From the IMG/VR virus record IMGVR_UViG_3300023181_000010, positions 1 through 51,528 of that record: a DNA stretch of 51,528 nucleotides; one strand, 5' to 3'. Origin of the DNA: a virus. The position numbers and the translations under genes are program-made. The notes under the pieces were generated by a model that did not search any database, was not told the DNA's origin, and saw only the letters and a program-made list of their open reading frames with translations. Of the stretch, positions 1-51,528 are shown piece by piece. The first letter of the stretch is position 1, and the number at the start of each line of letters is the position of its first letter.

Positions 1-63
1 GACATCGGCCCGATGACTGTGGTGTTCGATTCGGCGATGGAATTCCCGACCGCGAAGGGATGA
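1..63 (+). CDS. Small terminase subunit, C-terminal end (partial, duplicate of 51402-51464)
   Basis: The first 20 codons of the window read DIGPMTVVFDSAMEFPTAKG and stop at 61-63. They are the last residues of the small terminase encoded at 50799-51464 and appear here only because the linear contig was opened inside that gene. This is not a separate gene. Confidence 0.9.
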   Translation, partial: DIGPMTVVFDSAMEFPTAKG

Positions 64-127
64 TGACGGCATGCCCGTTCTGACGTACTCGTTCAAGCCG
101 CACGCCCGGCAGCTCACGGCGATGTCG
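1..127. repeat. 127-bp terminal direct repeat (copy 1)
   Basis: These bases are identical to 51402-51528. A repeat of exactly 127 bases at both ends is the usual residue of a de Bruijn assembly with k = 127 of a circular or circularly permuted molecule. It covers the end of the small terminase gene and the first 57 bases of the large terminase gene, which read continuously through the join. It is most likely an assembly overlap and not a biological terminal repeat; the unique length is then 51,401 bp. Confidence 0.93.
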
Positions 128-1516
128 ACGATCACCGACGAACTGTTGTACGGCGGGGCCGCCGGCGGTGGCAAGTCCAGGTGGGCCCGTGCTGAGGGTG
201 TGCGGATGTGCGTGCAGGTCCCCGGCTGTCGGGTGATCCTGTTCCGCCGGACCCGAGGCGACCTCGAGCGGGCCGTCGTCGACTACCTGAGGCAGGAGAT
301 CCCCCGCGGCCTGGCCCGGTACGTCCGGAACCGCCACCAGTGGGAGTTCCAGAACGGGTCGGTGTTCGAGCTTGCCTACCTCGAAAACGACGCTGACCTC
401 GAGAATTACCAGGGTGCCGAATACCAACTGGCGATATTCGAGGAACTGACGCAATTCAGCGCGAAGCAATACCGGTACCTACTGAGCCGGCTTAGGACCA
501 ACAGCCAGACGGTGAAGGACCGGATGAACGAGCTCGGTATCCCGTCGAGGATGATCGCCACGACGAACCCCGGCGGCCCCGGTCACGGGTGGGTGAAGGA
601 ACGGTGGGTTGACCACCTGCCCCACGGGGTGCCGTTCACGCCGGCGGTCACCGAGCTCGACCCGGAACCGCTCGAGCGGTGCTACATCCCGGCGAAGCTA
701 TCCGACAACCCGTCCCTCGACCAGGTCGCCTACCGGAAACAGTTGAACTCGCAGGACCCGACGATGCGCCGGGCCCTGCTCGACGGCGATTGGGACATCC
801 TCGAGGGTGTCCGGTTCGCCCAGTGGCGGAAGAACGTTCACGTCATCCCACCGGATATGCCTCACCTGAACCTCGACGTCCTGGCCGGGTTCCCACGGGT
901 CGTCGCAGTCGACTACGGGTCCGAGGCCCCGTTCTGTGCCCTGTGGGGTGCGCTGCTCCCCGACAACCTGGTGGTGATCTACCGGGAGGCATACAAGACC
1001 GGTCTGACACCGTTGGAACAGGTCGAGTTGATGAAGTCCCTCGAGGTCGACGGGGAACGGATGCCACCGACCCGGCCGATCCCGGTCGTCATGGATCCGG
1101 CTATGTGGATTCGAGGCCCGAACAACCTGCTCAAGGCGATCAACCGGGACGAACCGCCACCCGGGTCGATCGCCTACACCTACGGCCGCGGGTTCGGGAT
1201 GGGCACGATTGTCCGGGCGATCAACTCGAGGATCGACGGGTGGGCCCTGGTCGACGAGCACTTGAGGGTCAGACCGGACGGGTTGCCGCGCCTGCTGGTG
1301 ATGGAGACCTGTACGAACCTGATCCGCACCCTGCCGTCCGTCCCGAGGGACAAACGGCACCCTGAGGACGTCGACACGAAGTCGGAGGATCACGCCGCGG
1401 ATGCGCTCCGGTACCTGCTGATGCACTACGCCCGGGGTGCCCGGCCACGCGGGATAACGACGGTGGGCCGTCGGCCTGCCCCCGGGACTGCTAGTTTGGG
1501 CGACAGGCAGTTTTAA
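71..1516 (+). CDS. terL: Terminase large subunit
   Basis: ATPase-nuclease motor that cuts concatemeric phage DNA and pumps it into the prohead through the portal. The 481-residue length is usual. The N-terminal ATPase has a Walker A (GGAAGGGKS, residues 28-36) and a Walker B ending in the acidic pair E124-E125 (LAIFEE). The C-terminal RNase H-like nuclease shows AVDYGSE (D281), VVMDPAM (D342) and SEDHAADALRYLL (D440, D444), the spaced acidic triad of the Terminase_6C fold. It starts 7 nt after the small terminase stop, with only a weak ribosome binding site, so translational coupling is likely. Identification is secure; the packaging mechanism (cos or headful) is not visible here. Confidence 0.97.
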   Translation: MPVLTYSFKPHARQLTAMSTITDELLYGGAAGGGKSRWARAEGVRMCVQVPGCRVILFRRTRGDLERAVVDYLRQEIPRGLARYVRNRHQWEFQNGSVFELAYLENDADLENYQGAEYQLAIFEELTQFSAKQYRYLLSRLRTNSQTVKDRMNELGIPSRMIATTNPGGPGHGWVKERWVDHLPHGVPFTPAVTELDPEPLERCYIPAKLSDNPSLDQVAYRKQLNSQDPTMRRALLDGDWDILEGVRFAQWRKNVHVIPPDMPHLNLDVLAGFPRVVAVDYGSEAPFCALWGALLPDNLVVIYREAYKTGLTPLEQVELMKSLEVDGERMPPTRPIPVVMDPAMWIRGPNNLLKAINRDEPPPGSIAYTYGRGFGMGTIVRAINSRIDGWALVDEHLRVRPDGLPRLLVMETCTNLIRTLPSVPRDKRHPEDVDTKSEDHAADALRYLLMHYARGARPRGITTVGRRPAPGTASLGDRQF

Positions 1517-1586
1517 CCTGGCCCGCCGCCCCGGTTATATGTGCCAGATCCACGGTTTCCCCCCAACCATTCGGAAGGAATTTCCT

Positions 1587-1994
1587 GTGAACGATTACGT
1601 CGCACCGCCCGAGGTTCCGGTTCCGTCCGGGCCGCCGGCACGCCCGTCGGGTCCGACCGCCGACCAGATGCACGCCTGGTTTGCGTTTCACCCGGCGGAC
1701 ACCCCCGAGAAGGTCGCCGCATTCGAGGTGTCCCGGCAGGCGTTCGGTGAGCTGCTGGACACGCTGCTGGACGTGCTCCCCGAGGGGCCGGACAAGACGA
1801 CTGCGGTCCGGTCGTTGCACGCCGCGTCGATGCAGGCCCATTCGTGCCTTGCGATCAACGGTGGTCCGCGGCCGGGTTCGTTCGGTGTGTCGGATCGTCT
1901 GGCCGAGTTCCGGCCGAATCCGTTGCAGGCTGACGGGGCCGTGATCCCGACCCGTCCGGCGATCCCGTCGGACCTCAGGTCGGACGAGCGATGA
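1587..1994 (+). CDS. Putative Acb2/Tad1-like cyclic-nucleotide sponge (anti-CBASS/anti-Thoeris)
   Basis: 135-residue protein starting at GTG 1587 behind a strong site (GGAAGGAA). Residues 1-28 are a Pro-rich tail. The rest resembles the small helical hairpin proteins of the Acb2/Tad1 type: an aromatic-His-Pro entry (WFAFHP, 31-36), an Arg-containing helix (SRQAFGELLDTLLDVL), a PEGPDKT turn (65-71) in place of the family's PxGREKS, and a last helix SLHAASMQAHSCLAIN (76-91) in place of the LEEAMMWANAAIARN-like end. Known members bind cyclic oligonucleotide signals and silence CBASS or Thoeris defence. The match is by eye and some conserved residues are replaced (H for the usual W/N), so function is inferred. 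It sits directly after the large terminase gene and overlaps the next gene by ATGA. Confidence 0.55.
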   Translation: MNDYVAPPEVPVPSGPPARPSGPTADQMHAWFAFHPADTPEKVAAFEVSRQAFGELLDTLLDVLPEGPDKTTAVRSLHAASMQAHSCLAINGGPRPGSFGVSDRLAEFRPNPLQADGAVIPTRPAIPSDLRSDER

Positions 1995-2536
1995 CCGGCC
2001 CGAAGGTCCCGCCCGAGCCGGTCCCCGTCGACATCGTCGTCGGCGAAAATGTCATGTTCAAATGCGAAACGATGTGCCGGTTCGTCGGTGGCCCGCGCCA
2101 CGGACAAACCGGGATCAGCGCTGGAACCGCCCAGTTCGTCGCCGACCGGGTGCTGATCGACCCTGACCCCGAACCGGTCACCATCGACGGCGTGCCCTAC
2201 CAGGTTGCCGGGGTGTTCGACGGCGTCACCTACTACACCGTCGCCGGGTACAAGATCGGGACCGTCGGCGCGTTCGCGACGATGCCGGACGTCGTCCCGG
2301 CCGAGGACGTCGACTACACCCGGGCATTCAAGCACCGGAAGATCCATGGTGCGCTGATCCGCATGGTTGATCAGTACCGCGGTGACGGCCAATCGTGGGT
2401 GCTCTGGTCAACGTTCCGGCAGTGGGAAGAACCGGTCGATGGTGGGTCGAAGATGCTCGCCTCAGTCGGTGTGATCCATCCGGAACGGGTGGACGTGCCG
2501 GCGGACCGTGATGTGACCTTGCCGTGGGAGGAATGA
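1991..2536 (+). CDS. Hypothetical protein, GGPRHG-type phage domain
   Basis: 181 residues, start ATG 1991 overlapping the upstream stop (ATGA). After about 28 residues it contains CRFVGGPRHG, a signature of small all-beta phage proteins of unknown function, then a beta-rich stretch (DGVTYYTVAGYKIG). The second half has HRKIHGALIRM followed by SWVLWST. The last motif and the preceding His-containing helix recur in the gene at 49422-49949 (HEHQRMHSQLV ... GVLWST), so the two look like distant paralogues. Function unknown; gene expression is inferred from tight coupling with its neighbours. Confidence 0.7.
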   Translation: MTGPKVPPEPVPVDIVVGENVMFKCETMCRFVGGPRHGQTGISAGTAQFVADRVLIDPDPEPVTIDGVPYQVAGVFDGVTYYTVAGYKIGTVGAFATMPDVVPAEDVDYTRAFKHRKIHGALIRMVDQYRGDGQSWVLWSTFRQWEEPVDGGSKMLASVGVIHPERVDVPADRDVTLPWEE

Positions 2537-2539
2537 ACG

Positions 2540-2872
2540 ATGACTGATCAGCACCCGGCACTAGGCCCGGCTGTTCCGTACGGTGATGGCGACCTCGAGC
2601 CGTTGCAGATGTACCGGGTCACCGACCTGGACATACCGGCAGCGGTCGACCCGTGGTCCCTCGACGGTGGCACCTACTCCGGCCGGACCATCATGAACAC
2701 CGTCCGTGATGGTCACAACGGGTCCGGCAACCTGCTGGTGCAGGTGTGGCCCGGCGCGTTGCACAACCCGGCGTCCCGGGCGTGCTCCCAGGGTGCCGAC
2801 CGGACCGAGCACGACCCGGCCGCCCAGTGCCCGATCTGCCAACCTGACCCGGCGAACCCGTGGCCGTTCTGA
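2540..2872 (+). CDS. Hypothetical protein with C-terminal zinc-ribbon-like cysteines
   Basis: 110 residues, start ATG 2540 with a good ribosome binding site (GGAGGAA) that overlaps the end of the preceding gene. The C-terminus holds ACSQGADRTEHD and QCPICQPDP, a Cys/His-rich pair that may bind one zinc. The last 13 bases overlap the methyltransferase gene that follows. I recognise no family; it is one of several small zinc-ribbon-type proteins in this genome. Confidence 0.65.
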   Translation: MTDQHPALGPAVPYGDGDLEPLQMYRVTDLDIPAAVDPWSLDGGTYSGRTIMNTVRDGHNGSGNLLVQVWPGALHNPASRACSQGADRTEHDPAAQCPICQPDPANPWPF

Positions 2873-4149
2873 CCCCGCCACCGGTCGTCCACTACGAGGA
2901 CGGCGACGTGACCGTCTGGCACGGCGACAACGTCGTAGCAATGGCACAGATGCCGGCCGATTCCGTCGATGCCGTGGTGTGCGACCCCCCGTACAACCTC
3001 GAGTTCATGGGTCACGGGTGGGACAAGGTGATTGATTTTCAGACCTGGTGCACCCAGTGGGCGACTGAGGCGTTCCGTGTCCTCAAGCCGGGTGGGCACC
3101 TGCTCGCATTCGGGGCCCCGAGGACCGCTCACCGACTCACCGCCGGCATCGAGGACGCCGGGTTCGACATCCGGGACGGAATCGCGTGGATCTACTCCAA
3201 CGGATTCCCGAAGTCCGCGAACGTCACCGACGGCATGACCGCCTACCTCGACGGTGTGCCCCTGGTCGTCGACGAGGGCCGCAGGTTGGCCGCCCTGCCG
3301 ATCACGGCGTTCCTGGCGGCCGCCCGTGACGTCGCGGGGTGGACAAACGCCGACATCGACCGGCTGTTCGGCACGTCCGGTATGGCCGGGCACTGGACGA
3401 CCCAGGGGAAGCAACCGGCCGCGCCGACGTGGGAACAGTGGTCGATCCTGCGGGCCGAACTGGGATTCGACAGCTCGATGGACGCCGCGGTGATCGAGTA
3501 CGGCGCGAAGAACCGGGCCCCGGAAAGGCTCGAGCCGGACGGCAGGCCGTTCCTGAACAACCTGCGGAAGGACCGTGCCGCCCCCGGTGCGACCGGTTGG
3601 GGAACGGCCCTGAAACCCTCCCAGGAACCGATCACGGTGGCCCGCAAACCGTTCAAGGGCCCGACGATCCGGAACGTCGCCGACCACGGCGTCGGTGGGC
3701 TGAATATCGACGGGTGCCGGTCCGTCGACGATGACGGGGTGGAGCGGTGGCCGGCGAACGTCGTAATCGACGCCGACACCGCGGCCGTCCTCGACGAGGT
3801 GACCGGCTCGAGGGAACCGTGGTCGGAAGAACCGGTCGACGGCGCAGCCCGTTTCTACCCGGTGTTTCGGTACCAGGGGAAGGCCGCCCAATCGGAGCGC
3901 CCCAGGGTCGCCGGTGAGGGTCACGTGACGGTGAAGCCGCTCGAGCTGATGCGGTGGCTCGTCCGGCTCGTCACCCCACCAGGTGGTGTGGTGCTGGACC
4001 CGTTCGCCGGGTCAGGGACAACCGGTGAGGCCGCGCTGGCCGAGGGTATGCGGACGGTGCTGGTCGAACAGCACGGCCCGTATTTGCCACTGATCATGCA
4101 ACGGGTTCACCGGTCCTACCCGACGTTGCCGTTCGAGGTGGGGCCGTGA
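2860..4149 (+). CDS. DNA methyltransferase, N6-adenine/N4-cytosine type
   Basis: 429-residue amino-methyltransferase of the beta class. The catalytic motif IV DPPYNLEFM (D42-Y45) comes first and the AdoMet-binding motif I DPFAGSGTTGEAAL (from residue 380) near the C-terminus, so the variable target-recognition region lies between them (about 150-350). DPPY favours adenine-N6 methylation. No restriction enzyme is next to it, so it is an orphan enzyme that probably protects phage DNA against host restriction or marks it for packaging or regulation; target sequence unknown. Start GTG 2860 overlaps the previous gene by 13 nt. A second, unrelated methyltransferase lies at 37089-38063. Confidence 0.92.
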   Translation: MAVLTPPPVVHYEDGDVTVWHGDNVVAMAQMPADSVDAVVCDPPYNLEFMGHGWDKVIDFQTWCTQWATEAFRVLKPGGHLLAFGAPRTAHRLTAGIEDAGFDIRDGIAWIYSNGFPKSANVTDGMTAYLDGVPLVVDEGRRLAALPITAFLAAARDVAGWTNADIDRLFGTSGMAGHWTTQGKQPAAPTWEQWSILRAELGFDSSMDAAVIEYGAKNRAPERLEPDGRPFLNNLRKDRAAPGATGWGTALKPSQEPITVARKPFKGPTIRNVADHGVGGLNIDGCRSVDDDGVERWPANVVIDADTAAVLDEVTGSREPWSEEPVDGAARFYPVFRYQGKAAQSERPRVAGEGHVTVKPLELMRWLVRLVTPPGGVVLDPFAGSGTTGEAALAEGMRTVLVEQHGPYLPLIMQRVHRSYPTLPFEVGP

Positions 4150-4376
4150 GCATCCGCCGGCCGATGTCGGTCGTGAAGAACGATGTGCGGGCCGCTGAGA
4201 CCGAGCGGATCGCCGGGTTGCTCGAGCGGGCCGCCGCGTTGCGTGCCGACGACCCTGACCCGCGGTCGGCGCTCGCCCGCCGGGTATATCTCGACGCGGC
4301 CGCCCTGGCCCGAGCTGATCCGGCCGCGGTGGAGCGGTCGAGCGCCCGGCAGGAACGAAAACGGCTAACACCGTGA
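4146..4376 (+). CDS. Hypothetical small helical protein
   Basis: 76 residues, start GTG 4146 overlapping the methyltransferase stop (GTGA). Rich in Ala, Arg and Glu with heptad-like spacing (ERIAGLLERAAALRAD), so a helical hairpin or short coiled coil is likely. No motif recognised. It is coupled at both ends by GTGA overlaps, which supports it as a real gene. Confidence 0.6.
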   Translation: MSIRRPMSVVKNDVRAAETERIAGLLERAAALRADDPDPRSALARRVYLDAAALARADPAAVERSSARQERKRLTP

Positions 4377-4483
4377 TCGGCGGTGTCGTCTACCCGGTAG
4401 ACGTCCGAACGGCGGTGGTGCTGCTGTCCGTCATCGTCGTGATCGGTGTGGGTGTGTGGGTATCCCTGAGGGAAGGCCGGTGA
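4373..4483 (+). CDS. 36-residue single-pass membrane protein
   Basis: GTG 4373 overlaps the preceding stop (GTGA) and opens a 36-codon frame. It encodes a short polar N-terminus (VIGGVVYPVDVRT), one hydrophobic helix (AVVLLSVIVVIGVGVWV) and a basic tail ending REGR, the layout of a tiny inner-membrane protein. Similar micro-proteins in phages act in superinfection exclusion or lysis timing, but nothing in the sequence specifies that. The GTGA coupling and the uninterrupted transmembrane helix are the support. Confidence 0.55.
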   Translation: MIGGVVYPVDVRTAVVLLSVIVVIGVGVWVSLREGR

Positions 4484-4557
4484 CCCGGTATCCGTCCCGG
4501 TGGCAGAAGAACCGCCGGCGGGCATTCCTGTCCGCCGCACAACAACAGGAGGAACCG

Positions 4558-4932
4558 ATGTCCCAACAGGTCAGCATGACCCGAACGGTGGTCTACACGC
4601 TCAGCGCGCAGGACGCCGAAGAGATCAACAAACGCCGCAACGACTGGTTCGACGAGGTGACCCGGATTCGGCAGGTCGCCCGCGAAACCGGTGAGCCGCC
4701 GGAATTCATCGGCTACCAGGCACACGCCGGGAACCCGGCCAATGAGGGCGACGAGTTCCCGGCCGTGGTCGTCCGGGTCAACGCTGGCGGGACGGTGAAC
4801 CTGCGGGTCACCCTCGACGGCACCGACGACCTGTGGGCGACGTCGAGGGCCGAAGCTCCGCTGGACCTGGACAAGGACGGCAACGAGACGATCGGCAGTC
4901 CCGGCCGGTGGCACTGGCCGACCCGGGTCTAG
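4558..4932 (+). CDS. Hypothetical protein
   Basis: 124 residues. The start ATG 4558 is chosen because a near-perfect AGGAGGAA sits immediately upstream; a longer form from GTG 4480, which would overlap the preceding stop, lacks such a site. The N-terminal half is helical (AQDAEEINKRRNDWFDEVTRI) and the C-terminal half looks beta-rich with VVVRVNAGGTVNLRV. No family recognised. It is the last gene before a strong terminator and so ends the packaging-side transcription unit. Confidence 0.7.
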   Translation: MSQQVSMTRTVVYTLSAQDAEEINKRRNDWFDEVTRIRQVARETGEPPEFIGYQAHAGNPANEGDEFPAVVVRVNAGGTVNLRVTLDGTDDLWATSRAEAPLDLDKDGNETIGSPGRWHWPTRV

Positions 4933-5006
4933 GCTCACCGGCACCCCTTCCACAAGGTGCGCTAGTGTCGTCGGTGTCTCCCGTCCAAGAGGTCGCCCAG
5001 ACAAAC
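4933..5006 (+). other. Leader region upstream of terminator; possible promoter
   Basis: The stretch between the gene ending at 4932 and the terminator hairpin holds a degenerate copy of the late motif (TTCCACAA at 4948-4955) and a TAGTGT hexamer preceded by GCGC (4963-4968). Transcription from either would give an RNA of roughly 60-80 nt ending at the hairpin. No open frame is convincing here. Confidence 0.25.
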
Positions 5007-5047
5007 AGAACGGCCCGACCGGGCTCACCACCCGGTCGGGCCGTTCT
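5007..5047 (+). terminator. Intrinsic terminator
   Basis: A perfect 17-bp inverted repeat (AGAACGGCCCGACCGGG with its complement) encloses a 7-base loop. It ends in CCGTTCTGCT without a long T run, as is usual for actinobacterial terminators. It separates the packaging-side genes from the fibre unit and lies 30 nt upstream of a late promoter. Confidence 0.85.
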
Positions 5048-5076
5048 GCTGTCTCAGGACAGCAACCCGGGCACCA

Positions 5077-5115
5077 TCCCACAACGGCCGCCCGACGTCG
5101 GGAACACTCCGCACC
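5077..5115 (+). promoter_or_regulatory. Late promoter family, site 1 (fibre gene)
   Basis: TCCCACAA begins at 5077, a hexamer AACACT lies at 5103-5108, and the ATG begins at 5116, 39 nt after the first T. The -10-like hexamer ends 7 nt before the start codon, so the transcript would begin at or next to the ATG. No Shine-Dalgarno sequence precedes the gene, as expected for a leaderless message. Same geometry as sites at 11241, 14860, 19976, 29818 and 31933. Confidence 0.75.
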
Positions 5116-7608
5116 ATGACCGTTGAACAGATCACCGTCGACACCCGGCACTCGACGATCGGGGCCGACGTCGCCGTGACCCGCGGGCTCGAGGTCCACC
5201 CGCTCCGCATGGTGAAAGGCGACTACCTGAGGACCGCCGAACCGTTCAACGTCGACGTGATCGGCGGTCTGGCCGTGTTCAACGTCGACACCACGTTGCC
5301 CGGGCAGGTGATCAAATTCGTCGAGCTGTGGCCCACCGGCACCACCAGGTGGTGCCAGGTCACCGACTCCCGCCCGTATCACCTCCTGGTCGACGTCGAC
5401 CGGCGGACCCTCGACCCCGTCGGCCCGCAACCATCCCCGGCGTGGGTCGCCTACGTCGAGGGGCTGATGGAGTCCTACGACACCGCGGCCGAGCTGGTCG
5501 GCAACGCAGACCAGGCCGTCACCGACGCCGTGGCGGCCGCGGTCCGTGCTGAGGCCGCCGCGATCGAGGCCGAGCTGTCCGCCGGCGGGATCGGGTCGGC
5601 GGTGGAGGACGCGATCGCCGCTGCTGCTGAGGCCGCGGCCGCCGCGCTCGGTGCGCAGGAATCGTCGGCGACGTCGGCCACCCAGGCCGGTGTCGCGACG
5701 TCGGCTGCTGGTGCTGCTGGTGGGTCCGCCACGGCGGCCGCGGGTTCCGCCGGGGCCGCGGCCGGGTCGGCGACGACAGCGATGACGGCGGCCGGGACGG
5801 CCACCGGGGCCGCCACGAACGCGAACACCGCCCGGAACCTGGCCGAGGACGCCGCAAACGACGCCCACCAGGACGCGATTGCCGCCGCAGGATCGGCCAC
5901 CAGCGCGAACACGGCACGGGTCGGTGCCGAGACTGCCCGGACCGGATCGGAAACGGCTAGAACCGAATCGCAGACCGCCCGAACCGACGCGCAGACCGCC
6001 CGGACCGGTGCTGAGACCGCACAGTCCGCGGCCGCCGGGTCGGCCACCGCGGCCGCCGGATCCGCTACTGCCGCCGCGGACAGCGCCGCCGCGGTGGCGA
6101 ACTACTACCCGTCGATACCGCAATTCACGGCCCCCTACCGTGCCGCCGCCGGCAACGGCCCGCCCACCGTCGGCGTGTCGATCAGCCCGACAGCGTCGCC
6201 GTCGTCCCTGATGCAGCGGAACACCGCCGGGCAGGCCGTGGCCGTCGCACCGACCGACCCGACCCACCTCACCCCGAAGCAATCGGTCCTCGACGCGCTG
6301 CTCGCATCGAACAACAACGGCACCCGGACGAACCTGGCAACGAACCCGTCATTCGAGACCGTCGTCGGCGGAACGGCCCTACCTGGCACCGGCGGTGTCG
6401 CCGCACTGACCCGGGCAACCGTCGGTGGCGCGAAATTCGGGACGTCCTACCTGCGGTCACTGTGGTCGACCAGCTCGACGGCCGCCGGCGGGAACCTGGC
6501 CGGCGGTGGCCTGTCCGGGATCTCCGGGGTGTTCAACACCACCCCCGGCGCGACGTATTCGATGTCGGCGTGGGTCCGACCGTCCAAGACGATTTCCCTG
6601 ATGCTCCGGTTCGACCCGACCGGGTTCGCCGCTGTCAACGGCCCGGCGGTGTCCTGCCCGGCGAACACCTGGACACGCCTCACCGTGACGACAATCGCCG
6701 GTGGCACCACCGCGAACTCGAATGTCCTGGTCGCCGCTGGTGTGGCCGCCCCGACGTGGTCCGCCGGTGACACCCTCGACGTCGACGGGATCTGTGTCGA
6801 GCTCGGTGACACCCCGGGTGAGTATTTCGACGGTGCGTCGCAGAACGCCTACTGGACCGGGACGGCCCACCAGTCGTCGTCGGTCGGTGTGTTCGACGCT
6901 GTCACCGTTGAGTCCCTGGCGGCCGCGGTGGCCGGTGTTCTGGCCCAGGCATGGCCGCTGTCGATGGTCACGGCGAAAGGCGACCTGATCAGTGGGTCGG
7001 CCGCCGGGGCCCTGTCTCGCCTGCCGTCGACGTCCGTCACCGACGGTGCGTTCCTGATGAAGAACGCCGGCGGGGCCGGTGGCATGTTGTGGTCGACGTA
7101 CCCGTTCCTGTCCGGCACCGGGTCGCCCGAGGGCAGTAGGGTCGCGCCGCCCGGCACCCGGTACGTCGACACGAACAACACGTTCGGTGTGCCCGAGTGG
7201 GTCAAGCGGACCGGCACCGGCAACACCGGGTGGACGCCCGTTGTCGGCGACACCGGGTGGCGATCGGTGTCGATCGACGCCGGCAGCTCCGGCACGGCTA
7301 CGAACGTCCTCATCCGCCGGTCCGGTGACCTGGTGATGATGGAGATCATCGGGTTCGCCTGCCCTGACGGGTCGCCGTCGCAGCCGATTCACACCCCGGT
7401 GGCCGGGTTCCGTTCCCGTGGCGGGACGGCCGTCTATCAGCCGTTTCGGGCATCCGGGACGACCAACCTGATCAACATCTACATGGCCGGCGGTGGATCG
7501 GTGTCGTTCTCCGGAACGTGGGCATCGGCGAATGGTTCACTGAATGCCCGTGTCCAATGGCTGACGTCCGATGCGTGGCCGACGAGTCTCCCAGGGAGTG
7601 CAGCATGA
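5116..7608 (+). CDS. Long tail fibre / receptor-binding protein with coiled coil and jelly-roll domain
   Basis: 830 residues. Residues 1-120 are a beta-rich N-terminal attachment-like domain. Residues 125-345 are an almost pure Ala/Thr/Gly coiled coil that includes five heptads of type TARTGSE. The middle (about 400-580) begins NLATNPSFE and contains TPGATYSMSAWVRPS and DVDGICVELGDTPGEYFDG, the pattern of CBM4/9-like jelly-roll carbohydrate-binding modules. The C-terminal third, with RYVDTNNTFGVPEWVK and DTGWRSVS, resembles phage fibre ends. It likely forms a trimeric fibre binding cell-wall glycan. Its place between packaging and head genes, away from the second fibre (31971), is unusual. 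It overlaps the next gene by ATGA. Confidence 0.8.
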   Translation: MTVEQITVDTRHSTIGADVAVTRGLEVHPLRMVKGDYLRTAEPFNVDVIGGLAVFNVDTTLPGQVIKFVELWPTGTTRWCQVTDSRPYHLLVDVDRRTLDPVGPQPSPAWVAYVEGLMESYDTAAELVGNADQAVTDAVAAAVRAEAAAIEAELSAGGIGSAVEDAIAAAAEAAAAALGAQESSATSATQAGVATSAAGAAGGSATAAAGSAGAAAGSATTAMTAAGTATGAATNANTARNLAEDAANDAHQDAIAAAGSATSANTARVGAETARTGSETARTESQTARTDAQTARTGAETAQSAAAGSATAAAGSATAAADSAAAVANYYPSIPQFTAPYRAAAGNGPPTVGVSISPTASPSSLMQRNTAGQAVAVAPTDPTHLTPKQSVLDALLASNNNGTRTNLATNPSFETVVGGTALPGTGGVAALTRATVGGAKFGTSYLRSLWSTSSTAAGGNLAGGGLSGISGVFNTTPGATYSMSAWVRPSKTISLMLRFDPTGFAAVNGPAVSCPANTWTRLTVTTIAGGTTANSNVLVAAGVAAPTWSAGDTLDVDGICVELGDTPGEYFDGASQNAYWTGTAHQSSSVGVFDAVTVESLAAAVAGVLAQAWPLSMVTAKGDLISGSAAGALSRLPSTSVTDGAFLMKNAGGAGGMLWSTYPFLSGTGSPEGSRVAPPGTRYVDTNNTFGVPEWVKRTGTGNTGWTPVVGDTGWRSVSIDAGSSGTATNVLIRRSGDLVMMEIIGFACPDGSPSQPIHTPVAGFRSRGGTAVYQPFRASGTTNLINIYMAGGGSVSFSGTWASANGSLNARVQWLTSDAWPTSLPGSAA
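5926..6060 (+). repeat. Heptad-encoding repeats in the fibre coiled coil
   Basis: Within the fibre gene the sequence encodes consecutive seven-residue units of the form TART(G/E/D)(S/A)(E/Q), followed by degenerate AAAGSAT units. The 21-bp period is visible at the DNA level and offers sites for slippage or recombination that would change fibre length. Confidence 0.7.
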
Positions 7609-7805
7609 CCGATTTCGCCGATTACGACGACGACCAGCTCGAGGAATTGAGGCTGGCCGCGGTGAACGAACAGGAACGCCGGGACCGGGTTCGGCAGGCC
7701 CCCGGGCAGGCCGCGCAGTTGGCGATCCGGATGAAGGCCGACGGTGGGGATGTGGCCGAGCTGATCACGGCGATCGAGTCGGTTCCGCCGGCCGCCCCCG
7801 AGTAG
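7605..7805 (+). CDS. Hypothetical acidic protein downstream of fibre
   Basis: 66 residues, start ATG 7605 overlapping the fibre stop (ATGA), so it is translated with it. Acidic N-terminus (DFADYDDDQLEEL) and a helical middle (RLAAVNEQERRDRVRQ). Coupling suggests a fibre assembly or tail-associated role, by position only. The longer frame from 7518 overlaps the fibre gene and is not favoured. Confidence 0.6.
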   Translation: MTDFADYDDDQLEELRLAAVNEQERRDRVRQAPGQAAQLAIRMKADGGDVAELITAIESVPPAAPE

Positions 7806-7931
7806 GCCGGACGTCCGCCGGTATATTTTCTGGCATATTTGCCACCCGGTTGTCACTGAGATTCGTTGTGTGGCAACGGGTCTGCAATCGGGTGGAAGAT
7901 CGTTTTCCACGGATCTGTCACGGTGGCCGGC

Positions 7932-7980
7932 CGGGGTGTGACATTCGGCGTAGAAGTTCTACCGCGGATGTCACACCCCG
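7932..7980. repeat. 49-bp near-perfect palindrome
   Basis: Outer arms CGGGGTGTGACAT and ATGTCACACCCCG are exact complements (13 bp). The inner part continues as GCG-TAGAA-G-TTCTA-CCGC with one bulged base. Because it has two-fold symmetry at DNA level and both arms carry a TGTCAC half-site, a dimeric or tetrameric regulator site is more likely than an RNA terminator. Confidence 0.7.
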
Positions 7981-8004
7981 TTGCAAGGTTGTCCTGTTCA
8001 ACCC

Positions 8005-8034
8005 TAGACAGCCCCGCCCCCGACGTGTTCAAAT
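8005..8034 (+). promoter_or_regulatory. Candidate sigma-A-type promoter for 8085
   Basis: TAGACA at 8005-8010 (five of six bases of TTGACA) is 18 bp from TCAAAT at 8029-8034. A TATACA hexamer follows at 8036-8041 as an alternative -10. The gene at 8085 has an AGGA site, in agreement with a leadered message. Confidence 0.4.
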
Positions 8035-8084
8035 GTATACAGACCCGATGGAGCCGCCACCCGGGCCGACAGACAGGACACGTC

Positions 8085-8276
8085 ATGCCCGACACCACCG
8101 CCCCGATCACCCCCCGCGAACTGATGGCCGAGCTCAGCGTTCCCGACCACGACCAGGACGCGTTCCTGACGTTCACCAGGATCACCTACGACGACATCGA
8201 CGCGCCGCTGACCGCCGAGGACGCCGCAGTCATCCGTGAGGTCGTCGGCGACTGGAACGCCACCCCGAACGTCTGA
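8085..8276 (+). CDS. Small acidic protein in its own transcription unit
   Basis: 63 residues from ATG 8085 with AGGA upstream. Acidic (DHDQDAFLTFTRITYDD) and probably helical. It lies alone between a palindromic regulatory island and a strong terminator, the arrangement of a separately controlled phage regulator or host-takeover protein. No family recognised. A longer frame from 7866 runs through the palindromes and is unlikely. Confidence 0.6.
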   Translation: MPDTTAPITPRELMAELSVPDHDQDAFLTFTRITYDDIDAPLTAEDAAVIREVVGDWNATPNV

Positions 8277-8285
8277 CCCACCCCC

Positions 8286-8317
8286 AACGGCCCCGACCCC
8301 ACCAGGTCGGGGCCGTT
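8286..8317 (+). terminator. Intrinsic terminator
   Basis: A 13-bp perfect stem AACGGCCCCGACC / GGTCGGGGCCGTT with a 6-base loop, 9 nt after the stop of the gene at 8085-8276. It makes that gene a monocistronic unit. Confidence 0.85.
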
Positions 8318-8344
8318 CCGCATACCCCCTGAAAGGCACCCCGC

Positions 8345-9343
8345 GTGAAGATCACCGCGACACAGATCATCATCGAACTCGACGAGCTACCCGCCGTCGA
8401 GGTCCGCAAGTCCGACGGCACCCTGAGGACCGGATTCGCCCCCGGCACCGAACCCGAACCCATCGACACCGGATTCCGGTACTTCGAGGGCACCCACGTT
8501 CGGGCCCGCGGCATCGGATTCGAGTACCCGGCCGCCCTGATCCTCGACACCGTGAAGGCCCACCTGGCCCTGTTGGTGGCCGCCGAGACCAGGCGCACGG
8601 AGAAGCTGAACCGGGCCGTCGACAAGGCCCGGACGGCGTACGAGGCACGGATCCGCGCGGCCGAGCCGTTCGACAACGCCTACATCGAGGCCCAGTTTCA
8701 GCGGGTCCGGGCATTTGCGGCCGACGTCGCGACGAGATTCCCCGCCGAACCGACCCCGGCCCCCGTCATGGTGAGCACACCGCCGCTGGTCGTGTCCGGG
8801 TCGTGGCCGGTCGTCAACCCCGGCGAACCGATGAACGCGCCACAAACCCTGTCGGTGACTGTCTCGGTGTCCAGTATGGAGCTGGCCGCCGCGGTGGAAT
8901 GGTTCGAGGATCTGAACGTCCGGCGGGCCCCAGACCCGGCCTGGACCGCGCAACGGAGAATGCTGAACCGGTACTCCGATGCAAGCGAAACCGACATGGC
9001 GTTCGGTCACTTGCCGCCCGGCCTGCAATGGTGCGTGAACACCCTCAGCAAGTCCGACGGGCTGGACAAGATCCGGGCGTTGCTCGAGCAGGTCGAGTCG
9101 GTGCATGAAGTGCCGGTGCCGAACACGCGGATCCGGGCCGACGAACTCACCGATGCTCACATCGGCCGGTGGTTCAACCGCACGATGGACAACGGGGAGA
9201 TCATTCACGCCCGGATCACCGATACGGGCCGTCCCCACGGGGGAGACACCTATTTCCGGTCGACGTGGGGCCCGCACACCGTCGACAACAACACCGTGCT
9301 TGAGCTGTTCCCGGTCGGCTACACGGGGCCCGACGGTGGCTGA
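8345..9343 (+). CDS. Hypothetical protein, helical N-terminal part and small C-terminal domain
   Basis: 332 residues from GTG 8345, preceded by the GAAAGG site that recurs in this genome. Residues 70-125 are helical and charged (ETRRTEKLNRAVDKARTAYE). The last 60 residues (RADELTDAHIGRWFNRTM onward) look like a separate small beta domain with conserved aromatic positions. No catalytic motif seen. First gene of a tightly coupled block of five (8345-10859). Confidence 0.65.
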   Translation: MKITATQIIIELDELPAVEVRKSDGTLRTGFAPGTEPEPIDTGFRYFEGTHVRARGIGFEYPAALILDTVKAHLALLVAAETRRTEKLNRAVDKARTAYEARIRAAEPFDNAYIEAQFQRVRAFAADVATRFPAEPTPAPVMVSTPPLVVSGSWPVVNPGEPMNAPQTLSVTVSVSSMELAAAVEWFEDLNVRRAPDPAWTAQRRMLNRYSDASETDMAFGHLPPGLQWCVNTLSKSDGLDKIRALLEQVESVHEVPVPNTRIRADELTDAHIGRWFNRTMDNGEIIHARITDTGRPHGGDTYFRSTWGPHTVDNNTVLELFPVGYTGPDGG

Positions 9344-9698
9344 TCTCATCGGGGGCCGGTGCCCGTACATGGCTCACGACAACTGCCAGTGCTCGAGCCG
9401 TGAGGGTCACCAGTCCGAGCACACCTGTTCCGTGTCGCACGCCGACGTCCCGGTCCGGCAGGCCGGGAACCTCACCCGCGACCACCTGAACACCACCATC
9501 GCGTTCCGCTCACTGGCCCCCGGCAGAGACGTGTCCGGGGTGCTGTTCGCGTTCGCTCAGGGGCCCCGCGACACGCGGTTGTTCCTCGACGACGACCGGC
9601 AAAGTGGGTACGTGGTGAATCCGACCAGCCGGATCTCATTCCCGACCCCCCGACCCGTCAACACCACCCCACCAACCACCGATGTGGAGATCCAATGA
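9336..9698 (+). CDS. Hypothetical Cys/His-rich protein
   Basis: 120 residues from GTG 9336, overlapping the upstream gene by 8 nt; ATG 9369 is an alternative start. The N-terminus CPYMAHDNCQC followed by HQSEHTC is a compact Cys/His cluster that could bind zinc. The rest is Pro/Thr-rich. Function unknown. Confidence 0.55.
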   Translation: MADLIGGRCPYMAHDNCQCSSREGHQSEHTCSVSHADVPVRQAGNLTRDHLNTTIAFRSLAPGRDVSGVLFAFAQGPRDTRLFLDDDRQSGYVVNPTSRISFPTPRPVNTTPPTTDVEIQ

Positions 9699-10273
9699 CC
9701 GACACGAAGCCGCCCACCGGGTTACCGCGCTACGAGCACGACCCGACCACACACCGTGTCGAATGGACGATCGGTCGGTACGCCGTGAGCGGCCGGATCA
9801 TCTGTAAGGGCACCGAATGCCGACTGACACACCTGAGCGGTGACGAGTCGTGCCACGCCGTCACCGGATCAACGATCGGGTCGCCGTGCTCGTGCGGTGG
9901 AATCCTGACCGACGCCGGGCACTGCAACTTCGATGAGTGGATCAGCAACTCCGGCGATATGGCCGAGCAGTATTCCGGCCCACCCGATCAGCCGTTGCGG
10001 GACGGCCCGATCATCTTCGACTGGGAAGGCCAAGACTCCGGGTATTCATGGTTCTACGTCGTTCCCGAACCGGCGGTGCCGGCCGATCAGACGGCGTTCA
10101 TGGCCGCCCGGGATCTGACCGAGGAACACACCGGCCGACAGGCCCACATCGAGGGTGACACTGACCCTGTGTGGATCACATCGGTCACTCACCTGGTCTG
10201 TCTCGACGACTGTGGCGATTTCACCATCGACGCTGACACCCGGGTCACCCTCCTGCCCGAGAGTGGGACCTGA
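9695..10273 (+). CDS. Hypothetical protein with cysteine cluster
   Basis: 192 residues, ATGA overlap with the preceding gene. Cysteines at ICKGTECRL, ESCHAVTG and SPCSCGG suggest a metal-bound N-terminal domain. The C-terminal half ends with HLVCLDDCGDFTIDADTRVTLL. Not recognised. Its coupling to both neighbours supports expression. Confidence 0.6.
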   Translation: MTDTKPPTGLPRYEHDPTTHRVEWTIGRYAVSGRIICKGTECRLTHLSGDESCHAVTGSTIGSPCSCGGILTDAGHCNFDEWISNSGDMAEQYSGPPDQPLRDGPIIFDWEGQDSGYSWFYVVPEPAVPADQTAFMAARDLTEEHTGRQAHIEGDTDPVWITSVTHLVCLDDCGDFTIDADTRVTLLPESGT

Positions 10274-10671
10274 TGGACGTCACGCCCCGCCCCTACCTGG
10301 CCCGTATCGGCGACCCCGACCGGGCGCTCGGTGCCGACACCCACCTGGCCCCGGCGAAGATCCTCCGGCCGATGCCGTGTTGCGGCCGGACCATCATCAT
10401 CGGCAACACGTCGCTCACCGGTAGCCCCTACGCGGTGTCATGCCCGGGTGTGTTCGTCGACGGCCGGTGGCGATTTTGGGCACCGGCCGAGTTCGACCGG
10501 ATTCGGGCGGTGCTCGAGCCGATCCACCAACCGGCCCCGGCCGTCGATCTCCGGTTCCTGGCAGACGACGAGGACCAGGACGAACCGCCGATGTCGCCGT
10601 GGACCGCTCACGCCCTGGTGTTCCTCGCCGGGTTGCTCACCGGGTTGTTGATCTGGTGGGTGACCCTGTGA
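10273..10671 (+). CDS. Hypothetical membrane-anchored protein
   Basis: 132 residues, start ATG 10273 sharing bases with the upstream stop (TGATG). The N-terminal domain has MPCCGRTIIIG and is probably cytoplasmic. The last 20 residues (HALVFLAGLLTGLLIWWVTL) form a C-terminal tail anchor. Function unknown. Confidence 0.6.
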   Translation: MDVTPRPYLARIGDPDRALGADTHLAPAKILRPMPCCGRTIIIGNTSLTGSPYAVSCPGVFVDGRWRFWAPAEFDRIRAVLEPIHQPAPAVDLRFLADDEDQDEPPMSPWTAHALVFLAGLLTGLLIWWVTL

Positions 10672-10859
10672 CAGAGAACGGGGCCGCCCTGGTCGCACTG
10701 AACCGCGTCGACACCACCGCCGCGGCACTCGCCATTGCCGAGGCGAACGCCGTCGCCGCGATCCGGCACGCACACCGGGCCGGCGCATCCGAGCTGTCCA
10801 TCACCAAAGCATCGGGTCGGGCCCGGAACACCGTGCGGAAGATCATCGGCAAGAAGTAG
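10668..10859 (+). CDS. Small helix-turn-helix protein
   Basis: 63 residues from GTG 10668 (GTGA overlap). After an Ala-rich helix (RVDTTAAALAIAEANAVAAI) the C-terminus reads ASELSITKASGRARNTVRKI, a helix-turn-helix with the recognition helix near the end, as in resolvase-like and sigma-like HTH tails. A DNA-binding regulator is plausible; no partner domain is present. It is the last gene before the hairpin-rich non-coding region, so it is a candidate to act there. Confidence 0.55.
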   Translation: MTENGAALVALNRVDTTAAALAIAEANAVAAIRHAHRAGASELSITKASGRARNTVRKIIGKK

Positions 10860-10873
10860 GATCGCTGTCGGGG

Positions 10874-10913
10874 CCGTGCTTTCCGCCGCAGACCATCGCA
10901 GCGGCCGGCACGG
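10874..10913 (+). terminator. Hairpin after HTH gene (probable terminator)
   Basis: CCGTGC (10874-10879) pairs with GCACGG (10908-10913), with inner CCGC/GCGG pairing and an outer GGG/CCC extension. It lies 14 nt after the stop of the HTH gene. Weaker than the other terminators. Confidence 0.45.
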
Positions 10914-10918
10914 TGCCC

Positions 10919-11020
10919 TATGATCGTCGATGTCACGCGCTGGCCGCCGGCGGCGAAACCTCCGGCCACCCGTCGACCTGAACGGCCCCCGCTACAGACA
11001 CAGTCTGGCGGGGGCCGTTC
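10919..11020 (+). ncRNA. Candidate small RNA 1
   Basis: TATGAT at 10919-10924 is a good -10 hexamer. A transcript starting near 10931 would end at the hairpin 10980-11020, giving about 90 nt. The hairpin has a 13-bp stem (GAACGGCCCCCGC and complement) topped by CAGAC-ACA-GTCTG. No -35 is clear. Inferred from signals only. Confidence 0.35.
10980..11020 (+). terminator. Intrinsic terminator H1
   Basis: Perfect 13-bp stem with an inner 5-bp stem (CAGAC/GTCTG), followed by CCCGTTCTGCT. Strong rho-independent type structure for a high-GC genome. Confidence 0.8.
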
Positions 11021-11027
11021 CCCGTTC

Positions 11028-11160
11028 TGCTACCGTGACGACCAGATCCGATCAGCCCTCCGGTACGCCGGGCATGTCGGACGTGCACTACGCCGGTCGT
11101 GAAGCTGATAGCGATCGGAGCAACGGCCCGGGTCGACCCTCGACGGTCACCCGGGCCGTT
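11028..11160 (+). ncRNA. Candidate small RNA 2
   Basis: TGC-TACCGT (11028-11036) is an extended -10 directly after terminator H1. The next hairpin, 11122-11160 (12-bp stem AACGGCCCGGGT), would end an RNA of about 115 nt. The same TTCTGCTACCGT string follows the second hairpin too. Confidence 0.35.
11122..11160 (+). terminator. Intrinsic terminator H2
   Basis: AACGGCCCGGGT (11122-11133) and ACCCGGGCCGTT (11149-11160) form a perfect 12-bp stem with a 15-base loop, followed by CTGCT. Confidence 0.75.
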
Positions 11161-11161
11161 C

Positions 11162-11218
11162 TGCTACCGTCGCACCCAGGAACCCCGGTCGTTGCTAACC
11201 CCGACTGCCGGGGTTCCT
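11162..11218 (+). ncRNA. Candidate small RNA 3 / hairpin H3
   Basis: A second TGC-TACCGT (11162-11170) is followed within 8 nt by the stem AGGAACCCCGG / CCGGGGTTCCT (11178-11188 and 11208-11218) with a 19-base loop. A transcript from here would be almost only this hairpin, or a hairpin-capped 5' leader running on into the portal operon. Confidence 0.35.
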
Positions 11219-11240
11219 GCCTATCCAGACACGGGCACCG

Positions 11241-11278
11241 TCCCACAATCGCCGATCCTCACCGGCGACAGTGCAGGG
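11241..11278 (+). promoter_or_regulatory. Late promoter family, site 2 (portal operon)
   Basis: TCCCACAA starts at 11241, GACAGT lies at 11267-11272, ATG at 11279 (38 nt from the first T). The hexamer ends 6 nt before the start codon, so a leaderless transcript is predicted. The AGGG abutting the ATG is too close to act as a ribosome binding site. Confidence 0.75.
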
Positions 11279-12799
11279 ATGACGACGCCGACACGACGGA
11301 CCGCACTCAAGATCGCCGGCACTGAGATCGGCCACACCGGGCACATGCGCCCCTCGTATGCCGTAGGGACCAGGGCACGGCAGGTCTGGGAGGCCGAACC
11401 GTCGGATCCGAACCTCGAGCTCAGGTTTCCCCTGTCGGTGGCCGTCTACGACTCGATGCGCCGCACCGACGGCAAGGCCCGGCAACTGTTGGCCGCGTTC
11501 ACCCAACCGATCCTGTCCGCCCAGTGGGACCTCGAGGGGGAGGACGTCCGCCCTGAGGTGATGGCCGCGGTCCGGGCGGATCTCGGTCTGCCCGAGCGGG
11601 GGAAGGCCCGCCGGTCCCGGCACCGCAACGCCGGCGGTGTGATCTGGCTTGACCACCTGAGGCAGGCACTGTCCGCGTTGCCGTTCGGGTTCATGCCGTT
11701 CGAGCAGGTCTATTCGGTGACGTTCCCCGGCGACCCCGGTCACCCGGTCGACATCACCGACCGGCCGTTCGTGCACCTGCGGAAGCTTGCCCAGCGTCTC
11801 CCGACGACTGTCCAGGCGATCCGTGTCAACGAAGAGGGTGGGTTGTCTGGCATCGTCCAGAACCCGCCCGTCGGTGCACTGTGGGATCGCAACGGGTCCG
11901 GGCCGATGTCACCCGGGACCGAGCTCGGTGGAGGGAAATTCATCGGCGTCGACCGGCTGGTGATGTACGTCATCGACCGTGAAGGTGCCGACTGGTACGG
12001 CACGTCGGCGCTCCGGCAGGCATACAAGAATTGGCTGATCAAGGATGAGCTGATCCGCACCGGCGCGACATCCGTCGAACGTAACGGAATGGGTCTGCCG
12101 GTCGTCTACTTCGACGACAACGCGATGGACTCCGCGGACGCACTCGAGATCGCCACCCAGGCCCGGGCCGGCCGGACGTCCGGTGTGGCCCTGCCGCACG
12201 GGAAGGCGAAGCTCGAGCTGATCGGCGTCACCGGTGCCCTGATCGACCCGTTGCCGCAGATCAAATACCACGAAGAGGCAATGTCCGCGGGCATCCTGGC
12301 GATGTTCATGGATCTCGGTCACGACGCCGGCGCGCGATCGCTCGGTGACACATTCGTGGAGTTCTTCAAGGGCTCCGTGATCGCCACGGCGCAGGATTTC
12401 GCGGACACCGCAACCGAGCACATCATCCGTGACCTGGTCGAACTGAACTACGGCCCGGACGAGCCGTTCCCGTCGCTGGTGCCCCGGGATATCAACGTCG
12501 GTGCGTCGGCGACCGCCGAGGAACTGGCCGCCCTGTTCGAGGCCGGCGCGATCACCCTGGACCGGTCCGCCGAGGACTACGTGCGGACCCGGTTCCGGAT
12601 GCCCGCGATCGACCCGAAGGACCGGGAGGACGTCGCCGCGAACCCGGCCGCGCAACCCCCGGCCCCGCCGGCGGTGCTCGAGCCGGTCCCGGTCGACGTC
12701 GAGGAAACCGCGGCCCTGTCCGAGCACCGCCGGGCGTACGCCGCGAACCTCACCGACCGGGCCCGCCGGTATGCCGCAACGGCGGCCGCGCACCGGTGA
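11279..12799 (+). CDS. Portal protein, DUF935 / Mu gp29-like
   Basis: 506 residues forming the dodecameric portal at one head vertex, through which DNA enters and to which the neck attaches. Features of the DUF935 family are the early RARQVWEAEPSDPNLELRF region, TQPILSAQWDLEG, the FEQVYSV segment, and GTSALRQAYKNWLIKDELI near residue 240, followed by LPHGKAKLELIG. Start ATG 11279 is fixed by the upstream promoter geometry; longer frames from 11099 would run through the hairpins. The next gene overlaps by GTGA and is the MuF-type head protein, as in Mu-like virions. Confidence 0.92.
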   Translation: MTTPTRRTALKIAGTEIGHTGHMRPSYAVGTRARQVWEAEPSDPNLELRFPLSVAVYDSMRRTDGKARQLLAAFTQPILSAQWDLEGEDVRPEVMAAVRADLGLPERGKARRSRHRNAGGVIWLDHLRQALSALPFGFMPFEQVYSVTFPGDPGHPVDITDRPFVHLRKLAQRLPTTVQAIRVNEEGGLSGIVQNPPVGALWDRNGSGPMSPGTELGGGKFIGVDRLVMYVIDREGADWYGTSALRQAYKNWLIKDELIRTGATSVERNGMGLPVVYFDDNAMDSADALEIATQARAGRTSGVALPHGKAKLELIGVTGALIDPLPQIKYHEEAMSAGILAMFMDLGHDAGARSLGDTFVEFFKGSVIATAQDFADTATEHIIRDLVELNYGPDEPFPSLVPRDINVGASATAEELAALFEAGAITLDRSAEDYVRTRFRMPAIDPKDREDVAANPAAQPPAPPAVLEPVPVDVEETAALSEHRRAYAANLTDRARRYAATAAAHR

Positions 12800-14586
12800 A
12801 CACGTACGACCTGGCCGACCTCGAGGCGTACGTCATCCTCGCCGAACGGGCCGAAGGTAGGACGCCGCCGGGGATGTTCCGGCCGACGTTCCCGCACGAG
12901 CAATTCGTGAATTTCGCCGAGATCGACGACATCCTTGGTGACGGGTACCGACGGACCGCCGAGGCCCTGGACGAGGTCCGAAACTCCATCCTGGACGCGA
13001 TGTCGAACGCGTGGGACCTGCCACCGGGGGAGTCCGAGAAGCTGGCCCGGGCGATCCGCGAATTCGGGGCCGCGCAGTCCCCGCAGATCCGGCAGGTCGT
13101 CGACAAGTCAGTGCGGGAGATCGCTGACGCTATGGCATCGGTGAACCACCGGTCCGCAGCCGGCCTGGTCCGTGAGGCCGCCCGGCAGGGTGTGTCCCCG
13201 GCCCGCACGGTGTCGCTGGTCCGCGGTGCCCGGTACGCCGATATGGCATCCGCCGGTCCGGCGATCCTGTGGTCGAGGTTGAACGCCGCGGCCGCCCAGG
13301 TCGTCACGCCCAGGGTCACGCCGGCTGAGGTGATCAGGGCCGCCGAGACGGTGTCGGTGGCGCAGGCAACGGACACGGCCCGGCAGGGTGTGCACGTCGC
13401 CGCTGGTGATGGTCGTCTCGCCGGGATCGACACGTTGCGTGAACCGTCGGATATCTACGCGTCCGAGCTGTTGGACGGCAGGACGTGTGACCGGTGTGCC
13501 CGGGTCGACGGCCGGCGGTACGCGAACCTCGAGGCCGCGATGAACGACTATCCCGGCGCGGGCCCGTACTGGAATTGCCGCGGTGGTGCCAGGTGCCGCG
13601 GGACGTTGGTCGTCGTCTACGAACCGGTCGACCCGGATGATCCGACCGCGCCGAAGGGCCCGCGGTTGCGCCCGGACCAGACCGGGCCGCTCGGTGACCA
13701 GTCCGCCGGGCAGACCGCGCTGGACGTCACCGACGTGACACCGCGGCCGCCGCGCAAGCCGAAGCAGGAACCCGAACCGCCGGCACCGGCCCGGGAGATC
13801 GTCGACGAGGTTCCAGTACCGGCCGAACCTGCCCGTCCGATGCGGGACCCGTCCGATATGACCGTCGATGAGATCGCCGACGAAATGACGGCCGTCATGG
13901 GCCGGTACGAAACGGCGGCCGCGTCCGATTACGAGGCGCTGGACGAGCTGATCGACCGGCTCGCAATGGAACTCGAGCGGAAGGAAGCCGCCGCCTACGC
14001 GGCCGAGCAGGCCGAGCAGCAGGCCGCCGCCCGGCTCGAGGCGAAACGTATCCGGGACCGTGAGCGGGCCCAGGAACGGCGGGACCAGAAACGCGCCGAA
14101 CGTGAAGCCGACGACTACGCCCGGCAGGACCGCATCGGGCAGTTGATCGACGAGGGATACGACGAAGCGAACGCGATCGCCGAGGCGTACGAGGTCCCGG
14201 TCGACCGTGTGCAGCGGAAGCTCGCCACGGAACGACTGCGGGCCGACGGGTACACCGGCCGCGGGTTCGACGAGCTGTCCCGCCGGGCGTGGGCCGATGA
14301 GGTCCGGAATCTGTACGCAGCGGCCGAAGAGGAAACGATCGGCTATTTCCTGAACGCCGAGGCCCGCCGGATCAACGCCGCCTATCACGCCCGCGGTGGC
14401 AAGGGCCGGTACATCGACGACGAGCTGTTGTTCCACGGCGGGTCCGAAGCGTTCGTCCGGAAATGGGCCGCCCCGGAACTGAACGCGTACTGGTCGGCGA
14501 ACGGCCGGATGACGCTCGAATCGTTCCGGGAGGAACTGTTGACCGGCCGTCGTGGCCGACTGTACGAGGGGGATGGTTCGGCGTGA
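12796..14586 (+). CDS. Minor head protein, MuF/SPP1 gp7-like, with long C-terminal extension
   Basis: 596 residues from GTG 12796 (GTGA). The N-terminal 270 residues are the head-morphogenesis domain, ending with the family's Cys motif: LDGRTCDRCARVDGRRY, then YPGAGPYWNCRGGARCRGTL, where the Cys/Asp set is typical. Beyond residue 300 there is a Pro-rich linker, a charged coiled coil (ERKEAAAYAAEQAEQQAAAR, then REREAD-like runs), and a final globular part. MuF-like proteins are packaged in small numbers and some carry toxin or enzyme extensions; here no catalytic motif is visible in the extension, which is about twice the family's core length. Confidence 0.85.
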   Translation: MNTYDLADLEAYVILAERAEGRTPPGMFRPTFPHEQFVNFAEIDDILGDGYRRTAEALDEVRNSILDAMSNAWDLPPGESEKLARAIREFGAAQSPQIRQVVDKSVREIADAMASVNHRSAAGLVREAARQGVSPARTVSLVRGARYADMASAGPAILWSRLNAAAAQVVTPRVTPAEVIRAAETVSVAQATDTARQGVHVAAGDGRLAGIDTLREPSDIYASELLDGRTCDRCARVDGRRYANLEAAMNDYPGAGPYWNCRGGARCRGTLVVVYEPVDPDDPTAPKGPRLRPDQTGPLGDQSAGQTALDVTDVTPRPPRKPKQEPEPPAPAREIVDEVPVPAEPARPMRDPSDMTVDEIADEMTAVMGRYETAAASDYEALDELIDRLAMELERKEAAAYAAEQAEQQAAARLEAKRIRDRERAQERRDQKRAEREADDYARQDRIGQLIDEGYDEANAIAEAYEVPVDRVQRKLATERLRADGYTGRGFDELSRRAWADEVRNLYAAAEEETIGYFLNAEARRINAAYHARGGKGRYIDDELLFHGGSEAFVRKWAAPELNAYWSANGRMTLESFREELLTGRRGRLYEGDGSA

Positions 14587-14909
14587 CCGAGACAGGTTTG
14601 ATACCAACGAAAGTCGCACTACGTCGCCCGGTGGCCGAGGCGTACCGGCTCGGTCGGGTGATGGGCCGGCGGCACCTGAACGCCGACGTCGACGCCCGGT
14701 TGCCGCGGTGCCCGTTCATCCTCAACGGCCCGTCATGGGTGCACCACCGGCTCGCGATCGCCTGGCACCGCGGGTTCCGGGAACTCATCCCACACCCCGT
14801 GCCGACGGACGCAGACCGCGCCGAAGGTGCGATCCCGGTCGATCACGACACGACGGCCGTCCCACAATCAGCCGCCGAATTCAGTGACGGTGTGCACCAT
14901 GCCCACTAA
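14583..14909 (+). CDS. Hypothetical protein between head genes
   Basis: 108 residues from GTG 14583 (GTGA overlap). Contains RLGRVMGRRHLNADVDAR and WVHHRLAIAWHRGFRELIP, basic and aromatic-rich. The end overlaps the first 11 bases of the protease gene and contains the late promoter at 14860. No family recognised; a role in head assembly is suggested only by position. Confidence 0.6.
   Translation: MTETGLIPTKVALRRPVAEAYRLGRVMGRRHLNADVDARLPRCPFILNGPSWVHHRLAIAWHRGFRELIPHPVPTDADRAEGAIPVDHDTTAVPQSAAEFSDGVHHAH
14860..14898 (+). promoter_or_regulatory. Late promoter family, site 3 (protease)
   Basis: TCCCACAA from 14860, GACGGT at 14886-14891, ATG at 14899 (39 nt). It lies inside the end of the preceding gene. 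The start codon has no ribosome binding site, as expected for a leaderless message. Confidence 0.7.
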
Positions 14910-16161
14910 GTCATTCCGCGCCGTCGAGATCGTGAAGGTCGGCGACTGGTCCGCATCCGCCGGTGACGGCAAGGTCACCCGGGAGGACCTGGCCGCGATG
15001 GTGGAGTCCTACGCGGATCCGCTGATCGACCGGGCCCCGGTGAAGCTCGGTCACAACGACTTGAGGTTTCAGGACGTCAACGGCCGCCCGCCGCTCACCG
15101 GTGACGGCGACCCGGCGTATGGGTGGATCACCGACCCGCGGATCTCCGAGGACGGGACGACCCTGTTGGCCGACATCGTCGGTGTGCCCGAGAAGCTGGC
15201 CGACATGATCCCGCACGGGTACCGCCGCCGGTCGGTGGAGATGATCCGGAACAGGGTCGTCGGCGGGAAAGTCCACCCCGTGTCGCTCCGGGCGCTGTCC
15301 CTGTTGGGCACCACACCGCCGGCTGTGAAGGGACTCGCGGACATCACCGAGGCATACGGGACCGGGCCGCTTCACTACGCCGACCCCGGCGCAACGCTGG
15401 TCGTCCTCACCCTGTCTGAGAGTGACGACACGGCCGCCGTCCCACAACCGACCGACTACACCGCCAACAGTGGCGGTGCTGGCAGTACGACACACACCAC
15501 CGACAAGGGAGCACCCAAGATGGGCAACACGAAGGTCGACGCGAAGATCCTCGCCGCATTCGGTCTGGACGACACCGCCACCGACGAGCAGGTCGCCGAG
15601 GCCGCCAAGGCCGCCGGGATCACGTTCGCCCCGGCCGAACCGGCCACCACGCCGGCCAAGACCGGACTGACCCCGGAAGAGATCGCCGCCACGGTCAAGG
15701 CCAACGAGGACGCGCAGCAGGCCGCCCTGGACGCCGCACTGAAGAACACCCCGAGCAACGGCGGGCAGATCACCGCACTGTCCGAATCGCAGGTCGCCGC
15801 GCTCGGTCCGTTGCTGAACAGTGGCATCCTCAAGCTCATCGACGCCGAGACCCTCACCGCGCTGTCGGCCGGTGCCGAGGCCGGCGCGCAGGCCCAGGCG
15901 ACGCTGGTCAAGGACCGCCGGAAGGGCATCCTCGACGCCGCGGTGGTCGCCGGGAAGGTCGCCCCGACCACCTACGCCGCGTTCGCCGCGATGCTCGACA
16001 AGGACGAGGACGGCGCAGTCGCCGTGATCAACCTGTTGCCCGCCGTGTTCCCGACCGCGTCGATCGGCCACGCAACGGAAACGGCGCTGTCCGAGGTCGA
16101 CGCCGCCACCCAGGCACAGATGTTCATCGACGCCGGCTACATCATCCCCGACGGCAACTGA
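14899..16161 (+). CDS. Prohead protease with fused scaffold domain, Mu I-like
   Basis: 420 residues. Residues 1-150 are the serine protease of the Mu gpI type: FRAVEIVKVGDW start, GKVTREDLAAM, the conserved KLGHND (His), and YRRRSVEMI with the probable nucleophile Ser. After a Thr/Ser/Pro linker (about 170-205), the rest is an Ala/Glu-rich scaffold domain (KVDAKILAAFGLDD onward) ending in DAATQAQMFIDAGYIIP. The protease matures the prohead and degrades the scaffold. Start ATG 14899 is set by the promoter spacing; the frame is open from GTG 14827, but that would lie upstream of the predicted transcription start. Confidence 0.9.
   Translation: MPTKSFRAVEIVKVGDWSASAGDGKVTREDLAAMVESYADPLIDRAPVKLGHNDLRFQDVNGRPPLTGDGDPAYGWITDPRISEDGTTLLADIVGVPEKLADMIPHGYRRRSVEMIRNRVVGGKVHPVSLRALSLLGTTPPAVKGLADITEAYGTGPLHYADPGATLVVLTLSESDDTAAVPQPTDYTANSGGAGSTTHTTDKGAPKMGNTKVDAKILAAFGLDDTATDEQVAEAAKAAGITFAPAEPATTPAKTGLTPEEIAATVKANEDAQQAALDAALKNTPSNGGQITALSESQVAALGPLLNSGILKLIDAETLTALSAGAEAGAQAQATLVKDRRKGILDAAVVAGKVAPTTYAAFAAMLDKDEDGAVAVINLLPAVFPTASIGHATETALSEVDAATQAQMFIDAGYIIPDGN
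15440..15471 (+). promoter_or_regulatory. Late promoter family, site 4 (inside protease, for scaffold and capsid)
   Basis: TCCCACAA starts at 15440 and AACAGT lies at 15466-15471, exactly the internal spacing of the other sites. No start codon lies at the leaderless position. Instead ATG 15520 follows about 41 nt after the predicted start of transcription with a strong AAGGGAG site. The promoter sits in the linker-coding part of the protease gene, where codons are least constrained. Confidence 0.6.
15520..16161 (+). CDS. Internal scaffold protein, Mu Z-like (nested in protease gene)
   Basis: ATG 15520 is in frame with the protease and begins exactly at the scaffold domain (MGNTKVDAKILAAFG). 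It has AAGGGAG nine bases upstream, the best ribosome binding site in the gene, and its own late promoter about 80 bp upstream. The 213-residue product would be the abundant assembly scaffold, as gpZ is from gene I in phage Mu and Nu3 from C in lambda. Nested expression is inferred; the separate signals are visible. Confidence 0.7.
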   Translation: MGNTKVDAKILAAFGLDDTATDEQVAEAAKAAGITFAPAEPATTPAKTGLTPEEIAATVKANEDAQQAALDAALKNTPSNGGQITALSESQVAALGPLLNSGILKLIDAETLTALSAGAEAGAQAQATLVKDRRKGILDAAVVAGKVAPTTYAAFAAMLDKDEDGAVAVINLLPAVFPTASIGHATETALSEVDAATQAQMFIDAGYIIPDGN

Positions 16162-16217
16162 CCACCAGCACCACCGAACAGCACCCGTCAAACCCCTGAC
16201 CACCTGAAAGGCAACTC

Positions 16218-16613
16218 ATGGTCAACACCCGCAAGGCGAACCCGACATTCCAGCATTTCGGCGCGGACGAGCGGAACACGTTCCTCGCCGTCGGTGCGAT
16301 CACCGGCAAGCGGTTCGTGAAGGTCGTCGCCGGTGGCACCGGCAACGTCCCCGCGGTGTCGCAGTGTGCCGCCGGTGAGCGTGCCGTCGGTGTCGCCGCA
16401 ATCGACGCCGCCACCAGCACGACCGTCGGCGTCGACCGCGGTCACCAGAACGTCACCGTGACCTGCGGGACGGCCCCGCTGTCCGCCGGTGCCGCGGTGG
16501 CATCCGACGCGCTCGGTCGCGCCGTCGTCCAGGCATCGACCGCGGTCACGCTCGGTATCTGTGCCGCAGACACCGCGGCCGGCGCGGACACGCCGGTCAT
16601 TCTCTGCATCTAG
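16218..16613 (+). CDS. Capsid decoration/stabilisation protein, DUF2190-like
   Basis: 131 residues, ATG 16218 with GAAAGGCA site. Small beta-rich, Ala/Val/Gly-rich protein with a FVKVVAGGTGNVPAVSQC region, repeated GVAA/VTVTCG strands and a SDALGRAVVQAS end, the general pattern of DUF2190 decoration proteins. Its place between scaffold and capsid agrees with that. Such proteins form trimers on the mature shell. Confidence 0.7.
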   Translation: MVNTRKANPTFQHFGADERNTFLAVGAITGKRFVKVVAGGTGNVPAVSQCAAGERAVGVAAIDAATSTTVGVDRGHQNVTVTCGTAPLSAGAAVASDALGRAVVQASTAVTLGICAADTAAGADTPVILCI

Positions 16614-16681
16614 CCCACCCCGTTCGACCAGCAGTGACCCACCCACCCCGGCCCCGGCCGACACGCAAGGAGTAACAGAAA

Positions 16682-17599
16682 ATGCCCCAACTGCCCTACG
16701 GCCCGGGTACGCCGTTGCCGGTCGCCGCCGGCGAAATGACGGTCGACTGGTTCCTCAAGAACCCGACCGTCATCACGAAGGTGCTCGACGCCGTTCCGTC
16801 CCAGTACTTCATCGGGGATTTGATCTTCCGCAAGTCCCGCGCCGACGCCGGCGTCATCATCTACGACCGGGTCACCCAGCTCGACCTGTTCGTCAACGCC
16901 GAACCGGGTCGGCAGCCCGGCAACGTCGAACCGGGTTCCGCGTTCGCCCAGGTCGACGTCGACGAGGCCGTTCCGAACATCGCCCTGGTGCAGACCTCCG
17001 GCGCGTTCTTCAACGTCACCGACGAGCAGGAACGGCGCGACAACCGGGATGTCGTGGCGATCAAGCTCCGGAAGCTGATCAACACGATGATCCGCGTTTC
17101 CGACGCGAAGGCCGTGAACAAGCTGTTCTCGGATCCGCTGATCGCCGCGCAGCAGACCGCCCCGGCGGCCGCGTACTGGGACAGCGGGACGACCCAGCTC
17201 CGCGACCTCCAGGCCGCGATCGGCCGGGTCGACTACAACGAGATGGGTTACTCCGTCGACACGGCCCTGTGTCACCCGGACGCGTTCGAGGCGTTGCAGG
17301 GTGCCGACAAGGTGCAGGCATGGATGGCCCGGGAGAAGCGCCCGGACAACCCGCTGTTCAACAAGCAGATCGACGGGTTCAAGGGGCTGAATTGGGTCAT
17401 CACCCGCCGGGCCCCGCGGACGTCCGTCGCGCTGTTCCACCGCGGCATGGTCGGTGTCCGAGGCGAAGAGATCCCGCCGGCGACCGAGGTGATCCCCGAG
17501 CGGAAGTACCGCCGCACCCGGATCCAGCACTCGCGGGTCGAAACGTTCGCGATCAACGAGCCGATGTCGGTCTCGGTTATCTCGAATGTGATCGCCTGA
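16682..17599 (+). CDS. Major capsid protein
   Basis: 305 residues of HK97-type fold by length and position, with strong AAGGAG site. Starts MPQLPYGPGTPLP. It contains YFIGDLIFRKSRADAGVIIYD in the N-arm/E-loop region, the helical DRRD-rich spine equivalent (EQERRDNRDVVAIKLRKLI), an A-domain with GYSVDTALCHPDAFEAL and the end TRIQHSRVETFAINEPMSV. It is preceded by scaffold and decoration genes, the standard order. Promoter site 4 lies about 1.2 kb upstream. Residue-level relation to Mu gpT cannot be judged by eye. Confidence 0.9.
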   Translation: MPQLPYGPGTPLPVAAGEMTVDWFLKNPTVITKVLDAVPSQYFIGDLIFRKSRADAGVIIYDRVTQLDLFVNAEPGRQPGNVEPGSAFAQVDVDEAVPNIALVQTSGAFFNVTDEQERRDNRDVVAIKLRKLINTMIRVSDAKAVNKLFSDPLIAAQQTAPAAAYWDSGTTQLRDLQAAIGRVDYNEMGYSVDTALCHPDAFEALQGADKVQAWMAREKRPDNPLFNKQIDGFKGLNWVITRRAPRTSVALFHRGMVGVRGEEIPPATEVIPERKYRRTRIQHSRVETFAINEPMSVSVISNVIA

Positions 17600-18345
17600 T
17601 GGCCGGCCGCGCGCGCACTGGCGCAAACACGGCGTCGGCCGCCGCCACCGAGGTTGTGTCGACAGTGGCCCCGGTTGATCCGGTGGCCGCTGTCGACCCG
17701 GTCGAGGCCGTCACGGTCCCGGCACCGTCCGCGGTGGCCCCGACAGCCACCATGGTCGGTGCCGCCGAGACGGTCCCGGACACGGGCGTCCTGGCCGCCC
17801 TCATCGCATCCGGTCACCTGTCCGGCCCCGTCGAGGACGTCAACGCCGCCCCGGCGTTCGTCCCGCCGGTGCCCGGCCCGGTGGAGGTCCCCGGTCTCGG
17901 TTCCATCGACGTCGGTGGGCTGAACGTTGCCGGTATGCCACCGCGGGAACGCCCGGACACCCTGCCGAACCTGGCCGAGGTGCCCGGACAATTCGTCGAC
18001 GTCGAGTCGGCCCGGGCAGTCGCCGAGGCCGAGCGGATCGACGCGCTCGGTGCGCTGATGCAGACCGTCCCGGGTGATCCGACACCGGCCGGGTTCACCA
18101 CCCCCGGCCCGGTGTTCATCCAGACGACCCCGACGGGTCGGTTCCGGGATCTCGCCCCGGGTGAGCCGGTCTACATGGTGACCTGTTCGCAGTACCTCGC
18201 CCCGTCCGGCGCAGGATGGGTCAACAACGGCCGCGGTGACTGTGTGTCTATCAAGATGTCCGACCAGGTCACCAACGGGCTCCGGGACGGCTACCTGGCC
18301 GGCCCGATTCCCCGGGACGACGACACCCCGGCCGACGGGGAGTAG
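17599..18345 (+). CDS. Hypothetical head-region protein with Ala/Pro/Val-rich N-terminus
   Basis: 248 residues, ATG 17599 sharing a base with the capsid stop (TGATG). Residues 1-120 are low-complexity Ala/Val/Pro (PVAAVDPVEAVTVPAPSAV). The C-terminal 80 residues look folded: RFRDLAPGEPVYMVTCSQY and GDCVSIKMSDQV. Possibly a head fibre or head-completion protein; no family recognised. Confidence 0.6.
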   Translation: MAGRARTGANTASAAATEVVSTVAPVDPVAAVDPVEAVTVPAPSAVAPTATMVGAAETVPDTGVLAALIASGHLSGPVEDVNAAPAFVPPVPGPVEVPGLGSIDVGGLNVAGMPPRERPDTLPNLAEVPGQFVDVESARAVAEAERIDALGALMQTVPGDPTPAGFTTPGPVFIQTTPTGRFRDLAPGEPVYMVTCSQYLAPSGAGWVNNGRGDCVSIKMSDQVTNGLRDGYLAGPIPRDDDTPADGE

Positions 18346-18356
18346 GACCGCACCCC

Positions 18357-18878
18357 GTGACCTACCCAGGCGCACCGCAGCCGGTAGCACCGACGCCCGA
18401 CACGGCGTCGGCGCTACCGGCTGATGGTGTCGGTGTGTACGGCGTGTCGATCGCCGACATCGGCGCGCTCGTGAAGTCGACCGTCATCGTCCCCGAGACG
18501 TCCGCGCTCCGGCAGGACAAGTCCGCCACTTACGAGCAGGTCATCGCGTGGATCGAGCAGCTATCCGCCGGGACGTTCACGGCGATTCCGAACATCGGCC
18601 GTGTCCCGGCAGGTGATGCTCTGGACACCCTGAACGCCGGGGTGAAGTACGCCGTCGCGTGCGGTGTCGCCTCAACCCTGGTCGCCGCGCTGTTCCCCGA
18701 GATCGCCAAGCCGTCCGACCAGCAGTCCTACGCCGCGATCCTGTGGAAGCGGTACACCGACGGTGTGGCGAACGCGAACACGGCGATCGCCACGATCATC
18801 CGCGGTGGGCCCGGTAACGGTGGGGCCGCCGCGTGGTGTTTCCCGCCGCCGATGTCCCGTGACCGCCGGGCGTTCTGA
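18357..18878 (+). CDS. Putative head-tail connector protein
   Basis: 173 residues from GTG 18357. It contains helical segments TYEQVIAWIEQLSAG and YAAILWKRYTDGVANANTAI typical of the small helical connector (gp6/DUF1320-like) proteins that dock beneath the portal. It lies at the position of Mu gp36, directly before the gpG-like protein. The assignment rests mainly on gene order. Confidence 0.6.
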   Translation: MTYPGAPQPVAPTPDTASALPADGVGVYGVSIADIGALVKSTVIVPETSALRQDKSATYEQVIAWIEQLSAGTFTAIPNIGRVPAGDALDTLNAGVKYAVACGVASTLVAALFPEIAKPSDQQSYAAILWKRYTDGVANANTAIATIIRGGPGNGGAAAWCFPPPMSRDRRAF

Positions 18879-19324
18879 TGCGGTTCCAGTTCACCGTCGA
18901 CGGTGAAGCGCTGGTCGACCGGACGTTGCTCCGGTGGTCGGACCGTGTGCACAACGCCCGCCCGGCGTTCGAGGCGATCGCCGACCAGTTCGCCACCGCC
19001 GAAATGGCGCATTTCGCATCCAACGGGTCGGGGAAATGGGCCGCGCTGTCCCCCCGGTACGCCGCGTACAAGGCCGCACGGTTCCCCGGCCGCCCGACCC
19101 TGGTCCGCGCCGGTGATCTGCGGAACACCCTGACGCGCCGCCCGCTCGGTGTCGAGCGGATCGCCGACAACTCGCTGGAGGTCGGCACCAACGACCCGAA
19201 GGCACTGTTCCACCAGAAGGGCACCCCGAAGATGCCGGCCCGCCCGGTGATCAAACTCAACGACCGGACCAAGAAACAGATGGCGAAAACACTCCAGCGG
19301 TATCTCGCGACCGGTGCGATCTGA
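18878..19324 (+). CDS. Virion morphogenesis / tail completion protein, Mu gpG-like
   Basis: 148 residues with a TGATG overlap. The motif series FATAEMAHFASNGSGKWAAL, SPRYAAYK, LVRAGDLRNTLT and FHQKGTPKMPARPVIKL is characteristic of the phage virion morphogenesis family (gpS of P2, gpG of Mu). These proteins act at the head-tail joining interface. Recognition is good. Confidence 0.85.
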   Translation: MRFQFTVDGEALVDRTLLRWSDRVHNARPAFEAIADQFATAEMAHFASNGSGKWAALSPRYAAYKAARFPGRPTLVRAGDLRNTLTRRPLGVERIADNSLEVGTNDPKALFHQKGTPKMPARPVIKLNDRTKKQMAKTLQRYLATGAI

Positions 19325-19956
19325 TGCTCGGTGCCGACGGAGTGGCGAACCTTGTCATCGGACGTTTGCGGGACCGGATGCCGGGCCGTGTCGCGCTGAT
19401 CCGTGACCGGTACGGCATCGACGTCAACGCCCTGCCCGACATCGAGCTGTTCAAGGCGTACGAACCGACGTCGATGTCGGTGGAGAAGTGGCCGGCGGTC
19501 TACGTCGAGATCGACGACACCGCCGGCAAGACCGGTGCTCAGCGTGAATCCATGCAGGGTGCATACGACGTCTATTCGTTCCGGTACCGGGTGAGGGTCT
19601 ACGTCATGGCCCGAACCCTGACGGGGCACCTCGAGGGGAACGAGGTCGAACCGATGATCCGCCGGTACATCGCCGCCGCCCAGGAGGCCGTCATCCCCGG
19701 CCTGATCCTGGTCGCCGACGACGTGCACGGGCAGCACGCAACGACCGACCCGAACACCCTGAAACAGGTCTACGGGGCCCCGCAGTTCGGGCAGGACGTC
19801 GCCGAGATCATCGGATCCGCCCGGCTCGAGTTCGAGGTGAAAACGACCGAAGAGATCGAGGCCGTTCCGGGGCCGCTCGCACCACCGCCGGACGGTGAAC
19901 CGGCCGCGGTGCTCGAGGGGATCTACCTGTTCGGCCCCGGCGAAGTGATCGTCTAG
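19324..19956 (+). CDS. Tail terminator-like protein, Mu gp37-like
   Basis: 210 residues, ATG 19324 overlapping the preceding stop. It has the alpha/beta pattern of tail terminators: a helix GVANLVIGRLRDRMPGRVAL, then strands ending WPAVYVEIDD and SFRYRVRVYVMAR, a helix with EVEPMIRRYIAAAQEAV, and FGQDVAEIIGSARLEFEV. Such proteins cap the tail tube and sheath and bind the neck. Supported by order before the sheath gene. Confidence 0.75.
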   Translation: MLGADGVANLVIGRLRDRMPGRVALIRDRYGIDVNALPDIELFKAYEPTSMSVEKWPAVYVEIDDTAGKTGAQRESMQGAYDVYSFRYRVRVYVMARTLTGHLEGNEVEPMIRRYIAAAQEAVIPGLILVADDVHGQHATTDPNTLKQVYGAPQFGQDVAEIIGSARLEFEVKTTEEIEAVPGPLAPPPDGEPAAVLEGIYLFGPGEVIV

Positions 19957-19975
19957 CAGCGCGACACGGCAACCG

Positions 19976-20014
19976 TCCCACCACCAACCACCCCCGACCG
20001 TGAAGGTAACCACC
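19976..20014 (+). promoter_or_regulatory. Late promoter family, site 5 (sheath operon)
   Basis: TCCCACCA from 19976 (one change from the consensus), GAAGGT at 20002-20007, ATG at 20015 (39 nt). The GAAGG could also serve as a ribosome binding site if the message is not leaderless. Confidence 0.65.
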
Positions 20015-20344
20015 ATGACCCCTTACGCCGTACTGAACACCACCGCGCACTCGGTCGTCTACGACGACGAAGGGCACACCGTCGACGCGAACGCCCGCGT
20101 CGTCACCGTCCTCGACGAAACGGTGATGAAGCTCGTCGACCAGGGTGTGTTGCTCATCGTCGAGGAATCGCCGACCGAGCTGGTCCCCGCCGGGCTGATC
20201 CCAGACGAGCCGCTCGGCGGCAGCACCATCGACGTCGGCCCGGACGTGACCGTCGGCGACCCGATCCCCGGCCGCAAGGGCCGTCGCACCACCACCACCG
20301 ATAGCCCGGCCGAGGCCGGCACCAATGGAGAGGACCCGGCCTGA
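20015..20344 (+). CDS. Small tail protein at Mu gp38 position
   Basis: 109 residues from ATG 20015, chosen by promoter spacing over the in-frame GTG 20000. An N-terminal beta part (YDDEGHTVDANARVVTVLDE, then KLVDQGVLLIV) is followed by a Pro/Thr/Gly tail. In Mu the small gene gp38 precedes the sheath in the same place. Function unknown; overlaps the sheath gene by one base. Confidence 0.65.
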   Translation: MTPYAVLNTTAHSVVYDDEGHTVDANARVVTVLDETVMKLVDQGVLLIVEESPTELVPAGLIPDEPLGGSTIDVGPDVTVGDPIPGRKGRRTTTTDSPAEAGTNGEDPA

Positions 20345-21831
20345 TGGCTACAGGAGTCGTCGTTACCACATCGGTCCGAACCGGACCGTCGAACCCGCCC
20401 GGACCTGACTCCGGCCGCGGGTTCCTGGTCGGGCTCGCCGAGCGTGGCCCGTCCAACGTTGCGGCCCGCGTCGCGTCGATCACCCAGTTCGAGGACATTT
20501 TCGGTGTCCGGAACAGCTACTCCGGCAGCTTGTACGACGCCGCCCGGCTGTTCTTCGAGGAAGGCGGATCGACGCTGTTCGTCGGTCGTGTCGTCGGCCC
20601 GGCCGCGGCCGCCGGCCTGTTGGTGCTCAAGGATCGCACCGGCGGCACGCCGCTCGACACGGCGCGGATCGTGGCCCTGTCGGCCGGTGCCTGGTCCGCG
20701 ACGATCAAGATCGCTGTCGTCGCCGGGACCGTCGCCGGAACCGTCCGCGTCGATGTCTACGTGAACGATGTCGCCACCGAGCGGTGGGACAACATCGCCG
20801 ACATCCCGACGCTCGTCGCCCGGCTGTTGAATTCGGCGCACGTCCGCGGTGTCGATCTCGGTGCCGCATCGACCTACCCGACTCGCCTGCCGGCGTTGCT
20901 GGCCCCGACGGTGCTGTCCACCGGCACCGACGACCGCGGCGCGGTCACCACGTCGCACGTCCTGGCCGCCGCGAACGCACTGTTCCCGGACACGCTCGGT
21001 GCCGGTGCTGTGGCCGCCCCGGGTTACCCGGCGTCGACGATCGGTGCCGGTCTCATCGCTCACGCGAAGGCCACCGGCCGGATGGCGATCCTCGCCGGCG
21101 GTTCCGCCGACGACGCCGCGACCGTGAAGTCCACGGCCGCGACCCTGGCGGCCGCCCCGGACGGCGATTACGGGATGATCTTTTTCCCGTGGGTCCGGTT
21201 CCCCGACGGGTCCGGTGTCCGTTCGGCGTCGCCCGAAGGTGCCGTGATGGGCAAGCGGGCGAAGGCCCACGACCTGGTGGGTTTCTGGCAGCCCGCCGCC
21301 GGCGGGTTCGGCGAATTCACGTTCGTCACCGCGACCGAGGTCGCCGGGAATGCCGTGTCCCTGTCGACCGCCGACATCGACAGCCTCAGTGACGGCAAGG
21401 TCAACGGGATCGTCACGATCGGGACCGCCCTCAAGATCTACGGGTGGTCGTCCCTGTCGGCCGTCGAGGGATACGAACTCGGCACCGCCCGGGACATCCT
21501 CAACGTCCTCACGGCGCTCGCGAAGGACATCCTCGAGCCGTACGTGTGGACCGTCATCGACGGCCGCGGGCAGATGATCAGCAACATCGCCGGGGAAATG
21601 GGTGGCATGTTGCAGCCGCTCGCCGACCGCGACGCGTTCTACCCGAACATCGACCCGGACACCGGCGACGTCATCGACCCCGGGTACTCGGTGACCGTCA
21701 ATTCGGCGAACAACCCGACGAGTGTGGCCGCGAACAACCGCGTCGTGACCCGAATCGCCGTGCGGACCTCCCCTTACGCGAAGCTCATCGAGGTCGCGAT
21801 CGTCAAGGCCGGCCTGAACAGCTCGGTCTAG
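20344..21831 (+). CDS. Contractile tail sheath protein
   Basis: 495 residues. The N-terminus (VRTGPSNPPGPDSGRGFLVG, then LAERGP and SITQFEDIFG) and the SLYDAARLFFEEGGSTLFVGRV segment are classic for sheath proteins (Mu gpL, P2 FI). The C-terminal conserved core has the GRGQMISNIAGEMGGMLQ region and ends with RIAVRTSPYAKLIEVAIVKA, whose final strand joins neighbouring subunits. Its presence shows the virion is a myovirus. The tube gene follows after 43 nt. Confidence 0.95.
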   Translation: MATGVVVTTSVRTGPSNPPGPDSGRGFLVGLAERGPSNVAARVASITQFEDIFGVRNSYSGSLYDAARLFFEEGGSTLFVGRVVGPAAAAGLLVLKDRTGGTPLDTARIVALSAGAWSATIKIAVVAGTVAGTVRVDVYVNDVATERWDNIADIPTLVARLLNSAHVRGVDLGAASTYPTRLPALLAPTVLSTGTDDRGAVTTSHVLAAANALFPDTLGAGAVAAPGYPASTIGAGLIAHAKATGRMAILAGGSADDAATVKSTAATLAAAPDGDYGMIFFPWVRFPDGSGVRSASPEGAVMGKRAKAHDLVGFWQPAAGGFGEFTFVTATEVAGNAVSLSTADIDSLSDGKVNGIVTIGTALKIYGWSSLSAVEGYELGTARDILNVLTALAKDILEPYVWTVIDGRGQMISNIAGEMGGMLQPLADRDAFYPNIDPDTGDVIDPGYSVTVNSANNPTSVAANNRVVTRIAVRTSPYAKLIEVAIVKAGLNSSV

Positions 21832-21874
21832 TCCGCCATTCCGGCAACCCCTCACAGAACAGGAGCACGACCTA

Positions 21875-22297
21875 ATGGCAGGACTCGGCACCACCACCGC
21901 GAAGCGCGACTTCATCGTCAAGATCTCCGGTGTCGCACACGCATTCGCGACGTTCACCGGCGGCAACAAGACCCGAACCGTCACCGAGGCATGGAACGGC
22001 GGTGCGAAGAACCCCGATCTCATCCCCGGCCCGGCCATGAACGAAGAGATCACCTGCTCCGCGCCGTACAACCCGAAGCGCGACGAACCGATCATCGCCC
22101 GGTTCCGTCGGGAGATCCAGCAGGGCAAGACCTACACCGTCACCAAGACCCCGGTCGACGCCGACGGTGTCGTTGCCGCCAAGGGCCGGGTGTTCTCCGG
22201 GTGTGTCCTGGTGTCCATCACCGAACCGGATTCCGACGCCGGTTCGTCCGACGCCGCCCGCTACGAGCTGAAGTTTCGGCCGCAGGCGGACAGCTAG
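21875..22297 (+). CDS. Tail tube protein
   Basis: 140 residues directly downstream of the sheath, with AGGAG upstream. Contains FIVKISGVAHAFATFTGGNK, TVTEAWNGGAKNPDLIPG and an all-beta C-terminus (KGRVFSGCVLVSITEPDSD), the usual pattern of contractile tail tube proteins (Mu gpM-like). Stacks as hexamers inside the sheath and carries DNA. A strong terminator follows. Confidence 0.88.
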   Translation: MAGLGTTTAKRDFIVKISGVAHAFATFTGGNKTRTVTEAWNGGAKNPDLIPGPAMNEEITCSAPYNPKRDEPIIARFRREIQQGKTYTVTKTPVDADGVVAAKGRVFSGCVLVSITEPDSDAGSSDAARYELKFRPQADS

Positions 22298-22300
22298 TCG

Positions 22301-22349
22301 ACCCGGCGATGAGGGGCACGGGTCGTGTCCCCTACCCTCATCGCCGGGT
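22301..22349 (+). terminator. Strong hairpin after tail tube gene
   Basis: ACCCGGCGATGAGGG pairs with CCCTCATCGCCGGGT (15 bp), with further inner GC pairing. It lies 4 nt after the tube stop. As no late promoter motif is found before the next gene, it probably works as a partial terminator that lowers expression of the chaperone and tape measure relative to sheath and tube. Confidence 0.8.
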
Positions 22350-22449
22350 TACCCCGTAGTACCAGCACGACACCCGTGGACACGACACGGGCAGCAGCAC
22401 CGGCCCACCACCCGGCGGGCCGCCACCACCTCGAGGGAGACACGACCCA
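22350..22449. other. Intergenic leader before tail chaperone
   Basis: 100 bp without a gene. GAGGGAG upstream of ATG 22450 is a good ribosome binding site. A GCCCACCA string at 22403 resembles the late motif but lacks a matching hexamer and start spacing. Confidence 0.4.
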
Positions 22450-23028
22450 ATGAGTGCACCACTCAGCGACTACGACGACATCGACCCGTCCGACCCGTAC
22501 GGGGAAAAGACCGCGGCCGTCCAGGCCGACACCGACGGCGCGTACACCCCGGAAGGCCCGTTCGGGGCCGTCCTGTCCGACCTGTCCATCCTCACCGCCG
22601 ACGCCGAGACCGATATCAGTCGGGTGTCGGTGTTCACCCTCGACAAGGTCAACGGCCGTGAGGGTTACTCACTCCGCGTCCAGGTCGGGTCGCTCGGTTC
22701 CAACGACGTCGAGAAGTGGCGGAAGATCGCCGCCAACGGGCAGCGTGGCGGCAAGCCGAACCCGTCCCACTGGTACGCGCTGATCCTCGCGAACCAGACG
22801 GAACAGATCCTCAAGGACGGCAAGCCGTTCGCTGATGCGGACGGCAACCCGTTCACGTTCCGGGATGAGGAATTGCAGGCCGCGCTCGGTGCGCAGACCG
22901 CGGCCGCCGCAGTTCGGAAGCTGATCGGCGCGGATCCGGTGCTCATCGCGATCGGGTCCGGTGTCCTGACCGAGGCCGGATTCGGGGAGGACGCCGAAGC
23001 GGTGGACCCCGAGGTGCCGGGAGAGTAA
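22450..23028 (+). CDS. Tail assembly chaperone, short form (gpG-like)
   Basis: 192 residues between tail tube and tape measure, the universal place of the tail assembly chaperone that coats the tape measure protein. The acidic N-terminus is followed by a helical domain (KWRKIAANGQRGGKPNPSHW, then LQAALGAQTAAAAVRKLIGA). The frame ends at TAA 23026. An open frame shifted by -1 continues to 23213 and encodes a plausible second domain, so a longer fusion by ribosomal slippage is expected. Confidence 0.82.
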   Translation: MSAPLSDYDDIDPSDPYGEKTAAVQADTDGAYTPEGPFGAVLSDLSILTADAETDISRVSVFTLDKVNGREGYSLRVQVGSLGSNDVEKWRKIAANGQRGGKPNPSHWYALILANQTEQILKDGKPFADADGNPFTFRDEELQAALGAQTAAAAVRKLIGADPVLIAIGSGVLTEAGFGEDAEAVDPEVPGE

Positions 23029-23213
23029 CGGCGTTTACGCAACACGTGGCCGTGATCAATGCGGCCCGTGTTGCGTACACGTTCAAGCTCGACCCGGTGA
23101 TGATTCTCCGGGAGACGGACCCGATCGCTCAGGCTGTCCGTCTCGCCGCGCACGTCGTCATTCAGCAGGACAAACAGCAGGCCGCCGACGCGATGCGCTC
23201 CGGTTCCAGATAG
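23010..23213 (+). CDS. Tail assembly chaperone, -1 frameshift extension (gpT-like)
   Basis: The -1 frame relative to 22450-23028 is open through the stop and encodes FTQHVAVINAARVAYTFKLD, PVMILRETDPIAQAVRLAAH and a Gln-rich end, very like the second domains of frameshifted tail chaperones. A run of four C at 23007-23010 within GAC CCC GAG lets the Pro tRNA re-pair one base back and is the best slip candidate. A strong stem-loop at 23036-23077 lies downstream. Independent initiation at GTG 23046 cannot be excluded. Confidence 0.65.
   Translation, partial: RGAGRVTAFTQHVAVINAARVAYTFKLDPVMILRETDPIAQAVRLAAHVVIQQDKQQAADAMRSGSR
23036..23077 (+). other. Stem-loop at the chaperone frameshift region
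   Basis: TACGCAACACG pairs with CGTGTTGCGTA (11 bp), then GGCC/GGCC (4 bp) after one bulged T, enclosing an 11-base loop. It starts 7 nt after the zero-frame stop codon and about 25 nt after the CCCC run. It may pause ribosomes. Confidence 0.55.
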
Positions 23214-23231
23214 CACCAGGAGGGGCAGACA

Positions 23232-26200
23232 GTGTCCAACGAATCATCGGAAACTCTGTCCCTCCGGGTGCTGTTGGACGACCTGGCATCCGCCGGGTTG
23301 AACCGGCTCCGCACTGAATTCTCCGGTGTCACCACGTCGATCCGGGCCGCCGGCACGGCCGCCGGGACACTCACGACCCAGATGACCGCCGCCACCGCGG
23401 CCGCCCGGAATTCGGCCACACAGACCCAGCGTCTCGCCAACGCCGCTACCGCCGCGACGACGGCCACCAGGGCCCAGGTAGCCGAGACCAGGGCCGCTAC
23501 GGCCGCCACGCAGCGGCACGGCGGGGCAATGCAGGCCAACGCCGCCGCGTTCCGGAACAACACCACCGGCGTCCGGTTGCACACAACGACGATGCGTGAG
23601 GGGAACGCCGCCGCGCAGCGGTTCACCACGGCGATGCAGCTCGCCACGATGGGTGTCCGCGCTCACGGCCGGATGTCCCGGGAAGCATCCGGACACGTCC
23701 GTGCACTCGGCACCGCATCCGAGCGGGCCGCAGTGCAGGTCCGGAACCTCGCCGTCGCAGCCAAGGCCGCCGCCCGAGACCTCGAGCTCATGGGCAGGGC
23801 CGCCGCACGGATGGCGGCCCAGCAGACCGCCGCCGCCGCCGACGTCACCGCGGCAATGACCCGGATGGCGGCCGCGACGAACATGGCCGCGGCCGCGCAG
23901 GAACGGCAGATCGCTAGTCTCCGGCGCGGTTCGTCGTCCGCCGGGGCCGCTGGCCGGACCGTCGCCGACGCCTACGGCAACGGGCTCGTGTCAGGTATGC
24001 GCGCCCAGGCCGGGAAACTCCAAACCGTCGTGTCAAAGGTGCTGTCGCCGTTGACGAAAAACGCCGGGCTGTTGGGTCTGGCCGGTCTGGCCGGTGGCGG
24101 AATGCTGGCCGCAGCCGGCGTGAACCGGCTCAGCACCATCGAAGATGCGAACATGGCGTTCAAGACCCAGCTGGGCACGAAGGCCATGGCCCGGGAATTC
24201 TCGACCGAGCTGTTGTCGTTCGCCCGAACGACGCCGTTCCCGTTCCAGGACATCGCCGGGCAGGCCCGGAACCTGATGGCGTTCGGGCTCGAGCGGGACA
24301 AGGTGATCCCGACCCTGACCGCGGCCGGTAACTCAGCGGCCGCCGGCGGGTCCGGGACGATGGGCATGAACAACGTCGCCGTCGCACTCGGCAAGATCCT
24401 GTCCCAGGGGCAGATCTACGCGGACGATATCAACAGTCTCGCCGTCAACGGTGTGTCAGCTCGAGCGATCCTCGCCAATCACTACGACGTCGACGGCCCC
24501 GGTCTGCGGAAGATGATGATGAAGGGGCAGATCGGCGGGTCTGAGGCCGTCGACGTCCTGGTCGACGGCATCCAGAACGGCAACGACGGCCGGATGGGGA
24601 AGGTCACCGGCGTCGATGGCCTGATGAAAGATATGAAGGGCACGTGGTCCGGCACGCTCTCCGATTTCAAGGCATCGGTCACCGGCGGGATGGCCGGCGT
24701 GATGAAGGATGCGATGCCGCATCTACAGGCCGGAATCAAGAAATTCGGCGAAGGTTTCTCCGCGCTCCCCCGGATCGTGAACCGGGTCGTCGACTACGCG
24801 AAGGCCCCGCTGGAAGGACTGACCGGGATCATCGGTGGAATCGCCGCACCGCTCAAAAGCATGTTCGACGTGTTCCGTGGGTCGTCCGCCCCGGTGCAGG
24901 CCGCAGTGATCGGGCTCGCCGCGTTCGCGCTCGTCGGTGTCCGGGTGGCGAAGGCGTTGCAGATGATGTCGGCGCGCGGCCGGCAGAATTGGGCGTTCGC
25001 GTCATACGGTGTCGGGCCGCTCGCGAACCTACGGGCCGCGATGACAACGACAGCAGCGCGGGCCCGGATGTTCGGACAGTCGTTCACCTCATCGGGTATC
25101 GCCTACACGCGGGCCCTGGCCGCGATGGGTGGCATCGCGTCCGGAACGTACCTGACCAGGTCGCAGGCCATTTTTGCCGGCGTCCAGCGGTCGTTCACCG
25201 GTCTAGTCGGTTCGGTGGCATCCGGTGCGCGCCGTATGGGTGCGTCGCTGATGGGTGCTCTCGGTGGCGGTTGGGGAATCGCGATCATGGCGGGCATCAC
25301 CGCCCTGACGATGTGGATCGGCGCGCAGGGCCGGGCCGCCGAGGCCGAGCGGATGCACCAGGAGTCGTTGCGGTCCCTGGCCGACACGATGAACTCGTTC
25401 ACCGGTGCAACGACCGAGGCCACGGTCGCGAAGGTCGCGAAGGACTGGGAGGACCAGGGGCTCAACGATCAGGCGGTCGCGCTCGGTCTGGACCCGTACA
25501 AACTGCAATCCGGGATCCTCAACGGCGGCATCGCCGGGACGGCCGCGACCGATTCGATCAACCAGATGATCGCCGGGAAGCTCGAGGAAACCCACTCGTG
25601 GAAAACGTACGGGGATACCGCGAAGGCCGCCGGGATCACCGCCGCCGACGTCCTGTACGCGACACAGACCGACCAGGCGTTCCTACTGAACCGGATGCGG
25701 TCGGGTATCGAGGATCGGTTCCCGGGGCTCAGCGGTGCCTACAAGAACGACGCCGTCGACCGGGTGATGGCCGGGTTCCGGGATGACGCGATCGCCGCGT
25801 CGACGGACTACCAGCCGTGGCTGGACCGGATGAAGTCCGACACGCTCCACAAGGTCGAGGCGCAGTCCAAGAGGATCAACGAGACCCGCGGCATCATCCA
25901 GACCGCGATGGACGCCGCGAAGATCGAGTCCCCGAACCTGCGGGACCTGTTGACCGACCCGAAGAACCAATCGCTGTCGATCAACGAGATCATGGGCAAG
26001 GCCACCCTCACCGGCGATTCGGACGGTTTCTGGGGGCAGGACCCGGTAGCCCGACTCGAGAAGGAAATTCAACTCACCAACGCGTTGACCGACGTCACCT
26101 ACAAGTCCGAGGCCGGCGCGTTCTACCTGTCGAAGGAGGCCGCGGCCGCCGCAGATGCCGCGATCGGTGGCAAGAAAAAGTCGATCGAGCTCACCGACGA

Positions 26201-27620
26201 ACAGATCGAGGCTCAGAAAGAATTCATGGACAAACTGCGGGAGACGAAAGAGGAACAGAAGGACTGGCGCTACGGGCTCGACGAGGATGCCCAGAAGCTC
26301 GCCACGACCCGACTGACGGCCCTTGCCCAATCGCCCTACGTGAAGATGTACGCCGACATCGCCGACAGTATGCAGTCCGCGATCGACCGGGCCGACATCT
26401 TCCGGCAGGCGATGGACCAGGCACTCGGCATCGACCGTTCATCCGAAGATCTGGCCGTCGACTATGCCGCCGGCAAGGTCGCCCTGGCCGAGGTGTTCAA
26501 GGGTGCTACGGAGAAAACCGGCGGCAACGTCGAGTCGGTGATGGGGAAGGAAGGAGATCTCGCGATCGACGCCGAAGGTGATGCCGGCGTGGCCGCCCGG
26601 GACATCTACGCGGGTCTCGCCAATTTCCGGAAGCTCACCGATGCGAAGATCCTCGACGCGTTCGACCAGGCCGGTGGGCTCGCAAATTACGACGTCGCAC
26701 TGAAAGCCATGCAGACGGCGCAGCAGCAGGGCGCAGCCGATTTCATGGCGGCCGCCGCGACCCAGGGCATCGACCCCGGGTACGCGAACGCGCTACAGAA
26801 CCGGGACTACGACCGGGACGGTGGTGTGGACCGGCACCTGGTCAACATCCTCCCCGAGGCCGATGTGGCCGCGTTCATTCAGCGGATCGAGGCCGCCGGG
26901 GAGAACGCCGCGCTCAGTGGGATGACCGAGATCGAGGGGCAGGCCCAGGAGTTCGTCGCGTGGATGACTGAACAGAATCTCGCCCCGGATGTGGACCTGA
27001 ACACCCTGCCCGCCCTGGCAGCGAATGAGGGGCTCCGGAAGGCCGTCGCCGCCGAGATCCACACGAAGATGCAGCTCGAGGCAATCGCGTGGATCAAGCT
27101 CAACGTGGCCGGTGCGACCAGGCCGGTCGACGGTGGTTACAACGACCTGCCGATGGGTCAGACCCCGCCGAAGAAACGAGCGAACGGCGGGTTCGAGAAG
27201 CACGACGCCGCCTACGCGGACGGTGGCGTCCGGCAGGCGACGATCGCCCGCGGTGGCAGCAACATCCTGTGGGCCGAGAATGAGACCGAGGACGAGCTTT
27301 ACGTGCCGTTCGCGATGTCGAAGCGGGCCCGGGCCGAGCACTGGATGCGCGTCGGTGCCGCCCGGATGGGTGGCCGGTTCACCGCCGCCGGGGAGAACAC
27401 CCGGCCGATGGCATCCGGTGGGCTCATGGCCGCCCCGGCCTACTCGCCGACCCCGTCGGGTGGCGGTGGCGGGTCGGTGGCCGTGACGATCGCACCGGGT
27501 GCGATCAGCGTCGTCGCCGGGCCGGGGATGTCCACCCAGGCTGTCGCCGCCGAGGTGATGTCCGCTCTCCGCGACCAGGTGGAAGAGATCTTCCGGGAGA
27601 ACGACGCAAGGAGTTTCTGA
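23232..27620 (+). CDS. Tape measure protein
   Basis: 1,462 residues from GTG 23232 with AGGAGGGG upstream; the largest gene. Residues 1-260 are Ala/Thr-rich coiled coil. A hydrophobic glycine-rich stretch (LLGLAGLAGGGMLAAAGVNRL) is followed by the tape measure N-domain signature (DANMAFKTQLGTKAMAREFS, TPFPFQDIAGQARNLMAFGL). More hydrophobic segments lie around 550-690 (WGIAIMAGITALTMWIG). The C-terminus is Gly-rich. At about 0.15 nm per residue the tail would be near 220 nm, long for a contractile phage of this genome size. Confidence 0.94.
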   Translation: MSNESSETLSLRVLLDDLASAGLNRLRTEFSGVTTSIRAAGTAAGTLTTQMTAATAAARNSATQTQRLANAATAATTATRAQVAETRAATAATQRHGGAMQANAAAFRNNTTGVRLHTTTMREGNAAAQRFTTAMQLATMGVRAHGRMSREASGHVRALGTASERAAVQVRNLAVAAKAAARDLELMGRAAARMAAQQTAAAADVTAAMTRMAAATNMAAAAQERQIASLRRGSSSAGAAGRTVADAYGNGLVSGMRAQAGKLQTVVSKVLSPLTKNAGLLGLAGLAGGGMLAAAGVNRLSTIEDANMAFKTQLGTKAMAREFSTELLSFARTTPFPFQDIAGQARNLMAFGLERDKVIPTLTAAGNSAAAGGSGTMGMNNVAVALGKILSQGQIYADDINSLAVNGVSARAILANHYDVDGPGLRKMMMKGQIGGSEAVDVLVDGIQNGNDGRMGKVTGVDGLMKDMKGTWSGTLSDFKASVTGGMAGVMKDAMPHLQAGIKKFGEGFSALPRIVNRVVDYAKAPLEGLTGIIGGIAAPLKSMFDVFRGSSAPVQAAVIGLAAFALVGVRVAKALQMMSARGRQNWAFASYGVGPLANLRAAMTTTAARARMFGQSFTSSGIAYTRALAAMGGIASGTYLTRSQAIFAGVQRSFTGLVGSVASGARRMGASLMGALGGGWGIAIMAGITALTMWIGAQGRAAEAERMHQESLRSLADTMNSFTGATTEATVAKVAKDWEDQGLNDQAVALGLDPYKLQSGILNGGIAGTAATDSINQMIAGKLEETHSWKTYGDTAKAAGITAADVLYATQTDQAFLLNRMRSGIEDRFPGLSGAYKNDAVDRVMAGFRDDAIAASTDYQPWLDRMKSDTLHKVEAQSKRINETRGIIQTAMDAAKIESPNLRDLLTDPKNQSLSINEIMGKATLTGDSDGFWGQDPVARLEKEIQLTNALTDVTYKSEAGAFYLSKEAAAAADAAIGGKKKSIELTDEQIEAQKEFMDKLRETKEEQKDWRYGLDEDAQKLATTRLTALAQSPYVKMYADIADSMQSAIDRADIFRQAMDQALGIDRSSEDLAVDYAAGKVALAEVFKGATEKTGGNVESVMGKEGDLAIDAEGDAGVAARDIYAGLANFRKLTDAKILDAFDQAGGLANYDVALKAMQTAQQQGAADFMAAAATQGIDPGYANALQNRDYDRDGGVDRHLVNILPEADVAAFIQRIEAAGENAALSGMTEIEGQAQEFVAWMTEQNLAPDVDLNTLPALAANEGLRKAVAAEIHTKMQLEAIAWIKLNVAGATRPVDGGYNDLPMGQTPPKKRANGGFEKHDAAYADGGVRQATIARGGSNILWAENETEDELYVPFAMSKRARAEHWMRVGAARMGGRFTAAGENTRPMASGGLMAAPAYSPTPSGGGGGSVAVTIAPGAISVVAGPGMSTQAVAAEVMSALRDQVEEIFRENDARSF

Positions 27621-27621
27621 C

Positions 27622-28323
27622 GTGCCTACCCTGTACGACACCGTGAGCGGGAAAGTGCCCGGGCCGATCGCCCGGGCCGCGCTGGTCACCGAAGGTGGAC
27701 GGGTCGTGAACCTGTCGCACACCCCGACGGACGGATCCGGGACACCGCAGCAACGCCGCATGGTCGAGGTCGACCGGCCCGGCCGGGTCCCACTGTTGGT
27801 GTTCGACAACTACGCGCTGGGTGAGCTGTCTTTCACGCACACCGAGGCCGTCACGATGCTCGGTCCGCGGGACGTCGACGTCGCCCTGATCACGTACGAA
27901 GATCTCGCGACAACCGGTGAGCTCGTCCGACTGACGGGGATGTCCGCAGTCGAGACCCGCGGGTGGTGGACCATTGATCAGCTCACGTGGAAGATCGCCC
28001 AGCGGTCCGAGACGCAGAAGATGTTGGCCGTCGAGTGCTCGTGGAAGCTCAAGCGGCCGACGATCCAACCGCGGGGCATCGGTAAGCCGCCGCCGCCGGC
28101 GTCGAAGAGTCGGCCGGCCGCGCCGACGGCAACACCGAAGGCACCGACGGGGAAGGCCCCGGCCACCGGGACGTACACGGTGAAGTCCGGCGACACCCTG
28201 TGGGCGATCGCCGTCCGGCTACTCGGCTCCGGCTCGAGGTACCCCGAGATCGCGAAGCTGAACGGGATCTCGAATCCGAACCTGATCCGGGTCGGTACCG
28301 TGCTGAAAGTCCCCGCCCGATGA
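27622..28323 (+). CDS. Baseplate/tail protein with C-terminal LysM domain
   Basis: 233 residues from GTG 27622. The N-terminal 150 residues are a tail-hub-associated beta domain (VDRPGRVPLLVFDNYALGEL). After a Pro/Ala linker comes a LysM module (GTYTVKSGDTLWAIAVRLLG, then IAKLNGISNPNLIRVGTVLK). In contractile systems such LysM proteins (T4 gp53, P2 gpX-like) join hub and wedge and may contact peptidoglycan. Overlaps the next gene by ATGA. Confidence 0.87.
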   Translation: MPTLYDTVSGKVPGPIARAALVTEGGRVVNLSHTPTDGSGTPQQRRMVEVDRPGRVPLLVFDNYALGELSFTHTEAVTMLGPRDVDVALITYEDLATTGELVRLTGMSAVETRGWWTIDQLTWKIAQRSETQKMLAVECSWKLKRPTIQPRGIGKPPPPASKSRPAAPTATPKAPTGKAPATGTYTVKSGDTLWAIAVRLLGSGSRYPEIAKLNGISNPNLIRVGTVLKVPAR

Positions 28324-29195
28324 CCCGGCGTGTCATCGTCGGCGCGGACAACCGCCTGATGCTCGTCACCGTCGCCGGGCAGGATCTCTCCGGGTTGCTC
28401 AGCGAACGGGCCGTAGAGGCGAAAATGTCCTACTCGGCCGAGCAGGTCGGGCAGTTCTCGATGGCGTTCACCGACCCCGACGGTGACATCGTCAACAGCG
28501 GGTTGATGGTGAAGGGGGCCGCCCTGGATTACGGCGGGTACCAGCTCGCGATCGCCACGGTGAAGCATTCCCCGGCACCCGGCGGGATCTCGGTCCGGAT
28601 CGAGGCCCGCTCGAGGGTGATCCGGGATCTCCGGAAGCAGACCGGGAAGAACGCGTACGGCACGACCGACGTCGCCCAGTGGGTCCGGTCCCGCGTCACC
28701 GAGGCCGGCGGGATCACCGTCGCCCAGGGTGTCGGCTCCGAACCGATTAGCCGGCAGGACGGCAACGAAGAGGAGTCGTCGTGGGACGTGATGCGCCGAC
28801 TGACGTCCGTCAAAGGCGTGTGGTGTTTCGAGGTCGACCAGACGATCTATTTCGCGAAACCGACGTGGCTTGCCGCGCAATCGTCGGCCCGGTCGTGGGC
28901 CGTCTACTGGAACACCAACACCGACCGGTCCGACATGCTGGTCGATTACCCCGACTATGAGGACCAGGAGGACGGGGAATCGACGCAACGCCTCACGATG
29001 AAGTGGGTCAGTGCGACCGATTATGCGCTGGCCGCCGAGGTCCGCCCCGGGCACGTCGTCGACTACACCGGCCGGATCGGGCCCGCCGCGGGCCGGTGGT
29101 TGGTCACCGGCGTCGACGTCGGCGCGTCTCACTCCGAACCGGTGTCTGTCACGATGGAACGCCCGATCGATCCGAAGGTGGAAAAGACCGCATGA
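28320..29195 (+). CDS. Baseplate hub protein, gpD/Mu gp44-like
   Basis: 291 residues from ATG 28320 (ATGA). N-terminal strands (VTVAGQDLSGLLSERAVEAK), DPDGDIVNSGLMVKGAALDY, and the GDI domain-like segment with EEESSWDVMRRLTSV fit the late-control D family that forms the trimeric or hexameric hub below the tube. The end WLVTGVDVGASHSEPVSVTM matches the family's last strands. Context: LysM protein before, spike-type OB protein after. Confidence 0.82.
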   Translation: MTRRVIVGADNRLMLVTVAGQDLSGLLSERAVEAKMSYSAEQVGQFSMAFTDPDGDIVNSGLMVKGAALDYGGYQLAIATVKHSPAPGGISVRIEARSRVIRDLRKQTGKNAYGTTDVAQWVRSRVTEAGGITVAQGVGSEPISRQDGNEEESSWDVMRRLTSVKGVWCFEVDQTIYFAKPTWLAAQSSARSWAVYWNTNTDRSDMLVDYPDYEDQEDGESTQRLTMKWVSATDYALAAEVRPGHVVDYTGRIGPAAGRWLVTGVDVGASHSEPVSVTMERPIDPKVEKTA

Positions 29196-29560
29196 TCGTT
29201 GACATTGTCGCCGCGACCGCAGCTCTACGGCAGGTGTCCCAGTGGACCGACCAGGACGCCGCGGCCGCCCAAACGGCGGCCGAGCTGTTCCCGTTCACCG
29301 GGCTCGAGCTGTTGTCGACGATCGGCGCGGGCACGTACGACACCGTCGCCGACCTGGTCGCCGCGTCGACGCTCGTCGAGTGGTCACCGCCGCCGCGGGC
29401 CGCTGTCGTCACCGACGGGACGATGGTCGGGTTCCTGGTCGGCTACGGCGTTGCCGTGGTCCCCGCCGGCAGGACGTGGGCTCAGGTCGACGTCGATCCG
29501 GACCGGTTCCGTGACGCCTACCTGGTGCCCGGGATCACCTACACCGGACGGCCCCGGTAA
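29192..29560 (+). CDS. Hypothetical baseplate-region protein
   Basis: 122 residues, ATGA overlap with the hub gene and TAATG with the next. It begins with a helix (IVAATAALRQVSQWTDQDAA) and contains strands FLVGYGVAVVPAG and WAQVDVDPDRFRDAYLV. Not recognised; hub assembly partner by position. Confidence 0.6.
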   Translation: MIVDIVAATAALRQVSQWTDQDAAAAQTAAELFPFTGLELLSTIGAGTYDTVADLVAASTLVEWSPPPRAAVVTDGTMVGFLVGYGVAVVPAGRTWAQVDVDPDRFRDAYLVPGITYTGRPR

Positions 29561-29805
29561 TGGGCCGGCCGATCCCCGGCACGGGGAAACCGAAGGAGGG
29601 GCCCGGACTGTTCGGTGTGTGGGCCGCCGAGGTCGCGTCGATTCGCGATTCCGGAATTATGATCCGCGTTCCGAAGCTCACCGGGCAGGGGCTCAACGGG
29701 CCCGTGTCGATCGTCGCCGGGCTCGAGGTGGAACCGGGCGACCTGGTGTGGGTGCTCCCCGTCGACGGCCGCCGGGATCTGTTCCTGATCATCGCCCAGC
29801 GCTGA
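29560..29805 (+). CDS. Baseplate spike-type OB-fold protein (minimal, gpV/Mu gp45-like)
   Basis: 81 residues, TAATG overlap. Contains the beta pattern of the OB domain of phage spikes: FGVWAAEVASIRDSGIMIRV, GLEVEPGDLVWVLPVDG and FLIIAQR. Only the OB part is present; the beta-helix and metal-binding tip of typical spikes are absent here, so the tip may be supplied by another protein. Confidence 0.65.
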   Translation: MGRPIPGTGKPKEGPGLFGVWAAEVASIRDSGIMIRVPKLTGQGLNGPVSIVAGLEVEPGDLVWVLPVDGRRDLFLIIAQR

Positions 29806-29817
29806 CCACGGTCGCCG

Positions 29818-29856
29818 TCCCACAACGGCCGCGGTGGGCCGGGCATGATTCGCCCC
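29818..29856 (+). promoter_or_regulatory. Late promoter family, site 6 (baseplate wedge genes)
   Basis: TCCCACAA from 29818, CATGAT at 29844-29849, ATG at 29857 (39 nt). The start codon is preceded by GATTCGCCCC with no ribosome binding site. An upstream in-frame ATG at 29845 falls inside the -10 hexamer and is rejected. Confidence 0.75.
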
Positions 29857-30174
29857 ATGCCAATCTCGCACCCGTTCCGGCTCGGTGTCGGTGGCCGGGT
29901 CGCCACCACCGCCCCCGGGTCCGACGCCGAAGCTGAGGACGCGATCCGCGTGCTGATCGGCTCACGCCCGAACGAACGCCCGATGTGCTGGTCGTTCGGG
30001 ATACCTGACCCGACGTGGTCGACGCTCACCGCGGACACCCTGAACGCCGCCCTCGAGCTCTGGGGCCCGGACGGTGTCCGCGTCACACGGGTCGACACCC
30101 GGCCCCGCACTGAAACGGTGCAGGACGTCACCGTCGAATACACCCGCAACACGGCAGGAGAAACCGACCGATGA
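29857..30174 (+). CDS. Baseplate wedge protein, GPW/gp25-like
   Basis: 105 residues. MPISHPFRLGVGGRVATT at the start, EAEDAIRVLIGSRPNERPM in the middle, and WGPDGVRVTRVDTRPR near the end match the GPW/gp25 family (Mu gp46, T4 gp25), which nucleates sheath assembly on the baseplate. Start ATG 29857 is fixed by promoter geometry. ATGA overlap with the next gene. Confidence 0.88.
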   Translation: MPISHPFRLGVGGRVATTAPGSDAEAEDAIRVLIGSRPNERPMCWSFGIPDPTWSTLTADTLNAALELWGPDGVRVTRVDTRPRTETVQDVTVEYTRNTAGETDR

Positions 30175-31310
30175 CATCCCCATCCCCGGATCTGGCGACG
30201 CTGGTCACCGCGACGATCCATGACGTCACCGAAAACGAGCTGGTCGACGCCGCGATCGCCGCGTTCCAAACGTGGGTGCCCGACTGGCGGCCCGCCGAAG
30301 GCCAGACTGAGGTGATGCTGTTGCAGGCGATGGCCGTCATCGCCGGGCAGACCATCTACGCGACGAATCAGATGCCCGAGAAGGTGCTCGGTGACCTACT
30401 GGCGATGAACGGGGTGTGGCGGACACCGGCCGTCGCCGCGACCGCGCTGATCGCGATCAAGGCCGATCCGTCGTTGCCGTCCGAGCGGACGTTGCCGGCC
30501 GGCACGCAGTTCCGGGCCGTCGTCTCCCCCGGGGTGTCCTACGATTTCGCGCTCGAGGGGCCCGCAACGTTCACCACCGATGCGCTGACCCAGTTCGGGA
30601 CGGCCCGGGCTGTCATCGCCGGTGACGAGCCGAACGGAATCCCCGCCGGGTTCGACGTCGATTTGCTCGACGGGGTGTCCTGGATCGAGTCCGCCGAGAT
30701 CGTGAACGAGGTCGTCGGCGGGGTGAACGTCGAGGCGTTCACGGCGTTCCTGACCCGCGGGGCCGCCCGGCTCCGCAGGCACTCAACGACGCTGGTGACC
30801 GCGGATCATTTCGCCGCGGCCGCCCTCGACATCCCCGGTGTCGTCCGGGCCCGAACCCTGAACCTGTACGACCCCGACGAGCCGGGAGTACCGGGCGACC
30901 ACCCCGGGAACGTCACCGTCGCCGTGTCCGACGGTGACGGCAACGCCGTTCCGGAACCCGTCGCCGATGCGCTGTTGGCCTACCTGACCGAGAACGCGAT
31001 CGCCGGGTTGATCGTGCACATCGTCGCGCCGACGGTCAACGAGGGGATCACGCACACCATCGCAATCCGGGTGCTCCCCGGGTACGACCCGCCCACCGTC
31101 GCCGGGCTGGTGCAGCAAAAGGTGGCCGCGTTCCTGTCGCCGGCGCGGTGGCCGTTCGACCGGTTCATCTACAAGAACCAACTGGTCGGCATCGCGTCGA
31201 CCGTCCCCGGCGTGGAACGGGTCGTGTCGGTGTCCCCTGATATGGACATCGAGCTGGTCGGTCTGGCCCCGCTACCTGACCACACCGTCGTCGTGACGGT
31301 GACACCGTGA
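30171..31310 (+). CDS. Baseplate J-like protein, Mu gp47-like
   Basis: 379 residues. FQTWVPDWRPAEGQTEVMLL near the N-terminus, the LPAGTQFRAVVSPGVSYDF strand region, HSTTLVTADHFAAAALDIPG and VAVSDGDGNAVPEPVADAL are typical of the baseplate J family (P2 gpJ, T4 gp6), which forms the wedge ring. Coupled by ATGA/GTGA to its neighbours in the canonical W-J-I order. Confidence 0.93.
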   Translation: MTSPSPDLATLVTATIHDVTENELVDAAIAAFQTWVPDWRPAEGQTEVMLLQAMAVIAGQTIYATNQMPEKVLGDLLAMNGVWRTPAVAATALIAIKADPSLPSERTLPAGTQFRAVVSPGVSYDFALEGPATFTTDALTQFGTARAVIAGDEPNGIPAGFDVDLLDGVSWIESAEIVNEVVGGVNVEAFTAFLTRGAARLRRHSTTLVTADHFAAAALDIPGVVRARTLNLYDPDEPGVPGDHPGNVTVAVSDGDGNAVPEPVADALLAYLTENAIAGLIVHIVAPTVNEGITHTIAIRVLPGYDPPTVAGLVQQKVAAFLSPARWPFDRFIYKNQLVGIASTVPGVERVVSVSPDMDIELVGLAPLPDHTVVVTVTP

Positions 31311-31921
31311 CCGAACCGGTCCCGTCCCCCGGTGAGCTGTTGTGGTCCTACCTGCCGGCGGTGGTCCGCGACGCCGACGACGTCGGCCACGACGGGGGCC
31401 CGCCGGATCTCCTACGCGATTACGTCGAGTCGATCGCCGGGATGGTCGAACCGTCGACGTACACGCTCGCCCAGGGCGCAGCGGGTCACCTCACCGACGC
31501 CGCCCTGACACCGGCCGCGCTGGTGCCCTGGCTGGCTCAGGCGCTCGGTGTGGACCCGTTCGGGTCCGAGGCCACCGTCCGGGCCCGGATCGCCGCACGG
31601 GCCGAAGCTCCGGCCACCGGCTCGAGGTCCGCGATCGCCGCGTCCGCCCGACAGTTCCTCATCGGGGAACGACAGGTGCTCATCGGCGCAGACCCACCGT
31701 GGGGAATCAAGATCGGTGTCCGCCCCGCAGACCGAGACATCACCCTGGCCGCCCTGGCCGCGAAGGTCGTCGCCACCGGCGTGGTCCCCGCCGGGTACGT
31801 CCTCGAGGCCGTCGACGTCCTCGCGTCGTGGGCCGCAGTAGAAGCCGGCATCGGTGGCACGTGGGCCGGGGCATACGGGTCGTGGTCCCGGATCGAGGCG
31901 TTCGGCGTTGACCTTGGATGA
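31307..31921 (+). CDS. Tail protein I-like (gpI / Mu gp48-like)
   Basis: 204 residues from GTG 31307 (GTGA). Helical N-terminus with LWSYLPAVVRDADD and LRDYVESIAGMVEPS; ALTPAALVPWLAQALGVDPF and a C-terminal beta part. It follows the J-like gene as gpI does in P2 and gp48 in Mu, and links wedge to fibre. Assignment is by order plus general pattern. Confidence 0.78.
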   Translation: MTEPVPSPGELLWSYLPAVVRDADDVGHDGGPPDLLRDYVESIAGMVEPSTYTLAQGAAGHLTDAALTPAALVPWLAQALGVDPFGSEATVRARIAARAEAPATGSRSAIAASARQFLIGERQVLIGADPPWGIKIGVRPADRDITLAALAAKVVATGVVPAGYVLEAVDVLASWAAVEAGIGGTWAGAYGSWSRIEAFGVDLG

Positions 31922-31932
31922 CACACCCGACG

Positions 31933-31970
31933 TCCCACCATCCCACCGTGATTGATCGGAAAGTGAACCC
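31933..31970 (+). promoter_or_regulatory. Late promoter family, site 7 (second fibre and lysis genes)
   Basis: TCCCACCA from 31933, GAAAGT at 31959-31964, GTG start at 31971 (38 nt). A weak GGAAAG overlaps the hexamer. Confidence 0.65.
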
Positions 31971-33452
31971 GTGACCAAGACCTACACCCCGCGTTTCGAG
32001 CTCGAGCAGGCATCGTCACCGTCCGATTCGTTCCCGGGTCGCGTCGGTTTCAACACGATGTTCTCTCACCTCGAGGAACGGGCCGCGCAGTTCCTCCCGC
32101 CGGGGCCGCTGTCGTCCAGGCCCTCGACGCCGGTCGGTGGCCGGATCTTCATTCAGACCGACGTGACGCCCCGGCGGATGTTCTACGACGACGGGGTGTC
32201 CTGGCTGGACATCACCCCCGTCGGTGGCGGTGGCGCACCGCAACCGGTCACCGCTGGGACGGCCGCCGCCGAAGGCGTGTCGGCGCGGGCCGCCCGGGCC
32301 GACCACGTGCACGCGTTCACCCCGTTGACGGCCGCGCAGATCCCCGACCTGCCCGCGTCGAGGATCACGTCCGGGTCCGTCCCACCTGCCCGCGGTGGTA
32401 CCGGTCAGACCGGTGTCAACGCGAACATGTTCCTGGTCGGCAACGGGGCCGGCACGGCGTTCGAGTGGATCAACTACACGAACCTGTTGGCGAATCTCGG
32501 TGCCGCGTCGCAGTTCCGGCAGATCATCGCCGGAACCGGCCTGTCCGGTGGCGGCAACCTGCAAGCCGACCGGACCCTGTCCGTCCTGTACGGCACCGCC
32601 GCCGGCACCGCGGCCGCCGGTAACGATTCCCGGCTGACCAACTCGCGCACCCCTACCGGCGCGGCCGGTGGTGTCCTCGACGGCACCTACCCGAACCCCG
32701 GGTGGAGTCCTAGTTTCGTCGACCCGCTACCCGCGACGCCGGGCGTGCGGACTCTCGGCACGACCGCGCAGTCCGCGGCCGCCGGGAATGACGCACGGCT
32801 GAGCAATTCCCGGACCCCGTCCGGTGCCGCCGGCGGTGCACTGGCCGGGAACTACCCGAACCCGTCGTTCAACCCCGCGTTCATCGACACGGCCGCCGGA
32901 ACCGCTGGTCTGCGAACACTCGGCACCGGACCACTGCAGGCCGCCGCCGGCAACGACTTCCGGCTCGTGAACGCGTTCACCAACACCACCGACCGAGACG
33001 CCTACATCACCGCGCCGGTGCTTTATCAGCTGTGCATGGTCGACGGCATGCTGTTGCAGTGGACCGGTTCCGCGTGGGCGCCGTACTGGCGTACCCGGAC
33101 GTGGGCGCAGCTGTCCCTCGCGTCCGGCTACACGTTCACCCCGGGCACGATGCCAACCCCGGCGGTCCGAATCGAAGGTGGCCGGGCATTCCTGAACGGC
33201 CGAATCAACGGCACGATCAGCGGGACGATCAATCCCATCGCAACGGTGCCCGTCGGTTTCCGGCCCAACGGCGCAGCAGCGCCCGGGTCGAACGTCGATT
33301 TCTACGAGTTCCGGTGCTCCGCCGGTGCTGGTGCGAACGCGTTCGCCCGCATCCGGGCGTACATCGACGGGTCGCTGGTGTGCGACTCCAACGGCACCAG
33401 CGGGCTGACGACGGTATCGCTGGATCAGATCAGTTGGCCGGTGGCACTGTGA
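31971..33452 (+). CDS. Tail fibre / appendage protein with internal repeats
   Basis: 493 residues from GTG 31971. N-terminus SSPSDSFPGRVGFNTMFSHL looks like a baseplate-attachment domain. The middle has the recurring phage fibre motif ADHVHAFTPLTAAQIPDL. Then come two and a half repeats of about 55 residues (AAAGNDSRLTNSRTPTGAAG and AAAGNDARLSNSRTPSGAAG, each with YPNP later). The C-terminal 120 residues form a likely receptor-binding tip (SLASGYTFTPGTMPTPAVR onward). It follows gpI as expected for the main fibre. A second, different fibre is at 5116. Confidence 0.82.
   Translation: MTKTYTPRFELEQASSPSDSFPGRVGFNTMFSHLEERAAQFLPPGPLSSRPSTPVGGRIFIQTDVTPRRMFYDDGVSWLDITPVGGGGAPQPVTAGTAAAEGVSARAARADHVHAFTPLTAAQIPDLPASRITSGSVPPARGGTGQTGVNANMFLVGNGAGTAFEWINYTNLLANLGAASQFRQIIAGTGLSGGGNLQADRTLSVLYGTAAGTAAAGNDSRLTNSRTPTGAAGGVLDGTYPNPGWSPSFVDPLPATPGVRTLGTTAQSAAAGNDARLSNSRTPSGAAGGALAGNYPNPSFNPAFIDTAAGTAGLRTLGTGPLQAAAGNDFRLVNAFTNTTDRDAYITAPVLYQLCMVDGMLLQWTGSAWAPYWRTRTWAQLSLASGYTFTPGTMPTPAVRIEGGRAFLNGRINGTISGTINPIATVPVGFRPNGAAAPGSNVDFYEFRCSAGAGANAFARIRAYIDGSLVCDSNGTSGLTTVSLDQISWPVAL
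32586..32960 (+). repeat. Tandem ~165-bp repeats in fibre gene
   Basis: Each unit encodes about 55 residues with the core AAAGND-RL-NSRTP-GAAGG and a YPNP turn. Two full copies and the start of a third are present (AAAGNDFRLVN). The repeats diverge at DNA level but keep frame, the usual mode of fibre lengthening. Confidence 0.75.
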
Positions 33453-33478
33453 CCGACCCCCACGGAAAGGACGACCCC

Positions 33479-34084
33479 GTGACAACAGCTCACCCGCACG
33501 CCGAGCACTGGCGGACGATCCGAGACCGGTTCCCCGCCCCGGGGCCGCCGGAACTTGCCGCCCCGTCCCGGTTGACCCTCGAGCAGGAGCACGCCGCCCA
33601 GGTCGCCGCCGAGCTCCGCGACGAACGGGTCAAGTGGTACGTGGTTTGTGTGCTTCAAGGTTGGTACTCGGCAGCGTGCATGGTCGTCGGGTACTCGTAC
33701 ATTCCGGCGTTGGCCGGGCCGTCGACCCTGCCGAAGGGGCTCGACATCCTCACCGCTGAGGGTGCCATTCCGATTTGGGTCTACGGGTCGGCGTGGGCGC
33801 TCGGTGGTGCGCTCGGTGTGATCTCCGCAGTGTTCAAGCTCCGACGGCTGTTCTGGACGGCGTACATCTGGCTGGCGATCCTCGCCGCGATCTGGACCGT
33901 CGGTTACCTGGTCGGCTGGATTCAGTCCCCGCCCGGTGACCGCGGGTACCTCAACGTCGCGTCCTACATGCGAACCCTGGCCCCTCAACTGGCCCTGATG
34001 ATCTTCATCCCGCAGGCGCTCAAGTACCTCGACCGCAGAACCGAGGAACACGCGACGATGCACGGAAGATCTCCGGGCGAGTGA
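33479..34084 (+). CDS. Membrane protein with about four transmembrane helices
   Basis: 201 residues from GTG 33479, chosen because AAAGGA lies 8 nt upstream; GTG 33449, overlapping the fibre stop, is the alternative. A soluble N-terminal helix (LTLEQEHAAQVAAELRDE) precedes hydrophobic segments VVCVLQGWYSAACMVVGY, GSAWALGGALGVISAVF, YIWLAILAAIWTVGYLVGW and LALMIFIPQAL. Located between the fibre and lysis genes. It may be a holin-like or superinfection protein; no family recognised. Confidence 0.6.
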   Translation: MTTAHPHAEHWRTIRDRFPAPGPPELAAPSRLTLEQEHAAQVAAELRDERVKWYVVCVLQGWYSAACMVVGYSYIPALAGPSTLPKGLDILTAEGAIPIWVYGSAWALGGALGVISAVFKLRRLFWTAYIWLAILAAIWTVGYLVGWIQSPPGDRGYLNVASYMRTLAPQLALMIFIPQALKYLDRRTEEHATMHGRSPGE

Positions 34085-34392
34085 ACCCGACTGTCGTGGC
34101 GGCCCTGTGTGCACTGGTTGGGTCCGCCGTGGTCGCCGGTTTCGGTGCATGGGTTGCTCGCCGTGGTCAAACCGACACCGCAAGTGACAAGGTCACGACC
34201 AGGGCCGTATCCGACAGCGACCGGTGGTACCTCCGGTCGCTGGACCTGGACAACGAACGGGAGTGGGAACGGATCAAGGCTGAGCACTACAACGAAGAGG
34301 CGCTGGGTTACCGCCGCGGGATCGCCGTCGGCGACTACGCGACCACGTGGGACGCTGGCCCCCGACCGCCACTACCGGCCCGGCCGGCGTGA
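34081..34392 (+). CDS. Small membrane-anchored protein of lysis region
   Basis: 103 residues from GTG 34081 (GTGA). One N-terminal transmembrane helix (VAALCALVGSAVVAGFGAWV) followed by a charged soluble part (SDRWYLRSLDLDNEREWERI). The one-pass, N-in topology is compatible with a holin-partner or spanin-like inner-membrane protein. No specific family. Confidence 0.6.
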   Translation: MNPTVVAALCALVGSAVVAGFGAWVARRGQTDTASDKVTTRAVSDSDRWYLRSLDLDNEREWERIKAEHYNEEALGYRRGIAVGDYATTWDAGPRPPLPARPA

Positions 34393-34769
34393 GTACCGCC
34401 CTGTTCGTCGCCGCAATGAGACTGGCGATATTCGTCCTGTCCCTGGCCGGCGGGTTGCTCATGGTGGCCGTCAACGCCCAGCGTTTCCGGCACGCCCACA
34501 TCCGGCCGGTACTCCCCGGCATCGAGCTACTGTCCGCCCGGACCCGACTGTTGGCCGTCCGCGTCGAGGTGTTCGTCCGGATCGGATTCACCGCCCTCCT
34601 ATTCGTCTCGGCATACTCTGTGATCGAGACTCACCTAACGTCGGTGGCTGGCGGAACCCGCCTGCCCGTCGTCATCGCCGCCCTGTTGTTCGTCGACATC
34701 CCGCTCGTCTACCTGTGGCGATTGAATCGCCGACTCACGAAAGGCTGTTCCTGTGGCAAACGCGAATGA
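34389..34769 (+). CDS. Membrane protein with three transmembrane helices
   Basis: 126 residues from GTG 34389 (GTGA overlap). Hydrophobic segments LAIFVLSLAGGLLMVAV, VFVRIGFTALLFVSAYSV and LPVVIAALLFVDIPLVYL, with a basic C-terminus containing GCSCGKRE. Similar small polytopic proteins neighbour the lysin in actinophages; role unproven. Confidence 0.6.
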   Translation: MSTALFVAAMRLAIFVLSLAGGLLMVAVNAQRFRHAHIRPVLPGIELLSARTRLLAVRVEVFVRIGFTALLFVSAYSVIETHLTSVAGGTRLPVVIAALLFVDIPLVYLWRLNRRLTKGCSCGKRE

Positions 34770-34935
34770 CCCCGGTGTGCTCCACACCGACGACATCGGC
34801 CGTGAGGGGAACCTGACGGCCGCCGACTACGAGGCCGCCCGGTCCCGCCGTATGGCCGAGGGGCCCGTTCACCAGATTCCGGCCGACGTCCTGGCCGCGG
34901 CCGAGGCCGCCGCGGATGCTGAGGCGAACCTGTGA
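34753..34935 (+). CDS. Hypothetical small acidic protein
   Basis: 60 residues from GTG 34753, overlapping the preceding gene by 17 nt, with GAAAGG upstream. LTAADYEAARSRRM and a C-terminal Ala/Glu helix (VLAAAEAAADAEANL). No function assigned. Coupled to the endolysin gene by GTGA. Confidence 0.55.
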   Translation: MANANDPGVLHTDDIGREGNLTAADYEAARSRRMAEGPVHQIPADVLAAAEAAADAEANL

Positions 34936-35882
34936 ACGCCCTCGCGATTCCGTCCGGGATTACCTACACGGCCGGTTCCTGGATCCAGAACTACGGGCCG
35001 TTCAAGATCCCGGCACCGTACGGCCGGACGATCCACACCCTCGAGTGCGACGCGAAGCCGGGCATCGCGAAGCAACTGTCCGTCCGCGGTGGGTATTTGG
35101 ACACGCAGAAGCTCGGTCCGCAACGGATGGTTGACCCGACCGAGCGGGTCGCCACCATGGCCGGGAATCTCCGCGGTGGGCACGCCGGGACGTACGGCAA
35201 CAATGGGACGGTCGGCTATGAGATCAGCGGCCGCGCCGCCTGGTCCCGGTCCCAGTGGCTCGACGAGTCGAACCCCCGGGCCGCCCTCGAGAACGCCGCC
35301 CGGTGTGTCGCCGAGGACATGGTCCGAGACGGGTGGTCCCGGACCGACATCCGGTGGCTGTCCGGTGCCCAGATCATCGCGAACAACGCCGGCACCGCCT
35401 ACGTCCGCGGGTTGCTCGAGCACAACGACGTGTCCGAATTCCTTGGACTCACCAACCATTGGGACCCGGGCCCCGGGTTCCCCGGCGACGTGTTCCTCGA
35501 GCGTGTCGCCTACTGGTACGACCAGTATTCCGGCGCGGTCACGCCCACCCCGACACCGGTGCCGAAACCCCCGGCCCCGAAACCCCCGACAGATGAGGAA
35601 TACCTGATGGCATTCAGCAAAGAAGCGATCGCCCAACTCAAGGCGATCGCCGACCAGGCCGCGAAGGACGCCGTCGCACCGCGATTCGTGCAGGTCCCGA
35701 TCAACGGCAACACCACCACCGTCGAGATTCAGCACAACGGCGACCACCGGACCTACACCATCGGCGCGAACCTCGACGCCCGTTACGAGGTGCTCGACAA
35801 GCTCGGTATCAAGGCGATCAAACTCGGCAAGGTCCCGGGTCTGACCTACGCCGAGATCGCATCCTCCGGTCGCAAGCTGTGA
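34932..35882 (+). CDS. Endolysin, N-acetylmuramoyl-L-alanine amidase (PGRP-like)
   Basis: 316 residues. The catalytic domain (about 1-200) has the zinc-ligand His in TIHTLECD (H35), a VGYEISG strand (Y96, E97), helical SGAQIIANNAGTAYVRGLL, and NHWDPGPGFPGDVF with the second zinc His (H176), as in actinophage lysin A amidases. A Pro/Thr linker (202-222) leads to a C-terminal domain of about 90 residues, likely cell-wall binding. An ATG at 35607 with GAGGAA six bases upstream could give this domain alone. It cleaves the amide bond between MurNAc and the stem peptide at lysis. Start GTG 34932 (GTGA). Confidence 0.9.
   Translation: MNALAIPSGITYTAGSWIQNYGPFKIPAPYGRTIHTLECDAKPGIAKQLSVRGGYLDTQKLGPQRMVDPTERVATMAGNLRGGHAGTYGNNGTVGYEISGRAAWSRSQWLDESNPRAALENAARCVAEDMVRDGWSRTDIRWLSGAQIIANNAGTAYVRGLLEHNDVSEFLGLTNHWDPGPGFPGDVFLERVAYWYDQYSGAVTPTPTPVPKPPAPKPPTDEEYLMAFSKEAIAQLKAIADQAAKDAVAPRFVQVPINGNTTTVEIQHNGDHRTYTIGANLDARYEVLDKLGIKAIKLGKVPGLTYAEIASSGRKL
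35607..35882 (+). CDS. Internal in-frame product of endolysin: C-terminal binding domain
   Basis: ATG 35607 is codon 226 of the endolysin and begins right after the Pro-rich linker. GAGGAA at 35595-35600 is an ideal ribosome binding site. The 91-residue product would be the binding domain alone. Internal starts giving such subunits are known in several endolysins, including the LysA of mycobacteriophage Ms6. Existence inferred. Confidence 0.45.
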   Translation: MAFSKEAIAQLKAIADQAAKDAVAPRFVQVPINGNTTTVEIQHNGDHRTYTIGANLDARYEVLDKLGIKAIKLGKVPGLTYAEIASSGRKL

Positions 35883-36316
35883 TGGCACCCGAGGGATTCG
35901 ACGTCGACGATTACGGCGACCACGCGGCACCGAAGGTCCACCCCTACCCGGCCGCGGACCTGCCCGAGGCAAACGAGCGGATCTACCGGCTCGCCGAGCA
36001 ACTGGAAACCGAACGTGAGGTGGCCGCGGATCTGCGGGTCGCGATCGTCACCCAGGCCGATGTCGTCGCGCCGACTCAGGTCCGCCGGCCGTGGCGGGCG
36101 ACGCTCCGGACCGCGGTGGCCGCGATCGCTGGTGTCGCTGGTGCTCTGCCGTTGATCGTCGATGCGGTGCAGGCCGGCGCGAACGGGGTGCAACTCGGTG
36201 CCGCCGGGTCGGCAGCGGTGATCTACGCGGCCGCCGTTACCCGGGTGATGGCGATCCCGGTCGTGAACAAGTGGCTGACGTCGATCGGTGCTGGCGCGGC
36301 CCCGAAGGTGCAGTAG
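35882..36316 (+). CDS. Holin
   Basis: 144 residues from ATG 35882 (TGATG overlap with the endolysin). A charged N-terminal half with a coiled coil (ANERIYRLAEQLETEREVAA) is followed by two hydrophobic helices (AAIAGVAGALPLIVDAV and GAAGSAAVIYAAAVTRVMAIP). The TRVMAIP-x-VNKWL motif is shared by many actinophage holins. It would form membrane lesions that release the amidase. Last gene of the late unit; two hairpins follow. Confidence 0.8.
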   Translation: MAPEGFDVDDYGDHAAPKVHPYPAADLPEANERIYRLAEQLETEREVAADLRVAIVTQADVVAPTQVRRPWRATLRTAVAAIAGVAGALPLIVDAVQAGANGVQLGAAGSAAVIYAAAVTRVMAIPVVNKWLTSIGAGAAPKVQ

Positions 36317-36343
36317 TCCACACGGCGTGTCCCCAGTGTGGAC
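36316..36343 (+). terminator. Hairpin 1 at end of late unit
   Basis: GTCCACAC (36316-36323) pairs with GTGTGGAC (36336-36343). It begins on the last base of the holin stop codon. Confidence 0.55.
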
Positions 36344-36349
36344 AAGGTT

Positions 36350-36381
36350 CGGCCCCGGCCATGGGGATGTGGCCGGGGCCG
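36350..36381 (+). terminator. Intrinsic terminator at end of late unit
   Basis: CGGCCCCGGCC and GGCCGGGGCCG form an 11-bp GC stem with a 10-base loop, followed by TTCTGTTT, the most T-rich tail of any terminator in the genome. It insulates late transcription from the early promoter just downstream. Confidence 0.85.
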
Positions 36382-36399
36382 TTCTGTTTCCGCTACCGC

Positions 36400-36430
36400 A
36401 CCTTAGGACGGTGTGTGCTAAGGTTGATTC
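36400..36430 (+). promoter_or_regulatory. Early operator-promoter 1
   Basis: ACCTTAG (36400-36406), an 11-bp spacer, and CTAAGGT (36418-36424) form a perfect inverted repeat. Its right arm contains an extended -10 (TGC TAAGGT, hexamer 36419-36424) that ends 6 nt before ATG 36431, so the transcript should be leaderless. The element is nearly identical to 40369-40395: they differ at three spacer bases. A repressor bound to the repeat would cover the -10. Confidence 0.72.
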
Positions 36431-36631
36431 ATGAAGCCGCCGAGCACCACCACCGCACTGTTCCCGGCGTCGCTCGCCACCGACGCCCCGACCCTGTTCG
36501 ACGCTGATCTCCTGCCGCCCGTACCGCCCGCCATGCTCGCCGCCGTCCGCGGGAACACCCGCACCACCCCGACAACCGTCTACCTGGTGACGAACCCTCA
36601 CCCGCCGCTGTCCATCGTCCGTCCCGTCTGA
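36431..36631 (+). CDS. Hypothetical protein, first gene of early unit
   Basis: 66 residues, ATG 36431 set by the promoter geometry. Pro/Thr/Ala-rich (TLFDADLLPPVPPAMLAAVR), low complexity, no motif. As first gene after the operator-promoter it should be among the earliest made. Confidence 0.55.
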   Translation: MKPPSTTTALFPASLATDAPTLFDADLLPPVPPAMLAAVRGNTRTTPTTVYLVTNPHPPLSIVRPV

Positions 36632-36685
36632 CCACTCCCCGGCCGGTGCTCCCCGGCCACCCGAACCCCCGCGAAAGGCACCACC

Positions 36686-36889
36686 ATGCACCGACCCACC
36701 GCCCAGACCGTCACCGGCCGCCGGTTCACCTCGCCGCCGTACGTCCGCCCCGCCCCGCGGCCGGCCCCGCACCCCGACCGGCTCGAGCCGACCGCGGATG
36801 GCGACAAGCTGTTCAACCAGGTCGGTGTTTGCCTGATCATCGCGCTCGTCGTCCTGGTCGTCATCGTCGCCGTGGCGCAGGTGTTCTGA
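36686..36889 (+). CDS. Small single-pass membrane protein
   Basis: 67 residues from ATG 36686 with GAAAGGCA upstream. A Pro/Arg-rich cytoplasmic part (YVRPAPRPAPHPDRLEP) precedes a strongly hydrophobic helix (VCLIIALVVLVVIVAVAQVF) at the C-terminus. Early tail-anchored phage proteins often act in superinfection exclusion, but nothing here is specific. Confidence 0.6.
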   Translation: MHRPTAQTVTGRRFTSPPYVRPAPRPAPHPDRLEPTADGDKLFNQVGVCLIIALVVLVVIVAVAQVF

Positions 36890-36891
36890 CG

Positions 36892-37092
36892 ATGATCGAC
36901 ACCATCGAGCTGTTCCCCGCCCCCACCCGGTCCGTCGCAGTCGTCGAGGGTGTGGCCGGCGGGTCAATCGCCGTCCGGCACCAGGCCCCCGGGCTGGTCC
37001 GCCTGTCCATCGTCGCCGCAGACGGCAAGGTGTCTCACCTGATCGTCGCCGTCGCCGACCTGGATTCCGCGTGTGCGCAGGTAGCACCGTGA
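36892..37092 (+). CDS. Hypothetical protein
   Basis: 66 residues from ATG 36892, 2 nt after the preceding stop. Beta-rich (RSVAVVEGVAGGSIAVRHQA, LVRLSIVAADGKVSHLIVAV). Coupled by GTGA to the cytosine methyltransferase. Unknown function. Confidence 0.55.
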   Translation: MIDTIELFPAPTRSVAVVEGVAGGSIAVRHQAPGLVRLSIVAADGKVSHLIVAVADLDSACAQVAP

Positions 37093-38063
37093 CCCGGCGC
37101 GCACCGATCGAGCGGACCGCGATCGACCTGTTCGCCGGCGGTGGCGGGTCGTCGCTCGGTCTGACCGCGGCCGGGTTCGAGATCCTGGCGGCCGCGAACC
37201 ACTGGCCGACGTCGGTCCGCACGCACGAGCTGAACCACCCGCACACCCAGCACTTCACCGCGAATTTGGCCGAGACCGATTTCCGGCTGTTCCCGCGGGC
37301 CCGGTTCGCGTGGGGATCCCCGTCTTGCGTGTGGCACGCCCGAGCTGGTGGCCGGAAGAAACCGCCGGCCGAGGTCGAACAGCTCCGCGCCGACGCCGGC
37401 GCGATCAGCCGGGCGACCGCGTTCGCGATCGTCGAGGCCGCTGAGGTCTGGGGATTCGACGGGGTGATCGTCGAGAACGTCCAGGAATTCGCGGACTGGA
37501 CCCTGTTCGACGCGTGGCGCGGTCTGATGCACGCACTCGGCTACCAGTCCCAGACGGTTGTCCTGGACTCCGCAACGGTCGGCCCGGTGCCGGTGGCCCA
37601 GCACCGGAAACGCCTGTACGTGGTGTTCACCCGGGCCGGGAACGTAGACCTGTCCCTGGACCCGGCACCGATCACGCCGGCGTCGACGATCCTGGACCCG
37701 AACCCGGGCAAGCTGGTCAGCCGGACCCTGTACGTCGCCGACCAGCTCGCCCAGATCGACGACTACGACCGCCCGCACCTGGTGACGTTCCGGAAGCACG
37801 CCCGGGCGAAGGCCGCGGACACGCACGCACTGGCGACGATCACCGCCGGCGGGAACCACCACGGCGTCGCCACCCGCACCCGGGCCGGGATGTTCTTCCG
37901 GATGCTCACCAACCGTGAGCGCGCACGGGCCCAGGGATTCCCCGACACCTACCAATTCCACGGGAAAGCCGATGAGGTCCGGGCCCAGATCGGCAACGCC
38001 GTCACGGTGCCGGTGGCAACGTGGCTCGGTCACCGTGTCGCCACCGCGGTCGGTGCCCGATGA
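37089..38063 (+). CDS. DNA cytosine-C5 methyltransferase
   Basis: 324 residues from GTG 37089 (GTGA). Motif I IDLFAGGGGSSLGL (from residue 12), motif IV GSPSCVWHA with the catalytic Cys80 (PSC in place of the usual PCQ), motif VI VIVENV (E129), motif VIII QHRKRLYVVF, motif IX LTNRERARAQGFPDTY and motif X QIGNAVTVPVA are all in order, so the enzyme should be active. It transfers methyl from AdoMet to cytosine. No cognate nuclease nearby; likely anti-restriction. Target unknown. Confidence 0.95.
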   Translation: MTRRAPIERTAIDLFAGGGGSSLGLTAAGFEILAAANHWPTSVRTHELNHPHTQHFTANLAETDFRLFPRARFAWGSPSCVWHARAGGRKKPPAEVEQLRADAGAISRATAFAIVEAAEVWGFDGVIVENVQEFADWTLFDAWRGLMHALGYQSQTVVLDSATVGPVPVAQHRKRLYVVFTRAGNVDLSLDPAPITPASTILDPNPGKLVSRTLYVADQLAQIDDYDRPHLVTFRKHARAKAADTHALATITAGGNHHGVATRTRAGMFFRMLTNRERARAQGFPDTYQFHGKADEVRAQIGNAVTVPVATWLGHRVATAVGAR

Positions 38064-38353
38064 CCCGGGCCGCCGGCGCGACCGTCTACGTGTGCAAGCC
38101 GATCCGGACCATGCTCGGTATCTACGCCCCCGGCCTGCCGGTCACCGTCCTGTCCGACCTCAGTGGGCACCTGGTGCTGTGCATGGACAACGGGTTCCCA
38201 AACCCCGGCAACCCGGCGCACCCGTGCCAACGGGCAACGGTGCCGTCCCACTACGTCGCCGACCGGCCACCGCCGCCGGCGACGCCCTGGCCGTCATCGT
38301 TCCGGCTGGCCCGGATCAACAACCCCGACCCGCGCACCAGGCCCGCGTCATGA
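38060..38353 (+). CDS. Hypothetical protein
   Basis: 97 residues from ATG 38060 (ATGA). Beta-rich N-terminal half (ATVYVCKPIRTMLGIYAPGL, VTVLSDLSGHLVLCMDNG) and a Pro-rich end. No family recognised; tightly coupled to genes on both sides. Confidence 0.55.
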   Translation: MTRAAGATVYVCKPIRTMLGIYAPGLPVTVLSDLSGHLVLCMDNGFPNPGNPAHPCQRATVPSHYVADRPPPPATPWPSSFRLARINNPDPRTRPAS

Positions 38354-38901
38354 CCGAACCCGGCCTATTCGATGCACCCGAACCGACCGGGCCGCCGGTC
38401 GTCGACCGGTACGCCGGGCTCGGCAAGGACGCCCGCCGCACCGCCAAGCAAGCCGACGCACTGTCCGTCGGTATCCACCCCGGAACACGCCTGCCGTTGC
38501 ACCCGGCGGCCGCCCCGGCCACCGACAAGGACCGCCCCGGGTTCCGCTGCGGAACCTGCGGGAACAAGACCCGGAAGCAATCCGGCGGGTGGTCCGGGTG
38601 GAAATGCAAACTCACCGCCGCCGGGTACCAGGACGGCCCGGATCTCCGGCAATGGTGGCCGGCGTGCGACCGGTTCATCCCCACCGACGAATCCTTCCGC
38701 CCCGGTGACGTCGTCCGACTGTTCACCGGCGGTGCCTACTACCTGGTCGCCGGATTCGCTGGCCCACAAATGAACCTCGACCCGTTCCCCGACCACCTCA
38801 ACGGATCGACCCGCCGAGCGTGGCGCGTCGACCCCGCCGACTACACCCTCGTCCGCCCGGTCGAGGACACCCCACCCCCGAAAGGCACGCCCGCACCATG
38901 A
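38350..38901 (+). CDS. Hypothetical protein with zinc-ribbon
   Basis: 183 residues, ATG 38350 (ATGA). FRCGTCGNKTRK ... WKCKLTAAG ... WPACDRF gives a CxxC...C...C set expected to bind zinc (about residues 70-115). A C-terminal domain begins SFRPGDVVRLFTGGAYYLV, a small barrel-like pattern. DNA or protein binding is possible; not recognised. Confidence 0.6.
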   Translation: MTEPGLFDAPEPTGPPVVDRYAGLGKDARRTAKQADALSVGIHPGTRLPLHPAAAPATDKDRPGFRCGTCGNKTRKQSGGWSGWKCKLTAAGYQDGPDLRQWWPACDRFIPTDESFRPGDVVRLFTGGAYYLVAGFAGPQMNLDPFPDHLNGSTRRAWRVDPADYTLVRPVEDTPPPKGTPAP

Positions 38902-39455
38902 CCGATGAGACCCCCACCGCGCCGCGGTACGCGCACGTCGCCTACCCGCCGGTCGACGGGATGAAGCACATCGCCGGCGAACGATGGGCCGGTGCTGACC
39001 TGCAAACCGTCCGCTACCACCTGGCCCGGGCGTTCGCGTTCGGCCGCGGCATCCTTCACGTGGGCCCTGAGGCCGGGCCGGACGTGTGGCCCGAGGCGAT
39101 CCCCTACTTCCACGCCGCCTACGAATCGGCGATGACGTGGCACCTGCTGGTGAACGAGGACGTGAACGGCCCGTGTGACACACCCCTGTCGCCGTCGTGG
39201 ATCGCCGCCGAGCTGTCCGCCGAGCTGGCATCGCCGCAGAATTTCGCTGCGAACCTCAAAACACTGATGGAGCTGTACGACGTCGACCCGACGTCGTTCG
39301 ACCCGTACGACCCGCCGCCCCGGAAACAGGACCCTGTCGATGCGCTGGCCGTGGCAACGGCCGACCTGTTGGTCCGGTGGGCCGCCAACGACGCGACCAA
39401 CGACGACGTCCGCGCCGCGGCCGCCCTGTTCGATCAGGCCCGCCGTCATGGGTAG
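38898..39455 (+). CDS. Hypothetical protein
   Basis: 185 residues, ATG 38898 (ATGA). Mostly helical with AYESAMTWHLLVNEDVN and SWIAAELSAELASPQNFAAN, and a C-terminal Ala-rich helix (ALAVATADLLVRWAAND). No motif recognised. Overlaps the next gene by 8 nt. Confidence 0.55.
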   Translation: MTDETPTAPRYAHVAYPPVDGMKHIAGERWAGADLQTVRYHLARAFAFGRGILHVGPEAGPDVWPEAIPYFHAAYESAMTWHLLVNEDVNGPCDTPLSPSWIAAELSAELASPQNFAANLKTLMELYDVDPTSFDPYDPPPRKQDPVDALAVATADLLVRWAANDATNDDVRAAAALFDQARRHG

Positions 39456-39993
39456 CGCGCCGCAGTGGCAGTCCCGGTCGTGGGCCGTGCTGTCCGAAGA
39501 TGAGAAGTACCGGTACCGGCTCGGTCGCCGGTGGGCCGACGACGGGCCCACCGCGCTGTTCGTGATGCTGAACCCGTCGACCGCCGACGGCACCGACGAC
39601 GATCCGACGATCCGCCGGTGTGTCGGGTTCGCGAAACGCGAAGGTGCGGCCGCCCTCGAGGTGGTGAACCTGTTCGGCTACCGGGCGAAGGACCCGCGGT
39701 CGATCGCCACGATGGCCGCGACCGACGCCGGCCGGCTCGAGCTGGTCGGCCCCGACAACAACGCCCAGATCGCCGAGGCCGCCGAACAAGACCACATCGG
39801 GATCATCATCGCCGCGTGGGGTGCCGGGTTTGGCGTGAAGTACCGCGGCCCCGAGGTGGTGAAGCTGGTCGAGTCCGTCAACCCGAACCCGGTGATGTGT
39901 CTCGGTCACACCGCGGCCGGGTTCCCGAAACACCCGCTGTATATCCGGTCGAACGCCCCGCTCGTTCCGATCTCAGGAGATCCCCGTGGCTGA
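39448..39993 (+). CDS. DUF1643 family protein
   Basis: 181 residues from ATG 39448. It has the full DUF1643 signature: ALFVMLNPSTADGTDDDPTI with the N-PSTAD core, RRCVGFAKREGAAALEVVNL, LFGYRAKDPR, and IIIAAWGAGFGVK, ending MCLGHTAAGFPKHPLYI. The family is widespread in phages and mobile elements and its biochemical role is not known. In this operon it lies among modification genes. Confidence 0.9.
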   Translation: MGSAPQWQSRSWAVLSEDEKYRYRLGRRWADDGPTALFVMLNPSTADGTDDDPTIRRCVGFAKREGAAALEVVNLFGYRAKDPRSIATMAATDAGRLELVGPDNNAQIAEAAEQDHIGIIIAAWGAGFGVKYRGPEVVKLVESVNPNPVMCLGHTAAGFPKHPLYIRSNAPLVPISGDPRG

Positions 39994-40369
39994 TCAGGTC
40001 TGTGTCCGGTTTTCGTTTCACCCGCTGATCGTCCCGGCCCCGTCGGTGATTTTCCCGAACATCCCGAACGGCCTGGAAGCGATGATCGTCGACCAGCTCC
40101 GGACGATGTTCGGGTTCGCCCCGCGTTCCTACGAGGTCACGATGCCGGTCGACGTCGAACCCGGCTCTTACCGCCGGATAGGGAAGATCGTCCGCTCCGG
40201 TGGGACGTTCGCCGTGTTCGACGTGACCCCGTGGCCGGGTGAGTCGGCACACGCGGCCCCGGACTACTACCGGGACGCACTGGTCCCCGAGCTACGCGCC
40301 GAGATCGCCGAACTCCGGGCGAAGCTGGCGGACGCACACGTCCGCGGGGCCCAGGGGCTCAAGCCGTGA
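39986..40369 (+). CDS. Hypothetical protein with C-terminal coiled coil
   Basis: 127 residues from GTG 39986 with AGGAG upstream. Beta-rich N-terminal domain (RFSFHPLIVPAPSVIFPN, YEVTMPVDVEPGSYRRI) and a C-terminal helix ELRAEIAELRAKLADAH with heptads. Its stop codon lies at the edge of the second early operator. Confidence 0.6.
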   Translation: MADQVCVRFSFHPLIVPAPSVIFPNIPNGLEAMIVDQLRTMFGFAPRSYEVTMPVDVEPGSYRRIGKIVRSGGTFAVFDVTPWPGESAHAAPDYYRDALVPELRAEIAELRAKLADAHVRGAQGLKP

Positions 40370-40401
40370 ACCTTAGGACGGATCGTGCTAAGGTTCCTGC
40401 C
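40369..40401 (+). promoter_or_regulatory. Early operator-promoter 2
   Basis: AACCTTAG (40369-40376), 11-bp spacer, CTAAGGTT (40388-40395). Extended -10 TGC TAAGGT (hexamer 40389-40394) ends 7 nt before ATG 40402, giving a leaderless message. Matches operator-promoter 1 except for three spacer bases. Placed directly before an HTH gene that ends in a terminator, the layout of an autoregulated repressor or activator. Confidence 0.72.
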
Positions 40402-40623
40402 ATGGAAACCACCACACGACCGGTGCTGTCGATCGACGACGTCGCCGCGATCATCGGTGTCGTCCCCGGGACAGTCCGGTCCTACCGGCACGCCGGCCGA
40501 CTGCCGGACCCCGACCACACCGACCCCGTGTCCGGCCGCCCCGGTTGGTACCGCGAAACCATCGACCAGTGGAACGCGAACCGCCCCGGCCCCGGTTACC
40601 GGACGGACCTGGCCGGCAAATAG
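40402..40623 (+). CDS. MerR/excisionase-type HTH DNA-binding protein
   Basis: 73 residues from ATG 40402. A winged-helix HTH of the AlpA/excisionase kind: LSIDDVAAIIGVVPGTVRSY (HTH), RHAGRLPDPDHT (wing), WYRETIDQWNANRP (last helix). Forms its own unit with operator-promoter 2 upstream and a terminator 2 nt downstream. It may bind the paired CCTTAG sites and so control the early genes. No integrase is present to call it an excisionase proper. Confidence 0.82.
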   Translation: METTTRPVLSIDDVAAIIGVVPGTVRSYRHAGRLPDPDHTDPVSGRPGWYRETIDQWNANRPGPGYRTDLAGK

Positions 40624-40625
40624 CA

Positions 40626-40672
40626 AACGGCCCGGCCACCAGGTGCTCCCCTGATGCTGCGGCCGGGCCGTT
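40626..40672 (+). terminator. Intrinsic terminator after HTH gene
   Basis: AACGGCCCGGCC and GGCCGGGCCGTT (12 bp) enclose a 23-base loop with a possible inner AGG/CCT stem. It ends the HTH unit, so the recombination genes downstream need read-through or another promoter. Confidence 0.8.
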
Positions 40673-40704
40673 CATCGACGAACCCCCACGAAAGGAACCA
40701 TCGA

Positions 40705-41859
40705 ATGACCACCACACTACCCGCCGCGATCACCCGGAAGGGCCCCGGACGGCCGTCCGTATCGCACCCCGCGGCCCGGGTGCTCATCCCCGCCGCGAAG
40801 CTCAGCGACCGCGGCCGCTGGAAGGCCGCCCGCCGGCAGGGCATGACGGCCACCAACACCCGCGTCCTGATGGGTCACGGCTACGAGTCCGAGAACGTCA
40901 TGTCCGTCTACCTCGACAAGGTCGACCCGGAACCCGTCGACGGTGACGACGCCCCGGCGACGCAGTGGACCGAGGCAAGCCGGTTCCGGCTCCGGCTCGG
41001 TAACGAGTCCGAGGCGATGATCGCGAAGTTCGCCGCCGAGCTGCTGGACCTGCGGATGTCGAAGGTCGGCATGTTGCAATCCCTGATGTATCCCGAGCTG
41101 ATCGCCTCACCGGACCGCACGACGTCGGACGGTGCACTGTGTGAGCTGAAATTGACGTCGTCGCACTACCTGCTCGCCTACCTGGACAAGTCGTCGTCGT
41201 GGACGAACGCTGAGGGCTGGACCCTGCCCGGGTCGTGGCGGGTGCAGGTGCAACACCAACTGGCGGTGTCCGGCCGGACGCACGCCTACGTTGCCGCGCT
41301 GGTCACCGACAAGTCGCAGATGACGGCGTGGGTCGTCGAGGCTGACCCTGAGGAACAGGGCCAGATCGTCGAGCTGAACCGCCGATTCTGGTGGGACTGT
41401 GTCGTCCCACGGAAGGTCCCGGACATCGACTGGGACACCGTCACCAGGCAGGAAATGTTCCTCCGGTTCCCGCACGCCGACGGGACCCGCACGGTCACCG
41501 GCGACGAACTCGACGTAACGCTGTTCTGGATCCGGCAACGGAAACTGGCGAAGGAACAGGAGAAGGAGGCTAAGGCCCTGGCCGATTTCGCCGAAAACCA
41601 TCTGCGGGAGATCCACGGCCCGGCGGCCGAGCTGTACGCCCCCAACGATCCGCGGGCCCTGTCGAAGTACCCGCGGATGGAGTCTGTGAACTACGACGCG
41701 AAACGACTCGCCCTGGATCACGCGATCGACCTCGAGCCGTACACGAACCGCACCCCGTACCGGAAGTTCACGTCCGTTCGGGACCTGTCGAAGAACCCGC
41801 TGGTGTCGCTGATCAAGGCCCCTAAGAAGCGGGCCCGGAAGGTCGCCCCCGATGCCTGA
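40705..41859 (+). CDS. YqaJ-like phage exonuclease (PD-(D/E)XK)
   Basis: 384 residues from ATG 40705 with AAAGGA upstream. Signature of lambda-exo/YqaJ nucleases: RLGNESEAMIAKFAAEL (E at 101-103), then PDRTTSDGALCELKLTSS with the catalytic D-x(n)-ExK (D137, E147, K149), and WRVQVQHQLAVSGR (the conserved Gln motif). The first 95 residues are an unusual basic N-terminal extension. It resects double-strand ends 5' to 3' for the annealing ATPase encoded next (overlap of 8 nt). Confidence 0.9.
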   Translation: MTTTLPAAITRKGPGRPSVSHPAARVLIPAAKLSDRGRWKAARRQGMTATNTRVLMGHGYESENVMSVYLDKVDPEPVDGDDAPATQWTEASRFRLRLGNESEAMIAKFAAELLDLRMSKVGMLQSLMYPELIASPDRTTSDGALCELKLTSSHYLLAYLDKSSSWTNAEGWTLPGSWRVQVQHQLAVSGRTHAYVAALVTDKSQMTAWVVEADPEEQGQIVELNRRFWWDCVVPRKVPDIDWDTVTRQEMFLRFPHADGTRTVTGDELDVTLFWIRQRKLAKEQEKEAKALADFAENHLREIHGPAAELYAPNDPRALSKYPRMESVNYDAKRLALDHAIDLEPYTNRTPYRKFTSVRDLSKNPLVSLIKAPKKRARKVAPDA

Positions 41860-43030
41860 ACTCGCCGCTACGAAGCTCCGGACCCGGCCGCCGACGGGTA
41901 AGCCGGCGTGGCCGTTCATCGTCCTCGCCGGGGTGCAGTCCGGCGGCAAGTCCTACCAGGCCGCCCTTGCCACCGGGTCGGCCCGGGTCGGACAGGCGTT
42001 CATGTTCGAGTTCGGCGAATCCCAACAGGACATGCTTGCCGCGATCCCCGGTGCCCGGTTCCACATGGTCGAACTCACCGGCCGATTCAACGACCTACTA
42101 GAACAGGTGCTCGAGGCATCGAAGATCGACTGGGTCGACGGGAAACCGAACCTGCTCGTCCTGGATTCGGTGTCGAAGGTCTGGCAACTGCTGTGTGATG
42201 AGGCCCAGTGGACCGCGAACAAACGCGTCGCCGACAAGATCGCCTACGCCTCACGGCAGGGCCGGGAGTACCGCGGCCGCGCCGCGGACCCGGTCACCAA
42301 CGACTACGACATTTCGTCGGACCTGTGGAACCGGGCGACGATGCGGTGGGACAAGCTCATCGCCGCGTTGCAGAAATTCCCCGGCATCGTCATCGCAACA
42401 GCCCGGCTCGACGAGGTGTCGGTGTTCGACGCCCAGGGCAACATCACCCGCGACAAGATGTGGAAGATGCAGGCCCAGAAGCGGTTCCCGTTCGAGGTCG
42501 ACGTGATCATCGAGATCCGGGAACCCCGCGGGGTGCCGATCGTGACGAAGGTCCGGTCGTTGGCCTACGACGTGCCGATGAACAGCGCCGAGAAATTCGA
42601 CGGGTTCACCGCCGACGCGCTGCTCGAGCGGATGCAACTCACCGTCGAGAACACCGGGCCCCGGGTGATCGTCATCCCGGACGCCGAAGAGAAGGACGAC
42701 GCCCACCCGGACGATTGGCCGGCGACGATCGAAGAGTTCTTCAAGATCGTCGAGGCCGCCGGGAACGCGAAGGACACCGCCCGGCTGACGCACTTGTGGA
42801 AGCTGGCCCGGCAGCATGAGAGCGCACAAGGGCAGGAGTACGCGGCCGAGTGGGGCCGCTATGTCGCCGGGGTGCAACGCGATGAGGAAGCCGAGCGGGC
42901 CCGAATGCAGGCCGAGGCCGACCGGATCGCCGCCGAACCGGACCGCCCCGATTTCGGCGACACCCCGCCGCCGGCGGGCCGCCCGGTGAACGACCCGCGT
43001 GCCCGGGCCCGAACCGGTGCACCGGCGTGA
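41852..43030 (+). CDS. RecA-like ATPase, Sak4-type annealing protein
   Basis: 392 residues. Walker A GVQSGGKS (27-34), Walker B LLVLDSVSK (D105), and a RecA-fold spread through RWDKLIAALQKFPGIVIATA and QKRFPFEVDVIIEIRE. This AAA_24/Sak4-like type is found beside phage exonucleases and works as a single-strand annealing or strand-pairing protein. The C-terminal 100 residues are charged and helical (AERARMQAEADRIAAEPDRP). Its position after the YqaJ nuclease supports a recombination pair. Confidence 0.85.
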   Translation: MPELAATKLRTRPPTGKPAWPFIVLAGVQSGGKSYQAALATGSARVGQAFMFEFGESQQDMLAAIPGARFHMVELTGRFNDLLEQVLEASKIDWVDGKPNLLVLDSVSKVWQLLCDEAQWTANKRVADKIAYASRQGREYRGRAADPVTNDYDISSDLWNRATMRWDKLIAALQKFPGIVIATARLDEVSVFDAQGNITRDKMWKMQAQKRFPFEVDVIIEIREPRGVPIVTKVRSLAYDVPMNSAEKFDGFTADALLERMQLTVENTGPRVIVIPDAEEKDDAHPDDWPATIEEFFKIVEAAGNAKDTARLTHLWKLARQHESAQGQEYAAEWGRYVAGVQRDEEAERARMQAEADRIAAEPDRPDFGDTPPPAGRPVNDPRARARTGAPA

Positions 43031-43209
43031 ACGACCGAACACGCGGCCGGGCCGTGCACGCGCTAGTCGTGCACGGCCGGGCCGCCGGTATCTCCGAAGC
43101 TGAGGTGCGATTCCTGCTGTCATCCGTTGACGGGGATCCCGCACTCGCACGAAACGTGATCAATCTCGGCTGGCGTCCGCCGGCCCAACCGGAAGGAACC
43201 CCCCGATGA
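43027..43209 (+). CDS. Hypothetical small protein
   Basis: 60 residues from GTG 43027 (GTGA). Contains GRAAGISEAEVRFLLSSVDG, possibly a helix-turn-helix-like pair, and a short tail. Coupled to both neighbours. No family recognised. Confidence 0.5.
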   Translation: MNDRTRGRAVHALVVHGRAAGISEAEVRFLLSSVDGDPALARNVINLGWRPPAQPEGTPR

Positions 43210-43658
43210 GTAACACGCCCCTGAGGTCTGCCCGCTGTAGCGCACTGGCGTTCGCCGCGGGGCTGCTCGTGATGACGTTCGCGTACGTGATGGCGAACAA
43301 CAGCGCCGGGCAACTGTCCAGTGAGCTTGCCGCCGAGCGGTCCGCCCCGCCGGTCGAGGTCACCATCCTCGAGACGGAAACGCTGAGGGTGACGTTCACG
43401 GCCACCGAGACGAGCATGGTCCCGACGACCGAGACCGTGCCGGTCACCACCACGGCCGTCCCGGCGGTGTGCGTCGAAGTCGTCGATGGACTGACGACGA
43501 CGATCCGGTTCCTCAGCGCCGCGATGGACGACTACGCCCAGGCCGGCCGAGAGGGTGCCGCCGGGTACCTGGCGAAAATGGCAAGCGGCAATGACAACCT
43601 AGCGGCCGCCACCGACAGCATGTCCGGCGTCGGTTCGGTGACACGTTGCACCGGGTGA
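43206..43658 (+). CDS. Secreted or membrane-anchored protein
   Basis: 150 residues, ATGA overlap. An N-terminal signal/anchor helix (LAFAAGLLVMTFAYVMANN) is followed by a Thr/Val/Glu-rich stalk (LRVTFTATETSMVPTTETVP) and a helical C-terminal part with two cysteines (VC and RC). Exported early proteins may block superinfection; not proven here. Confidence 0.6.
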   Translation: MSNTPLRSARCSALAFAAGLLVMTFAYVMANNSAGQLSSELAAERSAPPVEVTILETETLRVTFTATETSMVPTTETVPVTTTAVPAVCVEVVDGLTTTIRFLSAAMDDYAQAGREGAAGYLAKMASGNDNLAAATDSMSGVGSVTRCTG

Positions 43659-43672
43659 CCTACAGTCACCCG
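43638..43672 (+). promoter_or_regulatory. Promoter and operator-like repeat of the replication unit
   Basis: GTGACA (43638-43643) and TACAGT (43661-43666) are 17 bp apart, a good sigma-A-type pair. A perfect inverted repeat CGGGTGAC-CTACA-GTCACCCG (43652-43672) covers the -10. Its GTCACC arms resemble the iterons at 44534-44679, so the initiator may repress its own promoter. The gene at 43710 has a GAAGGA site and so a normal leader. Confidence 0.6.
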
Positions 43673-43709
43673 TAACCCGTGTTTCGCCGCACACCGAAGG
43701 AACCCCCCG

Positions 43710-44162
43710 ATGCCCGAAGTAACCCCTGTCCTGATCAAGCTGTGGGCCACCGTCGCCCCGGCCGACGTGTGCTGGTCGGCCGCCGCTGGTGGCCCGGCCC
43801 GCCGCCCGTCGGCCCCGCAGTCCGGTTTCATGTGGGCCCTGTACCGGAACCCCCCTGAGGGGATGAAGTCCGCGTCGTGGAACGTCGACGGCGCGTCGAT
43901 CCGGATTCACACCCCGGACGGCCCGAAGGTCCGGACGATGTCCGAGAAGTGGGCGGTCGTCGACGCGTGGCTGTCGACCCTGGCACCGGTGGACCGTGAG
44001 TGGTTCGCCGACCACGCTCACTGGTTCGCGAACGCCGCCACACCACCGGCCGCCCGGGTACAGGCCGCCGCGACCCTGCTTGCCCGCCTGGAAGAGCTGA
44101 CGGCACCGCCGGGGGAGTCGCTGACCCTGTTCGATGATCTCGACTACTCCGGCCATGCCTGA
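43710..44162 (+). CDS. Hypothetical protein preceding the initiator
   Basis: 150 residues from ATG 43710 with GAAGGA. Contains WNVDGASIRIHTPDGPKVRT, VDREWFADHAHWFANAATPP and a helical end. Overlaps the replication initiator by 8 nt and shares its promoter. No family recognised. Confidence 0.6.
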   Translation: MPEVTPVLIKLWATVAPADVCWSAAAGGPARRPSAPQSGFMWALYRNPPEGMKSASWNVDGASIRIHTPDGPKVRTMSEKWAVVDAWLSTLAPVDREWFADHAHWFANAATPPAARVQAAATLLARLEELTAPPGESLTLFDDLDYSGHA

Positions 44163-44862
44163 GGGACCCGCCGACGGTGTCGAACCCGTCGGACTGTTCG
44201 AGTGGCAGACGTTGATCCGCCGGTGGCAACCGACCGACGGTGCTGAGAAGCGCGCCAAGGCGACAGCCCTGTTTTTCGCGACCTATGGCAACAAGTTCGG
44301 TGGGTCGATCCACGTCGGGCAGAAGAAGCTGGCGCGGGTCGTGTCGGTGTCTGAGAGCACGATCGGCCGGCACCTCGAGATCCTGGTCGAGCGTGGGTTC
44401 ATCGAGCGGACCCGGCGCGGCAACCGCCACGCTCAGCAAGCGGATGAATACCGATTGACGTTTCCGATCAATGGTTTCGACGGCCGTTTGCGGATGCTCG
44501 ACCCGTCCGAGAACGGCATTATGAAAAATGATCTCTACCCGTCACCGGTGACGGGTAGAGTTGTCCCCACGGAACCGGTCCAACCTTCACCCGTGACGGT
44601 TGGACCGGCCACCGCGCCCGATGTCCAACCGTCACCGGTGGAAGGTCTAACCGTCAAAACGGAGAGTCCAACCGTCACCCATGACGGACCACCAGAACAT
44701 AACCACCACCCAAGACCAGAACAGACGACTCAAGTACCCGACGTACCTCACCACCCCACGGCACGGGTCCCGATCCAAAGAAATTCCCCTCGAGGAAACT
44801 ACGAACCCCAAAACCCGTATTACCGCCAATACCTCGACGATCGAAAGGCAGCCGGACGATGA
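44155..44862 (+). CDS. Winged-helix replication initiator with embedded origin
   Basis: 235 residues from ATG 44155. Residues 1-100 form a winged helix: ALFFATYGNKFGGSIHVGQK, KLARVVSVSESTIGRHLEIL (HTH) and VERGFIERTRRGNRHAQQAD (wing), as in phage initiators of lambda O/DnaD-associated type. From residue 120 the protein is a low-complexity Pro/Val/Thr linker with repeated PSPVT units. The DNA for that linker contains five 13-bp iterons, so the linker is shaped by the origin. The C-terminus (ARVPIQRNSPRGNYEPQNPY) may bind a host helicase loader. ATGA overlap downstream. Confidence 0.8.
   Translation: MPEGPADGVEPVGLFEWQTLIRRWQPTDGAEKRAKATALFFATYGNKFGGSIHVGQKKLARVVSVSESTIGRHLEILVERGFIERTRRGNRHAQQADEYRLTFPINGFDGRLRMLDPSENGIMKNDLYPSPVTGRVVPTEPVQPSPVTVGPATAPDVQPSPVEGLTVKTESPTVTHDGPPEHNHHPRPEQTTQVPDVPHHPTARVPIQRNSPRGNYEPQNPYYRQYLDDRKAAGR
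44533..44690. other. Putative replication origin: phased iterons inside initiator gene
   Basis: Forward 13-mers TCTACCCGTCACC (44534), TCCAACCTTCACC (44579), TCCAACCGTCACC (44624), TCTAACCGTCAAA (44646) and TCCAACCGTCACC (44667) are spaced 45, 45, 22 and 21 bp, whole helical turns. The first three are followed by inverted copies, making a perfect 28-bp palindrome at 44533-44560 and an imperfect one around 44575-44608. Downstream (44690-44850) the sequence is unusually A/C-rich with low GC for this genome, a candidate unwinding element. This mirrors the lambda origin within gene O. Confidence 0.75.
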
Positions 44863-45350
44863 CACCCATCACCACCGAGCACCGGACTGTGGCTTGCGCG
44901 GCACTCGCCGTCGCCGCACAGTCCGACGGCGCGATCGACGACACGTCCGCGCACCTGATCCGAACGTTCGCCTACGCCGTCGCCACCCCGGCCCCGCCGA
45001 TGACCCTCGACGAGGTGACCACCGCGGTCCGCACGCACTACGCCGTCGCCGGTGCCGGGCACCTCACCCCGCAGGCGCTGATCGATGCGGTCCGCGCCGA
45101 ACGTCTGGCGGCCGCGAAGGCCGCCCGGCTGACGTCGAACCGGCCACCGGCACCGGACCCGGTCGAGGTCGCCGCCGCCACGGAGTACCGGCGTGCCGTG
45201 CGGTCGGTGCCGTGCCCGGAACCGGGTTGCGGTGCCGCTGTCGGTGCCCCGTGCATGAACCCGACCCGCGACCGGCCGTACCACGGCCCCGGTCACCTGT
45301 CCCGGGCCCGTGCTGGCGCACCGGTGGACCTGTTCGCGGCCGCCCGGTGA
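44859..45350 (+). CDS. Hypothetical protein with C-terminal zinc finger
   Basis: 163 residues, ATGA overlap. Helical N-terminal half (VACAALAVAAQSDGAIDDTS, TLDEVTTAVRTHYAVAG). C-terminus VPCPEPGCGAAVGAPCMNPT then YHGPGHLSRAR is the CxxxxC...C...H-x3-R finger common in actinophage proteins. Located directly after the initiator, so it may assist replication; no direct evidence. Confidence 0.6.
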   Translation: MTPITTEHRTVACAALAVAAQSDGAIDDTSAHLIRTFAYAVATPAPPMTLDEVTTAVRTHYAVAGAGHLTPQALIDAVRAERLAAAKAARLTSNRPPAPDPVEVAAATEYRRAVRSVPCPEPGCGAAVGAPCMNPTRDRPYHGPGHLSRARAGAPVDLFAAAR

Positions 45351-45946
45351 TCGGCGACCGACGGACACCGATGGTCCGCAAAACGCCGCTCAAGTCCGGC
45401 GGGCCGTTGCCGGCGGGTAAGCCGCTGGCACGGTCCGCCGGTATCGGCACCAGCAAGCCGATGTCCAGGGCCCGCACACCGCGGCTCGAGTCGTCCCGGG
45501 CCGGGTGGCGGGAGATCTGGCCGGCCGTGCAACGCCGTGACCGGTCGGTGTGCGTCATGTGCGGTCTGGCCCCCGGGACGACCCAGCATCACCGCCTGCC
45601 CGGCGGGATGGGTGGCACGTCGAGGGACCCGAAGGCACACACGTTCGCCCGGTTGATGCTCGCGTGCGTGGTCTGCCACAACTACACCGAGGACCACGGG
45701 ACGTGGGCTGAGGCCCGCGGGTGGAAGATCCGCCACGGGGTGCTCGGTCCCGCCGATGTGCCGGTGTTCTACGGCCACCAGGGCACGTTCGGCACCCGGT
45801 GGGATTGGGTCTGGTTGTCCGATGACGCCCCGAAATGGTCGCTGTGCACCGACGATGAGGTCGCAGACCTGCCGGTGATCGACCTGGCAACCGTGTCGGG
45901 CCGTCACGTCCTGTTCAACGGCCGTGACTCCGGGCGTTTACAGTGA
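45347..45946 (+). CDS. HNH endonuclease
   Basis: 199 residues from GTG 45347 (GTGA); ATG 45371 is the alternative. Basic N-terminus (VRKTPLKSGGPLPAGKPLAR) and the HNH core: RDRSVCVMCGLAPGTTQHHR with CxxC and HH, then LMLACVVCHNYTED with CxxC and H-N. All metal and catalytic positions are present. In this place, after the initiator, it may process recombination intermediates rather than act as a homing enzyme, because it lies in the operon without flanking intron signs. Confidence 0.87.
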   Translation: MIGDRRTPMVRKTPLKSGGPLPAGKPLARSAGIGTSKPMSRARTPRLESSRAGWREIWPAVQRRDRSVCVMCGLAPGTTQHHRLPGGMGGTSRDPKAHTFARLMLACVVCHNYTEDHGTWAEARGWKIRHGVLGPADVPVFYGHQGTFGTRWDWVWLSDDAPKWSLCTDDEVADLPVIDLATVSGRHVLFNGRDSGRLQ

Positions 45947-45976
45947 GCGACATCGCCGTCCGTGAGGAATCTGTGA

Positions 45977-46573
45977 ATGACTGCTCGAGCCTGCCCGGCG
46001 TGTGCCCGCCGGTACACGATGGTGATCGCCCCCGATTGCCCGATCTGTGCCGGGGCCGGGACGTTGACGCTCGGTCGGACGGTCGCCCAGTACGGGGCCG
46101 AGACGGTGTCACGATCCGTCGAGTTGACGCTGGAGCTGGCCGCCCGGGACGTCATGGCCGCCGGCGGAACGATCGACCAGGGCCGCGCCGCACTGTCCGC
46201 CGCGGTGGCGAACCTACGCCGGGTCGGGCTGTTGGGCACCGAACCGACCAGGCCGCCCGCGGGCCGCCTCACCGTCGATGTCGTCAACGCAACAGCCGCG
46301 GCCCTCACCGACGGGTACCGCCCGGATCTGCCCTACGCTGTAGACGCTCCACCGCTCACCCCGTACCGCCCGGACGATCGCCCGCACGCCGCCGGAACGA
46401 TCCCCGGATTCAGCAACGCAGGTTACATTTCGTCGATGACCCGGGTCAGTGACCCGCTGGACATCGCGACCCGCTCAACGCAGGTGCACGCCGCGCAAAC
46501 GGCCCGCACCGAGCAACGAGCGACCATCCTCGCCGACGCCGCGACGAGGATTCAACAGACCCGAAAGGAATGA
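45977..46573 (+). CDS. Hypothetical protein with N-terminal zinc-ribbon
   Basis: 198 residues from ATG 45977 with GAGGAA upstream. ACPACARRYTMVIAPDCPICAG (CxxC twice) makes a zinc-ribbon or J-like zinc knuckle at residues 5-26. The rest is helical (LTLELAARDVMAAGG, LDIATRSTQVHAAQTARTEQ). The overlapping frame from 45943 was rejected. Function unknown. Confidence 0.6.
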   Translation: MTARACPACARRYTMVIAPDCPICAGAGTLTLGRTVAQYGAETVSRSVELTLELAARDVMAAGGTIDQGRAALSAAVANLRRVGLLGTEPTRPPAGRLTVDVVNATAAALTDGYRPDLPYAVDAPPLTPYRPDDRPHAAGTIPGFSNAGYISSMTRVSDPLDIATRSTQVHAAQTARTEQRATILADAATRIQQTRKE

Positions 46574-46575
46574 CC

Positions 46576-46917
46576 GTGAGTGCTCCCCACGATCACCCGA
46601 CCACCGCCCGACTGTTCCCCAGGATCGCCGACGACGACGTCGACTACGGCTACCAGCTCACCCCCGACAACCTGCTCACCGTCGGCACGTGGGTCGCCGA
46701 AATGGACGAGGCCGCCGAGGTCCGCGCGTTCGCCGGCGACGTGTTGCAGATCAACACCCAACGCCCGGCCGCCCCGGGTTCGTACGTCACGATCACCATC
46801 CCCGAGGCTATGGCCCCGTATTTCGACATGGTGGAAACGATCTGCTACCCCGGCACCGCGACCGTCTGGGAACAGGCCGATTTCGAGGCCGCTCACGTGA
46901 TGCCGGGTGACCGGTGA
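46576..46917 (+). CDS. Hypothetical protein
   Basis: 113 residues from GTG 46576, chosen because AAAGGA ends 6 nt upstream; ATG 46570 overlaps the preceding stop but abuts the site. Acidic (RIADDDVDYGYQLTPDNLLT, MDEAAEVRAFAGD) with a beta-rich C-terminal half. Not recognised. Confidence 0.55.
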   Translation: MSAPHDHPTTARLFPRIADDDVDYGYQLTPDNLLTVGTWVAEMDEAAEVRAFAGDVLQINTQRPAAPGSYVTITIPEAMAPYFDMVETICYPGTATVWEQADFEAAHVMPGDR

Positions 46918-47216
46918 GCGGGCTCCGCCCGTACCGGATGCGAACCGGCGATAGCCTGCTGGCCCTACGGGTGACGTCCGAGCTGTCGTTGCTCGCAGCG
47001 AAGGGAATCGCCACCCGCTCCGGTGCGCTCGCGATGACGTGGCACCACGCGCACCCAGCACCGTGCACGCACACCGCCCACCTGACGATCCACTACGGCG
47101 TGGCCGAGATTGTCATCCCGGCCGGTGACTACCTGGTGCAACACCCGGACCGGCGTCTCGGTGCGCTGTCCGTCGAATCGTTCCGGCAGTCGTTCCCGCC
47201 GGCGCTGAACCGATGA
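46914..47216 (+). CDS. Hypothetical protein
   Basis: 100 residues from GTG 46914 (GTGA). His-rich middle (MTWHHAHPAPCTHTAHLTIH) could bind metal. C-terminal FRQSFPPALNR. Unknown function. Confidence 0.5.
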   Translation: MSGLRPYRMRTGDSLLALRVTSELSLLAAKGIATRSGALAMTWHHAHPAPCTHTAHLTIHYGVAEIVIPAGDYLVQHPDRRLGALSVESFRQSFPPALNR

Positions 47217-47419
47217 CCGTGGGGAGACGCCGCCGGTACGTCTACCGGCTGATCACCGAGGAACTGCCACCGCTGGACCCGGACACCATCGTCGGTCCGG
47301 CGGTCGGCTCACGCCGCCACTATCTGACCCGGAAGGCCGCGAACACCCGGGCCGACCTCGAGACCCGGAACGGCGCGAAGGTCCGGGTCCAACGGTCGAA
47401 CCCGATCACCTGGCCGTGA
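47213..47419 (+). CDS. Hypothetical basic protein
   Basis: 68 residues, ATGA overlap. Very basic N-terminus (VGRRRRYVYRLI) and KAANTRADLETRNGAKVRVQ near the end, which suggests nucleic-acid contact. Coupled to the XRE-like gene by GTGA. Confidence 0.5.
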   Translation: MTVGRRRRYVYRLITEELPPLDPDTIVGPAVGSRRHYLTRKAANTRADLETRNGAKVRVQRSNPITWP

Positions 47420-47784
47420 AGATCTCCGACTACCCGCCACCGTGGACGGGCCGGAAACCGACACCGGGCCAGATAACCATGGCCCTGGACTTGCGCGAAT
47501 TGCACGGCCCCGAGGTCGACGCCGCCCTGTCGGTGCCGGAACCGACGGTCGACCTGTGGGAGACCGGGCAGATCGTCCCGAGGTGGGTCGACCTGCTCGC
47601 CCTGGCCGAGCTGACCGACTTCCCCGTCGCGTTTTTCTTCCGAAAGGAATCGCCGCGGATCACGTCCGGGTTCATCTGTGGACCCCGGAAATGCGTGTCG
47701 CTGTCCCCGCCGGCACCGATCGCCCCGGTGATCCCGCTACGCCCCGAGAATCGTCCTGATACCCACCCGAACACCCTGTTCTGA
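47416..47784 (+). CDS. XRE-like helix-turn-helix protein
   Basis: 122 residues from GTG 47416. PTPGQITMALDLRELHGPEV, then LSVPEPTVDLWETGQIVPRW and LLALAELTDFPVAFFF follow the helix pattern of lambda-Cro/XRE domains, including the WExG turn. The C-terminal 50 residues are Pro-rich. The recognition helix is degenerate, so it may be a protein-binding variant. It is the best candidate for a Cro/CI-type regulator in the genome, but it lies in mid-operon without an adjacent divergent promoter. Confidence 0.65.
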   Translation: MKISDYPPPWTGRKPTPGQITMALDLRELHGPEVDAALSVPEPTVDLWETGQIVPRWVDLLALAELTDFPVAFFFRKESPRITSGFICGPRKCVSLSPPAPIAPVIPLRPENRPDTHPNTLF

Positions 47785-47806
47785 CCAACCGAAAGGCACC
47801 AACACC

Positions 47807-48721
47807 ATGCCACCCACACCCCGCACGGGCCCCGATTCCTCCCCGCCGCCCGAGACACCCGCCGAGTGGAACGACCGTAAGTTCGCTGACCGGGTCGAGC
47901 TGCTCCGGTCACTGCTGATCGGTCGAGTTGGCCCGGACGGTCAAGATCCGAGGTACCTGCTCGAGGCAATCAGCGCGACCGCCGAGATCTGGCGGATGAA
48001 GTTGGCTCAGTGTGAGGGCCGGGTCCGCGAACTCGAGGAACAGCTGGTCGCAGCCGACGCCCGGAAGGACCCCGCCGGGTTCGGCACCGATTGGGCGTTG
48101 CTGGACGCCGACCTCGAGGCGATCTGTGCCGTGATGGATTTCGACGAACCGTCCGAGGTCGATCGGGCCGCGATGGCCGCGTTCGACCGGCTCAGTCGGG
48201 CCCTGACTGGCCGCCGGGGCCCGTTCACGACCCGTTCGACACCGTTGGAGCGGGCCCCGTACATGTCGGGTTCGAGGACCGCGGCCGAGATCGTCGCCGT
48301 CGTTCACGGGCAACCGGCCACGGCGAACGGCCCGACGCCGTGTTGTGGTCTGGACCCGTTCGGTCTGCCCACCGGTGACCGGATCGCAGTCGGCCCCGAG
48401 GCCGCGAATTGCCAGGGCCGGCCGATGACGTTGAACGTGTCGACGTCGATCGACCCGCACGTCCTCCCCGCCCTGGCGATGCTCGAGGAGGCCACGCGGG
48501 CCGTCGCCGAGCTGGCGAAGTTCGAGTACCCGCGGTCGGCCCCCGTGATCGTCCTGGCGACCGGTGACGCCCAGGAGAACGGCGACGCTGTGGCCCGGGC
48601 GAACCCGAAGGGTGCCGGCGTCATCGTGATCAACGTGCGGTCCCGCCGGCAGGCAGTGTCGACGGCCGCTACGGCCGAGATCATGCGCCGTTGGTTCGAG
48701 GACGATCTCAGTAACCCGTGA
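47807..48721 (+). CDS. Hypothetical protein with N-terminal coiled coil
   Basis: 304 residues from ATG 47807 with GAAAGGCA. A helical region (EIWRMKLAQCEGRVRELEEQ) about residues 60-90, an acidic segment (ICAVMDFDEPSEVDRAAMAA), and a C-terminal domain with PVIVLATGDAQENGDAVARA and GVIVINVRSRRQAVS. No catalytic motif identified. Confidence 0.6.
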   Translation: MPPTPRTGPDSSPPPETPAEWNDRKFADRVELLRSLLIGRVGPDGQDPRYLLEAISATAEIWRMKLAQCEGRVRELEEQLVAADARKDPAGFGTDWALLDADLEAICAVMDFDEPSEVDRAAMAAFDRLSRALTGRRGPFTTRSTPLERAPYMSGSRTAAEIVAVVHGQPATANGPTPCCGLDPFGLPTGDRIAVGPEAANCQGRPMTLNVSTSIDPHVLPALAMLEEATRAVAELAKFEYPRSAPVIVLATGDAQENGDAVARANPKGAGVIVINVRSRRQAVSTAATAEIMRRWFEDDLSNP

Positions 48722-48774
48722 CTCACCCGATGATCCGCGGCATGGTCCCGCGGCACCCGAGATTGGAAACAGCT

Positions 48775-49425
48775 ATGACCGACACACCGATGATCACACC
48801 GGCGAAGTTCTGCCGGCGGCCGACGACGGCCACCATCGAGGCGATGCAGTGGCACCCCCGGTCGTTGATGGACGGCCGGATGAACGTTTGCGCGTGGATC
48901 GTTCAACACACCCCGAACCACACAACACACCCGCACGCCGGCGCGGGTGATTCGTTGCGCCTGTTCGTCAACGCGAACGATTCGTGGATCACCGTTCAAC
49001 CCGGGCAGTGGATCGCCCGCGACGAACACGGTTTCTACCCGATCCACAACGACAAATTCCGCGAATCCTGGCAACCCGTCGGCGACGCCCAGGACCAGCC
49101 CACGATCATCGGTGGATTCATGGCCGCGGTCGACGCCGAGGGCACCGACGCGTGGATCTCCGTCTACGGCCACCCCGTGATCCTCCCCGGCCTGGACCTG
49201 CCGGATGAGACGACGGTGCTGGTCCCGTTCGGCTCCGATATGGAACCGTTCCGGGTGCCGTTCCATCACCTCAGGGTGATCAGAGCTATCGGCGATTTCC
49301 ACGGCGGTTACCTGGACTCCGAGACAGGGTTGCCCCTGTACGCCGTCGACGCGTTGGCCGACGAACACGTCTGCCAACGGCTCACCGTCCCGCCGGCATT
49401 CGAGCCGAAGGACCACCAGGGATGA
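48775..49425 (+). CDS. Hypothetical phage protein, PGQWI/YPIHNDKF type
   Basis: 216 residues from ATG 48775 (GGAAA upstream); GTG 48718, overlapping the previous stop, is the alternative. Contains the small phage domain ATIEAMQWHPRSLMDGRMNV, SWITVQPGQWIARDEHGFYP and IHNDKFRESWQPV, a fold seen in many phages with unknown role. The second half is a separate domain (EPFRVPFHHLRVIRAIG). Confidence 0.65.
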   Translation: MTDTPMITPAKFCRRPTTATIEAMQWHPRSLMDGRMNVCAWIVQHTPNHTTHPHAGAGDSLRLFVNANDSWITVQPGQWIARDEHGFYPIHNDKFRESWQPVGDAQDQPTIIGGFMAAVDAEGTDAWISVYGHPVILPGLDLPDETTVLVPFGSDMEPFRVPFHHLRVIRAIGDFHGGYLDSETGLPLYAVDALADEHVCQRLTVPPAFEPKDHQG

Positions 49426-49949
49426 TCGGCACCGTCGAACTACCCGTGAAGGTCGTCGGTGTCCCGAACATGCGGCCGGTGAGGTTGCTCGTCAACCACA
49501 CCGTGTCGTGGGACGTCGACGCCCCGGAACCGACCTACACCCCGGAATCGGGCAGCGGGCACATATTCGTCCCGTGCGATGACACACCCGGTGAGCTGGT
49601 CTATTGGGTCACGACAGTCGGTGGATTCGCCTACTACGCCCCGGCGAAGTTCTACCCGGTCACCGGGTACCGCCGGCGGACAATCGCACCATCGGTGATG
49701 AGCGGTTTCCCGCCGCAAATGCGGGCCGATTTGGCGCAACACGAGCACCAGCGGATGCACTCACAGTTGGTCGGGTGGGCACTCGCCCACGATTTCGCCG
49801 GCCATGGCGTCCTGTGGTCGACGATGAAGCTCACCGAGGACCAGGACGACGACGACATCGGCGTAATCCGGATGACCCTGTCCCTGACCGTCATCGCGGA
49901 CAAGACGAACCCGGACCTGTTGTCCACGATCGACAAGATGCTCGGATGA
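49422..49949 (+). CDS. Hypothetical protein, distant paralogue of 1991-2536
   Basis: 175 residues, ATGA overlap. It has strands (PVRLLVNHTVSWDVDA, GELVYWVTTVGGFAYYAP), a His-containing helix (HEHQRMHSQLVGWALAHD) and HGVLWSTMKL. The helix and VLWST block match the C-terminal part of the gene at 1991. Unknown function. Confidence 0.6.
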   Translation: MIGTVELPVKVVGVPNMRPVRLLVNHTVSWDVDAPEPTYTPESGSGHIFVPCDDTPGELVYWVTTVGGFAYYAPAKFYPVTGYRRRTIAPSVMSGFPPQMRADLAQHEHQRMHSQLVGWALAHDFAGHGVLWSTMKLTEDQDDDDIGVIRMTLSLTVIADKTNPDLLSTIDKMLG

Positions 49950-50146
49950 TCCGGCCGGCCACCGCGGCCGGTGTCCCCGGCTACGGTGGCCGGCCCCGGC
50001 ACGGTTCGACCACCTGGCACGTCCTCAACCGCACGCCCCGTGAGCACGTCCCGTTGGATCTGTGGCCGGATGTCTGCGGGTGGGACTATGTCGCGTGTGC
50101 CGATGAAATTGGTCAGCTCGCCGCCCTGATGATGGAGGAAAAATGA
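49946..50146 (+). CDS. Hypothetical protein
   Basis: 66 residues from ATG 49946 (ATGA). Contains GSTTWHVLNRTPREHVPLDL and WDYVACADEIGQLAALMMEE. No family recognised. The longer frame from 49604 runs antiphase to the gene above and is not used. Confidence 0.5.
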   Translation: MIRPATAAGVPGYGGRPRHGSTTWHVLNRTPREHVPLDLWPDVCGWDYVACADEIGQLAALMMEEK

Positions 50147-50802
50147 CCGGCCCTGTTCACCTGCCGTGGGAACCGGTAGACGACCCCACACGCCTATTGC
50201 CGGTCCACGAACCGGTGTCGTCGATGTCGGACCTATTCGGGATGCTGCGGTCGATCACGCACGGCCCACCACCGCCCCGCCCACTGTTCCCGCTACCTGA
50301 GGGCCCGCCACTGTTCGGGCCGCTGTCGAACCTGGCCGAGTGCGCCCGGGAACGGTTCGAGCGGCACCACGCCGACATCGTGCGCCGCCTGTTCCGCACC
50401 AATACCGCCGCCCAGTTCACCGTCGCCGAGGCCGCCTGGACACCACCGCTCACCCTGGCAGCACTGAACGACGCAATCGCGAAGGTCAACCAGGCAGGCA
50501 GCACCATCCGGTCTGACCTGTTCCATCACCGGGTGATCGCCGCGGTCCGGCCGAAAGACGAACCAATCCGGCCCCTGACAATCGTCGAGCTGAACAATGC
50601 GATCCGGGCCGTCGACGGCAGCTACCGCCGCCCCGCCGCGATCCGGATGCACCCCGACACCATCGCCACGTTCACCGTCGAAACAGAGGAACGAACCCCC
50701 GACAACCCGGCGCTACGGGTGTTCGGAATCCCCGTCCGAACCGACCCCAGCCTGCCCCCCGGAACGTTCAAGATCGAACCCGCCGACCAGGACACACCAT
50801 GA
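50143..50802 (+). CDS. Hypothetical protein upstream of terminase
   Basis: 219 residues, ATGA overlap and GGAGGAAA upstream. Pro-rich middle (GPPPPRPLFPLPEGPPLFGP), helical ECARERFERHHADIVRRLFR, then a two-part C-terminus with LTLAALNDAIAKVNQAGSTI and LTIVELNNAIRAVDG, two related helices that suggest an internal duplication. Function unknown. Confidence 0.6.
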   Translation: MTGPVHLPWEPVDDPTRLLPVHEPVSSMSDLFGMLRSITHGPPPPRPLFPLPEGPPLFGPLSNLAECARERFERHHADIVRRLFRTNTAAQFTVAEAAWTPPLTLAALNDAIAKVNQAGSTIRSDLFHHRVIAAVRPKDEPIRPLTIVELNNAIRAVDGSYRRPAAIRMHPDTIATFTVETEERTPDNPALRVFGIPVRTDPSLPPGTFKIEPADQDTP

Positions 50803-51464
50803 CCGAAGAGGACAACCAAACAACGGGACAAACACCCCCCGGCGGTCCCCAGAGGCCGTCGAGTCGTCGTACCCGTGTGGGTGGGGATGAGCCGTTGCCG
50901 GGTTCGAGGTTGATTCACACTGTGAAGCCGGGTGTGAAGCGGGCACCACGCCGGCGGGCGACGACACCGCGGGCCGCGACGATCCGGATCAAACAGGCTG
51001 AGGCGTTGCGGTTGCGGGCCGGTGGTGCGACGTACGACGCGATCGCGAAGGAACTCGGCTACCGGGGAGGGCCGTCGGCCGCGTCGAAGGCTGTGACGGC
51101 CGCCCTGGCCCGGGTGGAGTCCGACGCCGCTGAGGACCTGCGGGCGTTGCATGACATCCGGCTGGATGAGGGTTTCGCCGCGGTCTACGTGATCTTGCAA
51201 CAGACCTATCCGACGCTTGACCGGATACCGGACTATTTCGAGGACGACCGGGCCGCCCGGAATTTCGTCGAGAACATGGCCGAACAGCTCCGCACGCTCG
51301 GTCTGCTCAAGATGCACGCCGTCGACCGCCTGGTCCGCCTGCTCGAGCGGCAGTCGAAGATGCACGGTCTCGACGCCCCGGCCCGAACGGAAATGATGGG
51401 CGACATCGGCCCGATGACTGTGGTGTTCGATTCGGCGATGGAATTCCCGACCGCGAAGGGATGA
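50799..51464 (+). CDS. terS: Terminase small subunit
   Basis: 221 residues, ATGA overlap. A basic N-terminal 60 residues precede the HTH DNA-recognition domain (ATIRIKQAEALRLRAGGATY, DAIAKELGYRGGPSAASKAV). A helical oligomerisation region follows (ATLRALHDIRLDEG-like, EDLRALHDIRLDEGFAAVYV), and a C-terminal tail ends MEFPTAKG. It forms a ring that selects phage DNA for the large subunit. It lies just upstream of the large terminase across the contig join. Supported by HTH and position. Confidence 0.88.
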   Translation: MTEEDNQTTGQTPPGGPQRPSSRRTRVGGDEPLPGSRLIHTVKPGVKRAPRRRATTPRAATIRIKQAEALRLRAGGATYDAIAKELGYRGGPSAASKAVTAALARVESDAAEDLRALHDIRLDEGFAAVYVILQQTYPTLDRIPDYFEDDRAARNFVENMAEQLRTLGLLKMHAVDRLVRLLERQSKMHGLDAPARTEMMGDIGPMTVVFDSAMEFPTAKG

Positions 51465-51528
51465 TGACGGCATGCCCGTTCTGACGTACTCGTTCAAGCC
51501 GCACGCCCGGCAGCTCACGGCGATGTCG
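51402..51528. repeat. 127-bp terminal direct repeat (copy 2)
   Basis: Identical to 1-127. Holds the end of the small terminase gene and the first 57 bases of the large terminase gene. Confidence 0.93.
51472..51528 (+). CDS. Large terminase, N-terminal fragment (duplicate of 71-127)
   Basis: The first 19 codons of the large terminase, cut by the contig end. The full gene is at 71-1516. Confidence 0.9.
   Translation, partial: MPVLTYSFKPHARQLTAMS

Follow-up and report, generated by a model that had tools for sequence, protein, structure and literature searches.

In the early region of an unclassified tailed phage, we find what is very probably a theta-type replication origin lying inside its own initiator gene, in the style of lambda (O) and SPP1 (gene 38). 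The window, meaning the whole stretch of 51,528 bp analysed, is an entire virus record of about 68% GC that is classed as linear and may be incomplete. It encodes a terminase large subunit and Mu-type portal, baseplate J and tape-measure proteins (Table 1), and no DNA-level match to its 40-51.5 kb part was found among INPHARED phages. Early genes are ordered as exonuclease, RecA-like ATPase, small genes, initiator, zinc-finger protein and HNH-like protein. Relatives of the exonuclease and of the RecA-like gene were sought in IMG/VR, and none were found for either. The best named relatives of the ATPase are in Rhodococcus, Gordonia and Mycobacterium phages, from which we infer that the host is probably an actinobacterium. 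The early region also encodes a DUF1643 protein (39340-39993; Pfam E 4e-35), and two DNA methyltransferase genes are found in the record (2860-4149 and 37071-38063). The gene after the terminase (1539-1994) weakly matches the Acb2/Tad1 hairpin domain (E 9e-4; 19.8 bits against a cut-off of 27), and its product is a possible anti-CBASS or anti-Thoeris sponge.

The initial annotation had described five 13-mers at 44534, 44579, 44624, 44646 and 44667, spaced by 45, 45, 22 and 21 bp, and all five are present, with 2, 1, 0, 3 and 0 mismatches, respectively, to the consensus TCCAACCGTCACC. Inverted copies at 44547 (2 mismatches) and 44592 (1 mismatch) complete the first two palindromes. The first 13-mer and its inverted copy do form a perfect 28-bp palindrome, as had been reported. 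No palindrome of the window is longer (its half-length is 14, that of the runner-up 9), and half-lengths in 100 shuffled genomes reach 11 at most. The cluster is also the record's densest region of direct and inverted repeats combined (59, with 36 for the next, in a tail gene, and a maximum of 19 in 20 shuffles). That second densest region spans 5338-6114, inside a minor tail gene (5116-7608). We prefer to describe the array as four palindromic sites plus one extra half-site, with site centres at 44546.5, 44591.5, 44636.5 and 44679.5, that is, 45, 45 and 43 bp apart. The 13-mers had been called helically phased; at 10.5 bp per turn, this is true of the 22- and 21-bp spacings, which equal two turns, but not of 45 bp, which is 4.29 turns. 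The spacings agree with those of similar phage initiator genes.

Table 1. Coordinates of the candidate origin, its gene and other features of the window
Feature	Position	Strand	Description
Terminase large subunit	71-1516		
YqaJ/RecE-like exonuclease	40654..41859	+	early region, shared with initiator gene
AAA_24 RecA-like ATPase	41852..43030	+	early region, shared with initiator gene
O-like replication initiator gene	44134..44862	+	242 aa; PHROGs and Pfam HTH_36
Winged-helix DNA-binding domain	44251..44403	+	residues 40-90; Pfam HTH_36 and MarR
Iteron site 1	44533..44560	no strand	perfect 28-bp palindrome, CTCTACCCGTCACC/GGTGACGGGTAGAG
Iteron site 2	44578..44605	no strand	near-perfect palindrome, GTCCAACCTTCACC/CGTGACGGTTGGAC
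Iteron site 3	44623..44650	no strand	left arm perfect, right arm degenerate
Extra half-site	44646..44658	+	TCTAACCGTCAAA; 3 mismatches; between sites 3 and 4
Iteron site 4	44666..44687	no strand	GTCCAACCGTCACC/CATGACGG
Candidate DNA unwinding element	44696..44845	no strand	A/C-rich on + strand; least stable 150 bp of record
Next gene	44859..45350	+	163 aa; helical N-terminal part (predicted), phage zinc-finger C-terminus; Phage_zn_bind_8

The repeats fall in a low-complexity linker rich in P, V and T, where peptide repeats could yield DNA repeats by default, and Val-Thr codons in GC-rich DNA do give GTCACC/GTGACG. This explanation is contradicted by a test in which synonymous codons were shuffled 100 times with the protein kept and k-mer pairs were scored. 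The initiator gene scored 33 for direct repeats (shuffle mean 2.6, maximum 10) and 45 for inverted repeats (mean 3.5, maximum 12.5), values that the same-protein shuffles never reach. Six other window genes had no excess over their own shuffles. Lambda O, with its annotated iterons, was positive for direct repeats (14 vs a maximum of 6). TP901-1 rep had been included as another positive control but gave no significant excess, which means that initiator genes of this kind can escape the test. One DNA core, GTCACC, is moreover used in two frames, encoding S-P-V-T at sites 1-3 and, unlike these, V-T-H-D at site 4, and a perfect 28-bp palindrome is no property of a peptide. The peptide differs between these sites and the DNA stays constant. 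The codon-shuffle result shows that the constraint acts on the DNA and not on the protein. We reject the peptide-repeat explanation as extremely improbable, and given the codon-shuffle result and the two-frame reading, the earlier idea that the Pro-Val-Thr linker has been shaped by origin DNA is well supported.

The gene that carries the sites has an alternative start (ATG at 44155, overlapping the upstream stop). Residues 37-146 of its product match phrog_270, annotated 'replication initiation protein' (3.4e-8), and further matches are to the replication initiation or O-like families phrog_391 (2.2e-5) and phrog_345 (1.3e-4). Because phrog_270 alone is promiscuous, being matched in all control genomes, we base the identity of the initiator on several concordant initiator families together with the early-gene position and the iterons. 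Searches of IMG/VR, GTDB genomes and INPHARED gave no close homologue, and a single-sequence AlphaFold model has a pLDDT of 44. The HTH_36 and MarR matches are both just above the curated cut-off, and ArsR and other regulator families match below it. The protein could accordingly be a transcription regulator without a replication role, acting on early transcription through operators in its own gene; palindromic sites are indeed typical of dimeric repressors. We nevertheless regard this as unlikely, since replication initiators are the better PHROG matches, the sites extend over 150 bp deep in the gene beside the record's least stable DNA, which is the layout of an origin, and the core that they share with other phages (see below) is found mostly in initiator genes.

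Directly 3´ of the repeats, the candidate unwinding element has a nearest-neighbour stability of -1.442 kcal/mol per step, compared with a mean of -1.626, and ranks first in the record; in the same profile, the record's stability minimum for 50-bp stretches is at 44772-44821. An A/C-rich, lower-GC stretch had been noted after the iterons, and GC over 44690-44830 is in fact 0.546 vs ~0.68 for the record. With 54% GC, the flank counts as AT-rich only by comparison with the genome; it stands on the 3´ side, where a lambda-like origin has its melting tract. The unwinding elements of lambda and SPP1 occupy the equivalent place, beside the iterons (PMC7466680; PMC6316719). Among the comparison loci, the DNA immediately after the repeats ranks within the lowest few percent of its locus for stability in lambda, Pippy and Tonitrus, and is outside that range in Jollymon, prophiGD05-3, L020 (a wHTH gene described below), Cerasum and Megabear. 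GC skew, which had been proposed as a check, has no switch or inflection at the site and was uninformative.

As had been stated, the record encodes no recognisable polymerase, primase or helicase. These families and ParA/ParB were without a match among the 70 predicted proteins (Pfam, E 1e-3), and six-frame searches of the record for DnaB_C, DNA_pol_A, Prim-Pol and IstB/DnaC were empty; this absence is provisional, as a record classed as linear may lack an end. The same profile search bears on whether the repeats could instead be a partition (parS-like) site or have another structural role in the DNA that has nothing to do with the start of replication. In actinophages, parS sites consist of short repeats in arrays, and some of these sites are found immediately after repA (PMC7157519), which would fit such a role. 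A partition or structural site is nonetheless very unlikely here, as no partner protein for a parABS system was detected by that search and the sites are intragenic and long palindromes, not 8-bp direct repeats.

A helicase loader of the P, DnaC or G39P type was also sought next to the initiator, with no IstB/DnaC or Inhibitor_G39P match. For the next gene in particular, the idea of a G39P-type loader gained no Inhibitor_G39P match in the profile search, its structure model is helical at low confidence (pLDDT 57), and a PDB fold search with that model gave nothing below E 1.6. By its position, the product is a candidate that could serve as a helicase-recruiting partner. The C-terminal part of the initiator has no recognisable helicase-recruiting domain. 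Actinobacteria have DciA as a helicase operator (PMC5109545).

On the minus strand, two features at 44518-44560 overlap the first palindrome: a match that resembles a promoter, and a 12-bp stem that resembles a terminator and is followed by a T-rich tail. The palindromes might thus act at the RNA level, as hairpins in the early mRNA or, for the first, as an antisense-strand terminator, and single-strand folding is strong (z -6.8). Good folding is expected from any set of palindromes, though, a single terminator-like match is the shuffle level (mean 1.0), and there is neither an Rfam match nor a known minus-strand gene here. An RNA-level function in place of an origin is therefore highly improbable, but one could coexist with it.

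For the origin, we suggest a model in which the winged-helix initiator, as dimers, would bind the four palindromic iterons within the part of its own gene that codes for the flexible linker. The resulting nucleoprotein complex would melt the adjoining A/C-rich stretch, and the C-terminal part of the initiator may bring the host DnaB-type helicase, then host primase and polymerase, to the melted strand, possibly with help from the product of the next gene. The initial annotation's lambda-like origin inside an initiator gene is partly supported: the iterons, the DNA-level constraint, the initiator family, the low-stability flank and the lack of detectable replisome genes are seen directly, and from these we infer binding, melting, helicase recruitment and use as an origin. 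That the O-like initiator gene contains a lambda-like origin has high but indirect support. The part of the claim that is not supported as stated is that the sequence is new; it is so only in part, as described below.

The lambda origin in gene O (iterons at 39034-39118 of NC_001416), a published origin with an unwinding element (PMC7466680), resembles the window in having an O-like initiator, several dyad-symmetric iterons in mid-gene, a 3´-side flank of low stability, a further early gene immediately after the initiator gene, dependence on the replisome of the host, and direct repeats that are positive in the codon-shuffle test. The iteron sequences differ, as does their geometry: lambda iterons are 18-19 bp long and 20-24 bp apart, whereas those of the window are palindromes of 22-28 bp that are 43-45 bp apart. 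In addition, the flank is AT-rich in lambda but A/C-rich in the window, where a P protein is not recognisable. SPP1 oriL in gene 38 likewise has direct repeats and an unwinding element within the initiator gene (PMC6316719), but that phage itself encodes a DnaB-type helicase (gp40) and a loader (gp39), and the window has no recognisable counterpart of either.

Linker repeats following the DNA-binding domain are also present in Tonitrus gp63 (18-mers spaced by 24, 23 and 22 bp), Jollymon gp75 (13-mers spaced by 18, 23 and 25 bp), Pippy gp71, prophiGD05-3 gp30 and the wHTH gene L020, which carries palindromic GGGGTGACACTGGTGTCACCC-type repeats in the closest terminase relative (L010, 51% identity). 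The four named genes resemble the window's in being positive in the direct-repeat codon-shuffle test, and their phages also encode a homologue of the RecA-like ATPase. Between their initiators and that of the window, no similarity is detectable by tblastn, and the repeat sequences differ. Wetzel et al. suggested that some mycobacteriophage RepA origins may lie in repA, as in lambda (PMC7157519). Given this suggestion and the actinophage linker repeats, the probable intragenic origin of the window belongs to a kind that is already known.

As to the sequence itself, no relative was found for the whole 13-mer: the long iteron pattern has two matches in IMG/VR, both isolated single sites in unrelated genes, one of them GroEL-like. 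Its core is not new to nature, since GTCAC-N2-GTGAC is common to many unrelated phage initiator genes. The window has three dyads with at most one mismatch to this core in the initiator linker, GTCACCGGTGAC (44541), TTCACCCGTGAC (44586) and GTCACCCATGAC (44674), the first being its dyad core. GTGAC/GTCAC words also occur in the L020, Jollymon and Cerasum repeats, which led to a search of IMG/VR by bare DNA pattern (GTCAC-N2-GTGAC, 5-35 bases, GTCAC-N2-GTGAC, 5-35 bases, GTCAC). At least 120 stretches matched, compared with 7 and 0 for permuted controls of equal per-dyad base composition (CATCG-N2-CGATG and CACTG-N2-CAGTG, respectively).

Of these stretches, at least 120 in number, 80 loci were examined (L026-L105; GC range 0.38-0.73). 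Most of them have the pattern in the linker after a winged-helix or other initiator N-terminal domain, and clustering of the 80 hosting frames at 50% identity gives 43 groups. When 42 representatives were compared with PHROGs, families for replication initiation, O-like proteins, DnaD-like loaders and primosomal proteins came up most often, and eight of ten individually checked hosting genes match a replication-initiation, O-like or replisome-organizer family (E 1e-5). The examined set does include false members, such as a repetitive tail-like protein (L088). Most dyads are read in two frames (83 and 40 times, with 8 in the third), and their spacings cluster at 21-24, 33-35 and 43-45 bp. Binned at 21-24, 32-35 and 43-46 bp, 50 of the 60 spacings are included, as are 24 of the 28 that are not divisible by three and that tandem peptide repeats cannot explain; the bins were set after viewing the histogram, which makes p-values optimistic. 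The 45, 45 and 43 bp of the window fall in the third group. The initiator genes of this set thus resemble the window's in dyad core, position in the gene and spacing groups, and PHROG families 270, 678, 391, 345, 8540, 1032, 8102 and 4617 overlap between them. The window differs in its longer palindrome (CCAACC flanks) and in having an exact core match at only one of its four sites.

In bacterial genomes, the same pattern occurs at 89 places in 257 Gb, and 18 of the 80 examined resemble the viral initiator set, so the pattern alone is no proof of an origin in bacterial DNA; many other matches are in simple repeats or outside plausible genes. The control core CATCG-N2-CGATG itself forms an array in an initiator-like phage protein with a QSSGDD linker (L147:7190-7284 and L148:7414-7508), suggesting that other initiators use other cores. 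We found no earlier description of a GTCAC-N2-GTGAC iteron core in the open-licence literature.

For a genome without a match among catalogued phages, the analysis locates a likely origin and its initiator to base-level precision. More interesting than this single origin is the recurrence of the core at one and the same place in initiator genes that differ greatly, which points to a recognition sequence that is widely shared. It is about an even call whether highly diverged O-like and DnaD-like initiators, in phages of many bacterial groups, use one linker core, GTCAC-N2-GTGAC, at spacings near multiples of ~11 bp, as an ancient or convergent origin code. In uncultivated phages, the core behaves as a key with which origins can be sought. 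With a real shared code, origins could be found and initiators assigned to them by DNA pattern alone, origins and compatible initiators would become predictable across many metagenomic phages, and how an initiator and its iterons stay matched within one gene would become directly testable.
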